The notes beneath the pieces are model-generated. The model did not search any database. It saw nothing but the letters and a program-made list of their open reading frames with translations, and was not told the origin of the DNA. The translations under genes and the position numbers were made by a program. Shown one piece after another: positions 1 through 64,000 of a stretch of DNA of 64,000 nt. This DNA is from a virus. The stretch is from the IMG/VR virus record IMGVR_UViG_3300029957_000008, positions 1 to 64,000 of that record; one strand, given 5' to 3'. How positions within the stretch are numbered: position 1 is the first letter of the stretch; each line of letters begins with the position of its first letter.

Positions 1-38
1 CTGTCCTTGATGTACTTGGAAAGGCGGATGGGGTCCAT
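1..38 (-). CDS. start of a gene cut by the window edge
   Basis: A leftward ATG lies at 38-36 with a purine-rich AGGAA about eight bases upstream. Only the first twelve codons are visible (MDPIRLSKYIKD). It follows the 94-378 gene in the same direction, so it is probably the next gene of that operon. Too short to assign a function. Confidence 0.4.
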   Translation of the reverse strand, partial: MDPIRLSKYIKD

Positions 39-93
39 TAGCGATTTCCTGACTGAGATACTCCAAATTGAGGAGACGAATCCAAACCATACG

Positions 94-378
94 TCATAGC
101 TCTTCAGCAAACCCTTTCGCCTTGCAGATTGCTAATCTAATTCCCGAGTGCAGGTCGGCCCTAACCCCGTGCGCTTCCGAAATGTCTAGTTTTCGGTCTG
201 CAACCAGCAAAACCACACCACCATCTTCGTCGCAGGTCAAGCTAGCGAACCGAGAGTGATCTTTACCGAAGAAATAAAACGACGTATCGCCGTCTTCGGA
301 GTCAACGATTCGATCACATTTGAACCCCAGGTCGGACAGCGCGAGCTTGATTCGCTCTATCGTTTCTAGCTTTTCCAT
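94..378 (-). CDS. small hypothetical phage protein
   Basis: A 94-residue soluble, acidic protein with no signal peptide or membrane segment and no family I recognise. I chose the ATG at 378 (MEKLETIER); a GTG at 396 would add six residues. It begins about 20 bases after the NADAR gene stop and is read in the same direction, so it is probably cotranscribed with that gene. Confidence 0.55.
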   Translation of the reverse strand: MEKLETIERIKLALSDLGFKCDRIVDSEDGDTSFYFFGKDHSRFASLTCDEDGGVVLLVADRKLDISEAHGVRADLHSGIRLAICKAKGFAEEL

Positions 379-399
379 CGTTACCCACGAACGCACGGA

Positions 400-867
400 C
401 TACTTACTGAGTTCTTCGTCTCTTATGGCCATCAACAGCTGGCCCAGCTGGTTTTGGCCAATGTTGTTGCAAACACCCCAGAACTTGTCGCCCCACCAGT
501 TGGTCTCTTCTAGGTACTTGCCCTTGGTCTCAAGAAGCATTTCCTTGAGATCTAGGTTCCTTGTGAACTTGTCTAGAAGAATGGTTTTCATGACCGACAA
601 TTTTCGGCTGTCCCAGCCGTGGATGTCGGGGATTTTTACTTGCTTACCAAAGGCCTTGGCCTCATTAGGTGAGCACTTGAAGAACAGGCTGCGGTCGCAC
701 CATAGGGCCTTTGCGGCCTGGAAGGCGTTCTCGGATGAAGGGAAGATGTCCCCCTCATACTGAACATCGCAGATGTGGTAGTTGCTCAACCACCGATAAC
801 CACCAAAGAAACCTTTGATTTCTTTGTCGTTGTATGTACTACACGCTAACACTTGTTCTCTACTCAT
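400..867 (-). CDS. NADAR-family protein (YbiA-like)
   Basis: A 155-residue protein of the normal length for a single NADAR domain. Visible family landmarks, in order, are LSNYHICDVQYEG, PSSENAFQAAKAL, EAKAFGKQV, a central block ending VMKTILLDKF, the TKGKYLEE stretch, and NIGQNQLGQLLM near the C-terminus. NADAR proteins cleave N-glycosidic bonds; known members act in riboflavin-intermediate damage control or remove ADP-ribose from modified guanine in DNA. In a phage an anti-defence role against ADP-ribosylation is an inference. GAGGTGA precedes the ATG. Family assignment is good; the substrate is unknown. Confidence 0.82.
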   Translation of the reverse strand: MSREQVLACSTYNDKEIKGFFGGYRWLSNYHICDVQYEGDIFPSSENAFQAAKALWCDRSLFFKCSPNEAKAFGKQVKIPDIHGWDSRKLSVMKTILLDKFTRNLDLKEMLLETKGKYLEETNWWGDKFWGVCNNIGQNQLGQLLMAIRDEELSK

Positions 868-910
868 TTAAATCACCTCGGAAATAATTACGGGGTCGAA
901 GGAAGGACAT

Positions 911-920
911 CAATCTTTTA
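911..920 (+). promoter_or_regulatory. CAATCTTT motif just upstream of the HNH gene
   Basis: The sequence CAATCTTTTA ends three bases before the ATG of the HNH gene at 924. The same 8-base core CAATCTTT precedes five other rightward genes at short distance (10224, 39095, 41870, 50167, 56890). A promoter or translation signal is inferred only from recurrence and position. Confidence 0.35.
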
Positions 921-923
921 GGT

Positions 924-1532
924 ATGGAAGACTCTTCTATACAGAAAGAATGTACAAAATGCAAACAACTTTTACCTCTAGATACGTTTGCGGTCCGAAA
1001 GGAAAGAAACGGTGTTCGAAGGAATCAATGCAATGGCTGCAGAAAGAAACCGGAATATTACAGGAACAACAAAGAAAAAATCCAAAAGAAGAACCTAGAG
1101 CGCTACCACAAGAATCGTACAGCAATAATCGCACAAATTAGAGGATATCAAGCTTCCCACAAGGAAGAGCGTCGCGTGTGGCGAAGACTATACGAACAAA
1201 ATAGACTTAAGACAGATCCGGAATTCAAGCTCATTTTCAATATGAGGAGAAGAATTGCTATTGCCCTAAAGACTCATGGTAAGGGAGCCGGAACCCGTGA
1301 GCTTTTAGGCTGCTCCGTTGAGTTTTTATGGGCACACCTAGAATCTAAGTTCCAACCAGGAATGACAAAGGAAAACTACGGGAAGTGGCACATAGATCAC
1401 ATAAGACCCGTAGATTCCTTTGATATGTCAGACACCGCCCAACAAAGAGAGTGCTTTCATTGGTCTAACTTACAGCCACTATGGGCGGTTGATAACTGGA
1501 AGAAGGGGAATAAATACGCCCCGAAGGATTAG
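924..1532 (+). CDS. free-standing HNH homing endonuclease
   Basis: A 202-residue protein read rightward in an otherwise leftward arm. The N-terminus has a zinc-ribbon-like CTKC...CNGC pair (residues 10-40), the middle is highly basic, and the C-terminus carries the nuclease core WHIDHIRPVDSF followed by CFHWSNLQPLW and a Lys-rich tail. The same architecture recurs at 10237 and 45634, so these are relatives. It sits between the NADAR gene and uvsX and overlaps the 3' end of uvsX by four bases. Such genes typically spread into cognate phages by cutting the intron-less or insertion-less allele. Likely mobile. Confidence 0.85.
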   Translation: MEDSSIQKECTKCKQLLPLDTFAVRKERNGVRRNQCNGCRKKPEYYRNNKEKIQKKNLERYHKNRTAIIAQIRGYQASHKEERRVWRRLYEQNRLKTDPEFKLIFNMRRRIAIALKTHGKGAGTRELLGCSVEFLWAHLESKFQPGMTKENYGKWHIDHIRPVDSFDMSDTAQQRECFHWSNLQPLWAVDNWKKGNKYAPKD

Positions 1533-2641
1533 TCCTCGTCAATCGTATCTGCTACGGGTTCCAGACTCATGAAATTCTGAGTCTTTTCCATCTCCAGCAG
1601 CTTATTCAGAATTACCTGTTGTAGGTTCTTGTCTTTGGACAGAGCCTCTAGAACGTTGGGCTTCCCCGTGAACTTGGAATCTCCTATAACATACTGACCT
1701 TTAGATGGGCGCCCAATAATCCCCCAGCTCAAGCCAAGGCGGAACACTTCCTCGTGTTGGTTGACGATCCCCTTGCCGCCTGCGAACGTAAATTCACTCA
1801 TGCGACCTTTTGGAGACATAGTCGAGTCCGTTAGCCATACATGTATTTTTTGTGCCGTTTGTTGACCATCTCCAATCATGTCTTTGCGACTTTCGTCAAC
1901 AAACTTGCGGTCTAGGGCGTCCACCTTGCCACTTGCCGTAAGGTTTTTTTCGGTATTGATAGCGAACTCACAGTGGTGCAAAACAGCATTAGCGGCGGCC
2001 GGCTTCTTCTTGTTGCCACGCTTGATCTCCCACGGATCCATTTCATCCCGTGCGTGGGCAATCATAACCAGAGCAATCCGCTTCTTCCTTTGCGTCTCTA
2101 TGATACTTTTGAGCCCAACACCCATGGTAACAGCGTGGTCTCCGATTTGATGCTGCGAAACGGACTCCTGGTCAGCTTCACGACGCCCTAGGATGTCGGA
2201 AATTGAGTCAATACCAATAAGAGGAATGTCGGCACCCTCCTCAATCAACTCTCGAACCTCGTTCTTCATCCGGTCGAAGATCTGTTCGGGGCGATTCACC
2301 TGATAGACAATAAAGCGGTCGAGATCGATTCCGTACCCCCGAGCCATTTCCTCGTCAAGCTGACCAAGATCGCGAAACTCTGTATCAAACTTGATGACAA
2401 TGGCATTGGGGTTCTCGCGCATTGTATTTCCCGCCATATCATAAAACAAAACTGACTTACACGATTTTCTAACACCCCACAGAAGAGTGCTGAACCCGCG
2501 AGGCATGCCATGAGTCCTACCAAACAGCCAGTTAAATCCTGGACTGCTGGATCTAATCAAATTCTCGGGAGCCCAAGGATCCCAACGGTCCGTAATTGCC
2601 CCTTCAAGTCGTCGTAATTTCGCTGCGAATTTATTTGCCAC
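1529..2641 (-). CDS. uvsX: UvsX/RecA-like recombinase
   Basis: A 370-residue strand-exchange ATPase that would load on ssDNA for recombination-dependent replication and repair. The P-loop is GVRKSCKS (residues 56-63): as in T4 UvsX the usual glycine before Lys is replaced, here by Cys. A Walker-B-like strand IPLIGIDSISD follows near residue 142. GTG at 2641 is the start, preceded by AGAGGA. Upstream in the same direction lie a UvsY-like gene and a gp32-type SSB, the T4 presynaptic trio, which supports a UvsX rather than host-type RecA assignment. A structured intergenic element (2677-2762) lies just upstream. Confidence 0.85.
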   Translation of the reverse strand: MANKFAAKLRRLEGAITDRWDPWAPENLIRSSSPGFNWLFGRTHGMPRGFSTLLWGVRKSCKSVLFYDMAGNTMRENPNAIVIKFDTEFRDLGQLDEEMARGYGIDLDRFIVYQVNRPEQIFDRMKNEVRELIEEGADIPLIGIDSISDILGRREADQESVSQHQIGDHAVTMGVGLKSIIETQRKKRIALVMIAHARDEMDPWEIKRGNKKKPAAANAVLHHCEFAINTEKNLTASGKVDALDRKFVDESRKDMIGDGQQTAQKIHVWLTDSTMSPKGRMSEFTFAGGKGIVNQHEEVFRLGLSWGIIGRPSKGQYVIGDSKFTGKPNVLEALSKDKNLQQVILNKLLEMEKTQNFMSLEPVADTIDED

Positions 2642-2676
2642 TGTGTGATTCCTCTAATTGTGTAACGTTGTTAAGT

Positions 2677-2762
2677 CGACCACCCAGCGTCCGTCAGCCC
2701 CAACTACGTAGCTATCGCAATTGTTATCTTGCAAGGATAGACTGACGGATGCAAGATGGTCG
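2677..2762 (-). ncRNA. structured intergenic element upstream of uvsX
   Basis: In 86 intergenic bases I can pair CGACCA at 2677-2682 with TGGTCG at 2757-2762, and GCGTCCGTCAG at 2687-2697 with CTGACGGATGC at 2742-2752 (one G-U or A-C position depending on strand). The enclosed loop holds a second hairpin: CTATC/GATAG (2712-2716 with 2736-2740) and GCAA/TTGC around an 8-base loop. No open reading frame fills it. It may be a leader RNA, processing site or attenuator for uvsX; the function is not known. Confidence 0.4.
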
Positions 2763-2768
2763 AAGTTT

Positions 2769-3359
2769 CTACTTGTATCCTTCTGGTAAATCAAATGGGT
2801 CGTCTGACATTTTTTGTTTTGGTTCTAAACTTCTTTTAGGCGCTGCAAACGGCTGGGGTCTATTCCCATCGCCAGGATGGCTTAAAGGTAACTGTCCAGC
2901 CGCGACCAGCTTCTTTACACTGCTAAAGCCTTCCTTAAACGCTTCCTGCTTGCCTGACAGGTACATGAGCATCACTCGAATCTCATCCAGCCTATCCTTG
3001 CCCTTGGTAACTCTGTCGTCTGTATCCACCAAAGCATTCCTCAGGTCTGCGGACGGCTTTGTATGGCCCTTGGCCTTTAAGAAGTCCGCTGTGCAGTCCA
3101 GCAACGCTTCGGCCCTGGCTCTAGTAAGGGCGTTGTCCGCAAACAGCTTTTCTTTTGTAAGGACTGTTACTAAATGCTGCAGCTCTAACCAAGCTCTATT
3201 AAATGCCGTAAGTAGCTCCGCAGCATTATGGATATTGACTGTGGCTACTTCCTGTAGCCTGACTTCGGCCTTGACTATCTCCTCAATATTAATCCCTATC
3301 AGGCGGCCACTGCCATCACCTGCAGGAATTAGGTATGAGGTTTCAGTAAATGTGTCCAT
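2769..3359 (-). CDS. UvsY-like recombination mediator candidate
   Basis: A 196-residue largely helical protein between the uvsX and ssb genes. The stretch around residues 105-150 (LVDTDDRVTKGKDRLDE, then a helix ending SGKQEAFKEGF) resembles in spacing the C-terminal helices of T4 UvsY, the mediator that loads UvsX on gp32-coated DNA. The C-terminus is Pro/Lys-rich and ends in an acidic DDPFDLPEGY. The assignment rests mainly on gene order plus weak resemblance; a plain hypothetical protein is the alternative. Confidence 0.5.
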   Translation of the reverse strand: MDTFTETSYLIPAGDGSGRLIGINIEEIVKAEVRLQEVATVNIHNAAELLTAFNRAWLELQHLVTVLTKEKLFADNALTRARAEALLDCTADFLKAKGHTKPSADLRNALVDTDDRVTKGKDRLDEIRVMLMYLSGKQEAFKEGFSSVKKLVAAGQLPLSHPGDGNRPQPFAAPKRSLEPKQKMSDDPFDLPEGYK

Positions 3360-3368
3360 GGAAAAAGG

Positions 3369-3426
3369 GTCCTAGGTGGCTAAGCTGAAAGGAAGGAGAT
3401 CGAAAAAGAACCCAACCACCTAGGAC
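3369..3426. repeat. perfect 11-bp inverted repeat between uvsY-like and ssb genes
   Basis: GTCCTAGGTGG at 3369-3379 is exactly complementary to CCACCTAGGAC at 3416-3426, separated by 36 bases that include a purine-rich AGGAAGGAG. On the leftward transcript the hairpin is followed by CCTTTTTCC, so it could be an inefficient terminator or an operator. A related palindrome CACCTAGGTG occurs at 24107-24116. Confidence 0.45.
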
Positions 3427-3433
3427 AAATTAG

Positions 3434-4687
3434 TTAACCAAAGATGTCGTCGAACTGACTCGAAGCATCCGCCGTATTTTCAGCCACTGGCTGTGTTTCG
3501 GCGGGCTTAGCAGGCTCTGGAGCTGCCTTAGCAGGTTCCGGCTTGGTCTCAGGCTTTACTTCTGCCTTAACTTCTGCCTTAACTTCTGCCTTAACTTCTG
3601 CCTTAACTTCTGCCTTGACTTCGGCTTTCGCCTTAGGTGTTTCAGCAGCAGTAACTGGCTCGCTCTTGGTATCAATTCCCGTAGGAACGCCATCAGCAAA
3701 CGGATCCTCAACCGTTTCAGTCTTGACAGGAGCAGGCTTACTAGACCCACGCTTGCCCATCACACTGTCAACAAACTCAGGATCGCAGCTTCCACCACAA
3801 TCACGAACGTGTTGAACTAGAGTAGCCACCTTCTCATCGCTAAGACGAAGCTCTTCAATCTGCTCAATAAGACAAGGAAGGACTTCCTTAGCCTGCTCAA
3901 GAACCTCATCCGAAACAGTGTGGAAGTCAGGAACCATGGCCCCATCATCGCCAAACTCGACGGTATTCAAGATAGCATCGTCGGAATCTGGCGAGGCTGG
4001 GCCGGTACGAAGGAACTTGAAGAAAACACCGACACGACCATTGGCCTTAATGGCCACCTTACGGTCGCCAGCAATACGCTTAGGGTATTCCCGTGTTTCA
4101 ATTTCCTTGATGGAACGGTCCAGCCTCTTCTTCATATTGTAAGGAATCTGGAAGATGCCAAGTGCACCAGTCTTGCTGGTAACATACAGGCGGTACTTCG
4201 AGTCTGTACCGTGAGCCTTGAGCCAGTTAAACAAAGGCTCCTGGATGGCCTTGTATTTCTCTGAGATCTTGGTTAGTCCGGCCGCAATCTGGGCATCGGT
4301 CATACCTTGAGCCTTAGCTGCAGTGCGAGCCTTGTCCATCGCTTGCGTTTCGTCAGCCTTAGCTGCATTGAACTTAGCCTGGTACTCACCACGCAACTGG
4401 CACATAGGGCATTCCTTGATGGTCATTCCCTGGCGCTTCTCTTCAATACAAAGGAATGGACGGTAAGCGGGCTTCGAGGGGTCACTGAGATTGCGACCTA
4501 CAAGACCGTAGTGCTGCTTGACAAAGACTGCGTAGTCTCGCTTCTTGAGCAGCCCCTTCATGGAAGGGAGAATTCGGAACAACTGGACGTCATCAGCTTT
4601 CTTCATCTTGAAGAACTGGTAGCCGTGGCTACCACCTGAAGCTGCGTCATAACCTGCGGGCAATGCCAATGGATCGATTTCACTCAT
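3434..4687 (-). CDS. gp32-type single-stranded DNA-binding protein
   Basis: A 417-residue protein with an N-terminal OB-fold-type core containing a CPMC zinc-ligand pair (near residue 92), an Ala/Lys helical insertion, then YRLYVTSKTG and GIFQIPYNMKKRL strands. The C-terminal 110 residues are low complexity, with an (Glu-Val-Lys-Ala)n run encoded by a 12-bp tandem repeat, and end in the acidic tip SQFDDIFG typical of SSB partner-binding tails. It coats ssDNA at forks and recombination intermediates. Position next to the uvsY-like and uvsX genes supports the call. The start is ATG with a GGAGAAAC ribosome site. Confidence 0.75.
   Translation of the reverse strand: MSEIDPLALPAGYDAASGGSHGYQFFKMKKADDVQLFRILPSMKGLLKKRDYAVFVKQHYGLVGRNLSDPSKPAYRPFLCIEEKRQGMTIKECPMCQLRGEYQAKFNAAKADETQAMDKARTAAKAQGMTDAQIAAGLTKISEKYKAIQEPLFNWLKAHGTDSKYRLYVTSKTGALGIFQIPYNMKKRLDRSIKEIETREYPKRIAGDRKVAIKANGRVGVFFKFLRTGPASPDSDDAILNTVEFGDDGAMVPDFHTVSDEVLEQAKEVLPCLIEQIEELRLSDEKVATLVQHVRDCGGSCDPEFVDSVMGKRGSSKPAPVKTETVEDPFADGVPTGIDTKSEPVTAAETPKAKAEVKAEVKAEVKAEVKAEVKAEVKPETKPEPAKAAPEPAKPAETQPVAENTADASSQFDDIFG
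3558..3629. repeat. 12-bp tandem repeat inside the ssb gene
   Basis: ACTTCTGCCTTA is repeated four times exactly, followed by a fifth copy with one change and a sixth degenerate copy. In the gene it encodes repeated Glu-Val-Lys-Ala in the linker before the acidic tail. Slippage here would change linker length without breaking frame. Confidence 0.9.
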
Positions 4688-4698
4688 TTTGTTTCTCC

Positions 4699-5436
4699 TT
4701 AATCCTCGTTCGTGGCATTATCGCCAGATTGTGAGGGTTTAAATAGTTTCACTACTGAATTTTTGCTAACTTGAAAGTCTTTGTCGAAATCTACTGTCGT
4801 AGAGCGTGAGAATAGGATGTTGATAAGAGCTTTTTCTTCTGGACTTGATACGTCTGTAACTAAGATTGGTATTACCTTCGCTTCAAGTGCCTTGCTAATC
4901 AGTTCCTCTGAGAGCGTCTTCTTGAGGTAGGCCATGCTTAGGGTATCCTGAGCGCAACCCCTAACCAGCTTACGGATGTGGTTTACTGTGGCCCTAGTGT
5001 CGGGACAAATCTGTGAGGAGAAGGTAGGCGCTGGCATCTCATTCAATTCAACCATAGCCATAATGTCTCTTAGGACATCACTGAGTCGCCCAAACTGAGT
5101 CGTCCCAAACTCTCGCCCCCTGTAATAAGAAGGCTCTACCGCATCGGCGATCTTCTTGTACATCGCATTTGCATCTAGAACCATCCCACCACTACTCGTT
5201 AGGATCTCAGCCACCTTACTAATCGCCGATTCATCGCCCGTGGCGAATACGGCGATTAAGCGGTGGGGAATGGTCGAATTCTTGAATTCTTCCAACAACT
5301 TAGGAAGTCTCTCGCAAGCATTCCTAATGGCAACTCCCATTCCTCCACGATACTTGTAATTTACGTCATCCAACTTAGTAATCGCTAGCTTTTCAGTCTC
5401 TCTGATGTCTTTGATAATGTCTCGAATCTCTCTCAT
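4699..5436 (-). CDS. hypothetical protein
   Basis: A 245-residue soluble protein, mixed helical, that I cannot assign. It opens with a charged helix (MREIRDIIKDIRE), has a central AVFATGDESAI segment and a Ser/Lys-rich C-terminus. It is the first gene behind a strong leftward promoter (5458-5486) and lies 11 bases before ssb, so it probably leads the ssb-uvsY-uvsX transcript. Confidence 0.65.
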   Translation of the reverse strand: MREIRDIIKDIRETEKLAITKLDDVNYKYRGGMGVAIRNACERLPKLLEEFKNSTIPHRLIAVFATGDESAISKVAEILTSSGGMVLDANAMYKKIADAVEPSYYRGREFGTTQFGRLSDVLRDIMAMVELNEMPAPTFSSQICPDTRATVNHIRKLVRGCAQDTLSMAYLKKTLSEELISKALEAKVIPILVTDVSSPEEKALINILFSRSTTVDFDKDFQVSKNSVVKLFKPSQSGDNATNED

Positions 5437-5457
5437 GTGTGTCCTTTGTATTTGTGA

Positions 5458-5486
5458 ATTATACCTTTAATAACTTGCGGTGTCAA
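5458..5486 (-). promoter_or_regulatory. sigma70-type promoter
   Basis: Read leftward, TTGACA (5486-5481) is separated by exactly 17 bases from TATAAT (5463-5458), a consensus match. It is placed 21 bases before the start of the 245-residue gene and overlaps the stop region of the 5483-5695 gene. Confidence 0.75.
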
Positions 5487-5695
5487 CCACTATGGCAATT
5501 TACGTTTTCTTCCTCATCAAAAAGCCCGCGTCCAAGAAACCGAAGGACATCATCAAAGGCATAAAACCTGTCACCGTAGCCTCCATCAACCTCTTTTGTA
5601 GCCTTGTACAGCGTTTCCTGATTCGCAATCGCAGCTACCCGACACTGAAGTAAAAACTTAACCAGTTTATCTCTGCTAATAGGATTATTCTCCAT
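5483..5695 (-). CDS. small acidic protein, tandem paralogue 3
   Basis: A 70-residue protein. Its C-terminal part (FDDVLRFLGRGLFDEEE) resembles the C-terminal helices of the next two upstream genes at 5703 and 5918, which suggests a tandem duplication. Function unknown. It lies at the end of the transcript that contains polIII alpha. Confidence 0.55.
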   Translation of the reverse strand: MENNPISRDKLVKFLLQCRVAAIANQETLYKATKEVDGGYGDRFYAFDDVLRFLGRGLFDEEENVNCHSG

Positions 5696-5702
5696 CTCAA
5701 TC

Positions 5703-5915
5703 CTAGTTCAAAAACTTCTTGTCTGTCGCTTCATCTTCATCAAACTCACCGGACTCAACCAGCTCCAGCAAGTCCCTAACCATGTCAAGATTGAACTCCT
5801 CAAGTGCCGCCCCAAGCCAGTCCTTGTCGGCAATCTTCTCTTCCATGTCCTTTTGGGCCAGGACCGCAGCAGCAGCCAAAAACTCCACCAAAGCCTTCTT
5901 GTTAATAGTCTTCAT
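5703..5915 (-). CDS. small acidic protein, tandem paralogue 2
   Basis: A 70-residue acidic protein with an Ala-rich helix (residues 8-25) and the C-terminal motif FNLDMVRDLLELVESGEFD shared with the 5918-6133 product. Spacing to its neighbours is only a few bases, indicating one operon. Function unknown; duplication is visible in sequence. Confidence 0.6.
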   Translation of the reverse strand: MKTINKKALVEFLAAAAVLAQKDMEEKIADKDWLGAALEEFNLDMVRDLLELVESGEFDEDEATDKKFLN

Positions 5916-5917
5916 AG

Positions 5918-6133
5918 TTACTCCTTGACGTCGACGTCGAATAACCCAGACTCAATAAGTGTGATCATCTCGTGCGCCATATCAAATTCAAATTTAGCCA
6001 CTTCCATATCGATAGGATTTTTTGATTTCTTACTTGCGAGGAGATCTTCGCTTCCAAGCTCGGCGGCTTCCCTCCAAAAGGCCAGCATGAACTCCTTGTC
6101 AATCTGCTTCTTTACTTCCGTCTTTGTTTCCAT
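5918..6133 (-). CDS. small acidic protein, tandem paralogue 1
   Basis: A 71-residue protein whose C-terminal FEFDMAHEMITLIESGLFD matches the equivalent stretch of the 5703-5915 protein. Its start overlaps the 3' end of the polymerase C-part gene by 35 bases, suggesting translational coupling. Function unknown. Confidence 0.6.
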   Translation of the reverse strand: METKTEVKKQIDKEFMLAFWREAAELGSEDLLASKKSKNPIDMEVAKFEFDMAHEMITLIESGLFDVDVKE

Positions 6134-8444
6134 CTTTAGTCTCTTCCTTTGTGTTTAATGGTTCTCTAATTACCTTCAGTTCCCTAACTGCAAAATCGGT
6201 TCTACCCGAACTCTTGTTAATGATCATCGCTACGATGCTGCCCGCCTCAACCCTCTTTAGCTCCCCCGGCAACGATCCATCTCTACCCGGCCAGTAAACC
6301 ATCTCCTTTTTAATGCCGTCCACCTCGACAAAGAACTTGCAAGCCTCTTTCTCCTTGCCCGGCCCATAGTTAAAGTACTTCTTGCGCTTGTCGCTGTCCC
6401 ACGGCTCTACATATGCAATTATACCACAACGGTAGTTCTTTTCAACAAATCCTTCACTGGTTTCTAATTCTTCTAGTCGTTTCCCACCCACCACCGGGTC
6501 AAAGGTGGATTCCTCCTTGCCGCTGTCATAGGAATAAGCCCGGTACTTGAACCTAAGAGCCCTACCTTCTACTACTAAATACTCGGGCAAGCCTATCTGC
6601 ATTACTAATGGCCGAAGGTCCGCCCCAAAGGGCGGGAGAACGGCCTTTTTAGCTTGGTATCGCCCCAAGGCATCCAATGAGGGCAACTTCTTACTAGGCT
6701 TGGCATACTTAACGCCCTCAAGGGCGTGCAGTTCCTTCATCGTCGCATGGTACTCTTCAATGCACGCCGAAAGAGTCTTGTCAGGCCCAAAGAAAGCCTC
6801 CATCGACCCAGCATAAAGCATGTTGTGGATCTTGCCAATATCTAGGGCGCTACGCCCCCAAGCAGTAACTTTTTTGGTAGTGCCGTCTTCTTCAGTTTTA
6901 GTCTTTTCTACTAGATTGGACTTCCTGTGATTAATAATGGCTTGACAGAATGACTTTAAGTCGGCATACGGCGCTGAATGCGCAAGCTGATTGTGCGCCG
7001 CTTCGCCCATGCCAAACAACATGGAAATGGGCGCACGGATTTTGTCACCTTCAATCTCCCAGTCACCCTTGGACAACTTGATGTCAGGGAGAAGAACTAG
7101 GTTACCACAGTACTTCCAGAAGCGTGTGTCAATCTCCTCTTTGGTGGCTGAGCGGAGGACCGCACACCACCATTCTAGAGGGTAGTAGTGCTTGAGCCAC
7201 AGGCAGGCGTAGGAGAGGGTAACATACGAGACCGCGTGGCTCTTGTTGAAGGAATATTTTGCAAAGGTGATAATTGAGTCCCACACAGCTTGTGCGGACT
7301 CCTTACCGACCTTAGACGTTGCTCTTTCAATGAAGAAAGTGTACGCCTTTTCCATCGCGGCCAGCTTTTTCTTGCCCGCGTTGCCTCGGAACTCCTCTGC
7401 TTCGGCAAGAGTGCATCCTGTCAGCTCCTGATACACCCTCATTAGAGACTCTTGGTAGATCATCAACCCCTTGGTCTCAGGGCAGAGGGCGTCCATCTCT
7501 TTGATGATGTCTGGACTGGGAGCTAGTCCTTTGGCCCGTCGGGAGTACTCGACGAGGACGCTGTGCTTCTGTGTTGGGCTATCAAAATTAGTAACTAGGT
7601 AGTCTAGTGGGCCGGGGCGGTCCAAAGCTGTAAAGATGGCCATGTCACTAATACTGTTGATAATTCCATTGAAGTACTTTAGACACTGCCTGGCCGAATT
7701 CGAGTCGAACTGGAAGACCGTTTCGACCTTACCACTACAAAGGTCGGCGAACACCTCAGGTTCTTGAGGGAGATCCCAAATGTCGTGAAGGGCTCCTTCC
7801 TTACCCGGAACAATCCTAAGTCCTGGAACCAGCGACCCATTGAGCTTCTGATCCTGTGGTTTACCGCCAAGATGGCGGCTTTGGATAATCTTGATGGCTA
7901 TTTGAACATCCTTGACGGCATTTACGGTCAGGAAGTCCATCTTAATGGCCCCAACGCTCTCACATTCAGGGCCAGTAAAGGAGAGAGCTTTTACACCTCC
8001 GACCTGGGTCGTTGGAATGAATTCATCTATGGGTTCGTTACTAATCACATATCCGGCCGCATGACGGCCGCGACTGCGCCACAAGGAAAGGGAGTCTTTA
8101 ACTACCTCCCACTGCTTGGGGTACTTGTAGATGTATTCCTGGAGATTCTTGTCAATCTCGATACTGCCAGGGACTTCGCCTTCAGGAGATGTGTAACCCA
8201 TGATGAACCGCTCATCACTGAGTCCTTGAGGGGGGACGAGAAAGCCCTTGCACATCCTTTCAATATCGGGCGGGACACTACCCATTACGGCTCTAGCTAC
8301 GTCGCGTACGGCGTTTTTGAGCCGTAGGGTGTTGATGGTACCGATCTGAGCGAAGTGGTCGGGGAAGCGATTCTGAAGCCAACCCTCCCAGTGGGGCTTG
8401 AGTGTTCCGGTCTTGGAGTTGTTTGTGATTTCGGTGAATTTCAT
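6099..8444 (-). CDS. DNA polymerase III alpha subunit, C-terminal part
   Basis: A 781-residue protein that starts in the middle of the bacterial C-family replicase. Residues 27-52 hold the HFAQIGTINTLRLKNAVRDV block (the FGTM region), followed by the third catalytic aspartate in GAIKMDFLTV near residue 168, fingers motifs (ALDRPGPLDYL, MIYQESLMRV, FRGNAGKKK, YSFNKSHAVSY) and C-terminal helix-hairpin-helix and OB-like regions. It lacks the PHP domain and the first two catalytic aspartates, which are in the adjacent upstream gene. The genes are one base apart (TAG-g-ATG), so synthesis is coupled and the products presumably assemble. Confidence 0.85.
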   Translation of the reverse strand: MKFTEITNNSKTGTLKPHWEGWLQNRFPDHFAQIGTINTLRLKNAVRDVARAVMGSVPPDIERMCKGFLVPPQGLSDERFIMGYTSPEGEVPGSIEIDKNLQEYIYKYPKQWEVVKDSLSLWRSRGRHAAGYVISNEPIDEFIPTTQVGGVKALSFTGPECESVGAIKMDFLTVNAVKDVQIAIKIIQSRHLGGKPQDQKLNGSLVPGLRIVPGKEGALHDIWDLPQEPEVFADLCSGKVETVFQFDSNSARQCLKYFNGIINSISDMAIFTALDRPGPLDYLVTNFDSPTQKHSVLVEYSRRAKGLAPSPDIIKEMDALCPETKGLMIYQESLMRVYQELTGCTLAEAEEFRGNAGKKKLAAMEKAYTFFIERATSKVGKESAQAVWDSIITFAKYSFNKSHAVSYVTLSYACLWLKHYYPLEWWCAVLRSATKEEIDTRFWKYCGNLVLLPDIKLSKGDWEIEGDKIRAPISMLFGMGEAAHNQLAHSAPYADLKSFCQAIINHRKSNLVEKTKTEEDGTTKKVTAWGRSALDIGKIHNMLYAGSMEAFFGPDKTLSACIEEYHATMKELHALEGVKYAKPSKKLPSLDALGRYQAKKAVLPPFGADLRPLVMQIGLPEYLVVEGRALRFKYRAYSYDSGKEESTFDPVVGGKRLEELETSEGFVEKNYRCGIIAYVEPWDSDKRKKYFNYGPGKEKEACKFFVEVDGIKKEMVYWPGRDGSLPGELKRVEAGSIVAMIINKSSGRTDFAVRELKVIREPLNTKEETKDGNKDGSKEAD

Positions 8445-8445
8445 C

Positions 8446-10209
8446 CTACCACCACGCCTTAAAGTCGGCCTGCTTAGCTATCGCGTCCTTGACTGGCATA
8501 ATCCCTTGGTCTGTTTCAATTTTGAAGTCTTCAGGGAGCACATGAAGAGTCCCATCCTCGCCTTTCACCTCAATCACGTTTGTATCGTATCCCACTAGCA
8601 GGTCTCTGTGTGGAAAATCTAAATCGACGTCTGGCAGGTGGTTGGATTCAATACGGGTTTTGGTCAAAAACCTCTCAAAGGACAGGTTTTCCTTAATTGG
8701 GTCCAAGTGCGTAATTCCTAAAAGATAAGAAAGAAGGCAACCGGCTGCGCTGCCCCTGGCCACATTCATCAACTGATCTTGGTTTTGGTATAGATTGCAA
8801 ACTTCATAGGCTAAATGAAAATAAGGCAAGAGATCAATTGTCCCGTTCCGGTGAATGGTGTCGATTTCTTTCTTGAGCCTTGCCAGATAAACCGGGTCGT
8901 TCTTCATTCGCCCATGTTTGTTGATCAGTTCTTTGGTGTAGGCCAAGGAGTCCTTTGGAAAGAACTTTGTCGGTAGCTGCGGGGTGTTTTCGAACGTAAA
9001 GCCCTTGAACCCCTCCAACCAGGCGTAGGAGTTGTCTACCCAGCCCTCAAACTCCTTCTCCGAGGTGTTGTGAACTTTCTTGAAATGGGCGTAGGCCTCA
9101 TCGCCCGAAAAACGGTGATAGGAATTGTAGAAACGCCAGTCGCCCATCTGAGCTAGACGAACGTCTTGAACGGCCTTGTACTTAGCGTCAGAAAAATGAC
9201 TGTCGTCGCTCACTAGAATCGGCACATTGTACTTCTGAGCAAGGCCCATAACAAACACGTTAGCGCCGTATTGCAAATCCCCTCCGGGTGCCCACGGCGC
9301 ACATTCGTTCTGAATGAATCCTTCTACTTTCTTGACTGCCAGAATCTTCAAAGGCTTCTCAAAGTCCGTCCACACTCTGTAATTGCAAACAGACACTAGA
9401 AACTTGTGCTTGTTAGGGTCGTACTTGTCCGCTAGCGCTTCGGCCGTTGACGTGCCGGCGTCGGTCCTAATGGTCTTGTCAAAGTAATACCGAATGGTCT
9501 CCTTTGTTCCGTCGTCCTTCTCAACATCAATGAATACGCCCTTGGTGAAGTTATGGCTGCAGACATGTGGAAATACCTCAACAAAAAAACGATCTTTGAA
9601 CAAGCAATGGAGTCGCTCAAAATACGCCGTGGCAATGCCGACCTTTATGTTCTTGGGTACTTCAGGATTAAGAAGGTGTCTGGACACCATCCCGATGACG
9701 CACCCAGAACCAATTGTTACATTGTGCGCGGCCAACTCTTCAATCTCATCCCATCCCCAAATCGGCTTGCGCTCAGAACCATGTTGTTCTGCCCTTGCGT
9801 CAGCTTTTGAAAGCAATCGAACGCCTACCTTATACGCCTTAAAATCACGAAACCCAATAGTAGCATGAAGGTACTTCAAGTGTTCCACAAAGCTACCGTC
9901 TGGATGGTCTTTGGCCCATTTTTCAGCATCAGATCCGCGAGGAACCGTTTTGGTTTTCTGGATGCCGAACCTAGTAAGGATGGGGCAGTCGTCACTTCTC
10001 ACGTACGCCTCAATTCCAATCACGGGCGTCAGGCTATTCTTCTTAGCCAACTCATAAGTCTTATACGCCGCAGACAAAGACCCGTGGTCGGTACAAGTCA
10101 GAGCCCCTGTCCCTAGTTCAACTTCCTTCTTAGCAAAGGCTTCGGGTGTGGATGCCGAGTCCAGACTTTGGGGGTGGCAATGTGGGGTCGTAAAGTTTCC
10201 GTAAGACAT
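8446..10209 (-). CDS. DNA polymerase III alpha subunit, N-terminal part
   Basis: A 587-residue protein with an N-terminal PHP domain (HCHPQSLDSAS near residue 9, LTCTDHGSL, VIGIEAYV) and the first half of the palm: ARGSAAGCLLSYLLG near residue 483 and the two-aspartate motif PDVDLDF near 526. Instead of continuing into the FGTM block it runs into about 50 residues (from VGYDTNVIEVKGEDG to FKAWW) not normally present, then stops. The rest of the polymerase is the next gene. No conserved intein start residue is visible at the break, so protein splicing is unlikely. Confidence 0.85.
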   Translation of the reverse strand: MSYGNFTTPHCHPQSLDSASTPEAFAKKEVELGTGALTCTDHGSLSAAYKTYELAKKNSLTPVIGIEAYVRSDDCPILTRFGIQKTKTVPRGSDAEKWAKDHPDGSFVEHLKYLHATIGFRDFKAYKVGVRLLSKADARAEQHGSERKPIWGWDEIEELAAHNVTIGSGCVIGMVSRHLLNPEVPKNIKVGIATAYFERLHCLFKDRFFVEVFPHVCSHNFTKGVFIDVEKDDGTKETIRYYFDKTIRTDAGTSTAEALADKYDPNKHKFLVSVCNYRVWTDFEKPLKILAVKKVEGFIQNECAPWAPGGDLQYGANVFVMGLAQKYNVPILVSDDSHFSDAKYKAVQDVRLAQMGDWRFYNSYHRFSGDEAYAHFKKVHNTSEKEFEGWVDNSYAWLEGFKGFTFENTPQLPTKFFPKDSLAYTKELINKHGRMKNDPVYLARLKKEIDTIHRNGTIDLLPYFHLAYEVCNLYQNQDQLMNVARGSAAGCLLSYLLGITHLDPIKENLSFERFLTKTRIESNHLPDVDLDFPHRDLLVGYDTNVIEVKGEDGTLHVLPEDFKIETDQGIMPVKDAIAKQADFKAWW

Positions 10210-10223
10210 CCAGTTCCTAACCT

Positions 10224-10233
10224 CAATCTTTAT
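10224..10233 (+). promoter_or_regulatory. CAATCTTT motif before the second HNH gene
   Basis: CAATCTTTAT ends three bases before the GTG proposed as start of the HNH gene at 10237, the same spacing as at 911-924. No Shine-Dalgarno sequence is visible here. Confidence 0.35.
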
Positions 10234-10236
10234 ATT

Positions 10237-11166
10237 GTGGATATAATATCAAAGAAATGTACAAAATGCAACATCGAAAAACAATTAACAGAATTTACTC
10301 CTACAAAAACGGGACTATATAACGTATATAGCATCTGTAGGGTGTGTAAAGCCCTCTCATACAAGAAAAGACGAACAGGGATTAGAGAAGGCACTATTCT
10401 AATAAAGCCAAAAACAGAAAAATACTGTCCAACCTGCAAAGAAACAAAGTTGGTGTCGGAATTTCTTAAACAAAGAGGAGCCTCTGATGGGATTGATAGT
10501 TATTGTAAACAATGTAAATATGAGGCGAATAAACAAAAATGTGAAAATAATAAAAAGCGAAAAAAAATAGCCGTTCCACTAACTAAGTTTTGCCCTGTAT
10601 GCAAATTAACCAAAAACTGCACAGAGTTTCAAAAAGCTTCCAGAAGAGGAGATGGTCTACAGGGTGTCTGCGCTCGGTGTACATCAATAACAGGGAAAGA
10701 ATATTCTACAGTGAGGAATAAGAACTACAACAGAAAGTATAAACAAGATCCCGTATTTAGATTAACCAAAAACCTAAAATTAAGACTTAGGAACGCCCTC
10801 AAAGGAGGAATGAAAACAAAAAGAACGCTAGAGCTTTTGGGATGTACTGGAGAAGAATGTATGGATTATTTAGAAACATTATTTTGGCCCGGAATGACAA
10901 GAGAGAACATGAAGAGATGTGGTTGGCATGTAGACCACATAATCCCCATTGTTGAATTTGATCTTAGTAAATCTGAAGACCAGCGTAGGTGCTTTCACTA
11001 TACAAATCTTCAACCTCTTTGGGCGCACGACAACATATCTAAAAATGACAGATTGGATTGGACTCCGGCAGAGTCAAGTTTTGAGAAACCAGAGCGCCTT
11101 AAGCTGCCGCCTTCTATACCGCCTTCCCGACTGCCCGAATCTGATCCTCCAGCTTCGCAAGCATAG
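10237..11166 (+). CDS. HNH homing endonuclease with three zinc-ribbon repeats
   Basis: A protein of about 309 residues if started at the GTG at 10237 (an ATG at 10168 would run back through the polymerase gene start). Three Cys4 modules of the form CTKC...CRVC, CPTC...CKQC and CPVC...CARC occupy the N-terminal half; the C-terminal nuclease core has CGWHVDHIIPIVEFDLS and CFHYTNLQPLW. The gene is distinctly A+T-rich compared with its neighbours and runs against them, signs of transfer. It is inserted directly upstream of the polymerase gene and overlaps the next leftward gene by 53 bases at its 3' end. Confidence 0.82.
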   Translation: MDIISKKCTKCNIEKQLTEFTPTKTGLYNVYSICRVCKALSYKKRRTGIREGTILIKPKTEKYCPTCKETKLVSEFLKQRGASDGIDSYCKQCKYEANKQKCENNKKRKKIAVPLTKFCPVCKLTKNCTEFQKASRRGDGLQGVCARCTSITGKEYSTVRNKNYNRKYKQDPVFRLTKNLKLRLRNALKGGMKTKRTLELLGCTGEECMDYLETLFWPGMTRENMKRCGWHVDHIIPIVEFDLSKSEDQRRCFHYTNLQPLWAHDNISKNDRLDWTPAESSFEKPERLKLPPSIPPSRLPESDPPASQA

Positions 11167-11320
11167 CGACATTGTACTTATGGGCTTCTGTTTCCTTAGC
11201 CAAGTCCTTGTGTAGCTTTTCAAGGTACTTGTCGCAAGCCTCCTGTGCTTCCTGGTACCTCTTCCGCTCGTCCAGCAGTCGCTTGAGTTCTTCAAAGGTC
11301 ATAGGTTGGTCGTTTTTCAT
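11114..11320 (-). CDS. small coiled-coil protein
   Basis: A 68-residue protein, charged and almost entirely helical (EELKRLLDERKRYQEAQEA), likely a short coiled coil. It overlaps the start/stop region of the next upstream gene by four bases and is overlapped at its 3' end by the convergent HNH gene. No function can be assigned. Confidence 0.6.
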   Translation of the reverse strand: MKNDQPMTFEELKRLLDERKRYQEAQEACDKYLEKLHKDLAKETEAHKYNVAMLAKLEDQIRAVGKAV

Positions 11321-11974
11321 TGAGTGTCTCCTGTAAAAGTTGCCTGCTGCAGGACCATAACACCTTGAGCTGTAATGGTCGTTACGATTTTGTTTGAGAT
11401 GTCCATGATTTCTGGTGTCTCAAGGCCGAGCTTGATAGCTACCTTGGTCAGTCGTCGAAGGCTCCGCAGAGGAGTTCCATGCTGTTTGTTAGTAGCTCCG
11501 CAGAAGAACGTTGTCTGAGCCGCCATAGCCGCAATGAAATCTTTGCTGGCGTAAGCGGTCACCTTAAGATGGTATGATCCGTCGATATGAACCTTCGCCC
11601 CCCACCTTACAATGAGCAAAATCAAACCCACCAACCAACTCCTCAACGCTCTTACAGACCGGTCCTCGACACAGTTGAATAACCATACCGTTATGGTTGT
11701 AAGTCAGATACTCTGGGGCTGTGCCAATGGCCGAATGAAGCGGCCCTTCATGGCCGAATTCCGGCCAAATATCCAGGTCTTTGACTTCTCCCTTATAGAA
11801 ACATCCACCAGCAATAAAGAAGTCTCTAATCCCTTTACTGGTAAAGAACTCAAGATGCGGCTCAAGCAGCTTGCCAACACGAAAGGCTAGCTGGCGTCGA
11901 ACGTAGGTCTGAATGTTGTCCAAATCTCCCAGTATATCATCCGGATTCGTTGGACAAATTTGCGAATCATACAT
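11317..11974 (-). CDS. nucleotidyltransferase-like protein, reading frame broken by +1 shift
   Basis: Two overlapping frames make one sensible protein. The first (start 11974, stop 11564) has FFIAGGCFYKGEVKDLDIW, the loop expected in minimal nucleotidyltransferase-like phage proteins, and VEELVGGFDFAHC. The second frame continues with AKVHIDGSYHLKVTAYAS to a stop at 11317. The switch falls in a run of six G (about 11603-11608 on the + strand as C), where skipping one base gives an uninterrupted product of roughly 205 residues. A real indel, a homopolymer sequencing error or programmed +1 frameshifting are all possible. Confidence 0.55.
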
Positions 11975-12602
11975 ATTGAATCTCCTTTAATGTCATGTTA
12001 ACAATAGCTGGTGGAATACTAAGGGTGTAGTCAGCCGTAATAATATCATGTTTCCAGTCCCAAAAGCAAAGCTTATTGCCTGAGTTTGGATAGAAATGAG
12101 CAATCAGACAGTCCTTGGGGAATGACTCACCCGGAATGAACTGCAGGCGGCCTTCTAGAAGGTACAGGTCTGCGTGCTTAAGAACTCTCTTCCTAAACGC
12201 CTTGGTCGTCCCATAGGGAATAAGCAGCGTAATCACGGCGCCATTGGCCGATTCGGCCATACAACGCGCCGCCCACTTATCGATGTCACCAAATTCGCAA
12301 TTCAAGTAGAACAATCCACCTAACTGCTTGTAAATCTCCGACCAGTTATGGTCAAAGCTATCAATCCCGTAGGCTTCCTTATCGAAAGGCAAGGGGCCTT
12401 CTGGCCCGGTACAGGGTGCTAGGTACCTCTCACAAATCCTGTTATAACTCCTAGCAGCCAGATCGAGCGTAATTTTACCAAAACGCTTCTCGACCGCAGC
12501 TACGAACTCTTTAGGAGTTTGATAATCTTGCTTGCTATGTTTCCCGGTTGAAATTCTTGCCACGACAGGGACTATCTTACCCCAATCCTGGCGCGAAGGC
12601 AA
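11967..12602 (-). CDS. Dam-type phage adenine methyltransferase homologue, motif IV altered
   Basis: A 211-residue protein aligned by eye to the phage DNA N-6-adenine methyltransferase family: DYQTPKEFVAAVEKRFG, ITLDLAARSYN, the FYLN strand and LLIPYGTTKAF, LLEGRLQF. The catalytic D/NPPY/F tetrad expected after FYL reads NCEF, so the enzyme is probably inactive or altered. The start is TTG at 12602, or GTG at 12563, which avoids most of the overlap with the upstream gene. It overlaps the next gene by eight bases, in operon style. Confidence 0.65.
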   Translation of the reverse strand: MPSRQDWGKIVPVVARISTGKHSKQDYQTPKEFVAAVEKRFGKITLDLAARSYNRICERYLAPCTGPEGPLPFDKEAYGIDSFDHNWSEIYKQLGGLFYLNCEFGDIDKWAARCMAESANGAVITLLIPYGTTKAFRKRVLKHADLYLLEGRLQFIPGESFPKDCLIAHFYPNSGNKLCFWDWKHDIITADYTLSIPPAIVNMTLKEIQYV

Positions 12603-12805
12603 GTAACAATTGCTTTATAACGTTCCTCAAGCTCGATTTCTGTCATCAGCAGGCCGTCAGCAATAATATGGTCCGGGACGCCGTTGGGGTACTTCTCTAG
12701 GAGCTTATTAACCGAATAGCCGTACCGGCGAAGCGAAATGAAGTCAGGATCGTCTTGGATTTTCACTTGCATCTCTTCCGGAGTCTTTCCTGCCTGCGTA
12801 CTCAT
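12572..12805 (-). CDS. conserved phage protein of unknown function
   Basis: A 77-residue protein containing RRYGYSVNKLLEKYPNGVPDH and ADGLLMTEIELEE, a helical pattern I have seen in many phage early regions as an uncharacterised small protein. It overlaps both neighbours by a few bases, so it belongs to the same operon as the Dam-like gene. Function unknown. Confidence 0.65.
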   Translation of the reverse strand: MSTQAGKTPEEMQVKIQDDPDFISLRRYGYSVNKLLEKYPNGVPDHIIADGLLMTEIELEERYKAIVTCLRARIGVR

Positions 12806-13194
12806 TTTGCTTCCTCGATATTAGTAATGTTGTTGCTTGCCGCCTTCATCTTGGCTTCCAAGGCTGCGTATTGGGCCTTAAAGCCCTTCATGTCCTTATC
12901 AAACCCCTTGACTTTAGTCTCCCAGACCAGCTTGGCTATCTTGGCGTCCGTCCGGCTCTTGTCAAAGGCGTCGGTCCTGTTGGCCGTGTCTACATAGGCC
13001 GACAGCGACACCACGTCGTTCTTTTTCACGTACTGGAAGGCGGCTTTTGCTTCCTCGTAGCCTTTGTCCAGAACTTCTATGTACTTTTCAGCCTTGATTA
13101 GCTCGTTCCTTGCGCCTGCCAGGTTGATGGAAGTGTCATTGATCTTATTAAAAACTTCCTGCAGTTGGAGCTGGATCGTAGAGTAAATTTCCAC
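12802..13194 (-). CDS. coiled-coil hypothetical protein
   Basis: A 130-residue, helix-rich charged protein (repeated Lys/Glu/Ala heptads, for example AEKYIEVLDKGYEEAKAAF) predicted as a coiled coil. It starts at GTG with TAGTG overlap to the preceding metallophosphoesterase stop and ends with ATGA overlap to the next gene. Function unknown. Confidence 0.65.
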   Translation of the reverse strand: MEIYSTIQLQLQEVFNKINDTSINLAGARNELIKAEKYIEVLDKGYEEAKAAFQYVKKNDVVSLSAYVDTANRTDAFDKSRTDAKIAKLVWETKVKGFDKDMKGFKAQYAALEAKMKAASNNITNIEEAK

Positions 13195-14303
13195 TAAAAC
13201 CCCTCGAAGGGTGTGATGATGTCGTTGTACTTGGAATCTTTTTCCGCGCCATCTACAACGATGAATCGTTGGTCTCCGATGGCGTGATTTTCAATACTCT
13301 CGAAAAGCCATTGCCCGCAGGTGTTGTCTGGGCTTCCAATGCTCAAAGAGAAGGCGTCAGGAGGAACCAAGGCGCCGTTGGTAATAACCGTTACCTCACC
13401 TGGCAGGTTAATAATGCTACCTGTGTGTACGTGTCCTACAGCGAAGATAGCAAATGGCCCACCGACGTTCCTGGCAGTATTCCACTTTGCTACCTGGTGA
13501 GCTAAAGCCTTGACGTTAATGCTGTTTCCTGGAAACCCTGGCTTAAAAACCGTGTCACCGTGGGTGAAAAAACCTTTGGAGTTGAAAAGCGGGACGGTAT
13601 AGTAAGGAGTCTTTGGAATGTTGATTTTTACGTTAGTAACGCCAGAGTTCATCACAGCAGTTTTTACTGCGTAGTACACCATCGTCTCAATGGCGTCCCA
13701 CTTGCTCTGAACTCCTCGCTCAGGGTGTCTTTGGAGGTTCCTGCCGTGGTTTCCCGGAGTTACCCAGACTTCTACCGAGGGATAGTTGGCGGAAACGAAT
13801 AGAACGAACTGAGTCAGATAGTGAACTGCAGCTGCAAACTGAACCGAAAGAGGATCCCCATCCCTGGCGTCATGTAGCTGATTCTGGATGATGTCCCCTA
13901 GAATGTGGACAATCAGCTTGGTCTCTTGCCTGTACTGCCTCTTGTAATCCGCCACTTGAAGGGCGACGCGCCCTAATCGGCGGGATTCTTGGATAACAGC
14001 ATACTCAAGTGGACACTCTACAGGATCAAGGTGTGATCCAAAGTGAAGGTCTGACAGTAGGATGTTAACTATGCGCTTATGAACTGCGTGGAGTCTCTTG
14101 CCCGTGTACTTTGGTGGTGTACACCAGTTCTTCTTGAATCCCTTGGCTAGGGAGTCTGTCAGCTGGTTAACCAACAGAACATCCCTAGCCGTAGCAACCG
14201 CAACCCTCTTATCTACACTTGACTTATTGGAAGACTTAAGCTCAATTCCTTTTTCTAAGAGGTAGTCAAATACTAGGGCTTCGGCTGCCGTATCTTTTGG
14301 CAT
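13194..14303 (-). CDS. calcineurin-like metallophosphoesterase
   Basis: A 369-residue protein with the five blocks of the family in order: LSDLHFGSH, LGDIIQNQ, TPGNHGRN, FFTHGDTV and VGHVHTGS, which bind two metal ions. Substrates could be DNA ends, cyclic nucleotides or protein phosphate; none is indicated. It is distinct from the SbcD-like gene at 37785. I chose ATG at 14303 (MPKDTAAEAL) because GGAG lies five bases upstream; a TTG at 14324 is the alternative. Confidence 0.8.
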   Translation of the reverse strand: MPKDTAAEALVFDYLLEKGIELKSSNKSSVDKRVAVATARDVLLVNQLTDSLAKGFKKNWCTPPKYTGKRLHAVHKRIVNILLSDLHFGSHLDPVECPLEYAVIQESRRLGRVALQVADYKRQYRQETKLIVHILGDIIQNQLHDARDGDPLSVQFAAAVHYLTQFVLFVSANYPSVEVWVTPGNHGRNLQRHPERGVQSKWDAIETMVYYAVKTAVMNSGVTNVKINIPKTPYYTVPLFNSKGFFTHGDTVFKPGFPGNSINVKALAHQVAKWNTARNVGGPFAIFAVGHVHTGSIINLPGEVTVITNGALVPPDAFSLSIGSPDNTCGQWLFESIENHAIGDQRFIVVDGAEKDSKYNDIITPFEGF

Positions 14304-14330
14304 AAAACTCCAAATTGTAAGCAAGAATTA

Positions 14331-14507
14331 TTAATTAGCTCGTGCGCTTTGCAACTCAGCGTTTTCTGCAATAATGGCTTGGTAGAACTTTTCAAGCGCC
14401 CCAGATTTATCACACCCGGCGTCAATCAGTGACTGTAGCGGTTCAAGCATTTGAGTTAGGGTGAAAATCTTTTGATTGAGTATATTTGACGGAGAAAGGT
14501 CTTCCAT
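14331..14507 (-). CDS. 58-residue hypothetical protein
   Basis: An intact frame from ATG at 14507 to TAA at 14331, filling the gap between its neighbours in the same direction. The product is helical (FTLTQMLEPLQSLIDAG, then an Ala/Glu-rich end). A weak purine-rich ribosome site precedes it. No homologue recognised. Confidence 0.55.
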   Translation of the reverse strand: MEDLSPSNILNQKIFTLTQMLEPLQSLIDAGCDKSGALEKFYQAIIAENAELQSARAN

Positions 14508-14512
14508 GATGG

Positions 14513-14842
14513 TTACTCCTTAGCTGCTAGCTCTCGCTCAGTTTCCATAGCCTCAATCATGGCGATAGAATAAGTTTTAGATAAAGCCTGTGCCCTTGGC
14601 TTAACATCATCTCCAAGAGGCTGACTGGTGTAATACAGGCGTTCGCACTCCTGGGCCATCCGATCAAGAAACAGACACTCAAAACGGATCTTTTCTAGAG
14701 GAGTTGGCTCTGGTTGGGCCTGCGGAGTAGTCTCCAAGAGCTCTTTGCAGCCATTAAGGAGCTTCTCTATGTACCCTTCCTGAGTCATTGGTTGATGACA
14801 CTGAAGAGTCCCGTGGTCAGGCGTCGGATCCTCGGTTGGCAT
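14513..14842 (-). CDS. hypothetical protein
   Basis: A 109-residue soluble helical protein, Pro/Thr-rich at the N-terminus, that I do not recognise. Its start codon overlaps the stop of the preceding gene by one base (14842), showing tight operon packing. Confidence 0.6.
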   Translation of the reverse strand: MPTEDPTPDHGTLQCHQPMTQEGYIEKLLNGCKELLETTPQAQPEPTPLEKIRFECLFLDRMAQECERLYYTSQPLGDDVKPRAQALSKTYSIAMIEAMETERELAAKE

Positions 14843-15471
14843 TACCCGTTCTCCGGGTTCACAGCAAACGTCGTGTCCGGAAGCATTTCCGCCGCAGGGG
14901 CTTCTACTGTCTCATCCTGAGCCACCACGTTGTAGCACTCAAGAATCTCAACAGTCCCGCCTTCAGGAAGAGTGACCACATCGCCAACGTTCTTGTCGGT
15001 CAGCAGTTCCTTAACACCAGCCGTGAACTGAACCAAAGCTAGGTGGTTGCGCACAGGGTATCGAAGCCCTCCATCCTGATCCTTCTGTGTGACAACCAGG
15101 ATGTCCGTGTCGTTCTTCACAACGCCGGCTTCAACAAGCTTGCCTTCGGCCAAAAACATCTTCACACTCTCAGCGGCCTTGGCCGACTGGACTTCCAGCT
15201 CCGCAATCCGATTCTCTTTGACCCGTTCAATAATCTTGGCCTCAACATCCTTACCAAGGACTTCCATCAAGGCCCGAAGCAAACGGTCCATACCGTCAAC
15301 GCTCTTGTTAGAGTCCTGCAGGTCAGTCGCCACTTCCTTGAAGGAAGCATCAATCGACTCAACCATCTTGGCATAAGCTCGCTCTAGGTTTGAAATTCGG
15401 CCCACGGCATCTTCCCGCTGCTTGGCATTGGTAAGTGATGGATCCTTCTTCGGCTTCAACATGTTCTTCAT
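14842..15471 (-). CDS. hypothetical protein with coiled coil
   Basis: A 209-residue protein: a helical coiled-coil N-terminal half (ISNLERAYAKMVESI) and a beta-type C-terminal half (DTDILVVTQKDQDG, GDVVTLPEGGTVEIL). The spacing suggests an oligomeric structural or scaffold-type protein, but no family is recognised. Confidence 0.6.
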   Translation of the reverse strand: MKNMLKPKKDPSLTNAKQREDAVGRISNLERAYAKMVESIDASFKEVATDLQDSNKSVDGMDRLLRALMEVLGKDVEAKIIERVKENRIAELEVQSAKAAESVKMFLAEGKLVEAGVVKNDTDILVVTQKDQDGGLRYPVRNHLALVQFTAGVKELLTDKNVGDVVTLPEGGTVEILECYNVVAQDETVEAPAAEMLPDTTFAVNPENG

Positions 15472-15503
15472 TACTTTGTATCTCCTAAATGGTTAAAAGT
15501 CAG

Positions 15504-15740
15504 TTAGCTAATCCAGGCGGCTTTCTTTACTGCCGCACTAGAGGTAACATCTACTGTGTACTTGTTTTTGTCGGTAACTGGAACAACATAGAGGTCGTAT
15601 TCTCCAGATTTTGGTTTGTATTCACTAAGGTATTCTTGAATTGCGTCCTTTTCATCCGTCGCCCTGACAATGGCGTAGGCGTAGTCAAGCCCGTCAAAAT
15701 TCACCACAACATAATCCTGCATGTCTTTCTTCTTACCCAT
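15504..15740 (-). CDS. small hypothetical protein
   Basis: A 78-residue protein with an alternating beta pattern (YVVVNFDGLDYAYAIVRA) and a short Ala/Lys C-terminus. GGAG precedes the ATG. Not recognised. Confidence 0.55.
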   Translation of the reverse strand: MGKKKDMQDYVVVNFDGLDYAYAIVRATDEKDAIQEYLSEYKPKSGEYDLYVVPVTDKNKYTVDVTSSAAVKKAAWIS

Positions 15741-15752
15741 GATATCTCCTTT

Positions 15753-16820
15753 TTAAACTCCGTACTGACCTAACGACCCAGCCCCTTGTGCCCTATCTAC
15801 CGGCCTACCACCCGCCTCTGTGTCTAACTGTCTCATGTTCCTATCTGCTGCCTGACCGGCATTCTGAGCCGTTATGTAAGCCATTTGTCCAATGTCAGGA
15901 AATGGAGTAGCTCCCGGTTCGGGCTTTCGAGGGGTCTGGTCCTTGTTAATAACCTTGAAAGTCTCACCCTCAATTGTCTTAACTACCTGCATACCATTGC
16001 GTAGGGTGATGTAGGTCTCGGGCTTCATATTGTCAATCCGTTGCTTCTCTACCGGCCCGTACTCACCAGGGTTCATTGGAACCCAAGCTGCCTTATAGGT
16101 CCTTCCATTCTCCTGGAAGATTTGATCGGGCGGTTCTGGCGCCTTAGACTTTTGAGGAAGGGAAGCCTTGACCTTGTCTGAAAGAGCCCCCTCAACCTTT
16201 GCTACCGTGGTTGGAGCTACGGGCTTCTGTGGTGCCGGTTTAGGGGTTTGAGCTACTGGAGTCGGCTTGGGGGGCTCGGGAGCCTCTACTTGCATCTCCT
16301 GAGGCAGCTTGCGCTGCTTTAACTGCGGCTTCTTTGCCGGCAATTTGGCCGTAACGGCCACTGGAGCCGGCTTTTGAATAACTACAGGCGTACTCTCTGT
16401 CTTCTTAGGAGACAGTTTAGGGTTATTAAGAATACTTACGGCAAGGGACTTCAGGATCAATGTCTCTTGAGGTGTGAAGTCGCTCTTCACAACCACTTCC
16501 TGGACCTCCTGCTCAATTCCTAGGAGCTTTCTCAGTTGTAGCTGAGCAAACCCCTGGAACTCAACAGTAACCTCTCTAACCGCATCTGAGTCGCCGTCAA
16601 ACAACTCACCAGTAATCCATTGGCGGTACAACATGGCTTTTTCAAGCCGGGTTTCCGCCTCTGAAAACTTGGCGTCTACCTGAGAATCCGACAGCTCCTG
16701 GGCACTTACTAGCGGCTCCCCTTCCTGAACTACTGGAGCCGTTTGTTGCTGGTAAGGTGTGCCGTCTGTCTCCGGTGTAGAGTCGGGAGAAAGTCGGGCT
16801 AATTCTTCTAAAAGGTCCAT
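15753..16820 (-). CDS. proline/lysine-rich hypothetical protein
   Basis: A 355-residue protein with an acidic helical N-terminus, a helical block at residues 45-130, a long Pro/Lys/Ala linker (about 135-215) and a C-terminal segment with PNQIFQENG-like and TYITLRNGMQVV strands. Low complexity suggests a flexible tether. It is the first gene after a consensus promoter (16832-16859). No family recognised. Confidence 0.6.
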   Translation of the reverse strand: MDLLEELARLSPDSTPETDGTPYQQQTAPVVQEGEPLVSAQELSDSQVDAKFSEAETRLEKAMLYRQWITGELFDGDSDAVREVTVEFQGFAQLQLRKLLGIEQEVQEVVVKSDFTPQETLILKSLAVSILNNPKLSPKKTESTPVVIQKPAPVAVTAKLPAKKPQLKQRKLPQEMQVEAPEPPKPTPVAQTPKPAPQKPVAPTTVAKVEGALSDKVKASLPQKSKAPEPPDQIFQENGRTYKAAWVPMNPGEYGPVEKQRIDNMKPETYITLRNGMQVVKTIEGETFKVINKDQTPRKPEPGATPFPDIGQMAYITAQNAGQAADRNMRQLDTEAGGRPVDRAQGAGSLGQYGV

Positions 16821-16831
16821 GCGATTTGAAT

Positions 16832-16859
16832 ATTATACCACAACTACACGGAGTGTCAA
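16832..16859 (-). promoter_or_regulatory. sigma70-type promoter
   Basis: Read leftward: TTGACA (16859-16854), 16 bases including GTTGTGG, TATAAT (16837-16832), then ATG eleven bases on at 16820. The GTTGTG(A/G)TA(C/T)AAT element also occurs in the promoters at 23507, 31200 and 56049. Confidence 0.7.
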
Positions 16860-16866
16860 CGAATAT

Positions 16867-17538
16867 TTAACAAAAATTACTAGCGGTCATCGTAGAATGC
16901 TGTTGATCGTCGGGGATACCACAGACACCTAGGCAGAGGTGAGAGACCTCGTGACGAACCAAGCCGATAAACGTCTCCTTGGTCTTAATAACGTTGCCGT
17001 CATAGACTACCTGGATACTATTGCCTTGGGTAGCGCCAACAAGCAGCCTGTTGTAAAAAGTCGCCACAAACGGCGCATTCACAATGGAAATAGTAGCGCC
17101 GGAAAAGGCGGCTAGAATGGTGCCCGATGAGACCTTGCAGTAACCACTCCAGAACTTGATGCAGTTGTCAATCTCGTTCTGAATGTCTAGGTAGACAGGG
17201 TTCCCAAACTGGCTACTGAAGCCAAATTGAACAGGGAGATACCAGCCAGCACTCTTGAGCAAGGAATAAGAGGCTACGTCGGGGGTAATTGCAGTACCTT
17301 GGGTGGTTTGATAAGAGTTGTTCCACTTTGAGAAGGTTAGATACAGGTCGTCATACCTGTAACAAGTCAAAAAGGCTACAGTCCCTAGAACTAGCCCAGA
17401 GATGAGATAGTACATAAAGGATTCCATGTTTAGTGGCTTAGCGTAGATAGTAGCCACCATAACTGCGATAGCAAACAGTCCGATCATGGCCCATGGCCAG
17501 GCGTCGGAAAAGGTGAATAGCTTCTTTTGGATTTTCAT
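16867..17538 (-). CDS. membrane-anchored zinc metalloprotease candidate
   Basis: A 223-residue protein with two N-terminal hydrophobic segments (residues about 13-32 and 38-58), then an extracytoplasmic or lumenal domain. Near the C-terminus is VRHEVSHLCLGVCG, a HExxH zinc site, followed by DDQQHSTM, reminiscent of the third histidine and Met of matrixin-like proteases though the spacing is not canonical. Target unknown; envelope or superinfection roles are speculative. The start overlaps the stop of the tiny upstream gene (TAATG). Confidence 0.55.
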   Translation of the reverse strand: MKIQKKLFTFSDAWPWAMIGLFAIAVMVATIYAKPLNMESFMYYLISGLVLGTVAFLTCYRYDDLYLTFSKWNNSYQTTQGTAITPDVASYSLLKSAGWYLPVQFGFSSQFGNPVYLDIQNEIDNCIKFWSGYCKVSSGTILAAFSGATISIVNAPFVATFYNRLLVGATQGNSIQVVYDGNVIKTKETFIGLVRHEVSHLCLGVCGIPDDQQHSTMTASNFC

Positions 17539-17654
17539 TAGATTGTCTCCAGTAACATTTTTAGAAATCTACGATCAAGTTCCTTCTGTCGCTTGACTAC
17601 CTTCGCCGAAGTCTTCTTCTTCCAACTTGGCCTAACTCTTGCTTTCTTTGCCAT
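17538..17654 (-). CDS. 38-residue basic protein
   Basis: An intact short frame, ATG at 17654 to TAA overlapping the next ATG (TAATG at 17540-17536). The product is strongly basic (MAKKARVRPSWKKK) and could bind nucleic acid. Support comes from position and coupling only. Confidence 0.45.
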   Translation of the reverse strand: MAKKARVRPSWKKKTSAKVVKRQKELDRRFLKMLLETI

Positions 17655-17656
17655 TT

Positions 17657-17887
17657 CTACAATCTCCCATCTTCTGTGTAATTCTTAACAAACCCGTACG
17701 CAAACACCAACAGATACGCAATGGAGACGACAAAAACGCCCCACAGCTTCTTTTCGAGGCTCATCCAAATCCAAAAGGGCTGACCGGCCATGCCGATAAT
17801 ACAGCCCCATTTCTTGCCAGCAATGGTAAGAAGTAGAGCCACAACCCCTGAAAGGCCGATGGTGGATTGGATTAACAAGTCGAACAT
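17657..17887 (-). CDS. small two-segment membrane protein
   Basis: A 76-residue protein with two hydrophobic helices (residues about 5-22 and 45-67) separated by GMAGQPFWIWMSLEKK. Small inner-membrane proteins of this kind with a GQPFW loop are common in phages; their role is not known. It has its own promoter (17896-17924). Confidence 0.65.
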   Translation of the reverse strand: MFDLLIQSTIGLSGVVALLLTIAGKKWGCIIGMAGQPFWIWMSLEKKLWGVFVVSIAYLLVFAYGFVKNYTEDGRL

Positions 17888-17895
17888 TTACAGGG

Positions 17896-17924
17896 ATTGT
17901 AGCACGGTTTTATTAGAAGGGCAA
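17896..17924 (-). promoter_or_regulatory. probable sigma70-type promoter
   Basis: Leftward TTGCCC (17924-17919), 17-base spacer, TACAAT (17901-17896), nine bases before the ATG of the small membrane protein at 17887. Confidence 0.5.
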
Positions 17925-17930
17925 GGGGAA

Positions 17931-20813
17931 TTAACGAATTGGGCAGGCTCCGGCACATTCTCCCCCGTCTACCATGTCCCCCTCTGAAATATCTTCTATC
18001 TCTACGGGTCTTACCTTTGCAGATAATTTTTCGTACTGCTCCTTAGAAATTTTCTCTTTGGGAATCTGCTTAAATCCGTGGTTAGAGTATTTTAGGAAGC
18101 TAACTGTCTTAATGGTATCTAGATTATTCTTTAGCCATTCCTGCAGCTTCGGGATATCGGAATCGTTATAATAAACGGTCGTGCTAATTGATTGATCGGC
18201 CCAATGTTTTTGGGCCATCTGGACGGCCTCCAGTTGCTTCCAGGTATCAAACCCCTCATCTGCCGTAGGGACACCCTCAGGGGTTTCTACATAAAAGTCA
18301 GCAACGATAGTGTCAGGATCTGGAGTCCCGTCTAGCCGAATTTGAGGTTCGAGATGGTGTCCTGCGTCAATAAGCTTTTGAACAAGGGCGTCGTTACTTG
18401 CGATTCGAATGCGTTGAATAAAGTAACGACTAAAAGCGGGATGAATGCCTTCACAAGGAACATCCCACGCCTTACTGGTCGTGCCACTTGGCTTCACGAC
18501 GGTTGTACGAATACTCTCCGGAATCCCCAGCTCTTTTGCATAGTTAATATTTTCGTCTTGAATAGCGGCATACGCTCGATCTAGAACATCTGGATTGAAC
18601 AAATCGGGGCGCATAAGACAGCCTGTGATCCCGGTACCAATACGGCGGTTCCGCCCAATAATCTCATTGCTCTGGGGGTAATAGTAATCATCGCAAGTAA
18701 CTCGTTTGCCCCAACGATGCATCAATCTCGCAGCTTCCTCAAATTCGTTAGCATCGTTCAAAGCAGCCAGGTTAATATCCTGCAGGTTACAGGGTTCACC
18801 ACCACCGCCCTGACCGGGTTTGCCAGACTCACCTGACATCTCTCCACAGTTGGCAACCAGTAGGCCGTCGGTCCAATAAGCATGATCGGGATCGTCTACT
18901 GTAATTGAGTATACCTGTTCTACAGAAACATCGGTAACAGACTTGATTTCAAACGTTTTCTTTGATCTTAGGCTCTTTTTAGTTACATAATCTATCCCTT
19001 TCAATAGCTTGTCGTTTTTATATTTCTGAATGAATCCAATTAGCTGATTAAACAAAAGCAGGCTCGATAGACCACTAATATTAAGATCGTACGCTTCCTT
19101 ACATATATAGGTGCCATTCTTGAACTTTACAGGATGCTCCTTGTTTGTAGAATAATAAGAAGACAGTCCCAATGAAGACAACATAGACTGAATACGAATA
19201 AGAGAGGGTTTACATGTTAACTTTAGATTGATTCTGTTTCTAATAATCTCTCCAGAGACAGAACGGATTACAGAACCATTAGCCGAATAGAGCCCCCTTA
19301 AGAATCCACACACAGATTCTGGTCTTCCAAATAAATAATCGTCAGGAAGTAGCCGGGTAGGGATATGGCTATCTGGAACGTATAAAGAGTTTACATACCA
19401 TTCTGTTGCGCTAGAGTGAGCCCCAATAAGATGAGATATTTCACTTGTGTGATAATCTCCATCATCTTTTCCAATACAAAGCATTACCTGCTTTGTTTCC
19501 TTGTGATAGAAGCCATCTCCAAAAACTAACCCATGCATAATATCTCTAGGGTTTATATCCTTTTTACCAAAACCAAACTTCCCAAGCCCTCCGGCAATGT
19601 CGATGGTCTTTGCTTGACCTACCTCTGTCTTTATTCCTCTGGATAGAATCCTATGGTTTTCAGTCCCATAGAAGACTCCGGCTGTTGTAGCGTATGCTTT
19701 AACTGACTTAACTCCAGTCTCTTGTTTGTTAATAACCGTTGTCCACTTCTTTCCGGACCAAATAAGATCCCCAACGGAGACATCATTAATTGTTCGGATC
19801 CCGCTTGGCGTTAGAACTCTAGCCCAACCTGGTTGACAAGGATTAACACAAACAGACTCGTCATCCTTTAACTCACCCATGCGGCCATACTTATTCAGGT
19901 TCTTCATATTGACGATCCCGAATGGCTCCCCGGCCTCATATGTCTTCCAGAAAGCTGGCCGGAGATCATGTTCGGAATCGGAACAATTGACACTAAAATT
20001 AGCCATTGCTCGTTGTGTGGGGATGGGTCCAAGGTCCCAACGCTTGGCCTTAAGGAACTCCTTATCGTGAGCGTCACCGAGAATCAATATCGCACTTCTG
20101 CGTACATTTCCTGACACCACCATTTCTCCGACACAACAAAGGACATCCGCACAGTCAATTGGACGCAGCTTACGACCTTGGCGAGTCATTAAAATAGAAC
20201 AAATCTTCTCCACCATTCTTACTAATGGCCGGGGGCCGCTGCTAACACCACCAAAGCCACGAATCGGCTCGCCGGCAGTACGAATGCAAATTGTACTATA
20301 TGTAAATCCCTTTCCAGTAACAAACCAAGCTTCTAGGACTCGTTGAAGTAGTTTACACCACCCCTCACGAGAGTCAGGAACGATATAGTCAGCATCTTTA
20401 GTAAGCTTGTGGATAATGCTAACTTCTTTCTTCACCCTAGGAAGCTTATCAGAATACTTAGCCTCCACGGTCATGCCTACCCCGCCACCAGTCATAAGGT
20501 AACCTTGGGCCACAACGAAGTTCATCCAGTCGTCTGCAGCTAAGGTCCAGCAATTTACGAGACCTAGACCACCCAACTTAGCTTGAGCGTCAGTGCCACT
20601 AAACCACCAACCTCGTCCACCAGGACCAGCCTTGCGCTCTGATAGGAAATACTTTAGTCGTGAGATCTCTTGTTCTGAAACATTGTGTCCCTTTACATTT
20701 CCTGCGACTACTCTCTCTACAACATCGCTGAAAGACTCAATACCGCCAGTAGGGCGGGGACGCTTGTATGTTCTGGTAAATACTACGTTTGCTAGATTAC
20801 TGAATGGACGCAA
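17931..20813 (-). CDS. nrdJ: class II (B12-dependent) ribonucleotide reductase with intein
   Basis: A 960-residue precursor; without its intein (residues 326-655) the enzyme is about 630 residues. It makes deoxyribonucleotides using adenosylcobalamin. Visible features: GWWFSGT and GLVNCWTL (first redox Cys, residue 88), the radical site NP-CGE interrupted by the intein, the second Cys in GGGEPCNLQDINL, VVKPSGTTSK, and the C-terminal relay CAGACPIR. This pattern fits monomeric triphosphate-type class II enzymes. TTG start at 20813 with AGGAG seven bases upstream. The endonuclease VII gene lies immediately upstream. Confidence 0.88.
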   Translation of the reverse strand: MRPFSNLANVVFTRTYKRPRPTGGIESFSDVVERVVAGNVKGHNVSEQEISRLKYFLSERKAGPGGRGWWFSGTDAQAKLGGLGLVNCWTLAADDWMNFVVAQGYLMTGGGVGMTVEAKYSDKLPRVKKEVSIIHKLTKDADYIVPDSREGWCKLLQRVLEAWFVTGKGFTYSTICIRTAGEPIRGFGGVSSGPRPLVRMVEKICSILMTRQGRKLRPIDCADVLCCVGEMVVSGNVRRSAILILGDAHDKEFLKAKRWDLGPIPTQRAMANFSVNCSDSEHDLRPAFWKTYEAGEPFGIVNMKNLNKYGRMGELKDDESVCVNPCQPGWARVLTPSGIRTINDVSVGDLIWSGKKWTTVINKQETGVKSVKAYATTAGVFYGTENHRILSRGIKTEVGQAKTIDIAGGLGKFGFGKKDINPRDIMHGLVFGDGFYHKETKQVMLCIGKDDGDYHTSEISHLIGAHSSATEWYVNSLYVPDSHIPTRLLPDDYLFGRPESVCGFLRGLYSANGSVIRSVSGEIIRNRINLKLTCKPSLIRIQSMLSSLGLSSYYSTNKEHPVKFKNGTYICKEAYDLNISGLSSLLLFNQLIGFIQKYKNDKLLKGIDYVTKKSLRSKKTFEIKSVTDVSVEQVYSITVDDPDHAYWTDGLLVANCGEMSGESGKPGQGGGGEPCNLQDINLAALNDANEFEEAARLMHRWGKRVTCDDYYYPQSNEIIGRNRRIGTGITGCLMRPDLFNPDVLDRAYAAIQDENINYAKELGIPESIRTTVVKPSGTTSKAWDVPCEGIHPAFSRYFIQRIRIASNDALVQKLIDAGHHLEPQIRLDGTPDPDTIVADFYVETPEGVPTADEGFDTWKQLEAVQMAQKHWADQSISTTVYYNDSDIPKLQEWLKNNLDTIKTVSFLKYSNHGFKQIPKEKISKEQYEKLSAKVRPVEIEDISEGDMVDGGECAGACPIR
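18849..19838 (-). mobile_element. 330-residue intein with LAGLIDADG endonuclease
   Basis: Begins with Cys (CQPGWARVLTPSG), has a splicing block B GTENHRIL, and ends YSITVDDPDHAYW...VAN followed by extein Cys. Two dodecapeptide-like motifs, LVFGDGFYH and LRGLYSANGSV, indicate a LAGLIDADG homing endonuclease. The penultimate residue is Ala rather than the usual His. Insertion is between NP and CGE of the reductase, so the +1 cysteine is also the catalytic radical cysteine: activity requires splicing. Confidence 0.88.
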
Positions 20814-20817
20814 TATA

Positions 20818-21180
20818 CTACTCCTTATTATTCAACACCGACGCCGGCATACTCTTCAAATCAATTTCGTGTCTGCTCTCTGCATACTTCTCAAGGTATT
20901 TAACGATGTTCTTGGCCTTCTCAACAGTGATACCTACAGGGAGGTACATTAGATTACATCTAACACAGCAAATTCCACGTACGAACCCGGCACGACTAGC
21001 GGGGCTCATCTTCTTGAATGACCTTACGTGCTCATGGTCTGTCGCCCACTTATTGCTCTCTGGAAACTTCCCGCAGATAGGGCAGATGCACCCTTGGCTT
21101 TTGAATATCTCCAGCCACTTTTCCTGTGTGATTCCGTATCGCTTTAGACTCTGTGGCTTGGGAGGTTTTGCATCAGGCAT
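20818..21180 (-). CDS. recombination endonuclease VII-like nuclease
   Basis: A 120-residue protein with the endonuclease VII pattern: CPICG, then ATDHEHV, FVRGICCVRCN. Family members resolve branched DNA (T4 gp49) or act as homing enzymes. The short length and close position upstream of the intein-bearing reductase fit either. ATG start; the stop is five bases before the reductase TTG. Confidence 0.75.
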   Translation of the reverse strand: MPDAKPPKPQSLKRYGITQEKWLEIFKSQGCICPICGKFPESNKWATDHEHVRSFKKMSPASRAGFVRGICCVRCNLMYLPVGITVEKAKNIVKYLEKYAESRHEIDLKSMPASVLNNKE

Positions 21181-21198
21181 CGTTTCTCTAAGATTGTT

Positions 21199-22296
21199 CT
21201 AGTCTTGATAGCTTTCTTCAATGAGTGAAATGCATAACTCATCGATTTTATTGCGGTTTGGTGCTTTTGGTAATTTGCTGGTCAACATTATTTCTGATAA
21301 TTCTTTGTCCTGTTGATTCGCCCACTCCATGAGTCTTTCGTAGGTCCAGCCACCGTTCCTAATATTCAAAATCTCGGCCGCATCCGGCCGTTTAACAATT
21401 ACCTTGCCATCGGTTAGAATTTCCCGGCACATACTCAGGAGTCTGTAGAGGTGGCCAGCGTGCTTCCCATCAAATCCGAACTTAGCCTCCATCTCCGAGC
21501 GGGCCTTGTTCCTGTTCTGCTTCCAATTGTTGTAACTCTTCCACTCGTTGTGTCTGCAAGTGTAGAGCCTTTCTCGATCTAGAAGCTCAATGAAGTTGCT
21601 GTCAAACCCAAGACTCCTGGCTGCCGACACCCAAACCTTTCCTTCGAGTTCACCGTCTGCCCACTGAGTAATTTCAATGAGCTTATTGGTGAATTCGTCC
21701 TGAATCGCCTGACGGTCTGCTGGCGAGATGTTGTCTAAATCCTTCCAGTTCCAGGAGTCTACCCTCTTTCTGATAGCAGCATTAGCTGCAGCCAGTTGAT
21801 CTTGTGGAATTACTGTTCTTTCTGGTAGCCCAAATTCCGCCCTAGTGGGCGGGGCCTTGGGCGGGTGTAGTAGGTATCGTCGGTGAAGGTCAATCCTCTT
21901 GAGTTGAGAAATGGCATATCCCGAAAAGGTATGCTTAGCTTTCTGACTGAGAAACAAATCTCTGTTATCAATCAATTTCTGCCCAAGAGGAGTTACCAAC
22001 AATCTGTCTGAGGGGTCTGTATAAAGAAGCTCTAGTACGTTGGGGTTGGCATTCGCCGCCAGTTCGATAAACTTCCTAACATCGAAAATCGTCAGGTCTG
22101 GGTCATTCTGCTCTGCTTGCTCAAATCGGTTGTTGATGCCGAAATAGTAAGCCTTTGGAGCAATAGCAATCCCGCGATAGTCAGTGTCGGAAGTAGGGAT
22201 GTTGGTCCCGTAAGAGTGGCTTCCTGAGAGGGTTAAGTAGATGGTCCTCTCTGGCAGCCACTTAAGGCCTCCCTTATACAGACCCCAATCGAACAC
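21199..22296 (-). CDS. nucleotidyltransferase superfamily protein
   Basis: A 365-residue protein with the polymerase-beta-type loop LSGSHSYGTNIPTSDTDYRG near residues 22-42, containing the GS...D-x-D metal-binding site, followed by helical regions (FDVRKFIELAANANPNVLELL). Relatives are annotated as predicted nucleotidyltransferases and are frequent in phages; the substrate (tRNA, DNA end, protein) is unknown. Confidence 0.75.
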   Translation of the reverse strand: MFDWGLYKGGLKWLPERTIYLTLSGSHSYGTNIPTSDTDYRGIAIAPKAYYFGINNRFEQAEQNDPDLTIFDVRKFIELAANANPNVLELLYTDPSDRLLVTPLGQKLIDNRDLFLSQKAKHTFSGYAISQLKRIDLHRRYLLHPPKAPPTRAEFGLPERTVIPQDQLAAANAAIRKRVDSWNWKDLDNISPADRQAIQDEFTNKLIEITQWADGELEGKVWVSAARSLGFDSNFIELLDRERLYTCRHNEWKSYNNWKQNRNKARSEMEAKFGFDGKHAGHLYRLLSMCREILTDGKVIVKRPDAAEILNIRNGGWTYERLMEWANQQDKELSEIMLTSKLPKAPNRNKIDELCISLIEESYQD

Positions 22297-22298
22297 CG

Positions 22299-22640
22299 TT
22301 ACTCCGTCTGGCCATTCACCGCGTTGGCAGCGTCCTTGAGGAAGTCTTCGATTCCGGGCACATTTTCGCCACGGCTACGAAGGCATTCACACAGGAACTC
22401 AAGCTGCAGGACGTTCATCTTGTGTCCCTCAGAATAGATAGCGCCGGCTTCCTTGACCTGTTCCTTGAGCTTGTTCAGATCTTCATCAAACTGCTTGGCA
22501 AGGGCCAACTGAATATCGTTCATTGCCGTCTTGGTAATGACCTTGTAAACTTCCTCTGTCTGACGCCCCAGCATGTCCTGGCGCCACGACTCGTCAATCT
22601 TCTTAAAACGCTTGTACTGCTTGTCCTTCTGATCGTCCAT
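22299..22640 (-). CDS. helical hypothetical protein
   Basis: A 113-residue charged helical protein (DLNKLKEQVKEAG) ending just before the nucleotidyltransferase gene. Probably soluble and oligomeric. Not recognised. Confidence 0.6.
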   Translation of the reverse strand: MDDQKDKQYKRFKKIDESWRQDMLGRQTEEVYKVITKTAMNDIQLALAKQFDEDLNKLKEQVKEAGAIYSEGHKMNVLQLEFLCECLRSRGENVPGIEDFLKDAANAVNGQTE

Positions 22641-22658
22641 GTTTTCTGTCGTTCCTTT

Positions 22659-23219
22659 CTATTGAGTCAATTCAGGTATCTGTTCGGATGTCTTATAGTA
22701 GCCTTTGGTTTTCTTCTCTTCAATTGGGAAGACGATATTCTGTATGTAAACTCTCAGTTTTTCTATGATCTCATTCTCTTGCGCTGACGGACTGTGCTTT
22801 TCTAGATAGTCTAGAAGTAAAAGTGTCCTATCGGGCTGTTTATTCAGCATTCCATCTAGGGCATTACAGAATATGCATAAAACGCCACGGATTAACCCTG
22901 TAGTGTGACTATGATCAAGACACATCTCCTTATGTGTTAGTTCTTTACCACAACACTCACACTTACCGTTACATTTGATAATAGCCGCCCTAACGGCCCA
23001 TACTGGAACCTTAAGACGCTGTGCTCTACCGTAGTCCCTTCTAGCGTCTGGATTTTGTTTCTGTCTTTCAGTGGCCCGCCTAATGTTTTCTTCTCTATTT
23101 TTTAAGTACCGTAATTTATGCTGTTCTTTTTGACAAAGAACACAAGCTCCTCCTTTATTCCTGAGAGGATCTATGTGCCCTCTTGAACAGGCTTTCTTTC
23201 TATAGCCAAGAGAACTCAC
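22659..23219 (-). CDS. second endonuclease VII-like nuclease
   Basis: A 186-residue protein. The N-terminal 40 residues form a zinc-ribbon-like module (CSRGH...CVLC), the middle is basic, and the C-terminal half has CECCGKEL, CLDHSHTTGLIRGVLC and FCNALDGML, the full endonuclease VII signature. It may be a Holliday-junction resolvase for the UvsX pathway or a mobile endonuclease; the extra zinc module resembles those of the phage's HNH genes and favours the latter. It overlaps the next upstream gene by one base. Confidence 0.78.
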   Translation of the reverse strand: MSSLGYRKKACSRGHIDPLRNKGGACVLCQKEQHKLRYLKNREENIRRATERQKQNPDARRDYGRAQRLKVPVWAVRAAIIKCNGKCECCGKELTHKEMCLDHSHTTGLIRGVLCIFCNALDGMLNKQPDRTLLLLDYLEKHSPSAQENEIIEKLRVYIQNIVFPIEEKKTKGYYKTSEQIPELTQ

Positions 23220-23482
23220 TACGGCCTCTTACTTCGAGCTTTCTTGGGTTTTGACGCTAGTTTTTGTTGTCTTCGCAAAATTTCCCTGTCCAAATACCAG
23301 CGCCCTTTAAGCAAATCTTCCATCGCATTATTCTTTAAATCGGCACGCCAGATGTATTTCATGACGTTGCCAAGGCAAAAACTCATATGTTCACAAATAG
23401 TGATTGCCTCAATCCCACTTGGGTGATCTGTGTAATGAGCCGGGTGGTCTACTGGATTATTCTTCAATCTGCTTTTTGCCAT
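23219..23482 (-). CDS. DUF3310-type protein
   Basis: An 87-residue protein with NNPVDHPAHY, IEAITICEH and GNVMKYIWRA-D, the signature of the DUF3310 family found in many phages, sometimes called nucleotide-kinase-like. Extra Lys/Arg-rich tail. A promoter lies just upstream (23507-23534). Confidence 0.75.
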   Translation of the reverse strand: MAKSRLKNNPVDHPAHYTDHPSGIEAITICEHMSFCLGNVMKYIWRADLKNNAMEDLLKGRWYLDREILRRQQKLASKPKKARSKRP

Positions 23483-23506
23483 TAATTTCTAACTCCGAAT
23501 AAAGTA

Positions 23507-23534
23507 ATTATACCACAACGGGCCTAAAAATCAA
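23507..23534 (-). promoter_or_regulatory. sigma70-type promoter
   Basis: Leftward TTGATT (23534-23529), 16 bases containing GTTGTGG, TATAAT (23512-23507), and a GGAGTT ribosome site before the ATG at 23482. It overlaps the end of the 23531-24100 gene. Confidence 0.6.
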
Positions 23535-24100
23535 CCGTGTTTTGTAATATCTGTGGAAAAAGGAGACCAGCTCTCGATGATGCCGGAGTCGTGGTATCCT
23601 TCAAATAGCTGGCCATTTCCTCGAAGCTTAAAATTCCCATCAAGCTCGGCATTGCCTGCGGCACGACAAAACCCTGACAGCTCGCTTTTACCGTGGCACC
23701 AAGCCCCGCTGACTCCAGCTCGTTCCCTTACTAGGCAGTTCTCGTAGATCTTGCCACCCTGACAGCAGGCTTCGTCTTTAATACGGGCGTGGCCAAAAAT
23801 GTCTACGTCCCCGTACAAGAAGCACCCACCCTCGGCCACCGCTTCTTCCCTTAATGTGGCCGAATTCCAAATCCAGCAGCTGTTTTTTGCTTTGGCGTCG
23901 TCTTTTACGGTTCCGTCTAGATATACGAATGCGTCGTTATAAACCCAACAATTATCGTCGTGGCTCAGGTTTCTCTCTGACTGGATGAACCCGCCTAGCG
24001 AACCAGCTTTGACGTCTCCGAAACTTCTTACCGCTCTAATCCTTTGTACAATGATACCAAAATGGTTGTGAAATTCTTTTGTAAATTCGTATTTCTTCAA
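23531..24100 (-). CDS. polymer-forming beta-helix protein
   Basis: A 189-residue protein made of repeated short strands with NCWVYNDAFVYLDGTV-like and GGCFLYGDVDIFG-like units, consistent with a left-handed or polymer-forming beta-helix fold. Similar GGFIQSERNLS-type proteins are common and uncharacterised in phages. TTG start at 24100 with AGGTGG upstream inside a CACCTAGGTG palindrome. Confidence 0.6.
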   Translation of the reverse strand: MKKYEFTKEFHNHFGIIVQRIRAVRSFGDVKAGSLGGFIQSERNLSHDDNCWVYNDAFVYLDGTVKDDAKAKNSCWIWNSATLREEAVAEGGCFLYGDVDIFGHARIKDEACCQGGKIYENCLVRERAGVSGAWCHGKSELSGFCRAAGNAELDGNFKLRGNGQLFEGYHDSGIIESWSPFSTDITKHG

Positions 24101-24106
24101 TCAAAC

Positions 24107-24123
24107 CACCTAGGTGAATTATA
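24107..24123 (-). promoter_or_regulatory. CACCTAGGTG palindrome beside a TATAAT box
   Basis: A perfect 10-bp palindrome (24107-24116) abuts a leftward TATAAT (24123-24118); no good -35 box is visible. The half-site CCACCTAGG is shared with the 11-bp inverted repeat at 3416-3426. It may be an operator. Confidence 0.3.
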
Positions 24124-24139
24124 GCACGGATTCTCCAAG

Positions 24140-24523
24140 TTACTTATCAATTTTTGGGTTCTTACCCCATTCCTTCGCTCGTTCATCAAACGGCCGGGTG
24201 TCCGCAGGTGTGTTTGCGAGGTAGTCAATGAATCCCGATCCGTCCTCTAGAGCGTTCATGCACATCTGGTCGAAGAACTTGTAAAGCTCGGTGTTCCCAT
24301 CCTCTTCTTCCTTTTCGAACTCGCGCTTCACGTCCTTGGCAAACCCGTCAGGATCTGTCACTCGATATTGCTGTAGGAATTTTGCCTTTCTGTCGTCGAA
24401 GCCCTGACAGTCCTCAGACTGTTCAAACGCCCACGCCAACGTTTCTACACCAATGGCTACAGTAAAGACACCGTTCTTAATAGATACACTCAGAGGAGCC
24501 TGTCGCCCTTTGTATGATTTCAT
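24140..24523 (-). CDS. hypothetical protein
   Basis: A 127-residue acidic protein (SIKNGVFTVAIGVETLAWA, then FAKDVKREFEKEEEDG) of a type seen in other phage genomes without known function. ATG start, ribosome site GGAGAAAA. Confidence 0.6.
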   Translation of the reverse strand: MKSYKGRQAPLSVSIKNGVFTVAIGVETLAWAFEQSEDCQGFDDRKAKFLQQYRVTDPDGFAKDVKREFEKEEEDGNTELYKFFDQMCMNALEDGSGFIDYLANTPADTRPFDERAKEWGKNPKIDK

Positions 24524-24535
24524 CGTTTTTCTCCT

Positions 24536-24796
24536 TTACTCTGGCAACTGAAACCCGCACAAGTATCCCTTCTTCAGGACTTCCTTCTTCGTCCTACTGC
24601 AGTACTTGCAACGGGATAGAACCTTCTCACCCTCGTCTGTTTCTACTTTCTCTTGGTAGAACTCGTGAGGAATAGGCTTCCGGATTGACTTATCGGTCGT
24701 TGGTACAGATCCACACTTCAGACAAGGATCGCAAGGGCTTGGTGAATCACTCCCCCAAATCATCGTGTCGCTGCACGGGCATTCGTAGTATCTCAC
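24536..24796 (-). CDS. zinc-ribbon hypothetical protein
   Basis: An 86-residue protein with three Cys pairs: CPCSD, CDPCLKCG and CKYC, suggesting one or two zinc ribbons. It overlaps the next upstream gene by four bases (ATGA-type). Function unknown. Confidence 0.6.
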   Translation of the reverse strand: MRYYECPCSDTMIWGSDSPSPCDPCLKCGSVPTTDKSIRKPIPHEFYQEKVETDEGEKVLSRCKYCSRTKKEVLKKGYLCGFQLPE

Positions 24797-25062
24797 AGTA
24801 GAAGCCCCTTCGGCCCGGTACCCACATACGCAAAAGTCTTGGCATCAAAATACACAGAATCTATCTTGTTGTCCTTGACAGGCTCCTTGCGATACAACTC
24901 ATAGACTGCACGACCCCAAAGTGAATCGAGTGGTCCGCGTGCCCCATAGTTTTCCATGGTGTCGCCGTCGATCTCCAGATTGCCCTTGTAAAAGTAGCAA
25001 CCGTTAGGTCGTTTGCTTTCGTAAGCCTTCTTTAACTGCTGGGCTGTTGTAATTTGCATCAT
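24793..25062 (-). CDS. hypothetical protein
   Basis: An 89-residue soluble protein (ITTAQQLKKAYES start, FDAKTFAYVGTGPKG end). It overlaps the SbcC-like gene stop by four bases, so it is translationally coupled to it. Not recognised. Confidence 0.6.
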   Translation of the reverse strand: MMQITTAQQLKKAYESKRPNGCYFYKGNLEIDGDTMENYGARGPLDSLWGRAVYELYRKEPVKDNKIDSVYFDAKTFAYVGTGPKGLLL

Positions 25063-27269
25063 ACTATCCTACTAATCCCATCAACCTGCTCGACTTCAAT
25101 CACCTGATTGAATAAGTTGCAAAACTCCGAGCTGTGGTCAACTACTAATACCAAACGTTCGCCTACGACGCTTTGAAGCATCTCGATACAGCTTTCCTTG
25201 GCTACGCTATCTAATCCGTGCAAGCTCTCATCCAGCATTAAGAAGTTTGGATAAACACCACGACGAGATCCTACAACATTACTAACGGCCAAGTCAACAC
25301 CTAATTCAACCGCTACCTGCATACCACCAGAAACGCCCGACTTAAAGGAAACCTTCCTGCCACGGTTGTAAATAACTGGTGTGATCCTGCTGCTTACATT
25401 ACCACTTGAGGCGGCTACCTTCTCGGTCTCGAACTCAATGCTCAGGTGACGTACGTTGGCTACTTGACTAAGAATGTCGTTCGCCTGAGCAGAAATCTCA
25501 GTAAGGACATCACTAAATATGGCCCCCAAAAAGCCGTTACGGCCTACTAGGGCCACGATATCTGACTGTAGGTTGTATTCTACTTGTTTCTCCTGGTAGT
25601 TCTTGGTCGCTTTCTCCATGGCCGATACGGCCATATTAACTACTCCTTGGCGCTCCTTCTTAACGGCTTCCAGCTGCTTGAAATTGCTGATATTCTGCTC
25701 AAGGGCTCTAATCTGTAGCGAAGTCTCTTCCTTTTCCTTACACAGCTTGTTGTAGCTCTCTTTTTCGGCCATAATGGCCGTATTGAGCTTGTTACTAAAC
25801 TCAGTTTTGATAGCTTTCTCATCCTCAAACAGAGAAGTCAATCTCAACGACTTCTCGGCTTTAAAGGCCGTTTCGGCCTGGTCAAGCCGCTTTGTAACTT
25901 CGCCAATTTCAACAACCAAAGTAACCCCCATAGGATGTGGCTCGGGATCCTTGATTGCTTCCAGGGCTGACTTCTTCGAATTAAGCTCCAGGACTCCCCG
26001 TGCCTTCAGGGCGTCCGTCTCTTGCTTCATCGCAAGCTGCAGGGCTTCCAGCTCTTTCTTCTTTACTGCCAGTTTGGCCAACTTCTCTTCCTGAACCTTC
26101 TGGGCCTCAACCGTCTTCACCAGGTCAATCTGTGCCTTGTCCCAGATACGCTCGCACCTAGGGCACAGGCTGTCCCTCAGTCTTGCTTCTTCGCTCTTAA
26201 GCCTGTTGAGTTCTGCTGCAGCAGGTACTAGGCTGGAGATCTCTAGATTGACCTTGCTAATATCTGCGTTGAACTTGGCCTGTAGGGCATTCAGTTGCTC
26301 CCTGAAGTAAGCCTTCAGTTTGGTAATTTCATTCTCTAGGTCGGAGCGTAGCTTCTGGACTACAAGTTTTTGGTCGTTGTCATACTGACGACACTTGTCC
26401 AGCTTTTCCTTGAGTTCGGTAAGGGTGGCTTTGTAGGTGTTGATTTCCTCTGGCTTGTCTAGGTTGTTAACCGCCTGAATTTTACATTTGACTACCGATA
26501 GTGCGTCCTCTAGCTCTTCGTTGCTGTCGTGCCTTAAGTTACTAATGTTGTCGTCAATCTGCTTGATGGAAGTCTCAAGGTAGGTAACTGTGGTCTGAAG
26601 TGTCTTGATTTGGCTTTTTACAGTTTCGGACTCCTCAGGATTGACAACAATTTCATTTAGCTTCTCAAGGGCTATCTTGTAGACTTGCTCCTTGGTCTCT
26701 AGATCTCTCTTGAGAAACGAAATATCGCCATCCAAGGCCGATACGGCCTTACTGGCGAGGTCTGACACCTTTTCGAACTTTTCAAGGTCTAGGAGCTTGG
26801 TAAGGAAGGACTTCTTCTCAGGGTCCGACATAGACAGGAAGAGCCCTGGCTTCCTTTGGGGTCTGTAGGTAACAAGGGCGCGTAGCTCAGCATCCATTTC
26901 AAAGATGCGGTCAAGCTGGGCTTCGGCAGTCTTGCCCTTAAGGGAGTCTGTTAGGTTGCCACCTTTTACAGTTAATCCTTTCTTCCTGCCAATAGAGAAG
27001 ATTCCGTCTTTTGTTTCTAGCTTAGACTGAACATCCGGTGGATCGTCCGTATACCACGACTGTAATTCAGTCGCAGCAAACGGGCAACCACCGTAGATGT
27101 GGGAGATAGTATTCAGGAAGAAGGTTTTACCAGCTCCTGAGCCGCCGCCTGTCTCATTGACTTTACCCTTAATCAGGAGAAGACCTGACTGGGGGAGATC
27201 TACCTTGTGAGATCCTACGAAAGGACCAAAGTTTGCAAAGGATAGTTCTTGTAGTTTTAACCAATTCAC
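25059..27269 (-). CDS. SbcC/Rad50-type recombination ATPase (gp46-like)
   Basis: A 736-residue SMC-like protein that, with an SbcD-type nuclease, processes DNA ends for recombination. Walker A GGGSGAGKT (residues 41-49); a long coiled coil broken by a CPRC zinc hook near residue 368; signature SGVSGGMQ near 643; Walker B FLMLDESLHGLD near 680; and a final VVDHSSEF switch. The nuclease partner is 10 kb away on the other strand (37785). GTG start at 27269. Four GGCC-N5-GGCC palindromes fall inside this gene. Confidence 0.88.
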   Translation of the reverse strand: MNWLKLQELSFANFGPFVGSHKVDLPQSGLLLIKGKVNETGGGSGAGKTFFLNTISHIYGGCPFAATELQSWYTDDPPDVQSKLETKDGIFSIGRKKGLTVKGGNLTDSLKGKTAEAQLDRIFEMDAELRALVTYRPQRKPGLFLSMSDPEKKSFLTKLLDLEKFEKVSDLASKAVSALDGDISFLKRDLETKEQVYKIALEKLNEIVVNPEESETVKSQIKTLQTTVTYLETSIKQIDDNISNLRHDSNEELEDALSVVKCKIQAVNNLDKPEEINTYKATLTELKEKLDKCRQYDNDQKLVVQKLRSDLENEITKLKAYFREQLNALQAKFNADISKVNLEISSLVPAAAELNRLKSEEARLRDSLCPRCERIWDKAQIDLVKTVEAQKVQEEKLAKLAVKKKELEALQLAMKQETDALKARGVLELNSKKSALEAIKDPEPHPMGVTLVVEIGEVTKRLDQAETAFKAEKSLRLTSLFEDEKAIKTEFSNKLNTAIMAEKESYNKLCKEKEETSLQIRALEQNISNFKQLEAVKKERQGVVNMAVSAMEKATKNYQEKQVEYNLQSDIVALVGRNGFLGAIFSDVLTEISAQANDILSQVANVRHLSIEFETEKVAASSGNVSSRITPVIYNRGRKVSFKSGVSGGMQVAVELGVDLAVSNVVGSRRGVYPNFLMLDESLHGLDSVAKESCIEMLQSVVGERLVLVVDHSSEFCNLFNQVIEVEQVDGISRIV
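25620..26748. repeat. cluster of four GGCC-N5-GGCC interrupted palindromes
   Basis: Copies at 25620-25632, 25767-25779, 25866-25878 and 26736-26748, all inside the sbcC-like gene; two extend to perfect 17-bp palindromes. Fifteen further copies that I found elsewhere start at 12246, 16347, 29271, 31771, 38168, 41617, 42371, 42443, 46662, 47378, 50520, 51762, 62591, 62708 and 63898. Confidence 0.85.
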
Positions 27270-27287
27270 CGTGTTTTACTCTACCTC

Positions 27288-27668
27288 TTACAGGGATAAT
27301 AGAACTGTCCCCATTAGGCTGTTATACATATTCCTAACAGTTTGAATAAATAAGTAATCTTTCACTTTCTCTTCTTGTGGCAACTGTTCGTATGGAACAA
27401 AACAGGGGTGTTCTTTCTTTTCAGGGTCTTTGATGGGTCCGTACTTCCATCCAGTTTCAGCTTTCTCAATCAACCATGATTCGTGTTGCTGCTTTGGAGT
27501 GCTTCCCCTAAGTACTAGATTAACCCCCTCTATTGAGCTTTTTTTCTGCCAAGATGGAGATTGTTCCCAGGCTATCTGGGATTCATCTCCACGAGCCTCA
27601 CAATAAAGGCGATTCATTTCATGGGCCGCCTCAGCACATTTCTCGATAATTTTCAACTCTGTAATCAT
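27288..27668 (-). CDS. RyR-domain protein
   Basis: A 126-residue protein starting at ATG 27668, chosen because AGGAAGG lies five bases upstream and the previous gene ends at 27679. The C-terminal half contains GWKYGPIKDPEKKEHPCFVPYEQLPQ (quoted in parts: KEHPCFVPYEQLP, EEKVKDYLF), the core of the RyR (ryanodine receptor repeat) domain. In bacteria and phages this domain is linked by others to nucleotide-signalling conflict systems; its role here is unknown. Confidence 0.7.
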   Translation of the reverse strand: MITELKIIEKCAEAAHEMNRLYCEARGDESQIAWEQSPSWQKKSSIEGVNLVLRGSTPKQQHESWLIEKAETGWKYGPIKDPEKKEHPCFVPYEQLPQEEKVKDYLFIQTVRNMYNSLMGTVLLSL

Positions 27669-27678
27669 AACGTCCTTC

Positions 27679-27954
27679 CTAAGAGTAATTCTTTCTACCC
27701 GCATTTGGGTCCGAGTTTGCAATCCGCTCATGCATCATGTCCTCAATGTCTGCAAAGCGCTCTACCGCCTTGGGCATGGCCCCGTTATCCAAGACTTCCT
27801 TAATCGACGTACTAGGCCCCGAACCGTCCCGAATAAGCTCGGTGCCACACTTACAAGTCTTCTGTGCTGGTGGAACGGTATCGAAAGAGGAACTTGTTGT
27901 CAAGAACCTCTTCCGAGTACCGCAGTTAGGGCAGTGAGTGTTGTAAAGGGGCAT
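27679..27954 (-). CDS. FmdB-like zinc ribbon protein
   Basis: A 91-residue protein beginning MPLYNTHCPNCG, with a second pair CKCG, the FmdB/Zn-ribbon regulator pattern. I chose the ATG at 27954, one base after the preceding TAG stop, over an upstream ATG at 27966. Such proteins are frequent small phage products, possibly protein-protein adaptors. Confidence 0.65.
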   Translation of the reverse strand: MPLYNTHCPNCGTRKRFLTTSSSFDTVPPAQKTCKCGTELIRDGSGPSTSIKEVLDNGAMPKAVERFADIEDMMHERIANSDPNAGRKNYS

Positions 27955-27955
27955 C

Positions 27956-28582
27956 CTACCGAACAAACATCGTGATTAGTGCAGCGGTCTCAAGGAGTGC
28001 AAGCAAGCTGACAATGACCAGAGCCAGGTTCTTCTTGATTGCCGACTCAACCACCACAGCTTCTTCCTTCATGTCCACTTCAATAGCCTTGACCTCGGCA
28101 ACAACATTTTCAGGAAGCTTGCGGACTACGGCAACCACCTTATTGATTTCCGTCGTGGTCTTATCCATCCAAGAAGCAAGTTCTTCCTGAACCCGCTTAC
28201 GTTCATTGTTGACTGACGTCTCAAGCTCGGTCAGAACACCTGCAGCCTTAGTCTTGGCGGAATCAAGATTCTTCTGCGCCGTATTGACTTCCTCGACTAC
28301 GGCGCTAGCTGCCTTGGTAAGGTCTTCAACCGAAGTCTTAACAACGGCCTTGGCCTCAGTAACCGTGGCGGTTTCAACTTTGGCTGATACGGCCTCTGCA
28401 GTCTTGACTTCGGTTACAACAGCTTGGGTTGCTCCCGTCGTGACACTCTCCACCGTAGTCACAACTGGTGCAACTGCGGCTTCTGCACTTTTAACCTCGG
28501 TAACAACCACATTTCCCGCCGTTACGGCGGCGTTTTCAACCTGTACTGCAACATTTCCTACGCTTGTATCAACTTCGCTCAT
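27956..28582 (-). CDS. tail-anchored Ala/Val-rich coiled-coil protein
   Basis: A 208-residue protein of repeating Val-Thr-Glu-Val-Lys type heptads, a charged coiled coil (residues 100-165) and one C-terminal hydrophobic helix (LALVIVSLLALLETAALI) ending in Arg, as in tail-anchored membrane proteins. It may tether something to the inner membrane. No family recognised. Confidence 0.6.
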   Translation of the reverse strand: MSEVDTSVGNVAVQVENAAVTAGNVVVTEVKSAEAAVAPVVTTVESVTTGATQAVVTEVKTAEAVSAKVETATVTEAKAVVKTSVEDLTKAASAVVEEVNTAQKNLDSAKTKAAGVLTELETSVNNERKRVQEELASWMDKTTTEINKVVAVVRKLPENVVAEVKAIEVDMKEEAVVVESAIKKNLALVIVSLLALLETAALITMFVR

Positions 28583-28917
28583 GATTTCTTCTTCTCCTCA
28601 ATGAATTGAATTCGGTAACTGTCACTTAATTCTGGGCACACCAACGGAAACAGGGTGTACGCAATCAAGCCTTTTATTTCTGCCATTTTACATATACAGA
28701 GATCTTTCCTGTTAAGAACCAACTTTCCTAAGATGTATTCTAATTTTCTAACCGCAGCAAGTAGCGTGCGTTCAAGTTCCTTAACTTCTCCCTTCGCTAC
28801 GTTTACAGAAACGGAATCTACTCGTTCTTTTGGACAAATAACCCAACCCGAGCCAAATCGATTCTGTCTAGGCTTTCCATACCACAAATCCGTAATTTTA
28901 GTGTAATATTCTTTCAT
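28579..28917 (-). CDS. hypothetical protein
   Basis: A 112-residue protein (KITDLWYGKPRQNRFG start, Lys-rich end). It overlaps the next gene by four bases. Not recognised. Confidence 0.6.
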   Translation of the reverse strand: MKEYYTKITDLWYGKPRQNRFGSGWVICPKERVDSVSVNVAKGEVKELERTLLAAVRKLEYILGKLVLNRKDLCICKMAEIKGLIAYTLFPLVCPELSDSYRIQFIEEKKKS

Positions 28918-28934
28918 GACAATTTCTATTTCTC

Positions 28935-29324
28935 CTAAAAGGTGTGATCATATTTTTCTAGAAACTTGTAATAGTCTTTTAATGCCTTCTTGTGCTCTTT
29001 CAAGAACTTTATGGAATCCTTTCCCAATTCAATAACTTGTCTTACAATATCCTTAGCCGTCCTCTTAGCGTTTTCTAGTGCTTGAACTTTGGTAATGATT
29101 TCCATGTCTCGACAACTAGGCATCGGGACGACCCCCGGCTCCGCCAGTTTTTGGCGGTGATACAGAGTATAGTCGGTTGGCGTATTACAGGCTCTTTCTA
29201 CTGCCCGCTTACGGGCCTTTGCTCCAGCTAGATTCATTTGGGCATTATTAATGGCTTCCTCAACAATTTTGGCCGTATCGGCCATTTTTTCTATGGCCAG
29301 CTTGTTTTTACTCTTACCATCCAT
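28935..29324 (-). CDS. helical hypothetical protein
   Basis: A 129-residue helical protein starting at ATG 29324 (MDGKSKNK), just after the chaperonin stop at 29327. Charged heptads at both ends suggest coiled coil. Not recognised. Confidence 0.6.
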   Translation of the reverse strand: MDGKSKNKLAIEKMADTAKIVEEAINNAQMNLAGAKARKRAVERACNTPTDYTLYHRQKLAEPGVVPMPSCRDMEIITKVQALENAKRTAKDIVRQVIELGKDSIKFLKEHKKALKDYYKFLEKYDHTF

Positions 29325-29326
29325 TT

Positions 29327-31174
29327 CTACGCCCTCTCGTTTGCTGGGTTCCAACCGGAATCCCTAATAAAGCTATTATAGTCCGCCCCTTCGATTTTGT
29401 CCACTTCTTTATCACGAGGATAAACAACACACCCACCAAGAGTTCCCAGCAAGGTGGCAATACTAATGCTGTTTTTCAAAGCTTCCCGGACTGCAGGAAG
29501 AGAATCGAGAATGCCGTTTTCGATGGCATTAACTACCTCGTTCTTACTAATATCCCGGACCATTACGTTTTCGAGCTTGCCGTTCTTCCGGAACGTGAAG
29601 TCCTTCGTCAAGGATTCGTAGCTGGTATCCAACCCGGCATTTTCGTACAGGGTGATGATGGGCATCCAAAGGGCCAGCTTAATAATTTCCGCCTGAACAG
29701 GATCGTTGTCATCCAGAGTATTAATAAGCTTTGCAAGCATCCAGCCACCCCCAATCAAAGCGCCGTGTTTAAGGGCGCCTCGAACCGCGCAAACCGCGTC
29801 TTCCGCCCTATCTCTGCGCTCTTTAAGCTCTCCATTGGAACTACCAATAACCTTTAGCTTCGCAATGCCGCCAGTAAGCTTCGCCACCCGTTCATTGGTA
29901 AGGTCTGCCTCAAGCTTGCTTTCCGAGCTGGCTAGTTGCTGTTTAACTACTTCCAATCGCTGCAGGAGTAGTTCTTCGTCGGCGAAACCAACAACGCTGC
30001 TGCGGTACCGGCCACACTCGTAGGTGGTAACCCCTGCAGGAACCCAAATAGGAGTTCCGGCATCATTTTCCTCGATTTTGATGTTACCAAAGTCCGTCTT
30101 GTAGCTCCCCTCGCCATCATCGGGAACCATCTCGATTGTCTCAAGCGGACGGGTGACTTGGTCTAGGACCGTAGCACCTGTGACTGCGGCAAGGTCGTCC
30201 AGGAAGTTCTTCTGGCCATTCATCAACGGAGACTGAGGAACAACTAGAGGAAAAACATTGATCTGTTCAGGATTACCAGTGATAAAGGCAAACTGAGCAA
30301 GGACCGACTCCGAGAAGCCCGTAGCTACGACAACTAGGTTGTGGCTAGTAATCCAGCCATCCTTCCAGCCGTCAGCTACTTTAACCAAAGCGGGCAGGAT
30401 ATTCTGGAAATCGGTAATTCGACCAAGGTACAACAAAAACAACGGCTTGTCAGCGACAATTCGCTGGGTGGTGTTGTCGTTAATAAACGTAGGGAAGAAC
30501 TTCGCACAGCTCTCCTCGTATCCCATAGCAATCGGGAAGCCCTTGATGGACTCGACTTCGTAGGAAGTAGGGCCAGAGCTTTCGATAATGGTCACATTTC
30601 CATCATCGCCACAAATATCAAAGCACTTCATGACGGCATCACCTAGTTCGGTGTCACCGTTGCCTGAAAGAGCGGCAACTGAATGCAGCAGCTTACGGCC
30701 AGTCTCTGTTCCTAGGGAGCAGGTTATGGCCGATTTGTCAATCAAGGGCTCCAGGACGTTCTTGTAGACATTTTGGATGGTCTTAATAACCTTGATGGGC
30801 GGTACGCCCGGATTCTTCTTGCAGTATTCTAGGGTGTACCTGACAAATGCCTCAGCCAGAATGGTAGCTGTTGTGGTTCCATCGCCGGCCTCTACAGCGG
30901 TCCTTACGGACGCATCTCGGGCCGCTTCTAGGATGTTCTGGTCTACTGCATCGGGGAACCCAAGGGAGCGGAAGACTGTAACTCCGTCTTTGGTAACCAT
31001 CGGAGCCAGATCCATCTCCTGACGTTCAATCAGGACGGGGTGGCCACCAGGGCCGAGTGTGCCTCCAACGATTTTAGCGATTTTCTCCATCGTGGAGAGA
31101 ATGTGGTTCTCTAACTTTTCAGAACGTGGTAAAACGGTCTTAAAGGCTGCGTGTGGCTTAACGGTAGATGCCAA
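29327..31174 (-). CDS. phage GroEL-like chaperonin
   Basis: A 615-residue group I chaperonin, longer than bacterial GroEL (about 548). ATP-site motifs are present: GGTLGPGGHPVLI (residue 37 on), DGVTVFRS, and GDGTTTAT at 97; the equatorial C-terminal GGG-like motif is ALIGGGWMLAKL. The apical domain is divergent and there is no Gly-Met tail. Phage chaperonins of this sort are known from some large phages and are proposed to fold capsid proteins. TTG start with AGGAG eight bases upstream; own promoter at 31200-31228. A possible partner is the 37432 product. Confidence 0.85.
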   Translation of the reverse strand: MASTVKPHAAFKTVLPRSEKLENHILSTMEKIAKIVGGTLGPGGHPVLIERQEMDLAPMVTKDGVTVFRSLGFPDAVDQNILEAARDASVRTAVEAGDGTTTATILAEAFVRYTLEYCKKNPGVPPIKVIKTIQNVYKNVLEPLIDKSAITCSLGTETGRKLLHSVAALSGNGDTELGDAVMKCFDICGDDGNVTIIESSGPTSYEVESIKGFPIAMGYEESCAKFFPTFINDNTTQRIVADKPLFLLYLGRITDFQNILPALVKVADGWKDGWITSHNLVVVATGFSESVLAQFAFITGNPEQINVFPLVVPQSPLMNGQKNFLDDLAAVTGATVLDQVTRPLETIEMVPDDGEGSYKTDFGNIKIEENDAGTPIWVPAGVTTYECGRYRSSVVGFADEELLLQRLEVVKQQLASSESKLEADLTNERVAKLTGGIAKLKVIGSSNGELKERRDRAEDAVCAVRGALKHGALIGGGWMLAKLINTLDDNDPVQAEIIKLALWMPIITLYENAGLDTSYESLTKDFTFRKNGKLENVMVRDISKNEVVNAIENGILDSLPAVREALKNSISIATLLGTLGGCVVYPRDKEVDKIEGADYNSFIRDSGWNPANERA

Positions 31175-31199
31175 ATTATACTCCTGAGTTGAAGAGGAT

Positions 31200-31228
31200 A
31201 TTGTATCACAACTTCACATCCGCGTCAA
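31200..31228 (-). promoter_or_regulatory. promoter of the chaperonin gene
   Basis: Leftward TTGACG (31228-31223), 17-base spacer with GTTGTGA, TACAAT (31205-31200); the TTG start lies 26 bases downstream with an AGGAG ribosome site between. Confidence 0.7.
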
Positions 31229-31272
31229 CAGGAAGTTATTACTTTTCACCATTTTGGTAGAAAGTTTGACCT

Positions 31273-31291
31273 TTCCACCGTTTCGGTGGAA
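31273..31291. repeat. short perfect hairpin TTCCACCG-TTT-CGGTGGAA
   Basis: An 8-bp stem with a three-base loop in the divergent region between chaperonin and winged-helix genes; a looser ACCATTTTGGT copy precedes it at about 31247-31257. It could be an operator for the leftward promoter. Confidence 0.4.
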
Positions 31292-31413
31292 TCCTACTTT
31301 CGGAGGTCGGCAGGTGTGATATTGTGAGCTGGTGTCGTCTAAAGTAAGTTACTAATAACTACCGAAATGTAGTTTGGTGTGGGAGGTATTCTTACCCGGA
31401 ATTGCACAGGAAA

Positions 31414-31691
31414 GTGAACGGGTATTCACTTTTTGTGCATTTTGTGAACAGGTGTTCACTTTTTATTAGCAAGAATTCAAATTCCTTTATGATTTCAAGG
31501 AGTTGCTGAAAAGTGAACGCTTGTTCGCACCCTAGTAGTTCTTACTCTTCTCTTTCTTAAGATCCGGATCTCAGATCCTAGTTTGTGAATAGGCGTTCAC
31601 TTTCGTGTGCCCACTTTCAAATTCCTCAATAAACTCACCTAGTTACAGGAAAGTGAATAAGTATTCACCTTAAAAGTGAATGCCTATTCAC
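31414..31691. repeat. six 16-bp palindromic iterons, candidate origin or operator array
   Basis: Consensus GTGAAYnnnnRTTCAC. Copies at 31414-31429, 31444-31459, 31513-31528 (one mismatch), 31585-31600, 31653-31668 and 31676-31691; start-to-start distances are 30, 69, 72, 68 and 23. The DNA between is A+T-rich. The array sits at the point where transcription diverges, directly before a winged-helix gene and a replication-organiser-like gene, and the last copy abuts the rightward promoter. Origin or autoregulatory operator, or both, is inference. Confidence 0.7.
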
Positions 31692-31699
31692 TTTTTGAC

Positions 31700-31729
31700 T
31701 TGATTTACTACTCGCCTTCCTGTTATAAT
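31700..31729 (+). promoter_or_regulatory. rightward promoter of the winged-helix gene
   Basis: TTGATT (31700-31705), 18-base spacer, TATAAT (31724-31729), with the ATG at 31742. The sixth iteron ends nine bases upstream of the -35 box, so a bound repressor would touch the promoter. Confidence 0.6.
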
Positions 31730-31741
31730 TCCATTCCTCAA

Positions 31742-32056
31742 ATGAACGAGAAATTAAAATACTTGGATGGGGCCGAACTGGCCCCCGTTAAGATAATACC
31801 CCTTTTGCTCAGTCTAGGGTTTAAACACACTGAGACACTAGCCATCCTACTCTGTCTATCAGAGTTGGATGAGGCAAACCACCTACGGGTGTTTATCTCC
31901 GAAATAGCCGATAGAATAAAAGTAACGACAAGGGTAGTTTACTATGCTCTCGATAAAGCAAAAGGATTTGGCCTCATGAAGGAAGACGGTCGTTATTTTT
32001 TGGGGGATTTTATCACGGAGTTGGTTTCTATTCAAAAAACACAGGAGGAAAGATAA
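31742..32056 (+). CDS. winged-helix DNA-binding protein
   Basis: A 104-residue protein from the ATG at 31742 (MNEKLKYLDG), chosen because the promoter -10 box lies inside any longer frame. FISEIADRIKVTTRVVYYALDKAKGFGLM is a helix-turn-helix plus wing pattern (residues about 58-86). As the first gene after the iterons it is the best candidate to bind them, as repressor or replication initiator accessory. Two bases separate it from the next gene. Confidence 0.65.
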   Translation: MNEKLKYLDGAELAPVKIIPLLLSLGFKHTETLAILLCLSELDEANHLRVFISEIADRIKVTTRVVYYALDKAKGFGLMKEDGRYFLGDFITELVSIQKTQEER

Positions 32057-32058
32057 AT

Positions 32059-33252
32059 ATGGATTTCGATAGGATGTACGATGAAATTGATGCGCTCTGG
32101 CCTAAGACACGACCCTATGTTCAGAGGGTGCAAGAGAGAAACGTAATCGAGAAGTTCGTGAAAGATGAGGACGCCTTCGCTCGCCTAAAGAGTGCAGTTG
32201 AGATCAAGGTCGAAGATTCCCCCAACAAGCTACCCCTACTTTTCTCTTTCATAGAAAAATTCTTTCGAGTTACCAATAAACCCGGTGACACTACCCCGGA
32301 ACCCCAGTCTGCGGTAGAACATAAGTCATCGGTCCAATTACCTATTCAGGACAATCAAGATGTCGAAAACATCTTCTCGACCATCTTCGAGTGTTGGCCA
32401 GACAACCTAGGTATCACAGAACAGCGCAGCAAAGCGCTGGCTGCGTTTTCAGTCGCTTGTAGGACCGAGACACCAGAGAACATCCAAAAGGCTTGCCAGG
32501 CTTATTCTGATGCGTTTAACGCAGGTGGTATGACCTACCCCCAATTCCTTAGGAACTTCCTCTCCGATCCGGACACAGTTGAGGAATGGCTGGCCAAGTT
32601 TAATAACAAGACCGGGTTTAGCGACTTTGTTATGAAGCAGTTCGAGGCCGCCTATGCTTGGTATCCGGAATTCACATCAAAGTCCACCGAAAAAACCAAG
32701 AAGGCCAGTTTGGTAATGTGGTACCGTTCTGTTCCCAAGGATGAGCGATTGGACTTCATGCTCTCGTGTAAGTTCTATGCTGAGCATAGAAGGAGCATGG
32801 CGGCTGACTTTGATCAGCCCATGGACGAGGAAGTGACGTTTACTAAAAGCTTCAATACTTTCGTTGGAGAGTGGAAGTCTTTGGTGGACAAGCACCAGGC
32901 AGCATTTGTCAAGCGAGACTTTATTAGTAAAGACGTCAAGCTCCTGGCTCTGGAGAACGACATAGATCTTACTAATCTGTATGGAGGCGGTATGTGGGAA
33001 GACTTCTTTTCTGAAAAAGCCTTTCCTTGCTTCCTCCTGCGATGTCCGACCATCAAAGACGCCATCAAGGCCATGCTGGAGAAGACCCGTGAGTACGTGG
33101 CGGATATGGTTGCCGGGGAGAACAAGAGTATCGTGAACAAGGAACTCGCCATCCGCCAGACAGGCGCCATGGACGTCGAAAAAGTGACTGAAGCAATTTT
33201 TAGTAAGATAGTCGAAACCAAGAGTATTGTACTGCCAAGGCCAAGGAGTTAG
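32059..33252 (+). CDS. replication-organiser-like protein
   Basis: A 397-residue protein with a coupled AGGAGG start. Two internally similar segments, FSTIFECWPDNLG...FLRNFLSDPDTVEEWL (about 115-180) and FEAAYAWYPEFTS... (about 195-270), recall the F-x-x-YP...WL repeats at the C-termini of phage replication initiators/helicase loaders. Its place between a winged-helix gene and a helicase gene fits DNA replication. Assignment is by pattern and context only. Confidence 0.45.
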   Translation: MDFDRMYDEIDALWPKTRPYVQRVQERNVIEKFVKDEDAFARLKSAVEIKVEDSPNKLPLLFSFIEKFFRVTNKPGDTTPEPQSAVEHKSSVQLPIQDNQDVENIFSTIFECWPDNLGITEQRSKALAAFSVACRTETPENIQKACQAYSDAFNAGGMTYPQFLRNFLSDPDTVEEWLAKFNNKTGFSDFVMKQFEAAYAWYPEFTSKSTEKTKKASLVMWYRSVPKDERLDFMLSCKFYAEHRRSMAADFDQPMDEEVTFTKSFNTFVGEWKSLVDKHQAAFVKRDFISKDVKLLALENDIDLTNLYGGGMWEDFFSEKAFPCFLLRCPTIKDAIKAMLEKTREYVADMVAGENKSIVNKELAIRQTGAMDVEKVTEAIFSKIVETKSIVLPRPRS

Positions 33253-33254
33253 TT

Positions 33255-34787
33255 TTGGAGCTTCGTCAGGTATCTCCTACAATTATTAGACTCCCTTCGG
33301 AAATAATTACAGAATCCCTAAAGGATTCGCTTACTTACGAGGATAAAAAAGTAACCTATGAATGGTTGAAGTGGCACAAGATCCAGAAGCAAGACGACCA
33401 ATGGCTCCTGAATCCTAAGGGGCGTTCCAGGAACTGGTACTTGGCCAAAAACAGCCGTTTTGATCTCGATGAGAAGATACGGCTGCTTGATGGCCAAAGG
33501 TTTAAGTCCTTGCTGTTTCAGGACACCCACGGGTACTACACGTACTCTGGGCTAGCCACGATGTTAACAAAAGAAACAGGCCTGCCAGTAGTCCGTACGT
33601 ATGAGTTGCCAGCTTGGGGTAGTATTTGTTGGGCGTCTCCTCCAAAATATGAGGCTAGGTGGTACCAATCCAAGTCAGTAGACCTATTAGCACCGCTGGA
33701 TGGCTCTAGGAGCCATGGGGCGATTGAAGTAGGTACTGGCCTAGGAAAAACTTTCATTATGGCTTCCATCATTAAGAGAATTGGGCTACCTACCGTAATC
33801 ATGGTCCCAACCCTTTCGATCGCCCTTCAGGCACTAAAGGACTTCAAGGCGTGGTTTGGTAATGGCAAGGTCGGCCAGTTCTTTGGGGGAAAGAAGCAGT
33901 CCAATAAGTTCATCGTTGTCGCCGTGTCGAAGTCTTTGAGCAATGTGAAAAAGGGGGATGAACATTACGAGAATCTGACGACAAAAAAGATCGTGCTAAC
34001 CGACGAGGCCCACCTAGCCCCCCCACAGTCTCTGTCCAGTGTTCTGTTTGGGTTGTTTTCTAATATTCCATATCGCTACTTTGTATCTGGTACGGTGCTT
34101 AGGAACGATGGTCTAGGGTTGCTCCTTGATGCTATTACTGGAGAGATCGTCTTCAAGATGTCAGTTGAGCAAGGGATCAACGAGGGATTTCTATCTCCTC
34201 TGAAATTCTTTCAGGTGAGGGTTAAAAGCGACAGTAGTCTTGATACGGACGACGTTATCAAGATGAATCGTGCTCACCTGCAGCAAAATAAAAATGTCTA
34301 CCGCCATGCTGCGGAGCTTATTAACAAGGCGGTGCTGGAGAAGAAAAGACGGGTTTTGGTGCTGGTAGATACGGTTGACCAATACCAACGGTTGTTGGAT
34401 GGTGGGCTCACCGCAACGTCGATGTTTGGTCACGGGCCACTTACTAAAGACAATAGAGATTTAGTTCCTGTAGCGCAGAGGAATTTTCATCCCATGGATT
34501 TGGTTGCCGACTTCGATCTTGGAAAATTCCCTGTATTGGTAGCAACAGGCGCCCTGTCCTGCGGGACGGATATTAGATCCGCCGATCTTTTAGTGAACAT
34601 TGTTGGTCTCACATCCGAGATAGAGACCCGACAGGGGGTTGGCCGGGGAACGAGGCTTTTTCCGGGTAAGACGGACACAATCTATATAGATTATGACGTG
34701 TACAACTGCGACATCATGCACCGTCATGCAGAAAAAAGGTTTAGGATTTATAATGAGATTTACGGTTCCTGCAAGGTCCTAGAATGA
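33255..34787 (+). CDS. uvsW: SF2 DNA helicase (UvsW-like)
   Basis: A 510-residue helicase. N-terminal domain to about residue 130; motif I EVGTGLGKTF (near 159), Ia VIMVPTLSIA, II VLTDEAHLAP, III FVSGTVLR, then helicase C motifs LVLVDTVDQ, VLVATGALSCGTD and QGVGRGTRLFPG. T4 UvsW of similar layout remodels forks and R-loops and switches origin use off late. TTG start at 33255 with AGGAG seven bases upstream. Promoter-less junction with the previous gene indicates cotranscription. Confidence 0.8.
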   Translation: MELRQVSPTIIRLPSEIITESLKDSLTYEDKKVTYEWLKWHKIQKQDDQWLLNPKGRSRNWYLAKNSRFDLDEKIRLLDGQRFKSLLFQDTHGYYTYSGLATMLTKETGLPVVRTYELPAWGSICWASPPKYEARWYQSKSVDLLAPLDGSRSHGAIEVGTGLGKTFIMASIIKRIGLPTVIMVPTLSIALQALKDFKAWFGNGKVGQFFGGKKQSNKFIVVAVSKSLSNVKKGDEHYENLTTKKIVLTDEAHLAPPQSLSSVLFGLFSNIPYRYFVSGTVLRNDGLGLLLDAITGEIVFKMSVEQGINEGFLSPLKFFQVRVKSDSSLDTDDVIKMNRAHLQQNKNVYRHAAELINKAVLEKKRRVLVLVDTVDQYQRLLDGGLTATSMFGHGPLTKDNRDLVPVAQRNFHPMDLVADFDLGKFPVLVATGALSCGTDIRSADLLVNIVGLTSEIETRQGVGRGTRLFPGKTDTIYIDYDVYNCDIMHRHAEKRFRIYNEIYGSCKVLE

Positions 34788-34822
34788 ATACTTAAAAAGA
34801 TATGAATGGACCGAGGAATATT

Positions 34823-34851
34823 TTGACGTTTTTAGAAGACCGTGGTAAGAT
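34823..34851 (+). promoter_or_regulatory. promoter of thyX
   Basis: TTGACG (34823-34828), 17-base spacer, TAAGAT (34846-34851), 13 bases before the ATG at 34865. No Shine-Dalgarno sequence is evident between them. Confidence 0.5.
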
Positions 34852-34864
34852 TCGTTAAATCCAA

Positions 34865-35812
34865 ATGCGAGCCCAATCCAACGAAACCTACCTAGATAAG
34901 CAAATTCCTGTTCTAGATCACGGGTTTGTAATCCTTCAAGATTATATGGGCGACGACGCGGCCATTGCAGCGGCAGCCCGCTGTAGTATGGCCGGTGAAG
35001 GAACTAAACAAGTGTCGGATGACGAGCGACTGATCCGTCGTTTGATGCGGGACAAACACACTTCACCGTTCGAAATGTGCGAGTTGAAGTTCCTGTGCCA
35101 GATGCCGATCTTTGTTGCTCGGCAGTGGATCAGGCATCGGACGGCCAACGTAAATGAAATGTCTGGCCGCTACGGTGAGCTTCCTGAGCTGGTGTATGTG
35201 CCAAGCTCCGACAGGGTTGCATATCAAAGCCCCGTCAACAAGCAGGGATCTGGAAGGTTTGCGTCGAACGATGTGGCAAACGAGTTCAGGGAGCAGCTTG
35301 GTGACCTTGCGTCGGAGTCTTTTAGTGCGTACCACGAATTTCTTGGGCATGATGTAGAAACGGAGGAAGGTACGTTTGCTGGATTTTGTTTTACTGAGGA
35401 GGCATTTGAAGAAATCAAGGCCAACGGAGGCATCTCCAGGGAGCTTGCTCGAATCAACCTTCCTGTAGCCACCTATACCAAGTGGGTATGGAAGATTGAC
35501 CTACACAACCTTCTCCACTTCCTGAAGCTTCGTCTGGACTCTCACGCTCAGTATGAGATTCGGGTGTATGCTGAGGCTATTGCTGAGATTGTTAAGACAA
35601 TGTTTCCAATTACTTGGCAAGCATTTCAAGACTTTCAACTGGATGCTTTAACGTTTAGTGGACCAGAGGTCGAATGTGTCCGTCACTGGCGAATGGATCC
35701 CGACAGCATTGCCCCAAAGTTTACCAAGGCCGAAGAGGCTGACTTCCGAAAGAAGCTGGAGCGGCTAGGGTTGGATCACGAAGCAATCCTGGGATTGGAG
35801 TATAAGGGGTAA
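34865..35812 (+). CDS. thyX: flavin-dependent thymidylate synthase
   Basis: A 315-residue enzyme converting dUMP to dTMP with FAD, NADPH and methylene-tetrahydrofolate. The diagnostic RHR-x7-S motif is present as RHRTANVNEMSGRY from residue 90, preceded by HTSPFEMCELKF and followed by a C-terminal substrate block RLDSHAQYEIRVYAEAI. Longer than the usual 220-250 residues because of an insertion around 115-175. With the RNR, deaminase and dUTPase it supplies dTTP for phage DNA. Confidence 0.9.
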   Translation: MRAQSNETYLDKQIPVLDHGFVILQDYMGDDAAIAAAARCSMAGEGTKQVSDDERLIRRLMRDKHTSPFEMCELKFLCQMPIFVARQWIRHRTANVNEMSGRYGELPELVYVPSSDRVAYQSPVNKQGSGRFASNDVANEFREQLGDLASESFSAYHEFLGHDVETEEGTFAGFCFTEEAFEEIKANGGISRELARINLPVATYTKWVWKIDLHNLLHFLKLRLDSHAQYEIRVYAEAIAEIVKTMFPITWQAFQDFQLDALTFSGPEVECVRHWRMDPDSIAPKFTKAEEADFRKKLERLGLDHEAILGLEYKG

Positions 35813-35814
35813 CT

Positions 35815-36084
35815 ATGGCAGAACCAAAAGAGAATTGGGTTAACAAGATTCTGGATCAGAACAAGAGAGCTATACAAACCTGGCCCGATTACCTATTAAA
35901 TCTTACAAACGGCAGTCACCAGCCGCACAGGACATTCCTGGAGCAGCATGTCGCACAGATTAATCGGATTCTTGGGCTTTTAACCTTCGACCAGAGGGTC
36001 GAAGTCATCAGCTCACTAGCCTATTGTATTAACTGCGGAGACGATAAACGCGGAAAGCCATGTAATTGCAGGAGAGACGAATAA
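35815..36084 (+). CDS. small hypothetical protein with Cys cluster
   Basis: An 89-residue protein immediately after thyX. The C-terminus INCGDDKRGKPCNC has four cysteines that may bind metal. Upstream part is helical. Not recognised. Confidence 0.6.
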   Translation: MAEPKENWVNKILDQNKRAIQTWPDYLLNLTNGSHQPHRTFLEQHVAQINRILGLLTFDQRVEVISSLAYCINCGDDKRGKPCNCRRDE

Positions 36085-36099
36085 TAATTATTTTTTAGC

Positions 36100-36128
36100 T
36101 TGCACTCCGCGTTATTACATGGTACAAT
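36100..36128 (+). promoter_or_regulatory. promoter of the sigma-like gene
   Basis: TTGCAC (36100-36105), 17-base spacer, TACAAT (36123-36128), then AGGTG and a TTG start at 36146. Confidence 0.6.
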
Positions 36129-36145
36129 ACAGTCATAGGTGAAAT

Positions 36146-37222
36146 TTGGTACTAGTTGAAGACGCCAAGCATTTTCAGTTCTTTGCAGCCCAGGTTAAAG
36201 ATGCTATTGAGAAATATGGCACGCTTAACGACGAAACTCTTCTGCAACTGCAGAGGGAGAGGGTGGACGGTTTGTCTGCTCTGGAGGTGGACTTTAAGCA
36301 AGAGCTTCTAAAACACCCCCAGGTCAAGGAAGCCTTTGATGTCTTCTACGACTACATCCTGGTCGAGCGCAAGAACCTCCTTTCAGCCAGGCCGTTTTTT
36401 CGTGAACGTCACGAGATCTTCGGCCTGGGAATAATGGAAAGTATTCGAACAAGAGACTATCTAAGTACCTGTAAGTACAACCTAAATTACCACTTCATCT
36501 CGATCCTCGTCAAACGGTTTAAGTTCGAACAGAGCAGTAAGCTAACCAAAACCTTTAACAAGATCCTTGGGTTGCGCCAAGAGCTGGTTCTCATGAACCT
36601 CCCCTTGGTTATTAGTAGAGCCAGGATCTTCTTCTCTAAGACTCCTAAGTCCCACCTGTCCTTTATGGACCTTGTCCAGATAGGAGTTGGTGGCTTGCTG
36701 TCCGCAATTGACAAGTACTGCGGCCAGTACGCTAGAGTTTGGCGTGGTGTAGTTATTGGTAGAATTTCAGGTGACTACATTGCCCGATACAATGAAACCT
36801 TCATCCACTTCTATCCTGACGAAAAACGGGCTCTGTACCGAGCCCACAAGTTCATGGCTAGGAATGTTGAAGGGGAGTACCAAGAAGAAACTCTCCTAGC
36901 CCAAATCAATGGAGACAACCGGAAGGACAAGTCCAAACCCCTACAGACCAAGGATGCTACAGGGGAAGAAGTCAGAAACCTGCTTCTAGCAGCCAGCATA
37001 GTATCATGTGATACTAGACCTCCACTTGATGATGAAGACGTCGGTGAAGAAAATGTCAACAGGCTCTCGGCACCAGCAGATACCCGGCCAGATGTCCGGC
37101 TCGAACGAGCCGAAAGCTTGGCCGTCATGTTCCACTTCGTTGGGACCTTAACCGTCCTCGAACAAAAAATCCTCAAACTAAAGGGACTTGATTTTGATCT
37201 CAATCATCAGCACGTCTGCTAA
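36146..37222 (+). CDS. sigma-70-like factor lacking a full region 4
   Basis: A 358-residue protein. The stretch LVLMNLPLVISRARIFFSK followed by LSFMDLVQIGVGGLLSAIDKY (residues about 150-195) matches sigma region 2, the -10 binding and core-binding helices. Later regions are divergent and the protein stops at LTVLEQKILKLKGLDFD, only the first helix of a region 4. T4 gp55 likewise lacks region 4 and drives late genes with a -10 element only. It is probably the late-gene specificity factor, placed just before the terminase-portal arm. TTG start. Confidence 0.65.
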   Translation: MVLVEDAKHFQFFAAQVKDAIEKYGTLNDETLLQLQRERVDGLSALEVDFKQELLKHPQVKEAFDVFYDYILVERKNLLSARPFFRERHEIFGLGIMESIRTRDYLSTCKYNLNYHFISILVKRFKFEQSSKLTKTFNKILGLRQELVLMNLPLVISRARIFFSKTPKSHLSFMDLVQIGVGGLLSAIDKYCGQYARVWRGVVIGRISGDYIARYNETFIHFYPDEKRALYRAHKFMARNVEGEYQEETLLAQINGDNRKDKSKPLQTKDATGEEVRNLLLAASIVSCDTRPPLDDEDVGEENVNRLSAPADTRPDVRLERAESLAVMFHFVGTLTVLEQKILKLKGLDFDLNHQHVC

Positions 37223-37448
37223 GGGAACTACCGTTACTGGCGTTCAATCTACCTGTCTAGGAGAGAATCCGTCACTGAATGATTCAGTACTTTTTAGTGA
37301 CAGGATTGGAAACAAGCTACAGATTGACGCTCACCTGATGTACCTTGGACTGGTCCAGATTGCCAAGCATAGAAACGTTAAGATCGTTGATATTATTGAG
37401 AAAATCTCTAAAACACTAGAGGAGACTACCAGTGCGGACGCTGAATAG
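37188..37448 (+). CDS. hypothetical protein
   Basis: An 86-residue frame overlapping the sigma-like gene by 35 bases and the next gene by 17. TTG start assumed, with AAGGGA a few bases upstream. The C-terminal helix IAKHRNVKIVDIIEKI is the only clear structure. Moderate support from tight packing. Confidence 0.5.
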   Translation: MILISIISTSAKGTTVTGVQSTCLGENPSLNDSVLFSDRIGNKLQIDAHLMYLGLVQIAKHRNVKIVDIIEKISKTLEETTSADAE

Positions 37449-37788
37449 ACAAATTGCATGTAAGCCCCTTGAGAACACCGCAGTAAAGTCAAAGACAGTT
37501 GGCTCGTTGAGAGTGGGTGACTTCGGACATGGTGGAGTTCTTCTTCCACTGACCACGGTTATTGATTTTGAAGGAGTCATTAATGATCTGTTCCTCTCTA
37601 TCGATGCCGGAAGTACCGTTTATGTTAAGGCTGACTGTATTCAGCACCCTTGGACCAAGGCGATCTGTACTTGTGGTGGTGTAGTGGGTGAAGACGGTAA
37701 GACCCCAGTTCCATTTATCTTGGTTCCAGGGGAACAAGTTGTTGTGTTGTCCAGCGCTCGCGAAGTAACGCCGAAGTATCCAGCATGA
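37432..37788 (+). CDS. GroES-like fold candidate
   Basis: A 118-residue beta-rich protein: LNRQIACKPLENTAVKSK start, SIDAGSTVYVKADC in the middle, and PFILVPGEQVVVL near the end. This strand layout resembles small phage co-chaperonin-like proteins. A co-chaperonin for the phage GroEL at 29327 would make sense but there is no decisive motif. GTG start with GGAG; it ends with ATGA overlap to the SbcD-like gene. Confidence 0.4.
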   Translation: MRTLNRQIACKPLENTAVKSKTVGSLRVGDFGHGGVLLPLTTVIDFEGVINDLFLSIDAGSTVYVKADCIQHPWTKAICTCGGVVGEDGKTPVPFILVPGEQVVVLSSAREVTPKYPA

Positions 37789-38774
37789 AAGTCCTTATCG
37801 TAGGAGATCCCCACGCCACTCCTCAGGAGCTTGGGGACTGTGAAACCCTTAAGGGGCTGGTGTACAAGTCCATTGAGGAATACAAGGTAGACACTACTAT
37901 CATCCTTGGGGACATCTACAACTCCCATTCGGTGGTGAACACTCCTTGCATCCACTTTTGGAAGGAGTTTCTTGCTGGGCTGCCCAAGTCGATTGTGCTC
38001 GTAGGCAATCACGACTGTTTCAGCCCTACGATACAGATGCCCCATGCCTTGATTTGCCACAAGGGCAATCCCGACTGTACGATTGTGGATAAACCCGTGA
38101 AGCTCTTTCCGGGCGTAGCGGCGATGCCATACTATCACGACCCTGTAGAGTTTTTGGCCCAAGCTACGGCCCTTAGGGCCGAAAGTGGGCCATGTGTGCT
38201 GATTTGCCATCAGACATTTGATGGTGCGAAGCTGCAGGAAGGTTTTTATGCTAAGGACGGCGTCAATCCTGTGGCAGTGCCGTTTGAGAGCATTATTTCT
38301 GGGCACATCCACACTCCGATGAAGTTTAGCAAGGTGTTTTACCCAGGAAGTCCAAGGTGGAGGACTCTTTCTGACGCCAATCAGGAACGATACATCTACG
38401 TGGTTGAATTTAGTGAAGCTGGCACTTACAAAGGCATCAAGGCTATTCCCACAACGGGGACATGTAAGAGGATCTACCGCTACGTGGACTCCGAGGAAGC
38501 TCCGGCCAAGATAGAAGCACCGGCAGAACGGTCGGACGTCAGGGTGGATATCTACGGGCCTCAGGAGTACATCTCAGGGCGGATGTTGGAATTGAAGGCA
38601 TCTCACAATGCTAAGTGTCGGTCATTCCCCCTAAGGGCCAAGAAGTCTCAAATTTCTGAGAGTGATGGAATTGCGGTGTCTTTCAATAAATTCGTTGGTA
38701 ATTTCGTGCCACCAAATGGCACAGATGTTGCATTGCTTAATAAAGTCGTGGGGGATAGACTGAATGGAATCTGA
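37785..38774 (+). CDS. SbcD/Mre11-type nuclease (gp47-like)
   Basis: A 329-residue metallophosphoesterase nuclease. Motifs in order: VGDPHATP, LGDIYNSHS, LVGNHDCFS, CHQTFDG and SGHIHTPM, with a C-terminal capping region. It should pair with the SbcC-like ATPase at 25059 to trim DNA ends for recombination. The two subunits being on opposite strands 10 kb apart is unusual since they are usually adjacent. Confidence 0.82.
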   Translation: MKVLIVGDPHATPQELGDCETLKGLVYKSIEEYKVDTTIILGDIYNSHSVVNTPCIHFWKEFLAGLPKSIVLVGNHDCFSPTIQMPHALICHKGNPDCTIVDKPVKLFPGVAAMPYYHDPVEFLAQATALRAESGPCVLICHQTFDGAKLQEGFYAKDGVNPVAVPFESIISGHIHTPMKFSKVFYPGSPRWRTLSDANQERYIYVVEFSEAGTYKGIKAIPTTGTCKRIYRYVDSEEAPAKIEAPAERSDVRVDIYGPQEYISGRMLELKASHNAKCRSFPLRAKKSQISESDGIAVSFNKFVGNFVPPNGTDVALLNKVVGDRLNGI

Positions 38775-39216
38775 GAAACCACACACACCAGAGTGGGTTA
38801 ACGAACACCCTCTGGAAAGCAAGCTGCTGCAGCTTAGGGACCTTACTAGGCGCTTTGGCACCCTAGACCCGCTACAGGAGGCTCAATTGCGCCTGTGGCC
38901 GTTTGCGGTCGATCCTGAACTCGACAACAACGTGGCGGATATCGATTTTGACACCTACACGGTTTACTACAAGTGGGTCCGCCCCAAGAAGAAACTCGAC
39001 AAGAACTACGGCAAGCGACTCCTGGAGCTGGAGGACCAGATTCGATTTCTCCTAGGGGCTAACTGGAAGCTACAAATTTTGTGTAACGGCCAGACAATCT
39101 TTACTTCAGGTAAAGATGTTGGAAAACCAGAACCCAAGCCAGCAAAAACCGTTAGAAGCAGAAATAGTCAGCGACGGAAGCCGGCAAGAAATAACCGCGC
39201 TAGACGCAAGCGTTAG
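38764..39216 (+). CDS. hypothetical protein with basic tail
   Basis: A 150-residue protein whose last 30 residues are Arg/Lys-rich (RSRNSQRRKPARNNR), likely binding nucleic acid or acidic partner. The tail coding region overlaps the small terminase gene by 101 bases in another frame, a marked overlap. Function unknown. Confidence 0.6.
   Translation: MESEKPHTPEWVNEHPLESKLLQLRDLTRRFGTLDPLQEAQLRLWPFAVDPELDNNVADIDFDTYTVYYKWVRPKKKLDKNYGKRLLELEDQIRFLLGANWKLQILCNGQTIFTSGKDVGKPEPKPAKTVRSRNSQRRKPARNNRARRKR
39095..39104 (+). promoter_or_regulatory. CAATCTTT motif before the small terminase gene
   Basis: CAATCTTTAC lies eleven bases before the ATG at 39116, inside the preceding gene. Same core as at 911, 10224, 41870, 50167 and 56890. 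Confidence 0.3.
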
Positions 39217-39823
39217 TTGGCTCACTGATTCTGAACGCGCAGCACTAGAAGTCTTCAAGAGGAACTTCCGCAAGGGCGGTCTAGAGAGCTTCCCCCTCGC
39301 CCCGCCCACAGCTATCCAGTTTTTTGCTCTGTATCTCCAAGGTAAGACTCTTACCGAAATTGCCGAACTCAATCCTCAGTACTCATTAGGCACAATCGTC
39401 AATTCTGCGGTCTTAGACCGCTGGGATGCAAAGTATCAGGACTACTTAGAGGAGTTGTATTTCAATGCCAAGAACCGGGTAGTCCAGACTGCAGCAGAGG
39501 GAGTAGGCTTTATCTCTGACCTTCTGGCCGTTACCCACATCAAGGACGGCACCAAACTCAAGAAGTACATTCAGACCGAAGATCCTGAGTGCTTGAAGGG
39601 TAGCAACTTTGAAATAGCTTCCTTGCGCCAGTACAAAGAGGCCGTGGAAGTGCTTATGAAGCTAACCGGCCAAGACAACATCAAGAAGATTCAGGTTTCT
39701 GATGTAACTGAGCCAAAACAGCAACTAGAGCCGGAAAAGAAGCCAGAACCTGCGAAGCTGCCTTCTTTGGGGGATCTGGTAGCTACTCGAAGGAACAAGA
39801 TCCAGCAGGGTAAGGCGGAGTAA
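39116..39823 (+). CDS. terminase small subunit candidate
   Basis: A 235-residue protein directly before the large terminase, with TAATG overlap. A helix-turn-helix-like segment, FALYLQGKTLTEIAELNPQYSL (about residues 63-85), would recognise packaging DNA; the C-terminus is Pro/Lys-rich. The call rests on position plus the HTH. Confidence 0.65.
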   Translation: MLENQNPSQQKPLEAEIVSDGSRQEITALDASVSWLTDSERAALEVFKRNFRKGGLESFPLAPPTAIQFFALYLQGKTLTEIAELNPQYSLGTIVNSAVLDRWDAKYQDYLEELYFNAKNRVVQTAAEGVGFISDLLAVTHIKDGTKLKKYIQTEDPECLKGSNFEIASLRQYKEAVEVLMKLTGQDNIKKIQVSDVTEPKQQLEPEKKPEPAKLPSLGDLVATRRNKIQQGKAE

Positions 39824-41865
39824 TGCCAATTACCTTTTCCGCTCAGGAAGAGCATCTACGGCGACTACTCTTTAGTCCTTGTAAGACCAGAGAGGAATGC
39901 CACCAGTGGGTTGAGTTCTTTCTAGACCTAGACCTTCCGGGGTGCATTGTTGACGAAGCCTCCAACTGCACACCCCTAGACATGGTTTGGGAGTGCTATT
40001 CCCACCAGGTCCACGGGCCTGAGAATGAGGACGTTTCCAGGATTCTGTACTACTCCTGTCGAGAAGGAGGCAAGTCCCTTGATGAATCAGTCATTGAGGT
40101 AATGCTCCTATTTCACGCAAGAAACAACATCTTCCACCTTGCGGCTATTAGAGAGCAGTCGGCTACCGTCCAGGGGTATATCAAAAAGTTCCTCAGTCGG
40201 CCACTCCTGAGGCCGTTCGTGGGTGGTGACAGTAGGGCTCTTACCGGCTTATTTTTCTATGTTCCTGTGGATGGGGTAGGGGTTTACCTGTCAGATGCTG
40301 AATGGCGAACTTTACCGCCAGAAGAGCAGGAAAAGTATCTGGCGGTAAACAACAACGTCGAAGTCCTTGTGGCAACTGTTCAGTCGTGTAACTCAAAGCA
40401 CGGCATGTTGGTCTTGGACGAGATCGACGTTATGTTGGGGGACGAGTCTAGGGCCGCTTATAGGCAGTCAAAGTTCATTCCCTCAGAGTCCTATGCCGCA
40501 AATGGCGAACGCAGACTTCCCTTAACGGTGTTGACATCGACCAGGAAGACCGCGTTCGGTTTGGTTCAGGATGAGATCAATGAGTCGGCCAGAACCGGAT
40601 TGGTAATCCGCCACTGGAACATCCTCGACGTCACCCAGGCATGTCCTACCACCAGACATCAACCTGAAAAAGAGAAGGTAACGATCTACTCTTCGGATGA
40701 ACTCCTCGCCACCAAAACGACAGAAGAGTACTTGAAGCTTCCTGTAATTGAGCAGTCAAAGTATGAGAAGCACGAGAATTGTCACAACGGCTGCCTGAAT
40801 CGCTGCAAACTCTTCTTCGCCTGCAAAGGTCGGCTTGTTGATAAACAGACCTGCACATCCCCGTTTTTGAAGTCGATTACGCACGTTCAGAACCAGTTTC
40901 GGAACGCGACAGTTGAAATGTCGACGTCCGAGCTGCTTTGTAAACACCCCTCAACGACGGGTTTGGTCTACCCAAGGTTCGCCCCTGAGAAGCACGTCAT
41001 CAGGCCGGCAGAAGCCTATAAGAAGATCATGGGTGAGTATCCGCCCAACCTCAACATGACCAAGGCTGAGCTAGTTTCCTTCGTCAAAACAAGAGACGTC
41101 CCTTGGTATGGTGGCATGGACTTCGGTTACTCCCACAACTTCGCCTATGTTCAAGGTTTCAAGGATGTCTCCAAGCTCTTCGTCACTCACGCCCTAGCAA
41201 TGCCCGAACTGGAGACGGACCAGAAGCTAGAAGCCATGGCTCCCTACAAGGGCTACTTCCCCGCCATCTATCCCGACCCCGAAGATCCAGGAACCATCCG
41301 AATCCTTAAAAATAAGGGTTACCGGATGATCAAGTGGACTAAGGGCAGGGGGTCGGTTGTAGGAGGTATTGCCACAGTGCAAATGAAGCTCACTCCTCCA
41401 TTGGGCGCCGAACCTGAACTGTACTTCGTCCATGATATCCTAGACGACCCAGGAATGGACATCTTACTAAAGCACCTTCAGGAGCACCACTGGAAGCTAG
41501 ATGCAGGCCACAAGCCCACCGATCTAATCTCTGACGACAACAAGGACTTACCAGACGCACTAAGGTACATGGTTATGGGAGTCTTCCCCTACAAGGGTAG
41601 GACAACCGTCGTCCAGGGCCATGATGGCCCCCAAAGTAGACCAACAGATGTGGATGGCCAGGTCCAGTACAGCGTAGACAACTGGATGTCTCAAAAGATA
41701 GCCGAGATCACAGGCCAGGAGATGCCCCCAACCCCTCAGTCCAGGCAGATTAAAATCCAGTCCTTGGACGGGAAAACATTGAGTTTTGACTATAAAGATA
41801 CTGAGGAACCAGAGCAGGATGATGACCTTCAGACCAGCTCCGGAATCATCTTCGAACTTGGGTAA
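39823..41865 (+). CDS. terL: terminase large subunit
   Basis: A 680-residue packaging motor. ATPase: Walker A CREGGKS near residue 78, Walker B MLVLDEIDVM near 196. Nuclease: GGMDFGYSHNF near 431 and DNKDLPDALRYM near 572, giving the RNase H-like acidic residues. An internal Cys-rich insertion (CHNGCLNRCKLFFAC, about 325-345) between ATPase and nuclease may bind zinc, which is not typical. ATG overlaps the small subunit stop. Confidence 0.88.
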   Translation: MPITFSAQEEHLRRLLFSPCKTREECHQWVEFFLDLDLPGCIVDEASNCTPLDMVWECYSHQVHGPENEDVSRILYYSCREGGKSLDESVIEVMLLFHARNNIFHLAAIREQSATVQGYIKKFLSRPLLRPFVGGDSRALTGLFFYVPVDGVGVYLSDAEWRTLPPEEQEKYLAVNNNVEVLVATVQSCNSKHGMLVLDEIDVMLGDESRAAYRQSKFIPSESYAANGERRLPLTVLTSTRKTAFGLVQDEINESARTGLVIRHWNILDVTQACPTTRHQPEKEKVTIYSSDELLATKTTEEYLKLPVIEQSKYEKHENCHNGCLNRCKLFFACKGRLVDKQTCTSPFLKSITHVQNQFRNATVEMSTSELLCKHPSTTGLVYPRFAPEKHVIRPAEAYKKIMGEYPPNLNMTKAELVSFVKTRDVPWYGGMDFGYSHNFAYVQGFKDVSKLFVTHALAMPELETDQKLEAMAPYKGYFPAIYPDPEDPGTIRILKNKGYRMIKWTKGRGSVVGGIATVQMKLTPPLGAEPELYFVHDILDDPGMDILLKHLQEHHWKLDAGHKPTDLISDDNKDLPDALRYMVMGVFPYKGRTTVVQGHDGPQSRPTDVDGQVQYSVDNWMSQKIAEITGQEMPPTPQSRQIKIQSLDGKTLSFDYKDTEEPEQDDDLQTSSGIIFELG

Positions 41866-41869
41866 CGAG

Positions 41870-41879
41870 CAATCTTTTA
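41870..41879 (+). promoter_or_regulatory. CAATCTTT motif before the 41886 gene
   Basis: CAATCTTTTA six bases before the ATG; here it runs directly into an AGGAG ribosome site. Confidence 0.35.
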
Positions 41880-41885
41880 GGAGAA

Positions 41886-42860
41886 ATGCCTACTCTTAGT
41901 GTCTTCAAAAAGATCATTGCCTTTGACGATCAAAACCAGACAGCCGCACCCAAACTGGTAGCTGTTAACTGGACTCGGGATACCATTGTGGGGATTCCGG
42001 TAGAGGCTCCTTCAAACGATAGGTTCGTTTTGCCGTCGTTTGCGTCGAAGAACGTTTTCGACGGCACTGTGGCCCTTGCCTATGACAACACCACTCAGTT
42101 TTCTGTTTCTCTGTCAAACCTGTCCCCCAGCCGCTATAGGCTAGCTTGGGTAGGAGGAGCTGACCCACAGTTCCGCACAAGTAGGGCCCTGTCGTTGTCG
42201 GGTGGAAGCTTGACGGTGGTTATTCAAGGCAATCAGACTGCTACAGTTACCCACAGTGCTGGATCGGTCTTTGGTAACATCCAGGTTGGCGACGATGTTT
42301 TCATTCCAGGAGCCACAACGGGTGATACCAGCCTCTTTTCTCCAATGAATGAAGGTCACTGGGTCGTTTTGGCCGCATCGGCCACTCAACTGACCCTGGT
42401 AAGAGAAACTGGCTCGGTTTTCTCCGGTGTCTCTGAAACAGAGGCCGTAACGGCCAATACCCAGTTCCTGGCGTACTCGTCTGATGGTGTTCAGATTGAC
42501 AATGTGGTTGGCTTTGTCTCTGGGTTTGCAATGAGTCTGCTCCACAACTATGAAATTGTAGAGGTGACGTCAAGCTTTATTGAGTTCCAATCCTCAGCAC
42601 CCCTTCCTACGACAGTTTCAGTCGTTCCTGGTGCAGGCAGCTTGGTTGTATATGCTTCCGCGAAACAATACGTTTACATTGAGTCAGACCAAGAAGTTTC
42701 AATCTCCCTGAACGGCCTTAGTTCGGGCGTAATCGTCCCGTTCCAGGCCGGCAACAGGGACTACCCAGGGCTCTATGAGATTACAAGTGTTGTCTACTCA
42801 TTGACCGTTACTAACAACTCGACCCAACAGGCCTCAGTTCGGGTTATTTCGGCAGAGTAA
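41886..42860 (+). CDS. beta-rich virion protein candidate
   Basis: A 324-residue, Ser/Val/Thr-rich beta protein between large terminase and portal. Repeated short strands (SLSGGSLTVVIQGNQ, GSLVVYASAK) and absence of signal or membrane segments suggest a head decoration or fibre-like structural protein. No family recognised. Confidence 0.55.
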   Translation: MPTLSVFKKIIAFDDQNQTAAPKLVAVNWTRDTIVGIPVEAPSNDRFVLPSFASKNVFDGTVALAYDNTTQFSVSLSNLSPSRYRLAWVGGADPQFRTSRALSLSGGSLTVVIQGNQTATVTHSAGSVFGNIQVGDDVFIPGATTGDTSLFSPMNEGHWVVLAASATQLTLVRETGSVFSGVSETEAVTANTQFLAYSSDGVQIDNVVGFVSGFAMSLLHNYEIVEVTSSFIEFQSSAPLPTTVSVVPGAGSLVVYASAKQYVYIESDQEVSISLNGLSSGVIVPFQAGNRDYPGLYEITSVVYSLTVTNNSTQQASVRVISAE

Positions 42861-42863
42861 CTT

Positions 42864-44861
42864 ATGATCAAAAAGAAAGCTAAGAGCGACGGGGTTGTTT
42901 GGGGAGAGACGCCAGAAGAGGCGGCACTTCTAAAGTCCTCCGTTAATGTCAGGACCACAAACAGTCTTACCAAGTCAATCCTGAACGTTCTAGATGGACC
43001 TAATCAGGAAGTTGAGCGGTTAGCTTTCGAAGTAGATCCTACGCGGGTCAATTCGTACGCCAACGTCTACAAGCCTAAGGCGAGACTACTCCCCGATTCA
43101 ATCCTGAAGCGAATTGCAATTCAGGACTCCCTTGTTTCGAACATTGTAAGGGCCAGGCAAAATCACGTCTCCATCTTCGGCCATCCACGGCCGGATCGGT
43201 TTAGCTGTGGGTTCGTCATTAGACCAGACACAGGCGTACTTGACTCCCTGAAGGAGCAAGAGAAGCAAGAACTGAATGGTAGGATTCAGGTTGCAGTAAA
43301 ACTTCTGAATACCTGTGGTCATACTGAAGAGGCCAAAGACTATTGTCAAGCTAGCTTTTCGGAATACCTGTCGGTTTCGGCCAGAGACGCAGTCACTGTT
43401 GGCCGTATTGCGACAGAAATTGTGTACAAGACGGACTTAAAGACTGATGAGAAGAAGTTCGTCTACTTTGTGGCTACTGATGCCGGTACGATCTACCAGG
43501 CAGTTCCTGAGGACAACGCTGCGAAACAGAGCATTCGTGAGCAGGCCTATGACCTGATTGTAAAGGTCACTGGCAAGAAACAAGTAAGAGAACCTAGAGG
43601 GATTCCCCAGCGTTACGACTGGGTGCAGGTTATTGAGGGGACACCCAAGCAGGTCTTCACTTCTGAGGAAATGAAGTGTCGGAACTTCTACCCGACAAAC
43701 AACTACGAGTTAGATGGATATCCCGTCACGCCAATTGATACGGTGATGTCAGCCATCACTACGCACATCAACATCACGACCCACAACAAGATGTACTTCC
43801 AGTCTGGCCGCGCAGCCAGAGGTATGCTTGTCATCAAGTCGGATGATACGAATCCTACTGTAATCCATAACATTAAGCAGCAGTTCGCCGCGAACATCAA
43901 TGGAAGTCAGGCAGCTTTCCGAATGCCTATTTTCGGTATCTCCACTGATGCTGATATCAATTGGCAGCCGATGGATACGTCCGGCAGCCGGGACATGGAG
44001 TTCCAGTACCTGACTGACTTGAACGCCCGTGAAATTCTCACCGCGTTCATGATGTCTCCCGATGAACTTCCCGGCTGGTCGTTCTTGAGCCGTGGTACGT
44101 CTTCGCAGGCACTCTCGGAGTCCAACAAGGAGTTCCAACTAACAGCCGCTCGCGACGTGGGCATACGCCCCTTATTGAGCGGGTTTGAAGACTTCATCAA
44201 CAAGGAAATCTTCCCTCTAATTGATCCTTATCTAGCTAAAATTTGTCGTGTTCAGTTCTTAGGACTAGACGCTGACACACCTGAGAAGGAAATTGTAAAC
44301 ATCCAGCAGAACTCTCAAGTCTGGATGACCTACAACAACATCCTTGAGCGAGTTGAGCAGCCTCTTCTAGACAAACGTTGGTGTTCAGAGATTCCGCTCA
44401 ACCCTGTCTACAAGGGCTACCTAGATAGCTACTTAATGGTCGGTGAGATCATGGAGAAGTTCATGGGTATTGAGGGAGCGGCCAAGGATCCTCGGTTCCA
44501 GTACTTCAGGGATCCTCTCTATTTTCAGTTCCTTCACTTTCAGCAACAACAGCAGCAAATGGCCATGCAACAGCAACAGATGCAGCAGCAAGCCCAGCAG
44601 CCGCAGCAACAGCCCCAAGATCCAAATGTCCAACAACCTGCTGACCAAAGCAATCAGGGGCCTGAGGACCTAGCTAGGGGGGTGGACCAAGCCTACGAGC
44701 TAATGACCAAGTCTGAGGATAACCTCTCACCTGAGAAGCGTCGGATCCTACATACGCAGAATAAAGCAATGAAATTTATGATGCAGGGCTTTGAGGACGA
44801 TGTCAAGGACGCCATCAAGGAAGTCCTGGAAGTTACTAAAAACATAAAACCGAGGAAGTAA
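42864..44861 (+). CDS. portal protein
   Basis: A 665-residue protein after the terminase, with portal-type features: SILKRIAIQDSLVSNIVRARQNH near the N-terminus, a central domain with NFYPTNNYELDGYPVTPID, and the FQYLTDLNAREILTAFMMSPDELPG helix-loop, followed by a Gln-rich stretch (about 555-590) and a charged helical crown. It forms the dodecameric DNA gate of the head. Call supported by order and size. Confidence 0.75.
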   Translation: MIKKKAKSDGVVWGETPEEAALLKSSVNVRTTNSLTKSILNVLDGPNQEVERLAFEVDPTRVNSYANVYKPKARLLPDSILKRIAIQDSLVSNIVRARQNHVSIFGHPRPDRFSCGFVIRPDTGVLDSLKEQEKQELNGRIQVAVKLLNTCGHTEEAKDYCQASFSEYLSVSARDAVTVGRIATEIVYKTDLKTDEKKFVYFVATDAGTIYQAVPEDNAAKQSIREQAYDLIVKVTGKKQVREPRGIPQRYDWVQVIEGTPKQVFTSEEMKCRNFYPTNNYELDGYPVTPIDTVMSAITTHINITTHNKMYFQSGRAARGMLVIKSDDTNPTVIHNIKQQFAANINGSQAAFRMPIFGISTDADINWQPMDTSGSRDMEFQYLTDLNAREILTAFMMSPDELPGWSFLSRGTSSQALSESNKEFQLTAARDVGIRPLLSGFEDFINKEIFPLIDPYLAKICRVQFLGLDADTPEKEIVNIQQNSQVWMTYNNILERVEQPLLDKRWCSEIPLNPVYKGYLDSYLMVGEIMEKFMGIEGAAKDPRFQYFRDPLYFQFLHFQQQQQQMAMQQQQMQQQAQQPQQQPQDPNVQQPADQSNQGPEDLARGVDQAYELMTKSEDNLSPEKRRILHTQNKAMKFMMQGFEDDVKDAIKEVLEVTKNIKPRK

Positions 44862-45644
44862 TTGAGATACTTCATACCAAAAAGCGGCGTGAAAGCCATT
44901 GATGCGGCCATTGAGGCTTTGTTCAACCGAATGAAGCTTAGGTTCCTTGGAAAGAACTTCGAACCTAAGCAGATTCGTTTCAGCGTGAAACCCGATAAGG
45001 CGGTGGACTACAGGGAAGACCTGGCACTGCCTAGCATCTTCGACAAGGCTGCCAGAAGCGAGGGGATGAAGCCTAACGAGCCCCTTAAGCAGTCGGTCAC
45101 AGAAATCATAGAGCAATACCTAGATGCTCATCAAGAGTCCGCTAAGGCCAAGATTCGCTCTACCGTGCAAACATTTTTGAGCGAGGCGGAGGCCGGTACG
45201 GAAGGTGGGGTCGAGAAGGTTCTTAAAGAAGAACTTTCGAACGTCATGGAGAAAGTAACGTCTGGCGTACAAAACGTGGTGGATAACGAAATGGGAAGAG
45301 CAAAGAACTTAAGCACCCTAGATGCAATTACGAAAATCAACGCATTCTCCAACATTTCCGATCCAACGGTGGTGTTCATTGGCCCGAACGATCAACACAC
45401 CTGTAAGGACTGCCAGAGATTGTTCTACCTAGAAGACGGGATCACGCCAAGAGCGTGGAAAGTCTCAGAACTCAAGATGGGGCTTGGAAAACACGGTGAC
45501 ACTTCTCCTTGTGCGGGCGGTCAGCATCCTCACTGTCGTCATTCATATGGCACAATGATGCCAGGTTTTGGTTTTACATCGGGCGGCAAGATAACCTATA
45601 TCGAGCCGGGGTTTGATATTTGGAAATTCCAGCATGGTGGTTGA
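44862..45644 (+). CDS. minor head / head morphogenesis protein
   Basis: A 260-residue protein with the C-terminal block FIGPNDQHTCKDCQRLFY...WKVSEL...CAGGQHPHCRHSYGTMMPGF, the Cys/His signature of SPP1 gp7-type minor head proteins, which sit inside the head near the portal. TTG start directly after the portal stop. The HNH gene overlaps its last eleven bases. Confidence 0.72.
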   Translation: MRYFIPKSGVKAIDAAIEALFNRMKLRFLGKNFEPKQIRFSVKPDKAVDYREDLALPSIFDKAARSEGMKPNEPLKQSVTEIIEQYLDAHQESAKAKIRSTVQTFLSEAEAGTEGGVEKVLKEELSNVMEKVTSGVQNVVDNEMGRAKNLSTLDAITKINAFSNISDPTVVFIGPNDQHTCKDCQRLFYLEDGITPRAWKVSELKMGLGKHGDTSPCAGGQHPHCRHSYGTMMPGFGFTSGGKITYIEPGFDIWKFQHGG

Positions 45645-46359
45645 CAATTTGAGTGACACGATAGATAAGACAACAGGGAAAACATGCGGAGGCTGTAACA
45701 GGGTTCTTCCTTTAGACTCATTTGGTAAACATTCGGCCGTCAAAAGCGGAAAAAGATCGCGATGTAAAGAATGTCGCCACGAAGAGGGTGTTAGATATAG
45801 AAAACAGAATCCGAATAATGGCCGAAACTACTACAAGAACAACAGAGAGAAACAAAGGGAATACGGTAGGAGATATTATCAAGAAAACCGCGACTACCTT
45901 AAGAGTAAAACCAAGGCGTATAGACGAGACAATAAGGAAAAGCGAAACGCCAAAGAAAACGAGCGTTTTGCAACGGACTTGCAGTACAGGCTGACTAAGA
46001 ATATCCGAACCCGCCTGCGTAAATGCGTTAAACGTGGTTTTAAGGCTGGATCCTCAAGTGAGATGGGATGTACCGGCTTGGAATTTAAAGAATACATAGA
46101 GTCTCTGTTTTGGCCGAATATGACTTGGGATAATTACGGCAAGGAGTGGGAGCTTGACCACGTAAGTCCTTTATCAAAATCCGATCTTTGTAGCAGGGAC
46201 AGCTTCCTTGCAGCAAATCACTTTACGAATGTCCAACCTTTGTGGAAGGACGATAACGAAAACAAGCTAGATCGTTTGGATTGGAGTCCTACTGAATCGG
46301 TCCACGAATTTCCTGAAAGACTGCGATATCTAATTATTCCCCAAGCAGCTAATGGTTGA
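45634..46359 (+). CDS. HNH homing endonuclease
   Basis: About 241 residues from ATG 45634 (TTG at 45613 would start earlier inside the previous gene). N-terminal zinc module CGGCNRVLPLDSF...CKEC, Lys/Arg/Tyr-rich middle, and a C-terminal core WELDHVSPLSKSDL and FTNVQPLWKDDN. Third member of the phage's HNH set. Its 3' end overlaps the convergent 46330 gene by 30 bases. Confidence 0.8.
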   Translation: MVVDNLSDTIDKTTGKTCGGCNRVLPLDSFGKHSAVKSGKRSRCKECRHEEGVRYRKQNPNNGRNYYKNNREKQREYGRRYYQENRDYLKSKTKAYRRDNKEKRNAKENERFATDLQYRLTKNIRTRLRKCVKRGFKAGSSSEMGCTGLEFKEYIESLFWPNMTWDNYGKEWELDHVSPLSKSDLCSRDSFLAANHFTNVQPLWKDDNENKLDRLDWSPTESVHEFPERLRYLIIPQAANG

Positions 46360-46593
46360 GATCCAGGTTACGGGACTGCTAAAGAAAGTTTCATACATGT
46401 ATTCGTCGTCTCTCCAGCGAAGAGTTTCTTTTAGGCTTGACATATCCACGATAGTCCCTGGAGTGAGATCTTCCGCACACTCATCAAGTGCCTGCCACAA
46501 GCTTTCTGAGTATCCGAGCGGGATCACCCGGTCTTCAATTTGCTTCGTGACTTTGACACCCTCTATGCTGTTTTCGAACGTGTACTTTTTCAT
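46330..46593 (-). CDS. hypothetical protein
   Basis: An 87-residue acidic protein from ATG 46593 (MKKYTFENS), placed just after the deaminase stop with AGGA upstream. First gene at the distal end of the leftward island. Not recognised. Confidence 0.55.
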   Translation of the reverse strand: MKKYTFENSIEGVKVTKQIEDRVIPLGYSESLWQALDECAEDLTPGTIVDMSSLKETLRWRDDEYMYETFFSSPVTWISTISCLGNN

Positions 46594-46595
46594 TG

Positions 46596-46970
46596 TCATC
46601 CTATTTGGATCGAATCCCACCCGGTGTTGGTCGAGTAAAACACTGTGTTAATAATCCCACTGGCCATAATGGCCGCCAAGCATTTTTCGCAAGGCTTGGA
46701 GAGTACAACCTCTCCTCTTGGAGAAACTCTAGCTACGTATAGGTTAACTGGTTTCTTGGTAGAAAGCAAGCGGGACTTTGATTGAAGTTGTTTGATCGTT
46801 GCAATTTCGGCATGGGTGTTCATGCTGGCGTCAGGAGTGCAACTCTTACTAATGTTGGGTTTCTTAGTAAGAATCCTACCCCCACATTCCGTAACCGCAC
46901 CGTGCCTAAAATGGGGGTACTTACTTCCCTTGGCGGTTTTAATGGCATATTGCGCTACCCAAGATTTCAT
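46596..46970 (-). CDS. cytidine/deoxycytidylate deaminase family protein
   Basis: A 124-residue zinc deaminase. The catalytic HAE motif is in MNTHAEIATI near residue 53 and the second zinc ligand pair in SKPCEKCLAAI near 93. It probably converts dCMP or a cytidine nucleotide toward dUMP for ThyX. It follows a promoter (46978-47006). Confidence 0.78.
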   Translation of the reverse strand: MKSWVAQYAIKTAKGSKYPHFRHGAVTECGGRILTKKPNISKSCTPDASMNTHAEIATIKQLQSKSRLLSTKKPVNLYVARVSPRGEVVLSKPCEKCLAAIMASGIINTVFYSTNTGWDSIQIG

Positions 46971-46977
46971 TAGTTAC

Positions 46978-47006
46978 TTTGTATCGTATATTATATGGTC
47001 TGTCAA
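46978..47006 (-). promoter_or_regulatory. probable promoter of the deaminase gene
   Basis: Leftward TTGACA (47006-47001), 17-base spacer, TACAAA (46983-46978), seven bases before the ATG at 46970; a second A+T-rich ATATAATATA lies within the spacer. Confidence 0.45.
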
Positions 47007-47014
47007 CAAAAACG

Positions 47015-47482
47015 TTACTTACCAGTACTTCCAAAACCACCAGCACCCCGTTCGGTACTAGAAAGCTCCTCAACTTCCAAGATTACCGCCTGAACGACTG
47101 GAGTAATAACTAGCTGGGCGATTCGTTCACCCGGCTTCAAGTCGATACAATTATTAATCGTGCTGGCCAGGATTACCTTGACTTCACCTCGGTAGTCACA
47201 GTCAATCGTACCAGGGCTGTTTAGGACCATTACGCCCATACATGCGAAGCTGCTTCTTGGGCGGATTTGGCCCTCGTAGCCATCAGGGATTTCAATAGCA
47301 AGCCCTGTGGACACCAGGTACGGCTCGTCCTTAATAAGATGTAGGGGGGCGTCGCCACAATAAGCCAAGTCCATGCCGGCCGCACCGGCCGTTTTGTATT
47401 GGGGAATAGTAGCGTTAGGGTTTAGCTTCTTAAAACGGATAGCGGGTTGCTGGGGGGATTTGAATTTGAAGGTAGGTTTCAT
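47015..47482 (-). CDS. dut: dUTP diphosphatase
   Basis: A 155-residue trimeric-type dUTPase hydrolysing dUTP to dUMP. All five motifs are visible: GAAGMDLAY, RPRSSFA, SPGTIDCDYRGEV, GERIAQLVI and the glycine-rich ERGAGGFGSTGK end. Supplies dUMP to ThyX and keeps uracil out of DNA. Confidence 0.92.
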   Translation of the reverse strand: MKPTFKFKSPQQPAIRFKKLNPNATIPQYKTAGAAGMDLAYCGDAPLHLIKDEPYLVSTGLAIEIPDGYEGQIRPRSSFACMGVMVLNSPGTIDCDYRGEVKVILASTINNCIDLKPGERIAQLVITPVVQAVILEVEELSSTERGAGGFGSTGK

Positions 47483-47494
47483 TTGTTTCCTGTA

Positions 47495-47795
47495 TTAAAC
47501 GATAATAAACATCTTGACGATTAAATCTCGTTCTCCTCCTAGGGAGACATTTATTGTGTGTGGGGGAAGGTTTCCATCCAATAGAGCCCATACACGGAGA
47601 TTTCTGATATTCCTGAGTGCCGTAAACTCATTGTAGTCTTGACTTCCTTTGGATGAGAGATATTTGGTCCGTGGAGGGTCTTTTCTTAGGAGATCTCGGA
47701 GCTTTGATCTGATCAGATGCTCTGCTGCACGGAAAACTTCTTGGGTGGCCCAGTTTCCGGGAAGCGTCTAGATCGAGCCACTCTTTTTCTGTCAT
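47495..47795 (-). CDS. small gene apparently broken by a +1 shift
   Basis: From ATG 47795 the frame reads MTEKEWLDLDASRKLG, then diverges. A second frame, open from 47767 to TAA at 47495 but without any start codon, reads WATQEVFRAAEHLIRSKLR, NEFTALRNIRNLRVWAL, ending VKMFIIV, a well-formed helical protein. Joining them needs one base skipped near 47750 (around CTGGGCC) and gives 99 residues. Otherwise the first frame stops at 47628. An indel, sequencing error or programmed shift is possible. It overlaps the 3' end of the zinc-ribbon gene. Confidence 0.4.
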
Positions 47796-48168
47796 TTTGT
47801 CTCGCCTGAAGGGGTTTATCGTAGCATTTGGAGTTTGGACAGGTTGTTGGTGCACCACCGGAGGGGCCACACCATTGATATCCACACATAGGGCAGTATA
47901 AAGCGCTAGTGACGTTTCTTTTGCCTAGCAGTATCTGGTCGCATGTTAGTTCTGGGCCGCTTCGGTCTTCTCGGTACGGAAGGGCGCCTTTCCAATTTTG
48001 TGGCAAAGCTTCTATACAGGGAACGATTTCTGCAGTTTTGAGCTTTGCCCGACAAAGTTCCTCTTCTCCTAGCCATTTTGCTGCAAACTCAATGTCTTTG
48101 AGATCTTTGTTGGTCATGTCGATATCAAGCATGACTTCCATGTCAAGATGGCACAGTACGAGGGTCAC
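47713..48168 (-). CDS. zinc-ribbon hypothetical protein
   Basis: A 151-residue protein with CPMCGYQW...CPNSKCYD, a Cys4 zinc ribbon, near residues 92-118. The last 30 residues are Arg-rich and share DNA with the start of the next gene in another frame, so the true C-terminus is uncertain. Function unknown. Confidence 0.5.
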   Translation of the reverse strand: MTLVLCHLDMEVMLDIDMTNKDLKDIEFAAKWLGEEELCRAKLKTAEIVPCIEALPQNWKGALPYREDRSGPELTCDQILLGKRNVTSALYCPMCGYQWCGPSGGAPTTCPNSKCYDKPLQARQNDRKRVARSRRFPETGPPKKFSVQQSI

Positions 48169-48378
48169 TTATTCCTCCGGACAAGCCAAGGCTGTGACGG
48201 TCTTGATTATGGTTACTCTCCAGAGTTTTTCTCCCGGATATACACAACCTGGGCGCTGGCGATCCCCGATAGCGTCCTCTTTTGTATCCCACGGATCATA
48301 TTCTCCAGAGTGAGTAGCGTTGATTAGGGCTTCCTCTTCGTTTTTAGCATACACCCAAACTTTTACGGTTTTGGTCAC
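48169..48378 (-). CDS. small hypothetical protein
   Basis: 69 residues from GTG 48378, chosen because GTGA overlaps the preceding stop and GGAG lies upstream; ATG at 48426 would overlap that gene by 52 bases. The N-terminus KTVKVWVYAKNEEEALINA is a beta-helix-type pattern seen in small phage proteins. Not recognised. Confidence 0.5.
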   Translation of the reverse strand: MTKTVKVWVYAKNEEEALINATHSGEYDPWDTKEDAIGDRQRPGCVYPGEKLWRVTIIKTVTALACPEE

Positions 48379-48545
48379 TTCTTCGTCTCCGTCTTGTATT
48401 GGACTTGCCACTTTTGTATGCAGCAATAATCGTCATTTATTTCAATTCGTCGTGCTTCTGCAGCATCTTCAGTGGCCCAGATACTGTCTAGCATATCGCC
48501 TTCGTGCATCTCCTCAAAGACGACTACATACACATACCTGTTCAT
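48375..48545 (-). CDS. 56-residue hypothetical protein
   Basis: ATG at 48545 to TGA at 48375; both ends overlap neighbours by four bases (ATGA and GTGA), a strong sign of real coupled genes. The product begins MNRYVYVVVFEEMHEG and ends basic. Function unknown. Confidence 0.55.
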   Translation of the reverse strand: MNRYVYVVVFEEMHEGDMLDSIWATEDAAEARRIEINDDYCCIQKWQVQYKTETKK

Positions 48546-48718
48546 TCCACACTCGCCAAATCCAAAGCTTCCTGAATTGCAGCCGCTTCTGATGGGTCTA
48601 GTTCACAGTTGTCTAAAAGGTATTCTAGGTATTCCGGCTCTTCCTCAAGTACATCCTCAAGATTTTCAAATTTAAATCGGCCCTTAGTAAATTGGTTATG
48701 TTGGTTCAAAAAACTCAT
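48542..48718 (-). CDS. 58-residue hypothetical protein
   Basis: ATG 48718 to TGA 48542, with four-base overlaps on both sides. The core RFKFENLEDVLEEEPEYLEYLL resembles the short domain of DUF3820-type proteins (F-x-G..L..V...DP-YL-WLL), without the glycines. Function unknown. Confidence 0.55.
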   Translation of the reverse strand: MSFLNQHNQFTKGRFKFENLEDVLEEEPEYLEYLLDNCELDPSEAAAIQEALDLASVE

Positions 48719-49167
48719 ACTTCTACTCCTTTGTTAATAACTTCAATAGCTCGTTCTACGTGTTCGTCTAAAAGTCCAAGATCCCAAGTAGTTTCAACTA
48801 GATGCGGCCACAAATGGACCATGTCTTCGCAATCGTCCAGGATTACAAACCTGTCGTGGCCGGGGTTCTCGTCCAACCACTTCTGGATTTCATAACCTCT
48901 AGGACCGCCAAGGCGTGGAGTCTTGTCAATAATAGTAACTTTGCCGCCAGCATCGTTAATAACGTTTTCAATGAAGTCCAAGTGGAGCATGATTCGCCAG
49001 GTAGACGAAATAACAACATCAGCCCCGGTGGCTTCTACGATCTTATTCAGTCGCTCCACCGCTTTGCGATCCACTTCGTTCATTGTCCACTGGTCGCCAA
49101 GAAGATCTACAAACTCTTGGCTGTTCAGAACGCCATCAATGTCTAGGAAGATAATTGGCTTGGTCAT
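48715..49167 (-). CDS. HAD-superfamily phosphatase
   Basis: A 150-residue protein with the HAD motifs: IIFLDIDGVLN (motif I, nucleophile Asp near residue 9), VVISSTWR (motif II) and FVILDDCEDM (motif IV). Small phage HAD proteins of this type may remove phosphates from nucleotides or nucleic-acid ends; the target is not indicated. Confidence 0.78.
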   Translation of the reverse strand: MTKPIIFLDIDGVLNSQEFVDLLGDQWTMNEVDRKAVERLNKIVEATGADVVISSTWRIMLHLDFIENVINDAGGKVTIIDKTPRLGGPRGYEIQKWLDENPGHDRFVILDDCEDMVHLWPHLVETTWDLGLLDEHVERAIEVINKGVEV

Positions 49168-49358
49168 TAAAAAACTCTATTGAGGGAGTCGAGAAACACT
49201 TGCCGGGGCCAAGGGACACTCAGTCTGTGGTGCCACTGGTGCTGTTCACAGGCGTCTTTGATGCCGGCAACGGTTTTATCTATTTGGTCGTAATCAATAA
49301 CTGTGGTAGCTACTAGTTCGTTTTTTGCGTCATAAACGGTAAGAATGGTTGGTGTCAA
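49167..49358 (-). CDS. 63-residue hypothetical protein
   Basis: TTG start at 49358 with a strong GGAGGT eight bases upstream; the stop overlaps the next start by one base. Beta-strand start ILTVYDAKNELVATTV. Not recognised. Confidence 0.55.
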   Translation of the reverse strand: MTPTILTVYDAKNELVATTVIDYDQIDKTVAGIKDACEQHQWHHRLSVPWPRQVFLDSLNRVF

Positions 49359-49413
49359 TGAGCGGTACCTCCTGAATGTTTGTAATTATCTGTGTTTGTT
49401 CTAAGAAAGTCAA

Positions 49414-49986
49414 TTATTTTCTGCAACCAAATTCAGAATCCTGAGTTACTAATGTTTTTAGGTATCGGAATCGTTTGGTGACAGTGTAGGTGTATCTAGA
49501 GATCGTGGGATCGTTAATCCAGTTTCCATACCCCTTGTTGTAAATGGTCAAAGCCTTCAGTAGGTTGCGCTGTTCTCCTATTAGTTCGGCCAGGTAGGCT
49601 ATTCCTAGGTAGATGTTGTTCCTAATGTCGTAAAACGGATCCCCCACGATCTTGAACTTCTCCACCAAGTACTTGCTGGTCCGTTTGGATAGCTGAATCA
49701 GTCCCCGACAGCCTTTCTTAGACTTTGCTCTCTTATCGTACCGGCTTTCGACTTCTATAAGGGCTACAACAAATACCGGGCTAAGCCCGAACTCCCTACC
49801 TACTTCAGTTGCAGCTATTGCCATCTCCTTGGCGTCTGAGGAGTCTAGCTTGGTCTGCAGGACGTAGGAGCGTTTAGCTATTAGCTCCTGAAGAGGCACC
49901 ACATCGGCGGATTCCGGTGCTAAGCACCTATTACCGCCGTTCATGCCATTTAGAAACATTAGAAGAGTTAGTATCTGTAGGTTCAT
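49414..49986 (-). CDS. lytic transglycosylase (SLT domain) with signal peptide
   Basis: A 190-residue protein. The N-terminus (LQILTLLMFLNG) is a likely signal peptide. The SLT goose-lysozyme fold is shown by ALIEVESRYDKRAKSKKG (catalytic Glu), CRGLIQLSKRTS and the IYLGIAYLAELI...ALTIYNKGYGNW block. It cuts peptidoglycan, for entry or lysis. It lies in the leftward island, not next to tail genes, which suggests an exported lysis or wall-processing role. Confidence 0.78.
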   Translation of the reverse strand: MNLQILTLLMFLNGMNGGNRCLAPESADVVPLQELIAKRSYVLQTKLDSSDAKEMAIAATEVGREFGLSPVFVVALIEVESRYDKRAKSKKGCRGLIQLSKRTSKYLVEKFKIVGDPFYDIRNNIYLGIAYLAELIGEQRNLLKALTIYNKGYGNWINDPTISRYTYTVTKRFRYLKTLVTQDSEFGCRK

Positions 49987-50128
49987 TGCACACCTTGTGG
50001 GATAAATAGGTTACTTTAGCGCAAGTGACAAAGTTTTCAAATGACGCGGCCTTTTTGGCGCATAGCGCCATGTTGAAGGCCGTAGGAAAGGCGAAGAAGG
50101 CAAGCAAAAACATTCCAATAGTTTTCAT
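49931..50128 (-). CDS. small secreted protein, overlapping the transglycosylase start
   Basis: 65 residues from ATG 50128 (MKTIGMFLLAFFAFPTA), with a clear signal peptide and three cysteines after it. It overlaps the transglycosylase by 56 bases in another frame. Position suggests a lysis accessory, but nothing in sequence proves it. Confidence 0.5.
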   Translation of the reverse strand: MKTIGMFLLAFFAFPTAFNMALCAKKAASFENFVTCAKVTYLSHKVCNEPTDTNSSNVSKWHERR

Positions 50129-50166
50129 GTGAAGAACGCTACTTTCTATTCTCCTTTGTGTCAAGT

Positions 50167-50176
50167 CAATCTTTAT
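50167..50176 (+). promoter_or_regulatory. CAATCTTT motif before the prohead protease gene
   Basis: CAATCTTTAT five bases before the ATG at 50182. No ribosome site is visible between them. Confidence 0.4.
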
Positions 50177-50181
50177 TGTAA

Positions 50182-52365
50182 ATGCTGTGCCCCAACATTA
50201 AAGATTCCAAGGGAATGCTCATCGATGGAGTTTTTTCATCGGAGGCCATCGACTCTTCAGGAGAAGTTGTAAAACTTGAAGGTATTGATATCTCCTCTAT
50301 GGAAGAGGGGCACGGGGTTGCCAATTACGAGCACAAGGGAATAGACGCTGGAGGCTTTGGCCGGGAGATCGTAGGAAGGATCATCTACGTCCACAAGGTT
50401 TTTAAGGCTTCGGACTGCGAAGATGACCGCCAAAGGATGTTTTGGAAGAAAGTCAAGGAGCAGCCCTTTCTCTACGGTATGGTCCGGCTTTACGATGCTG
50501 CGGGCCACACCGGAGCAGAGGCCCTAGCGGCCCAAATCCGGGATGCTGTCTACCACGATGATGAAATTACGGTTAGGTACTCCGTAGAGGGTACAACCCT
50601 TGAGCGGGATGGAAACATCATTAAGACCTCCATCGCTAGGAAGGTTGCTCTAATCATTGGCCCCTGCAATAAGACCTGTCTATCCGGTGTGGTTAAAGAC
50701 ACCAACGCCCCTAAGGGATACCAAAAAGAGGACATCGAGAAGTCTGAATTATTGTCCGATCCTTCAAGCCGAAGCATCGGTGACGCCCCAGAGTACCAGT
50801 ACAACCCAATCGTGTCGGATTTTACCAAGAACCCGCTTATTGATCTGGTCCAGAGCTTAGAGCTACTAAAGAGCATGACGGCGGGTGGTGGAGACGCAGC
50901 CCCTTCTACTCTTACTGGCGGCCAAGCTCTACAAAGGGAAGAGCTAGGTGGCGTCTACAAGAACCACATCGTTGACGCCATCAAGGACTACAAAGACCCT
51001 TGGGACCACGGTAAGTTTCGAAAGTTTCTAAAAGCTCGGTTGGACAAAGCTGACCTTCCTGAGGTTTCTGACTCGTTCTTGGACTACTTCATGGGGATCG
51101 CCAAGGACTACCAGATTAAGAAGCATCAGGACATTAACCAGGAGTACATTACTAATACTTCGCTGGTTGGCCAAGTCCATCAGTTAGAAGGATATCTGGT
51201 TGAGCTGAGGAAGTCCATCAGAGACGAGCTAGAGGGGTACCAAGTTAGCCTTCCTGAGGTTTACGCCGTCAAGATGAAGGTGGGTAATGATTACCTACCC
51301 GCTGGTCGGTTCATGGTGGTTCAAAACGCAGTCCACCACCTAGAAGACTACCATGGGATCCTAGCAGCTATGATTCCCGAAGGGCCTTTGGGTGTAGACG
51401 GCCAGACTGGAATAGAAGCCCTCAAGATGGTCCCCGAGTTCTCGGTTACCGAGCATCAGATTCCTGAGCCGGTAGCCAATACAGTACCTGGTATTGTTGG
51501 GGTGGTTTCCAACAAGCTTCAAGCCCCACAAAGGGCCGCTGTTTTTGAATATATTCGGCCCGGTATGGGGCAGTCCCATATTGTTGAGTTTAGTGAGCAT
51601 GGCGCAGCCCTGGATGGTGAAAAGCTGACAGATGATGAGCTGAATCTCATTGTCTCCAATGTTGAAAGCGGTTTGGCTACTCTCAAGTGGAAGCAGAATA
51701 GCAACCAGGACTTGAGTAAGTCTGACATGGGCGTGCATGAGGCTATGGCTGGTTTAAGAGCGGCCGTATCGGCCGGACATGTGCATCCTGATGTCGAAAG
51801 GGCGTTTACCAAGCACGTCTTTGAGGACCACATGGTTCCTGGGGTGGGTAATAAGTTCGCTTGGAATGAATTTCAACGACAGAACAAGCCAGGAGTACTT
51901 GGGTCTATTGATCTTAACTCTTTTAAGCACATTAACGATACTCGCGGCCATATTGCCGGCGATAGCGCGATCAAGGCCGTTGGTGGGGCACTGAAGAGTG
52001 CTGCTGAGAAGGTTGGGACAGTAAAGCTGTTTAGGACTGGTGGAGACGAGTTTGCCATTCACAGCCCTACTCAAGAAGATGCTCATAGGTTTATGAGAGA
52101 AGCAAGGTCTCACATGGCTCAAATACCGCCAGTTGGCGGGGTACATAAGCCATCGTTCAGTATCGGCTTGGGCCAGGACTTTGGGACGGCAGACAAGGCT
52201 TTGTATCTAGCCAAGAAGCAAAAGGTCGATCCTGTGACGGGTAAGAACGCCTATCACCCTGCCAGAACTCCTCACTTGGGGCACTCTTTGCTGCCAGGAT
52301 CGGAAGGGCCGATCAATATGTCTGAAGCACCTACGGCTTCGACTGGGTCAAAGGTAGCGGCGTAG
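50182..52365 (+). CDS. prohead-protease-like protein fused to a GGDEF domain
   Basis: A 727-residue protein. Residues 1-190 resemble phage prohead proteases: DSSGEVVKLEG, VANYEHKG (candidate His), FLYGMVRLYDAAGH, TVRYSVEGT (candidate Ser) and IIGPCNKTC. A helical and beta middle follows. Residues about 560-685 form a GGDEF domain with all core elements: SIDLNSFKHINDTRGHIAGD, RTGGDEFAI near 619, and SIGLGQDFGTADKALYLAKK (seen in pieces). By family knowledge such a domain makes cyclic di-GMP. Position before scaffold and capsid genes fits the protease role. The fusion is unusual. Confidence 0.7.
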   Translation: MLCPNIKDSKGMLIDGVFSSEAIDSSGEVVKLEGIDISSMEEGHGVANYEHKGIDAGGFGREIVGRIIYVHKVFKASDCEDDRQRMFWKKVKEQPFLYGMVRLYDAAGHTGAEALAAQIRDAVYHDDEITVRYSVEGTTLERDGNIIKTSIARKVALIIGPCNKTCLSGVVKDTNAPKGYQKEDIEKSELLSDPSSRSIGDAPEYQYNPIVSDFTKNPLIDLVQSLELLKSMTAGGGDAAPSTLTGGQALQREELGGVYKNHIVDAIKDYKDPWDHGKFRKFLKARLDKADLPEVSDSFLDYFMGIAKDYQIKKHQDINQEYITNTSLVGQVHQLEGYLVELRKSIRDELEGYQVSLPEVYAVKMKVGNDYLPAGRFMVVQNAVHHLEDYHGILAAMIPEGPLGVDGQTGIEALKMVPEFSVTEHQIPEPVANTVPGIVGVVSNKLQAPQRAAVFEYIRPGMGQSHIVEFSEHGAALDGEKLTDDELNLIVSNVESGLATLKWKQNSNQDLSKSDMGVHEAMAGLRAAVSAGHVHPDVERAFTKHVFEDHMVPGVGNKFAWNEFQRQNKPGVLGSIDLNSFKHINDTRGHIAGDSAIKAVGGALKSAAEKVGTVKLFRTGGDEFAIHSPTQEDAHRFMREARSHMAQIPPVGGVHKPSFSIGLGQDFGTADKALYLAKKQKVDPVTGKNAYHPARTPHLGHSLLPGSEGPINMSEAPTASTGSKVAA

Positions 52366-52741
52366 TCTTTCGGCAGCTTTTGCAGGTTCGTTCGCGTTGA
52401 GTGAACGATAAGAACATTGGCAGGACCTTGTTGCAGGCGTAGCACTCTCTGAGGCCGCTGTCCGCATTGCATTTGCTGCATAGGCCGTTGCTGTTCAGTT
52501 TTCGGTGTTTGAGGCAGCAGGCGCAGACTGTATCTGGCCACTTTTTGACCATTATGTCCTCTTTCCTGCAGGATTTACACTTTGAAGTGACGGGTCTAGC
52601 TGTGCCCTCCCGGATGAACTCATGGAAGGCCCTCCTGGGAAGGGCTTTCTTGCATCCAGAGCATCTGTAGGTCTCGTCAGCGGTCACTATTGGTAAGATT
52701 AGTGTTTTATACATTTTTTGTAGCTCACTAATGTCAATCAT
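52331..52741 (-). CDS. protein of tandem zinc ribbons, no nuclease domain
   Basis: A 136-residue leftward gene among rightward head genes. Several Cys pairs are present (CSGC/CKSC, CACC/CSKC, CYAC/CKSC) in the style of the N-terminal modules of this phage's HNH proteins, but no HNH core. It may be a degenerate mobile gene or a regulator. It overlaps the GGDEF gene 3' end by 35 bases. Confidence 0.55.
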   Translation of the reverse strand: MIDISELQKMYKTLILPIVTADETYRCSGCKKALPRRAFHEFIREGTARPVTSKCKSCRKEDIMVKKWPDTVCACCLKHRKLNSNGLCSKCNADSGLRECYACNKVLPMFLSFTQRERTCKSCRKTTPLPLTQSKP

Positions 52742-52779
52742 TAATAAGAGCAGTTTGCTCGTAACTTTAAGGAGACTCC

Positions 52780-53259
52780 ATGGCTACATCGCGAAAAGCA
52801 CAAGATATTGCACGAGACCTACTCGATACTTTCGGTAAGCAGGTCGCGGCTACTCTGCCCGTTCAAGTTCAGACGGCAGACAGTTCGGGCAACCCCATTC
52901 TAACCCTTTCGGCAGACTCCACCCCGGCGACTGGTGAAAAGGTCGTTGTCATTGTTGTCTCGCCTTATGCGAGCGGCACGGCGTACGACATCTTTGGTAA
53001 TGCGGCTCTCAATTACTCGCCCACCAAGATTCAGTTCTGCACTGAAGCGAACTACGCGGCTACCACGGACAACGTTGCTGACATCCTTACTCCTACCGAG
53101 CTTCTCCCCATTATCTCGGAGATTTCGAAGAGGGGTACTCTTGTTGAGTGGCACGTGACCGCGAACGGCACCGTTCCTTCGGCCGCCGCCATCGCAGCGG
53201 GTACTGTTCTCAGCGCAACGTTTGCTCCGCTATACAACGGCGTTCAATCTGCGATCTAA
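52780..53259 (+). CDS. head structural protein candidate
   Basis: A 159-residue protein with strong AAGGAG start context. Beta/Ala-rich (VVVIVVSPYASGTAYDIFG, then AAAIAAGTVLSATFAPLY), no Cys pairs or signal. Its place between protease and scaffold suggests a capsid decoration or head protein. Not recognised by family. Confidence 0.55.
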   Translation: MATSRKAQDIARDLLDTFGKQVAATLPVQVQTADSSGNPILTLSADSTPATGEKVVVIVVSPYASGTAYDIFGNAALNYSPTKIQFCTEANYAATTDNVADILTPTELLPIISEISKRGTLVEWHVTANGTVPSAAAIAAGTVLSATFAPLYNGVQSAI

Positions 53260-53286
53260 TTGGGCACTTGATTTAAGGAGCCCACA

Positions 53287-54219
53287 ATGGACATGAAAAA
53301 TCTAACAAAGAAAGGTCTGGAGAAACTCATTGATGATGTTTCTTTGGGTCTTACGGCCGTCTTGGCAAAAGCCGAGGCGGAAGGCGCTGTTGAAGGACAG
53401 ACGCTAGCGAAAGCAGACCCAGGGCAGGAAGCTCCTGCGGAAAAGGTCCCTGCTGGTTCGTCTAGCGAAAGTTCCGATTCCAGCCCCGCCAAAGAGGAAT
53501 CTAGTCCTGCAGCCCCGGCCGCAGATGCTAGTCCTGCTGAGGAAACTCCTGGTGAAGTACCTGTTGCAGAAGGGGCGCCTGCTCCTAGTGCCGAAGGTTC
53601 GGAACCAGCAGAAGACACGGGTGGTACGGTTGAGCAGCTTCAGGCTGAATACGCCGCACTTCCTGTCGAGGAACAGAAGATGCACTTGCTAGCTCTCAAA
53701 GCTGCTTTGATGTCGACGTTGGCATCTCAGGGTGGCGAAGGCGATGCCGGTGTTGCTCCTGAAGGTATGCCTGCTCCAGACGCTTCTGCGGCTCCCGCCG
53801 CTCCCGAAGCTGCTGCCCCAGCGCCTGCCCCAGAGCAAACAGAAATGCCTCCGATGGCTAAGTCCGAAGACCGAGCACTTGCTCTAGAACTTGAGACCCT
53901 TAAGAAGGCCTTGAGTGACAAGGAAGAGATTATTGCAAGCACCAATCAAATGGCGGCTGCTTTCAAGAACTTCCTTGAGCGAAACAACGGTCGTCGGCTT
54001 TCAGTCGCTGCGGCTTCGGTTATGCCGAAGACTCAGACCGACCTAGCCAAGTCAGAAGGTATTGACGTCACCTCTCTTTCCCCAGTGGAAATCAACCGGA
54101 AGCTCACAGAGGTAGCGGCTTCGGGAACCCTCAAGAAATCAGATAAAGACCTCGTCCTTAAGTATGTAGCTGGCAGGGACAAAAAAGATGTCGGCTCAAT
54201 CGCACATCTTTTAAAGTAA
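53287..54219 (+). CDS. capsid scaffolding protein candidate
   Basis: A 310-residue acidic protein: Ala/Pro/Glu/Ser-rich low complexity (residues 35-195), a coiled coil (LALELETLKKALSDKEEIIA), and a helical C-terminus. Low complexity plus coiled coil immediately before the major capsid gene is the usual scaffold signature. The prohead protease would degrade it. Confidence 0.6.
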   Translation: MDMKNLTKKGLEKLIDDVSLGLTAVLAKAEAEGAVEGQTLAKADPGQEAPAEKVPAGSSSESSDSSPAKEESSPAAPAADASPAEETPGEVPVAEGAPAPSAEGSEPAEDTGGTVEQLQAEYAALPVEEQKMHLLALKAALMSTLASQGGEGDAGVAPEGMPAPDASAAPAAPEAAAPAPAPEQTEMPPMAKSEDRALALELETLKKALSDKEEIIASTNQMAAAFKNFLERNNGRRLSVAAASVMPKTQTDLAKSEGIDVTSLSPVEINRKLTEVAASGTLKKSDKDLVLKYVAGRDKKDVGSIAHLLK

Positions 54220-54235
54220 TAAGGAGACCCTTCAC

Positions 54236-55651
54236 ATGAATCCATTGTCGCAAATTCAAGACCTCGTAAAGGCACTAGAGGCCGGCAACTATGATGCCGC
54301 CCCCAGCACACTAGAGCAAGGCTCTGCCCTGCAGATTGAAGACCTCAATCCTGTCATGGTCATGGTCACAGCAGAAGAAAAACACATTAAGCTCCAGAAG
54401 CTGATTCCTGTTGAGTCGTCTAAGTCGACGACTTTTCAGTTCAACCGTCAGCTCTCGGTTGGTATCATGGGTGGCAGCGCTCAGATGGAAGGTAACGTTG
54501 GTCAAGAGGAAACTTCTGACTACGTACGTATCACCATCCCAATGACGTACTACTCGCACATTCGTCGGGTGACTGTTGCTTCGACCTTGGTTGCCAGCTC
54601 TGATGGTAAGAAGTCAGATGAACGGGCGGCTCAGGATGCGGCTAAGAAAGTCTCCTTTGACGTTGAGTTCGACCTCTTCCGTGGTCTTGAGTGTTTCAGC
54701 AACGCCGGTACTTTCGACGGCAACCCGCTGACCACCTCGAACCTTCTCCCCAACATGCATGGCCTTTCGCTCCAGGTTCGTCAGTCGGACTTCCAGGTGA
54801 ACAGCCGTGATGCAATGTTCGCCGAGTTCGGTTCGGATCAGACGGTTGTTCTTTCAGCCGGTGGTTCGACTCTAACCCAGGGTATCATTGAAGACGGCGC
54901 TCTCCGTAGCTCTTTGGGCTTCGGCGAAGCGGACAAGCTCATTGTGGATCCCGTGGTTCTCGCTAACTACAACAAGATCACGTTCGGCAAAGAGCGTATC
55001 ATCCTCGCGGGTAGCCCGCAAGATGCGACTGCCGGTGACCTTCGTCGTCAGTGGGTCTCGGGCGGCACTGTGAACATTGAAGCTTCGCAGTTCCTCCGTG
55101 GCAAGTTCAAGCCCGCTCCTGTGCGTGCGAACAGCCCCGTGGCTCCTGCTAGCATCACTGTGACCCCGGCTTCGGCCACCAACCCGACCGGCCTCGCCGC
55201 TGGTGTTTATTACTACTTCGCTACCGCTGGTAACGAAGTTGGTGAGTCGGTTGCTTGTACGGCAGTGTCTTCGGGCAGCGTGACGAAGGACTACAAGGTT
55301 ACGGTTGTGGTTACCCAGCCCGCGTCTGGCGTCTACCGCTTCTACAACATCTACCGTTCGCCTGTCGGCGGTACGGCAGCTCAGGCCAAGTTCATTGGTC
55401 GCGTTGTTCCGACCCAGGGCTCGTCCACGACTAACTTCGTTGACCTCAACGGCATGAATCCTGCAGCGGTTACTGGTTACTTCCTTCAGAAGGACGGAGC
55501 CAGCATTCGTGAACTGGCTTCTTACAGCCGCCTCAAGCTGGCCGTCTCGGACCTCAGCATGCCGGAAGCTCACTTCCGCTTCCTGGGCCTAGCGGTTGAG
55601 ACTCCTCGCAAGTTCGTCCTCATCGACAACTTGAATGGTACCATCAGCTAA
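54236..55651 (+). CDS. major capsid protein with Ig/FN3-like insertion
   Basis: A 471-residue protein following the scaffold. Capsid-like elements: helical N-arm, FQFNRQLSVGIMGGSA, TIPMTYYSHIRRVTVAST, DVEFDLFRGLECF, and the closing FRFLGLAVETPRKF. Between about residues 295 and 400 lies a fibronectin/Ig-like beta sandwich (AGVYYYFATAGNEVGES, YRFYNIYRSPVGG) probably exposed on the capsid surface. The gene ends with a hairpin terminator, as expected for a highly made product. Confidence 0.78.
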   Translation: MNPLSQIQDLVKALEAGNYDAAPSTLEQGSALQIEDLNPVMVMVTAEEKHIKLQKLIPVESSKSTTFQFNRQLSVGIMGGSAQMEGNVGQEETSDYVRITIPMTYYSHIRRVTVASTLVASSDGKKSDERAAQDAAKKVSFDVEFDLFRGLECFSNAGTFDGNPLTTSNLLPNMHGLSLQVRQSDFQVNSRDAMFAEFGSDQTVVLSAGGSTLTQGIIEDGALRSSLGFGEADKLIVDPVVLANYNKITFGKERIILAGSPQDATAGDLRRQWVSGGTVNIEASQFLRGKFKPAPVRANSPVAPASITVTPASATNPTGLAAGVYYYFATAGNEVGESVACTAVSSGSVTKDYKVTVVVTQPASGVYRFYNIYRSPVGGTAAQAKFIGRVVPTQGSSTTNFVDLNGMNPAAVTGYFLQKDGASIRELASYSRLKLAVSDLSMPEAHFRFLGLAVETPRKFVLIDNLNGTIS

Positions 55652-55679
55652 TAACTAAAGCTTACATAGCTTAAGAAAC

Positions 55680-55705
55680 AAGGCCCGCAAGGGCCTTTTT
55701 CTTTT
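55680..55705 (+). terminator. Rho-independent terminator after the capsid gene
   Basis: Stem AAGGCCC/GGGCCTT with GCAA loop followed by TTTCTTTT. It lies 28 bases after the capsid stop. Confidence 0.85.
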
Positions 55706-55718
55706 GTTAAACAAGTAC

Positions 55719-55747
55719 TTGACAAGGTCTCTCCTTTTTGTTAAACA
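55719..55747 (+). promoter_or_regulatory. possible promoter after the capsid terminator
   Basis: TTGACA at 55719-55724 followed after 17 bases by TAAACA, a weak -10 box, 22 bases before the ATG at 55770. Confidence 0.35.
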
Positions 55748-55769
55748 TTGTTCCTTGGAAAGGGTTTTC

Positions 55770-56012
55770 ATGCAAACATTGGGAAAGACAGAAAAAGAGA
55801 GGGATTTTCTTGCTGGATATCAGGCTGGTGGCATTAATTACCTGAAGGTGGTCGTTGGGATTTTAGAATCCGCCGCCTCCGAAGTATACGAAGAGGCCTA
55901 CCCCAAAGAAGAAGACAGGCAAACATACGGTGTGTTGTGTGGGCTGATTAATGATGTGAAAAAAGAAATAAACTATATTATTGCCGAAAGGATTGTAAGT
56001 AGTTCTAAATAG
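55770..56012 (+). CDS. small hypothetical protein
   Basis: 80 residues from ATG 55770, chosen because GGAAAGG lies just upstream and the longer frame would start inside the terminator. Helical (LAGYQAGGINYLKVV, LINDVKKEINYII). Not recognised. Confidence 0.55.
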   Translation: MQTLGKTEKERDFLAGYQAGGINYLKVVVGILESAASEVYEEAYPKEEDRQTYGVLCGLINDVKKEINYIIAERIVSSSK

Positions 56013-56026
56013 AGGGCTTTATCTAC

Positions 56027-56054
56027 TTGACGCCATGGGTGGTTGTGATACAAT
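56027..56054 (+). promoter_or_regulatory. sigma70-type promoter with near-leaderless start
   Basis: TTGACG (56027-56032), 16 bases, TACAAT (56049-56054); the next gene's ATG is at 56061, so the transcript would begin at or next to the start codon. Confidence 0.55.
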
Positions 56055-56060
56055 AATCCC

Positions 56061-56624
56061 ATGATTCGCGTTCTAATTTGTTCAGCTTACGGCAACCAGC
56101 CTTCAAATCTGGTTAAGGCCCTTAAATATTCACGATACGCCTTATATAAGGGTTATGCCACCTTTGCTCCACACATCGAGTACTCTTCTTGTCTTTCCGA
56201 TTCCGATGAGGACGAACGGGAGATGGGTATTAATGCCGGACTGGCATTTTTATTAGTGTGTGGGGAGATGTGGGTCTTTGTGGTTGATGGCGTTCTCTCA
56301 ACTGGCATGAAGAAAGAGATCAAAACAGCGATTAAGAACAACGTCCTAATCCGTTGGTTTGATGCCTCGAACGACGAGGATATTAAAGAGCTAATGCACA
56401 TTCCTTCAGACAGAGTACCCCTCAAGAGAGACTTCGTTACCGACCTAGGAAAGGCTACGGTCAGCAAGTTTTCCGAGATCGAAGCCTTGCTTAAGAGTGG
56501 GGCTAAGTATGGAGACTTGGTAGACAGCATTGACGATCTCCTTGGAACCGCCATGCCAGACAGGGATCTTGAGGCCGAGCAAATCTACGAAAACACAGTT
56601 AAGGATCGAGATGAAGAAATATAA
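56061..56624 (+). CDS. DUF4406/DUF7768-type deoxyribosyltransferase-like protein
   Basis: A 187-residue protein: VLICSAYGNQPSNL, FAPHIEYSSCLSD, DEREMGINAGLAFL and a GM-EI motif (STGMKKEIKTAI), the pattern of the nucleoside 2-deoxyribosyltransferase-like phage families. C-terminal acidic tail extra. Reaction uncertain; may act on nucleotides. Confidence 0.6.
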   Translation: MIRVLICSAYGNQPSNLVKALKYSRYALYKGYATFAPHIEYSSCLSDSDEDEREMGINAGLAFLLVCGEMWVFVVDGVLSTGMKKEIKTAIKNNVLIRWFDASNDEDIKELMHIPSDRVPLKRDFVTDLGKATVSKFSEIEALLKSGAKYGDLVDSIDDLLGTAMPDRDLEAEQIYENTVKDRDEEI

Positions 56625-56883
56625 GTGGAAAGAATCATCCGTAGTCTTGCAGCTTCTGCGGGATGACGCACAGTCAAAGATCCTGGTGGATGCTCTCCGT
56701 CAGAGACAGCTCAAATCGGATGTGACGGTAAAGCTGGACGGGAAAACCTACCGACTCGTTGAAGCGTTCCCGTGTAGGGCATCCTCCGACAAGATCTGGA
56801 AGGAACAGGTTAAATACTGTCTACGGAAATTACGAGATTTCTTGAATCGATTTCTAGGTCGTCCGATTCCCTCACATAGCTAA
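56611..56883 (+). CDS. small basic hypothetical protein
   Basis: 90 residues from ATG 56611 (MKKYKWKESS), overlapping the previous gene by 14 bases. C-terminal half is Lys/Arg-rich (YCLRKLRDFLNRFLGR). Not recognised. Confidence 0.55.
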   Translation: MKKYKWKESSVVLQLLRDDAQSKILVDALRQRQLKSDVTVKLDGKTYRLVEAFPCRASSDKIWKEQVKYCLRKLRDFLNRFLGRPIPSHS

Positions 56884-56889
56884 TCCCAA

Positions 56890-56899
56890 CAATCTTTAT
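56890..56899 (+). promoter_or_regulatory. CAATCTTT motif before the 56903 gene
   Basis: CAATCTTTAT three bases before the ATG at 56903, with no ribosome site visible. Confidence 0.4.
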
Positions 56900-56902
56900 T
56901 GC

Positions 56903-57328
56903 ATGAAGCTTTCGGCACGTCCTCTCATTGATGTTTCGTCTGTTAACGACTACGGTACGTCCGAACAGTTAGAGATGACGGCCGGTGACAGCCCCACTCT
57001 TTACCTGCAACTCATTGATTTAGAAAAGAATCTAGCCAAATACGGCTACGAGCCGGCAGGGCTAAGGTATATGCCCCTGGCGACCACAACGCCTACCTTG
57101 GCTGTTACCTTTACCCATATTGACGACGCCAAGCAGTTCACCAGATTTGCCACACAGCCCTTTACTCAGGATCCTTCGATTTGGGCCTGTCCAATCCTAG
57201 CAAGCGATCCAATTGCCGGCACCGTTACAATCAAGTGTGTTTTGACTGAAAACAAAGGCACCTCCCTAGCCCCTATTCCGGTTCAGAAGACCTTTACGAT
57301 GCACGCTGCAGTGCTGGTTGGCGTATAA
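56903..57328 (+). CDS. virion protein candidate
   Basis: A 141-residue beta-rich protein (TAGDSPTLYLQLIDLEKN, TPTLAVTFTHID) at the start of the connector region. Similar small beta proteins often form head-tail joining or tail components, but no family is recognised. One base separates it from the next ATG (TAA-T-ATG). Confidence 0.5.
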   Translation: MKLSARPLIDVSSVNDYGTSEQLEMTAGDSPTLYLQLIDLEKNLAKYGYEPAGLRYMPLATTTPTLAVTFTHIDDAKQFTRFATQPFTQDPSIWACPILASDPIAGTVTIKCVLTENKGTSLAPIPVQKTFTMHAAVLVGV

Positions 57329-57329
57329 T

Positions 57330-58175
57330 ATGGCTGATTTCTCAAATTCCAAGGACGGCTTAGGTCGGGTTCTATCAGAGAACGCGGTTGCCGTCCAGTG
57401 GGAGGACTTAGAACCCCTCCTTTCTCCCCAACAGCTGATCAGGCTCCATCTCTTTGGTCTACCCCTCGTTTCTGGTGTAAGGAATCCTATCACCAGAAAA
57501 TTTGACGTAATGACGAGCGATATTCTCAAGGAGCATATTCTCAATGCGATTGCCCTTGCGGAAGAGGAAGCCAGGATTGACATCTTCCCTCGTCAGTACA
57601 AGGAGAAGCAGGCGTTCGACAGAGTAGCCTATCAGAACTTTGGCTACTTTCAACTGCGCCACCTTCCTGTAGACAGCATCCAAGACCTCGTAGTTGCTAC
57701 CTCGTCTGAAGACCAAGTCTATAGAGTCCCCTTGGACTGGATCGACGTGGGATATCTCAGGCAAGGGCAGATGAACATTCTACCCCTAACCCTCAAGATT
57801 CAAAACGGTGTTATGTCCCCTCTTTTGGCCGGTCCAGGCGGCAGCGCCTTCCTGGCCATCTTTGGGAACTATCCATGGCTGGCTTCTTTCTGGGAGGTTT
57901 TCTACACTACCGGCTTCAAGGATGGAACGCTCCCTAAGATCGTCAATCAGTACATCGGCACCATTGCGGCCATGGAGGTCATCTCGGCCCTGGCCGCAAC
58001 CTATTCAAGGACAACTTCCAATAGCTTGAATATTGATGGTTTAGGACAGTCGATTTCTGGTCCTGGTCCTGAGCTGTATAAGACCCGACTGAACGATCTT
58101 GAAGTGAAGCGCAAGATGCTCTGTGGCCGCCTCAAGAACCGCCTTGGAGTCGGAATTTTAGTGAATAACGTTTAA
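57330..58175 (+). CDS. head-tail connector / neck protein candidate
   Basis: A 281-residue protein from ATG 57330. Features of adaptor proteins: an N-terminal helix, LNAIALAEEEARIDIFPRQ followed by YFQLRHLPVDSIQDLVV and a W/Y-rich segment, and a helical C-terminus. Placed after the capsid and before the Nudix/kinase protein. Call from pattern and order. Confidence 0.5.
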   Translation: MADFSNSKDGLGRVLSENAVAVQWEDLEPLLSPQQLIRLHLFGLPLVSGVRNPITRKFDVMTSDILKEHILNAIALAEEEARIDIFPRQYKEKQAFDRVAYQNFGYFQLRHLPVDSIQDLVVATSSEDQVYRVPLDWIDVGYLRQGQMNILPLTLKIQNGVMSPLLAGPGGSAFLAIFGNYPWLASFWEVFYTTGFKDGTLPKIVNQYIGTIAAMEVISALAATYSRTTSNSLNIDGLGQSISGPGPELYKTRLNDLEVKRKMLCGRLKNRLGVGILVNNV

Positions 58176-61100
58176 ATGGATCAAGACACCAAACCCAAGG
58201 AGTTTTCTGTCGTCATCATTTCTGATGGCCAAGGGAAAGTTCTGTTTGGCAAGCGAAACGACAATAAGAAGTGGACGTTGGCTGCAGGCGGCCTTAATCC
58301 GGGCGAAACGCCCGAAGAAGGAGCCTTAAGAGAAATGTTCGAGGAGACAGGGTTAAGACCGAAGAAGCTGTCCTTTGTAACGACAAAAAAGACTCCCAAC
58401 AATACAGTCCACTTCTTCTCATGTCAATGCCCCGGTGAGCCTACTACCGAAAACGATCCCGACAAGGAATGCTCCAAGCTTCAATGGGTTGATGTTCGTG
58501 GTGGAGTCCCTTCCAACATATGGAACAACCTCCATGGTCCAAAGGGCGATGAAAACATCGTAAGACAAGTCTACGACCTCAAGAAGTCGGAGCAAGTTTG
58601 GCTAGAGGATTGTGGATTCCTAGACCTATCTAAGTCAGAAAACGAGTCAGAGGTTTCGACACTTCTAAGGCACCCAAATCCCTCTGAACGATCTCTAGCC
58701 CTTAAGCTCAACACCGTCACACCTCACGATCTAGCCGTGGCTATCCTAGATCCAGATCCTAAGGTCTGGGGAACGGCGTTTGACCACAAAGATGCTACCC
58801 ACGCTCACACAATTCTCTCTTCTAATACTAGGGATGCTGCGGGAAACCCTCTTTGGGAACGACACAACCTGCTACTAAAAGACCCCAGGTTCAATAAAGA
58901 GCATCTTACGCTCATGGCTCATGCCGTCCGCAAAGACTCCTCGTTATCCCCTAAAGACCAAGCTGACAGACTTAAGGTCTTGGCCCTCAATGGGTACTCG
59001 GATCTCAAGAAGTCTTCTGCGTGGGCACATCATCTGTTATACGCAGGTTCCACCCAAGGACAAGATCTTGCCGACTCAAGTGCCGAACCTGTTCACGAGA
59101 CCCTAAAGCCTCTCAAACACGAGTATGAATCGGCTCTATCGTCTGAGGACGCTATTGAGCCGCACAACGCTGGTTTGCATGACATTGGCCAGGTGTCTCA
59201 TAAGGTGGTCTACAAGGTTGGATCTAACAAGCTCATGGTGAAGCCCTATGCCGAAGAAGAACAGCCTTTGTCTGGTTGGTCTGAAGGGGCTTCTCAAGCT
59301 ATCTACCATGCCGCCGGTTTGGGACACCTACATCAAAGGTCCTTTGTGTCCCATCACGGCGGTGGGAAGTACAACATTCCGGCTACTGTGATTCATTTGG
59401 ATGCTGAGGCAACGCCTATCCATAAGGCTCCCTTAGGGACAGTCAGGGAGCAGAATCCGGCTTTGGATGACGAAGCCAGGAAGATGTCTGTGATGGACTT
59501 CCTTACGGCGAACCACGACCGGCACACCAACAACCTCATGGTCCAAAAGAACGGCCATTTGTTGGCCGTGGATAACGCCAGTGCGTTTGGAAGCCACCCG
59601 TACACATTTCCTTACTACACCAATAAGGGTGTAAGCGTAGTTCTTGGAAAAAATCATGACATGCTGCCTGAAGGGAAGCAGGCCTATACACGGCTATTAG
59701 CCGATTGGTGGCCTGGGATTAGTACGGATGTGAAGTCTGAGCTGAATAAGCGGGTCGCCCAGATTAAGCACCCGGCTCACAGTCGGAGAATCAAGGAGGC
59801 CTTTGACCAAAGGGCTGCTTGGCTAGACCGAAAGTCTCAGGAAGCCAAAGCTGGAAATGTTAGTGGGTTTGATGACTTTGCTCCTGCTCCGTTAGAGAAA
59901 AGGATGGAGGAAGCCGAGTTTCTTGGCGATCACCCTAAGATGAAAATCGAAGGGTTGCACGAGAATCTTTTGGACAAGCACCCGGCGTCAATGAACGCCG
60001 ACGTAGAGCACTTTGAGAAGAACGTCAATACCTCTAAGCACAATGTACGCCCTTTGAAGGAGAAGCTCAAGGGGGCCGACATGAAGGCTGTTTACGGCCA
60101 TGCGGATAAGAAGTACTTGGTTAAGCCGTCTGTTTTCAATAATGAAGAGCTGACCCACCTCAATACGCCACTTTCTGCCTGGTCAGAGCTTACACACCAG
60201 GCGATGTACCACGCTGGTGGTATCGGACACCTACACCAGAAGGTTCATGCCACTGTTGCCAAGAATGTGTTTCCTGATGCTCATGGGCTCGTAGTCCACA
60301 TGGAGCCAGGAGCCAAGGAAGTCCGGGAGCTTAATGATAAGGAGAAGACTGCGCTAACCAACCATCCTGACTTCAAGAAGATCCCCTTTATGGACTTTGT
60401 GACTTTTAACAAGGACCGTCACGAAGGAAATCTGATGGTTAAGCCTGACGGTACTCCGCTTGCGATTGACCACAGTCTTGTTTTTGGGAAAGACGCCGAC
60501 TCCAAGTTCTCCTTAGAGAACCAAGATCTGCATTATGAAGAGCCGGGGTATGGATTCAGAACGCCTATGCAGACTGCGTCCAAACCGGATGCTAGCACTT
60601 GGGCTTGGTGGGACGCAAACAAAGACAAGATCAAAGAGTCTTTCCACAAGCACGCGGACCTTATTCCTCACAAAGAGACCCGGAACAGACTAAAAGACTC
60701 GTTCAACTACAGAATGGACATGCTGGAAGATGGCGCTACGCCCATGGGCCAGCCAATTAGGGAAGGCCTACATAAGACACTTGAAGGTGCTGACTTCCTT
60801 CATAAACAGCACGATCAGCCGTCTTTAATCAAGCCCATCAACGTTGCTGGCGTCCATGACAAGCTCAAGGTCTCTACTCCTGACGCCATAAAGATTCACA
60901 GGCAGAAGTTTGAGCTTGGGTTAAATCAGCACCCAACTGTGGCTAAGCCTGTAATGAGCTACGATCCTTCGGTCAAGCGAACACTTGCAGGTGAAGAACC
61001 TAAGGCTATCTACAAGATGGGCAATGACCACGTAATGGTTAAACCCCAGGCCGCTCCAACATCAAGGCTTTCGGCCTGGAACGAAATGACTTCCCAGGCG

Positions 61101-61955
61101 ATGTACCACGCTGGAGGTATTGGGCATCTACACCAGAAGGTTCACGCAACAACTTTGGCCAATCAGGGGGGTAAGACTGTTCTTGGCAAGGACCCCCACG
61201 CAATCGTGGTGCACATGGCGCCTAACGTCCGACCCGTTTCGGAGGCATTGAAGGACGATCAAGATACCAGCTTAGACAGCATGGCCAGCAATCCAGAACA
61301 CCTACAGTCTCTCAAGAAAATCGGGGTTATGGACTGGTTGACATCGAATCCTGATAGGCATGAGGGGAATATTATGATTGCTCCCGATGGGTCTCCCTTG
61401 GCTATCGATCACGGTCGAGCTTTTTCAAGCGATAGAGTTCACGCTTTTGGTGGTGAGTATGATCGTGATTTGGAGGCTCAAGGTCGAATTGCTTTGGCCG
61501 GACACCTCAATCACCCCGACATGCCTAAGGCGACCAGTCAAATTATGGAAAGTGTTGGGAAGCAAAAGGCTTGGGACGAAGCTGTGAACAAAGACCCTCA
61601 CAAGCAGTTGGATGGGTTTGACAATTTTAGTGGGTATGGTGGTGGAGACTTTTTCTCCGACGCCACCAAAATGGGCGGATCCCCAGATGAGGAAACCTGG
61701 AACTGGTTTGACGCAAACAAAGATAAAATGCATGAGGCTTTTAGGAAGCACGCTAACATGCTCCCCGACCAAGACGCCCGAAACAAAATGATGGGGTCGT
61801 TTAATGTCAGGATGGAACACCTAAAGCAAGTTCGAGAGAATAGCCGAGGTAAGGATCCTAACAAGTTAGATGTTCAAAACCACTCACCCGTAGCTTATCG
61901 GCCTACGGCCCCAAGCATGGTTGAATCTCATCCAACGGAAAGAAGGGTAGCCTAA
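58176..61955 (+). CDS. Nudix hydrolase fused to three kinase-like domains
   Basis: A 1259-residue protein starting on the base after the connector stop. Residues 1-150: Nudix domain with a perfect box G-x5-E-x7-REUxEExGU at 38-60, for hydrolysis of nucleoside diphosphate-linked compounds. Then three related modules with catalytic-loop motifs NHDRHTNNLM (near 446), NKDRHEGNLM (near 746) and NPDRHEGNIM (near 1059), each followed by LA(V/I)D-N/H metal motif and preceded by a lysine strand (LMVKP, YLVKP, VMVKP) and a shared HAAGLGHLHQ/HAGGIGHLHQ block. This resembles HipA/PI-kinase-type folds. The virion location is inferred. Confidence 0.72.
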   Translation: MDQDTKPKEFSVVIISDGQGKVLFGKRNDNKKWTLAAGGLNPGETPEEGALREMFEETGLRPKKLSFVTTKKTPNNTVHFFSCQCPGEPTTENDPDKECSKLQWVDVRGGVPSNIWNNLHGPKGDENIVRQVYDLKKSEQVWLEDCGFLDLSKSENESEVSTLLRHPNPSERSLALKLNTVTPHDLAVAILDPDPKVWGTAFDHKDATHAHTILSSNTRDAAGNPLWERHNLLLKDPRFNKEHLTLMAHAVRKDSSLSPKDQADRLKVLALNGYSDLKKSSAWAHHLLYAGSTQGQDLADSSAEPVHETLKPLKHEYESALSSEDAIEPHNAGLHDIGQVSHKVVYKVGSNKLMVKPYAEEEQPLSGWSEGASQAIYHAAGLGHLHQRSFVSHHGGGKYNIPATVIHLDAEATPIHKAPLGTVREQNPALDDEARKMSVMDFLTANHDRHTNNLMVQKNGHLLAVDNASAFGSHPYTFPYYTNKGVSVVLGKNHDMLPEGKQAYTRLLADWWPGISTDVKSELNKRVAQIKHPAHSRRIKEAFDQRAAWLDRKSQEAKAGNVSGFDDFAPAPLEKRMEEAEFLGDHPKMKIEGLHENLLDKHPASMNADVEHFEKNVNTSKHNVRPLKEKLKGADMKAVYGHADKKYLVKPSVFNNEELTHLNTPLSAWSELTHQAMYHAGGIGHLHQKVHATVAKNVFPDAHGLVVHMEPGAKEVRELNDKEKTALTNHPDFKKIPFMDFVTFNKDRHEGNLMVKPDGTPLAIDHSLVFGKDADSKFSLENQDLHYEEPGYGFRTPMQTASKPDASTWAWWDANKDKIKESFHKHADLIPHKETRNRLKDSFNYRMDMLEDGATPMGQPIREGLHKTLEGADFLHKQHDQPSLIKPINVAGVHDKLKVSTPDAIKIHRQKFELGLNQHPTVAKPVMSYDPSVKRTLAGEEPKAIYKMGNDHVMVKPQAAPTSRLSAWNEMTSQAMYHAGGIGHLHQKVHATTLANQGGKTVLGKDPHAIVVHMAPNVRPVSEALKDDQDTSLDSMASNPEHLQSLKKIGVMDWLTSNPDRHEGNIMIAPDGSPLAIDHGRAFSSDRVHAFGGEYDRDLEAQGRIALAGHLNHPDMPKATSQIMESVGKQKAWDEAVNKDPHKQLDGFDNFSGYGGGDFFSDATKMGGSPDEETWNWFDANKDKMHEAFRKHANMLPDQDARNKMMGSFNVRMEHLKQVRENSRGKDPNKLDVQNHSPVAYRPTAPSMVESHPTERRVA

Positions 61956-61958
61956 GTG

Positions 61959-61987
61959 TTGACTTTTTGTAACGGTATTGATATAGT
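61959..61987 (+). promoter_or_regulatory. sigma70-type promoter
   Basis: TTGACT (61959-61964), 17-base spacer, TATAGT (61982-61987), eight bases before ATG 61996 with AGGA in between. Confidence 0.55.
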
Positions 61988-61995
61988 AGGACAAA

Positions 61996-62181
61996 ATGAC
62001 TATTAAGGTCTATCACGCATCGAATAACTCAACCAAAAGCTACTCCGGGAGCCCTGAACAGGTTCTTGAGCAGTTGATGGCTACCTATACGTTCCTCAAG
62101 CGCTATCCAACCCATTCCTTGGCTTGCGCGTTGAAGAACCTAGGTCGGCAGCAGAATTACTTCGTTGAGATCGAGGAATAG
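61996..62181 (+). CDS. 61-residue stand-alone copy of the next protein's N-terminal domain
   Basis: The product (MTIKVYHASNNSTKSYSG start, QQNYFVEIEE end) aligns over its whole length with residues 1-62 of the following kinase-like protein (VTVHNHFNDQKQVYEG ... LSAVISS): same beta hairpin, YPTH/YGSD turn and final strand. It shares one base with that gene. Function unknown; probably arose by duplication and may compete or assemble with it. Confidence 0.65.
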   Translation: MTIKVYHASNNSTKSYSGSPEQVLEQLMATYTFLKRYPTHSLACALKNLGRQQNYFVEIEE

Positions 62182-63503
62182 TGCAAGTCACAGTCCACAA
62201 CCACTTCAACGACCAGAAGCAGGTCTACGAAGGCACCGAACAGGATGTTCGATTTGAAATCTTTAATGATTTCCCGTATTTACTATCTAAATACGGTTCG
62301 GACGCCAATGTAGATCTTCTAGTTAAGGACCTTGATCGTTCCCAGAACCTTTCTGCCGTGATTTCTTCAATCACCCTAGCAAAAACCGAGGTAGAGCTAC
62401 CTCAAACTCCTGAAGCTCAGTTCTTCCCCAAGGACCAGTATCTAGAACTGGTAAGGGAAGCCGCAGAGTTCCTGTCTGGCATTCCATGTGACAAAGAAAT
62501 GCTACGCAGGACTCTCCAGGAGAACGATGGCGACGAGAAGGTTGCTTGTCTGGTATCTGTAGGTCTGGAGCCCTCTGAAGCCAACCTAGCGGCCCTAAGG
62601 GCCGTAATGAACGTTAGGTTAGCCAAGTCTGAAGAAGAGCCAATTGTCTTTAGTAAAGTTGAGGCTTTTAGTGATTCTGGCACAGATTTTGCCGAGATGA
62701 TTAAAAGGGCCGTTACGGCCCAAACTATTAAGGAAATTCAATTCAAGGCCGGCAAGCATTCCAAGGGAACACTCCTAGCCAAGGACCCAGAGACCTTCAC
62801 GCAGTTACTATTAAAGCCAGGAGCTGGCAAGCAAAATCCTGCACTTGGAGAAAGCCAAGTTCAAGCGTCCCAGAGCGTCCGGGAAGCGGCGTTTTACGCC
62901 GTAGCGGACGCATGGGGACTGGCCAAAGACCTGCCAGAGTGCAAGCTGCTGTATATTGACGATCAAGAGTATGCGGCTATGCAGTTTCTACCCCAGAAGT
63001 GGGTTAACGGCAACGATCTAAGGCGACAGGATCCCAATGCAGCCAGAAGATACCTGAGCCCCTACTTGATTCAGGGAGATGTCCATCGTTGGGCTGTATT
63101 AGACTATATTTTGGCCAATCCGGACAGGAACGCTGGAAATATCATGTTCCGGGATGGCCATATCAAGCTGATTGACCATGGGTCGGCTTTGGCCGGGATC
63201 GACTTCAGTCCAGCTATTGACAACCACGCCTTTGTTCCTTACTACCTAAGAGTTTTTGCTTCTGGCGGTTTTGGCAAGATGGAGCCAGAGCAACGTCTGA
63301 AGGCGCTACCTCGACTGAATTCTGAGGGCGAAAAGAAGCTGGCCGAGTGGATTGGTAGGCTCAACAAGGAAGTCGTACAAAAGATTCTAATTCCCTACGG
63401 GATCGATCCCACTCCTGAATTGGCTAGGTTGGAACTGTTGAAATTTGCGTGCAGTGTCCAGTCGGCCGATTTGGCTGTGTTAAGTGTGTGGACGATAGGA
63501 TAG
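62181..63503 (+). CDS. kinase-like virion-region protein
   Basis: A 440-residue protein, GTG start overlapping the previous stop. N-terminal 62-residue domain duplicated from the neighbour, a helical linker, then a kinase-like domain: lysine strand QLLLKPGAG (near 217), helix with REAAFYAVADAWGL, catalytic loop ILANPDRNAGNIMF near 313 and metal site IKLIDHGSALAG. It is a relative of the modules in the 58176 protein. Substrate unknown; a host protein or lipid is possible. Confidence 0.62.
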   Translation: MQVTVHNHFNDQKQVYEGTEQDVRFEIFNDFPYLLSKYGSDANVDLLVKDLDRSQNLSAVISSITLAKTEVELPQTPEAQFFPKDQYLELVREAAEFLSGIPCDKEMLRRTLQENDGDEKVACLVSVGLEPSEANLAALRAVMNVRLAKSEEEPIVFSKVEAFSDSGTDFAEMIKRAVTAQTIKEIQFKAGKHSKGTLLAKDPETFTQLLLKPGAGKQNPALGESQVQASQSVREAAFYAVADAWGLAKDLPECKLLYIDDQEYAAMQFLPQKWVNGNDLRRQDPNAARRYLSPYLIQGDVHRWAVLDYILANPDRNAGNIMFRDGHIKLIDHGSALAGIDFSPAIDNHAFVPYYLRVFASGGFGKMEPEQRLKALPRLNSEGEKKLAEWIGRLNKEVVQKILIPYGIDPTPELARLELLKFACSVQSADLAVLSVWTIG

Positions 63504-63550
63504 CTGCTACAAGTTTTGAATAGTAATCTTAGGTTAGAGGTACAACATCT

Positions 63551-63949
63551 ATGGCACTAGCGAGTTCGGTTCAGTTTGAACTTAATATGAAGGGTTCTGT
63601 CACAGGTCGTGAGTATGTGGGCCTTTTCGAGGCTAAGACCAAGACCTCGGTGATGGACACTCTTGAGGAGAATCGCGTTTACCGTAGGGTTCTAGGTGAA
63701 AACCCCCAGGATGCAGCGGAAGACATTAAGCGGATTGCTGAGGCGTATGCCTATTTACAGATCCGGCTGATTAAGTTCCCGGACTGGTGGAAGGAAGCTG
63801 GTCACGGTTTGGGCCTTGAGGACCTTGAAGTTCTGGCTAAGGTGAACAATACTGCCCGAGAGAAGATCGGCGCAGAGTACGAAAAGCTCGCTGCAGAGGC
63901 CGATGCGGCCAAGAAGGGGCTTAAGGAAGAGGCGGCTAAGTTAGGGTAA
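63551..63949 (+). CDS. virion-region protein, possible tail component
   Basis: A 132-residue helical protein with a beta N-terminus (SVQFELNMKGSVTGREYVG) and a coiled-coil C-terminus (EYEKLAAEADAAKKG). Position after connectors suggests tail assembly, for example a chaperone, but no slippery sequence is seen at the end. Family not recognised. Confidence 0.5.
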   Translation: MALASSVQFELNMKGSVTGREYVGLFEAKTKTSVMDTLEENRVYRRVLGENPQDAAEDIKRIAEAYAYLQIRLIKFPDWWKEAGHGLGLEDLEVLAKVNNTAREKIGAEYEKLAAEADAAKKGLKEEAAKLG

Positions 63950-63953
63950 TCGT

Positions 63954-64000
63954 GTGGCTACAGAGTGGCCCCAAGCTCTTAGAATCATAGCATTCAAAGA
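63954..64000 (+). CDS. start of a gene cut by the window edge
   Basis: GTG at 63954 opens a frame reading MATEWPQALRIIAFK to the end of the window, five bases after the previous stop. Too short to assign. Confidence 0.4.
   Translation, partial: MATEWPQALRIIAFK

Follow-up and report, generated by a model that had tools for sequence, protein, structure and literature searches.

The RNR gene and its insert

The sequence analysed here, further referred to as the window, comprises 64,000 nucleotides (positions 1 to 64,000) of the IMG/VR virus record IMGVR_UViG_3300029957_000008. Its minus strand carries, at 17931–20813, an ORF of 960 amino acids with a TTG start, encoding an intein-containing class II (adenosylcobalamin-dependent, RTPR/NrdJ-type) ribonucleotide reductase (RNR). 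Extein alignments divide this ORF (all coordinates of its parts are likewise on the minus strand) into an N-extein of 325 codons, ending in ...VCVNP (19839–20813), an insert of 330 amino acids (18849–19838), and a C-extein of 305 codons plus the stop, beginning with CGEMSGES (17931–18848). Scanned as an interrupted protein, the ORF matched NCBIfam TIGR02505 (E=1.9e-97) with 327 bits against a curated cut-off of 340 bits, and a Pfam scan found RNR domains, including the B12-RNR insertion and barrel domains. As to the redox cysteines, C88 and C345 align with cysteines of the Lactobacillus leichmannii RTPR (PDB 1L1L), and a C-terminal cysteine pair is present in GECAGACPIR. By its sequence features, the host gene is an RTPR-type class II RNR. 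It is the sole ORF matching PF02867 in the 91,976-base virus record, and no second gene of an RNR large subunit was detected in that record, which may be a fragment.

The reading frame passes across both junctions (...ESVCVNP|CQPGWARVLTPSG...DGLLVAN|CGEMSGES...), with the insert in frame and no internal stop in the 960-residue ORF; when the bases of the insert were shuffled, the open frame was kept in none of 2000 trials. The GC content of the insert is 0.40 (0.376 in its endonuclease part) vs. about 0.475 in the exteins, which is near the lowest in the window, where 6 of 701 stretches are equally low. In a phmmer comparison of the joined exteins with the L. leichmannii RTPR, the alignment runs through the junction and NPCGE ends at residue 410, so that the +1 cysteine (codon 18846–18848; C326 after splicing) corresponds to C408, which we take, as established knowledge, to be the thiyl-radical cysteine. 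The sequence-only reading of this locus had put the junctions (NP|C...AN|CGE) at exactly this residue, which would double as the +1 nucleophile, and the alignment bears this out. The alternative junction NPC|Q... was rejected, as it would either leave no +1 nucleophile or yield the product NPCCGE.

Aligned with the intein-free RNRs of Maribacter phage Panino and ctYwJ313, the joined exteins (325 + 305 residues) show no gap at the junction. The survey for empty sites that the same reading had proposed yielded, besides these two phage RNRs, 80 IMG/VR loci crossing the site uninterrupted, the nearest with 64% extein identity; these loci are the best-scoring contiguous matches, a list that under-samples the intein-bearing relatives. 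An alignment of the 330 residues as a normal part of an RNR, named beforehand as the result that would overturn the intein, did not emerge, since the relatives are empty at the site. The empty-site alignments thus rule out an ordinary lineage-specific RNR domain.

Directly downstream of the intein junction, between the radical cysteine and the redox cysteine equivalent to C419, the RNR of the window has about 8 extra glycine-rich residues (the GESGKPGQGGGG stretch, 18810–18833) that are absent from its closest relatives; loops of comparable size are also present in the RNRs of two other members of the family described below (L013 and L014). Upstream of the RNR gene there are two endonuclease VII-type HNH genes (20818–21180 and 22659–23219, both on the minus strand), the nearer of which ends 5 bases before the TTG start; these are possibly free-standing homing endonucleases. 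The window also contains an SbcC-like gene (25059–27269) and a GroEL-like chaperonin ORF (29327–31174, minus strand; phrog_5725, E 3.5e-79). The gene of a DnaE-like DNA polymerase III alpha subunit (phrog_405) is split into two adjacent minus-strand ORFs (6099–8444 and 8446–10209) just past the conserved DVDLDFPHRD, where about 50 and 25 residues are left unexplained (YDTNVIEVKGEDGTLHV... and MKFTEITNNSKTG...). This break may possibly represent a remnant or split intein, or a frameshift; its likeness to intein block A was judged by eye only.

Intein motifs and predicted fold

The family alignment, the AF2 model and Foldseek divide the insert, with approximate boundaries, into Hint-N (residues 1–95), a LAGLIDADG domain (96–285) and Hint-C (295–330). 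Cys1 (19836–19838), the putative first nucleophile, is preceded by proline and is a cysteine in all 73 relatives compared; block B, TENH (19653–19664), provides Thr59 and His62, also present in 73 of 73. In block F, His319 (F:13; 18882–18884), the likely helper of asparagine cyclisation, is shared by 72 of the 73 relatives, while position 4 (18906–18908) is occupied by Ser311, replacing the aspartate of 66 relatives. Block G (18849–18854) consists of Ala329 and the C-terminal Asn330; the latter is invariant (73/73), and the penultimate position is Ser in 68 relatives, Ala in 3, Phe in one and Gly in one. Hence, the residues of a class 1 intein (Cys1, Thr59/His62, His319, Asn330, Cys+1) are all present, and the penultimate histidine, which is usual but not obligatory in class 1 inteins, is absent.

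The LAGLIDADG motif 1, MHGLVFGDG (19512–19538), retains the catalytic Asp108 (Asp in 70/73), whereas in motif 2, LRGLYSANG (19275–19301), Asn187 stands at the position of the catalytic acid. Asparagine is found here in 69 of the 73 relatives (Asp in 3, Leu in 1), a count partly biased because one of the search patterns demanded SA[ND]G; in the first set of 21 members, found with other patterns, 18 have asparagine. The two helices of a LAGLIDADG endonuclease are therefore in place, but a catalytic acid in both motifs is not (D108, N187), and the earlier view that both motifs are complete does not hold for the second one. As for the suggestion that the intein may still home, the missing acid speaks against it, while the asparagine as the family norm and the clear movement of the family between RNRs speak in its favour.

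The insert matches Pfam LAGLIDADG_3 (E 5.3e-7). Its AF2 model, built from 21 family members, has a mean pLDDT of 91.2 and a pTM of 0.89, with the LAGLIDADG helices predicted at residues 97–108 and 173–187. Among solved structures, Foldseek placed PI-SceI on top (E 2.1e-12), with gp41-1 and MchDnaB-1 also among the matches; among viral structures the best match was a Nodularia phage "intein-containing RnR". Judging by the sequence motifs and the predicted fold, the insert is a class 1 intein with a LAGLIDADG domain; coordinates, frame, intein residues and fold all agree with the 330-residue intein that had been proposed at 18849–19838 within a class II RNR.

Relatives at the radical-cysteine codon

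Protein scans of viral contigs raised the number of relatives from 2 to 21 (with a three-row profile) and then, once the profile had been extended to 21 rows, to 111 contigs, 80 of which were retained; one genome contig, from an Elusimicrobia MAG (L110), also matched. Removal of copies left 77 distinct inteins, nearly all from IMG/VR contigs. In all 76 readable N-junctions Cys1 is preceded by N-P (68), N-A (6), N-L or N-M, and in all 74 readable C-junctions asparagine is followed by Cys+1; none of the approximately 77 relatives found lies at another site or in another protein. The hosts include RTPR-type RNRs (the window, L010, L013–L015, L017, L020, L024, L026, L029 and L110), class II RNRs of the NrdJ_Z type (L009, L011, L012, L018, L019, L021, L023 and L027) and one class I enzyme, the NrdE-prime-type large subunit of L181 (TIGR02510, E=3.6e-175).

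Two members are natural mini-inteins lacking the endonuclease at the radical-cysteine site: L027 (4001–4411, 137 residues) and L028 (4001–4384, 128 residues), the latter with a penultimate Phe. In L003 (whose contig is shared with L025 and L186) both LAGLIDADG catalytic positions are lost and the branch is the longest. A second intein, located at different conserved sites, is present in the RNR of L010 (GNVRR|C...) as well as of L022 and L028 (before SRRGAG), with a penultimate His there. At the same site as the family, L007 (MW202615, 1501–4578) harbours a different, Ser1-type intein of 370 residues (NP|S...GN|CAE) with both LAGLIDADG acids present; the record is annotated merely as ribonucleoside-triphosphate reductase.

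A cellular origin, which the match in the Elusimicrobia MAG might have indicated, was rejected: the L110 contig bears phage-type genes (SbcC-like, dUTPase), and the MAG contains three further, uninterrupted RNR matches on other contigs, which makes L110 more likely a phage gene. Among 50,697 annotated phage records, intein matches at E<0.01 were obtained only in 9, all of them from Nodularia phages.

RNR inteins, including those of phages and those located near active sites, are already known (PMC3653736, PMC4071816, PMC8772380). New in the present work is that approximately 77 relatives share one codon, spread over two subfamilies of class II RNR and a single class I enzyme. Our literature search, which missed major intein papers, turned up no account of the viral family as such, and none of the allele names rir1-b, -g, -k, -l and -m used in the literature could be matched to the radical-cysteine codon.

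Movement between RNRs

Across 20 members, intein identity (0.30–0.69) is unrelated to extein identity (0.15–0.70; Mantel r 0.09, p 0.14). On average, intein identity amounts to 0.474 if both hosts belong to one RNR subfamily and to 0.463 if they do not, whereas extein identity falls from 0.31 to 0.20; L009 has 47% intein identity, yet the search scarcely picks up its exteins (E 0.02). The extein tree separates the two RNR subfamilies across one branch, whereas in the intein tree they are mixed, and constraining the RTPR hosts to one clade on the intein data was rejected (AU p 0.005). Vertical inheritance of the intein together with its RNR is thereby rejected for the family as a whole. For the window, L026 and L110 alone its rejection is marginal (AU p 0.044); the window and L026 are sisters by extein and may have inherited one intein copy in common. 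The tree of close RTPR relatives requires three switches between genes with the intein and genes with an empty site. The incongruent identities and trees, these three changes of state and the low GC content of the intein are jointly in favour of horizontal transfer into a conserved codon, and on these sequence comparisons the family appears to move between distant RNRs. Homing by the endonuclease would be the natural mechanism of such spread; conservation of the endonuclease domain (0.625) equals that of the splicing domain (0.61–0.64).

Discussion

The best explanation, and in our estimation a highly probable one, is that the window contains a class 1 LAGLIDADG intein, a selfish element spread by homing, whose virus-borne family has specificity for the radical-cysteine codon of RNR. 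The precursor would be translated whole, and Cys1, aided by Thr59/His62, would attack the Pro-Cys1 bond; the acyl group would then pass to the radical-cysteine thiol (Cys+1). Cyclisation of Asn330 would follow, probably with the aid of His319 given the penultimate Ala, and a last acyl shift would release the radical-cysteine thiol in the mature RNR. Histidine at F:13 is able to support asparagine cyclisation (PMC4031507). The intein would spread between viruses by homing and would persist because few stretches of RNR are as conserved as its site, from which it cannot be lost by sloppy deletion. Since the insert comes between the radical cysteine and the Asn-Pro that precedes it in the active-site loop, a working enzyme should need splicing; the site thus supports the earlier argument that a precursor with a split active site would be inactive. 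This dependence follows from the site itself and does not require a regulatory purpose: a regulatory role of the intein is possible but not needed.

Several features weigh against this explanation. The window copy departs from the family at block F (Ser for Asp) and at the penultimate position (Ala for Ser), and its terminal branch (2.32) is the fourth longest of 74, which makes slow splicing or decay conceivable; motif 2 lacks its catalytic acid. In a study of the NrdJ-1 intein, proline at position -1 disrupted the first splicing step and was called incompatible with splicing (PMC13123727); this proline, though, is native to most of the family, and its conservation suggests that the family inteins splice after it. 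The penultimate Ala, correctly read by the sequence-only reading, had been regarded there as a possible brake on C-terminal cleavage. We do not follow this part, for most of the family has Ser there (68/73), the penultimate histidine is missing from about 5% of functional inteins (PMC4031507) and frequently from those of phages, and a phage intein with a penultimate Gly splices well while His there slows its splicing (PMC5050341). By sequence, little separates the penultimate Ala from the Ser of the family, and the overlooked change of the window copy is the replacement of the block-F Asp by Ser, at a position (F:4) that affects the chemistry of the N-terminal splice site (PMC4031507).

Both departures leave room for a conditional intein, the idea of the sequence-only reading, in which slow or redox- or temperature-sensitive splicing would restrict active RNR, and with it the dNTP supply, to suitable conditions. 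The identity of the radical cysteine with the +1 nucleophile, on which RNR activity should hinge, is in line with this, as are Ser at the block-F Asp and the penultimate Ala, both positions being known to influence splicing steps (PMC4031507), and there is a precedent in the Aquifex aeolicus R2 intein, located between metal ligands, the presence of which raised iron loading (PMC8772380). Still, the rest of the family has other residues at the same site, so that the site alone is no argument for regulation, and the loss of the penultimate His is family-wide. Ser at block F4 occurs in 3 of 74 inteins (the window, L118 and L129), each time with Ala at G6, but three pairs are too few to establish covariation (sign test p 0.25; a single clade for all three is not rejected), which is suggestive only. 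On balance, we find conditional splicing unlikely. Somewhat less credit is due to the idea that the intein is degenerating, with splicing and/or the endonuclease being lost and the RNR perhaps partly or wholly inactive: the long end branch, Ser311, Asn187 and the 8 extra residues beside the radical cysteine, missing in near relatives, would agree with it, but the gene contains neither a stop nor a frameshift, both the core splicing residues and the active-site cysteines of the RNR have been retained, Asn187 is normal for the family, and L013 and L014 have loops of comparable length.

The endonuclease deserves separate consideration. With Asp in its first motif and Asn in its second, it could be a non-standard enzyme that nicks the DNA, or cuts only one strand efficiently, with homing making use of this; such a reading is a variant of the homing intein rather than its competitor, and we regard it as rather unlikely. 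The Asp108/Asn187 pair is kept in most relatives across a large divergence, the domain is under constraint and the horizontal spread is clear. On the other hand, catalytic acids have been described in both LAGLIDADG motifs, their loss goes together with inactivity in PhoVMA (PMC8966425), where both sites are lost, and the scan that yielded most relatives used an N-or-D motif pattern, biasing the counts. A broader proposal unites the two ideas: the family would read the radical-cysteine codon across RNR classes I and II with an Asp/Asn endonuclease (nicking or asymmetric homing), and the Ser-F/Ala-penultimate subset, the window copy included, would make splicing, and hence dNTP synthesis, conditional; taken as a whole, this is quite improbable. 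That the insert is after all a normal lineage-specific RNR domain and not an intein has a practically negligible probability, considering the homologous inserts at one codon in distant RNR subfamilies, the empty relatives, the intein and LAGLIDADG signatures and the predicted fold.

Returning to the homing intein as the preferred explanation, individual inteins have been known from RNR active sites, while here one family is traceable at one codon through approximately 77 RNRs, nearly all of them viral. Its occurrence across subfamilies whose exteins barely betray their kinship makes it a clean test of a homing element that follows a functional codon and not a gene lineage. If the family inteins splice, they do so after a -1 proline and mostly with a penultimate Ser, which may be of potential use in protein engineering, and they could show how inteins replace lost catalytic residues; the mini-inteins of L027 and L028 offer ready-made, endonuclease-free comparisons at the same site.

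Comparison with known systems

The RnR intein of Nodularia phage vB_NspS-kac65v162 and its relatives shares its site (NP|C...HN|CGE) with that of the window and likewise interrupts a phage RNR of class II, has the same LAGLIDADG Asp/Asn pair and is the best viral structure match; in contrast to the window copy, with which it shares about 28% identity, it has the penultimate His. Outside phages, the NCBIfam entry PRK08332 (vitamin B12-dependent RNR, 1684 residues), which we take to represent the Thermococcales RIR1 proteins, aligns by its profile positions 941–1240 with the family inteins, the alignment starting near residue 39 and continuing past their end into the C-extein; as compared by profile, the intein is homologous and the C-junction is shared. 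The RNR inteins of P. abyssi are reported to splice (Kerrigan 2009, as cited in PMC5050341).

The split intein NrdJ-1, of a class II RNR by its name, also splices at the radical-cysteine motif, but its junction (NPC|SEI) is located one residue downstream, so that the radical cysteine is the -1 residue and the nucleophile is Ser (PMC13123727). The A. aeolicus NrdB (R2) intein resembles that of the window in being a LAGLIDADG-type RNR intein between active-site residues, and it was shown to splice; it differs in residing in the small subunit R2, between metal ligands and not at the radical cysteine, and it demonstrates that an RNR intein can influence enzyme maturation (PMC8772380). PI-SceI, the yeast VMA intein and the top match among solved structures, has the same combination of Hint and a two-motif LAGLIDADG domain, but belongs to another host protein and is only 13% identical to the window intein. 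It possesses an additional region for DNA recognition, and each of its two LAGLIDADG motifs carries an acid.

What the first reader, a model, noticed from the sequence alone, without database searches (positions are those of the whole stretch)
58176..61955. Giant Nudix-triple-kinase-like fusion directly after the head connector
Seen: a textbook Nudix box at residues 38-60, then three repeats each with a lysine strand, a GLGHLHQ/GIGHLHQ block, a D-R-H-x-x-N catalytic loop and a D-N/H metal motif, about 300 residues apart. Known: D-R-H-x-x-N loops occur in HipA and PI-kinase-type enzymes. No phage protein with this order is known to me. The gene abuts the connector gene, so it is made with virion proteins. 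It may modify several host targets or be an internal head protein.
Basis: partly seen in the sequence, partly recalled or inferred. Interest (0 to 1): 0.85.

Follow-up and report, generated by a model that had tools for sequence, protein, structure and literature searches.

The report
Phage Nudix enzyme with three kinases
A large tailed virus related to a Myxococcus phage carries, among its head and tail genes, one long protein that joins a Nudix hydrolase to three apparently intact PI4-kinase-like enzymes; it is probably loaded into the virus and injected to chemically alter the bacterium, a known strategy carried out here with a little-described kind of enzyme.

Summary
ORF 58176-61955 (+, 1259 aa) has an intact Nudix domain (residues 10-107, E 3e-19) and three kinase modules (316-580, 609-885, 905-1236) that match Pfam PI3_PI4_kinase (E 1e-26). 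Module 1 folds with confidence (pTM 0.85), and the best full-module match listed from the PDB is PI4-kinase II-alpha (TM 0.60). In 21 related modules the beta-3 Lys, the alpha-C Glu, the Arg, His and Asn of DRHxxN and the metal Asp never vary.

This is a conserved phage locus: capsid, upstream gene, Nudix protein with 0-3 kinase modules, then the fourth kinase. The Nudix-kinase pair was found in 20 IMG/VR contigs and, without the three modules, in the isolate Myxococcus phage Mx1. One contig has the same Nudix plus three-kinase protein (55% identity), and the modules are orthologous by position. In relatives the slot carries ART-PolyVal, PBECR5 and GNAT domains, typical of 'polyvalent' injected phage effectors.

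Best reading: a polyvalent, probably virion-packaged effector whose variable part is an array of PI4K-II-type kinases. HipA membership is not supported. Packaging and substrates are inferred, not shown.

The parts
58176..61955 (+). Gene for the 1259-aa Nudix plus three-kinase polyvalent-type protein
   Evidence: full-length homologue at 55% identity in L013
58203..58496 (+). Nudix hydrolase domain (residues 10-107), with a Nudix box intact here and in all 18 other distinct Nudix sequences compared
58596..59120 (+). Linker region (residues about 141-315), repeat-like by eye; the related Nudix protein in L027 has sub-threshold HEAT/LRV hits
   Evidence: sequence reading; (L027); no Pfam hit in this part of the protein itself
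59121..59915 (+). Kinase module 1 (KA1, residues 316-580), PI4K-II-like fold; DRHTNN loop, VDN metal motif
60000..60830 (+). Kinase module 2 (KA2, residues 609-885); DRHEGN, IDH
60888..61883 (+). Kinase module 3 (KA3, residues 905-1236); DRHEGN, IDH
61996..62181 (+). Small ORF (61 aa): stand-alone copy of the N-terminal domain (ND) of the next gene; its stop codon overlaps the GTG start of that gene
62181..63503 (+). Fourth kinase gene (KB, 440 aa): ND domain plus PI4K/CtkA-like kinase; the recurrent partner gene of the locus, also in phage Mx1
57318..58175 (+).
54236..55651 (+). Major capsid protein (PHROG 752), 51-75% identical in the syntenic relatives

Best explanation
The gene encodes a polyvalent-type phage effector. 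It is made late with the virion proteins, is probably packaged in the virion, and is probably delivered with the DNA. Its Nudix domain would hydrolyse a nucleoside-diphosphate-X compound (ADP-ribose, an NAD- or NpnN-type compound, or capped RNA). Its three PI4K-II-type kinase modules would transfer phosphate from ATP to host molecules, most likely proteins, each module to its own target. The downstream kinase gene 62181-63503 is its recurrent partner. Shown here: domains, intact active sites, predicted kinase fold, conserved locus, module orthology, and swapping with ART, PBECR and GNAT domains. Inferred: packaging, injection, kinase activity, protein rather than lipid substrates, and the Nudix substrate.
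For: Nudix and 3x PI3_PI4_kinase in one ORF. K41, E55, R134, H135, N138 and D151 are invariant in 21 modules and D133 is present in 20 of 21; in the partner family K, E, D, N and D are invariant in 16 of 16. AF2 module pTM 0.85; PI3K/PI4K are the top Foldseek matches, and PI4KII-alpha with ADP has TM 0.60 over the module. The partner kinase matches PI4KII-alpha and H. pylori CtkA. Location among capsid, baseplate and sheath genes of a myovirus. Conserved capsid - upstream gene - Nudix - kinase order in IMG/VR contigs and in isolate Mx1. The same slot carries ART-PolyVal and GNAT in Mx1, and PBECR5 or GNAT in L014, L018 and L020; ART and PBECR are named classes of polyvalent-protein domains (PMC5512222). 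The three modules are orthologous one to one with those of L013, modules 1 and 3 also with L014, as expected for non-redundant roles. Nudix proteins fused to or near head genes were proposed as packaged (PMC9503650).
Against: No packaging signal, protease site or proteomics was available. This protein itself lacks the commonest polyvalent domains (metallopeptidase, ART, ParB). The known polyvalent kinases are described as a different family, with the C-terminal subdomain lost (PMC5512222). No enzymatic data were found for any member, and lipid or small-molecule substrates cannot be excluded.
Confidence: 0.6

Rival explanations
1. The kinases act inside the infected cell late in infection on the phage's own head or tail proteins (assembly or maturation), and the protein is not an injected effector.
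For: Late-gene location and adjacency to structural genes; the partner kinase gene follows the same upstream gene in most loci examined.
Against: The Nudix domain and the swapping with ART, PBECR and GNAT domains in relatives fit conflict effectors better than assembly enzymes; module number varies from 0 to 3 while capsid proteins stay 51-75% identical.
Confidence: 0.18
2. It is a late-made cytoplasmic anti-defence or superinfection factor that is never packaged; Nudix removes a defence nucleotide signal and the kinases silence host defence proteins.
For: Nudix box intact in all 19 distinct sequences compared; the related phages also carry mCpol and GGDEF nucleotide-cyclase domains, suggesting nucleotide-signal conflict.
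Against: Anti-defence factors usually have to act early (general knowledge), and this gene sits in the late virion block.
Confidence: 0.12
3. The modules are lipid or small-molecule kinases, for example acting on inositol lipids of the host membrane.
For: The closest solved full-module fold is the lipid kinase PI4KII-alpha; the Pfam family is PI3_PI4_kinase.
Against: Pfam also scores Fam20C, a protein kinase, over its cut-off, and the PI3/PI4K fold also serves protein kinases (ATM appears); TM 0.60 does not decide substrate.
Confidence: 0.1

Closest known systems
Myxococcus phage Mx1 WNM70333.1 ('NUDIX hydrolase', 1479 aa) and WNM70334.1 ('kinase', 619 aa)
   Same: Same gene slot and order (capsid, upstream gene, Nudix protein, kinase); Nudix domain 42% identical; downstream kinase orthologous (37.5% identity over 75% of the query)
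   Different: Mx1's protein carries GNAT and ART-PolyVal domains before its Nudix domain (residues 919-1056) and has no KA modules
Polyvalent proteins of phages and conjugative elements (Iyer et al. 2017, PMC5512222)
   Same: Multidomain, unrelated enzymatic activities in one chain, late virion-gene context, domain swapping; relatives in the same slot carry ART-PolyVal and PBECR5
   Different: Published polyvalent kinases are Ser/Thr/Tyr-type with a lost C-terminal subdomain; HipA, phosphatidylinositol and Fam20 do not occur in that paper's main text. Arrays of PI4K-type modules were not found described there
PI4-kinase type II / PI3K superfamily (PF00454)
   Same: Predicted fold, DRHxxN loop, metal Asp, beta-3 Lys
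   Different: Sequence match is confined to the catalytic loop (E 3e-4 for the alignment against PI4KA); no lipid-binding features tested
IMG/VR 3300048581_000063 (L013), 1224-aa protein
   Same: Same Nudix-KA-KA-KA order at 55% identity; same neighbours
   Different: Three stand-alone ND genes instead of one before the partner kinase
Phage proteins in BFVD with a similar kinase fold (A0A6J5L3S4 'Nudix_Hydrolase domain', A0A6J5S481 'portal protein', Mycobacterium phage Onyinye 'ADP-ribosyltransferase')
   Same: Kinase fold of the same kind in proteins named for Nudix, portal or ART domains
   Different: 17-19% sequence identity; their domain order was not examined here

Membership tests
Nudix hydrolase | Nudix box GX5EX7REUXEEXGU in a Nudix domain | tested here: met
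   Exact box at residues 38-60; PF00293 E 3.2e-19
PI3/PI4-kinase superfamily (PF00454) | Match over the curated family cut-off | tested here: met
   94.7 bits against 27.1, three stretches
PI3/PI4-kinase superfamily (PF00454) | Kinase fold with catalytic Lys, DRHxxN and metal Asp | tested here: met
   AF2 pTM 0.85; PI4KII-alpha TM 0.60; residues conserved in 21 modules.
PI3/PI4-kinase superfamily (PF00454) | Lipid kinase activity | not testable with these tools
   needs enzymology
HipA family | HipA Pfam domains or HipA as closest fold | tested here: not met
   No HipA Pfam hit at E<=1; no HipA among the 50 best PDB fold matches listed
Fam20C kinases | Fam20C C-terminal kinase domain | tested here: inconclusive
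   41.3 bits against cut-off 26.8, but only about 40 residues of the catalytic loop match; FAM20A weak, E 0.0017
SCO1664 family (TIGR03843) | Score over the curated cut-off | tested here: not met
   57.9 bits against 172.4
Phage polyvalent protein | Two or more unrelated enzymatic domains in one chain | tested here: met
   Nudix plus three kinases
Phage polyvalent protein | Encoded among late virion genes | tested here: met
Phage polyvalent protein | Contains signature domains (metallopeptidase, ART, ParB, PBECR) | tested here: inconclusive
   No such Pfam hit in this protein; ART-PolyVal and PBECR5 present in syntenic relatives
Phage polyvalent protein | Packaged in the virion and injected | not testable with these tools
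   needs virion proteomics and a translocation assay

The most novel reading that the evidence does not exclude
A lineage of large myoviruses related to Myxococcus phage Mx1 delivers an array of up to four PI4K-type kinases, each with its own target, together with a Nudix hydrolase, as a multi-kinase host-takeover payload at the moment of DNA entry. This would be a previously unreported class of injected phage kinases.
Probability: 0.35. Interest if true: 0.75.

Novelty: new variant of a known kind. Interest (0 to 1): 0.55.

Why it matters
Known phage protein kinases are few (T7 gp0.7 is the textbook case, own knowledge). Here a conserved locus predicts one to four PI4K-type kinases per phage next to the capsid genes, with a culturable isolate (Mx1) in which the partner kinase and the Nudix protein can be tested directly. 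If packaged, it adds a kinase class to the polyvalent effectors and makes their early targets accessible to phosphoproteomics.

Tried and rejected
HipA origin: no Pfam support and not among the listed fold matches. KA relatives in bacterial genomes: 37 pattern matches, none a relative. The partner kinase gave one hit there, a contig binned as Saccharibacteria (L031) that carries the same upstream-gene, Nudix and kinase order, so probably a phage contig. KA modules in isolated phages by tblastn: none at E<=0.01. A kinase-like reading of the C-terminal part of the mCpol gene (genome 76435-78525) was suggested by eye and got no support from profile comparison (hhalign probability 0.7-1.8%). A decayed-kinase reading was rejected because active-site residues are conserved throughout. 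Literature searches for PI3K/PI4K-type phage head kinases and for Mx1 found nothing on point; the library lacks most subscription papers.

Full report
WHAT IS THERE. The window lies in a 91,976-base virus record. The record has a tail sheath gene, hence a myovirus, with baseplate, portal, terminase and capsid genes. ORF 58176-61955 (+) is open for 1259 codons and starts directly at the stop of the upstream gene (TAA then ATG), so translational coupling is likely. Residues 10-107 are a Nudix domain (PF00293, E 3.2e-19) with an exact Nudix box at 38-60. Three stretches match PI3_PI4_kinase (E 1.1e-26 together, 94.7 bits against a cut-off of 27.1), and Fam20C also scores over its cut-off through the same catalytic loop. 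The three modules are 32-38% identical to one another.

The next gene, 62181-63503, is a fourth kinase of the same superfamily (PF00454 32.2 bits; hhalign 98.6% with the modules). Between the two genes a 61-aa ORF (61996-62181) is a stand-alone copy of that kinase's N-terminal domain, and its stop overlaps the GTG start of the kinase.

ARE THE ENZYMES INTACT? In 21 modules from this phage and nine related contigs, the beta-3 Lys (K41), alpha-C Glu (E55), Arg and His of the loop, Asn138 and Asp151 are invariant, and the catalytic Asp133 is present in 20 of 21. In 16 downstream kinases K212, E235, D315, N320 and D332 are invariant. The Nudix box is intact in all 19 distinct Nudix sequences. AlphaFold2 gives module 1 with pLDDT 83.7 and pTM 0.85. 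Foldseek's best matches are PI3K and PI4K structures; by TM-score the best full-module match listed is PI4KII-alpha with ADP (TM 0.60). The downstream kinase (pLDDT 87.1, pTM 0.65) matches PI4KII-alpha and the H. pylori kinase CtkA. TM 0.60 supports the fold, not the substrate.

THE LOCUS IS CONSERVED. Scans of the viral contigs (one search added no new contig) and domain calls on the fetched DNA show the order capsid - upstream gene - Nudix protein - kinase. The Nudix protein has 0, 1, 2 or 3 KA modules; in some contigs (L024, L026, L030, L041) the last kinase is fused to it. Of 29 kinase loci examined (20 of them IMG/VR contigs) have the Nudix domain in the same or a neighbouring gene, and two of those without it (L043, L048) hold under 2 kb of upstream DNA. 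The isolate Myxococcus phage Mx1 has the order too, annotated 'NUDIX hydrolase' and 'kinase'. L013 has the same Nudix-KA-KA-KA protein (55% identity over 1255 columns). In the tree, modules 1, 2 and 3 of the window pair with modules 1, 2 and 3 of L013 with strong support, and modules 1 and 3 also group with modules 1 and 3 of L014 (the module 3 grouping with L014 has only 90/82). The triplication is thus older than the split of the window phage and L013, probably also of L014, and each copy has been kept.

WHAT KIND OF PROTEIN. Relatives in the same slot carry ART-PolyVal and GNAT (Mx1), PBECR5 (L014, L020) or GNAT (L018) next to the same Nudix domain. These are domains that Iyer et al. 2017 list for polyvalent proteins, large multidomain proteins of late gene clusters thought to be packaged and injected (PMC5512222). 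The same group proposed that phage Nudix proteins near or fused to head genes are packaged (PMC9503650). The kinases that paper describes are of another kind, and its main text does not mention HipA, phosphatidylinositol or Fam20. BFVD holds phage proteins with this kinase fold named for Nudix, portal or ART domains, so the theme is wider than this lineage, though I found no paper on it.

MECHANISM AND LIMITS. I think it most likely that the protein is packaged and injected, that the kinases phosphorylate host proteins, and that the Nudix domain removes a nucleotide signal or changes an NDP-X pool. Intact active sites, predicted fold, locus and domain swapping are shown; packaging, activity and targets are inferred. 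The upstream 'connector' matches only PHROG 772 'tail fiber protein', so that name is not confirmed. The kinases are filed with the PI3/PI4-kinase superfamily by sequence and fold, not with HipA.

VERDICT. A real and well conserved enzyme array, a new variant of a known kind (polyvalent phage effectors), with an isolate in which the Nudix protein and partner kinase can be tested.

Noticed in passing
genome G000:76435-78525 (L011:14435-16525), outside the window: A 696-aa gene with an N-terminal mCpol domain (minimal CRISPR polymerase, PF18182, E 1.9e-11) plus DUF5661. An mCpol match occurs in 17 of 19 related phage records including Mx1 (14 over the cut-off; Mx1 weak, E 4e-6). In Panoptes mCpol is a bacterial anti-phage cyclase (PMC12657230, PMC12657218); the passages I searched did not mention phage-encoded copies. 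A conserved phage mCpol could be a decoy or counter-signal maker and deserves its own look.
   Followed up: partly
61996-62181; L013:12723-13299: Stand-alone copies of the about 62-aa N-terminal domain of the kinase gene: one here, three in tandem in L013, one each in L014 and L020. No other copy in this phage's record. Predicted beta-beta-alpha-alpha-alpha-beta. Function unknown; perhaps a targeting or regulatory domain.
   Followed up: partly
50182-52365: 727-aa protein with a weak head-maturation-protease match at its N-terminus and a GGDEF nucleotide-cyclase domain at its C-terminus, next to the capsid genes. Mx1 has the parts as separate genes, 'prohead protease' and 'nucleotide cyclase'.
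   Followed up: partly
L010:830-4549 (Mx1 WNM70322.1): The Mx1 'putative prohead protease' ORF holds a weak PI3/4-kinase match near its C-terminus (E 2e-4). Large ORFs in G012, G013 and G016 away from the main locus have stronger ones.
   Followed up: no
61959-61987: Promoter-like TTGACT-17-TATAGT with extended TG directly after the stop of the Nudix-kinase gene; promoter-like sites in the region are about as many as in shuffles.
   Followed up: no
L031 (CALMSM010000143.1): A contig binned as a Candidatus Saccharibacteria MAG carries the phage order upstream gene - Nudix - kinase, so it is probably a phage contig.
   Followed up: partly
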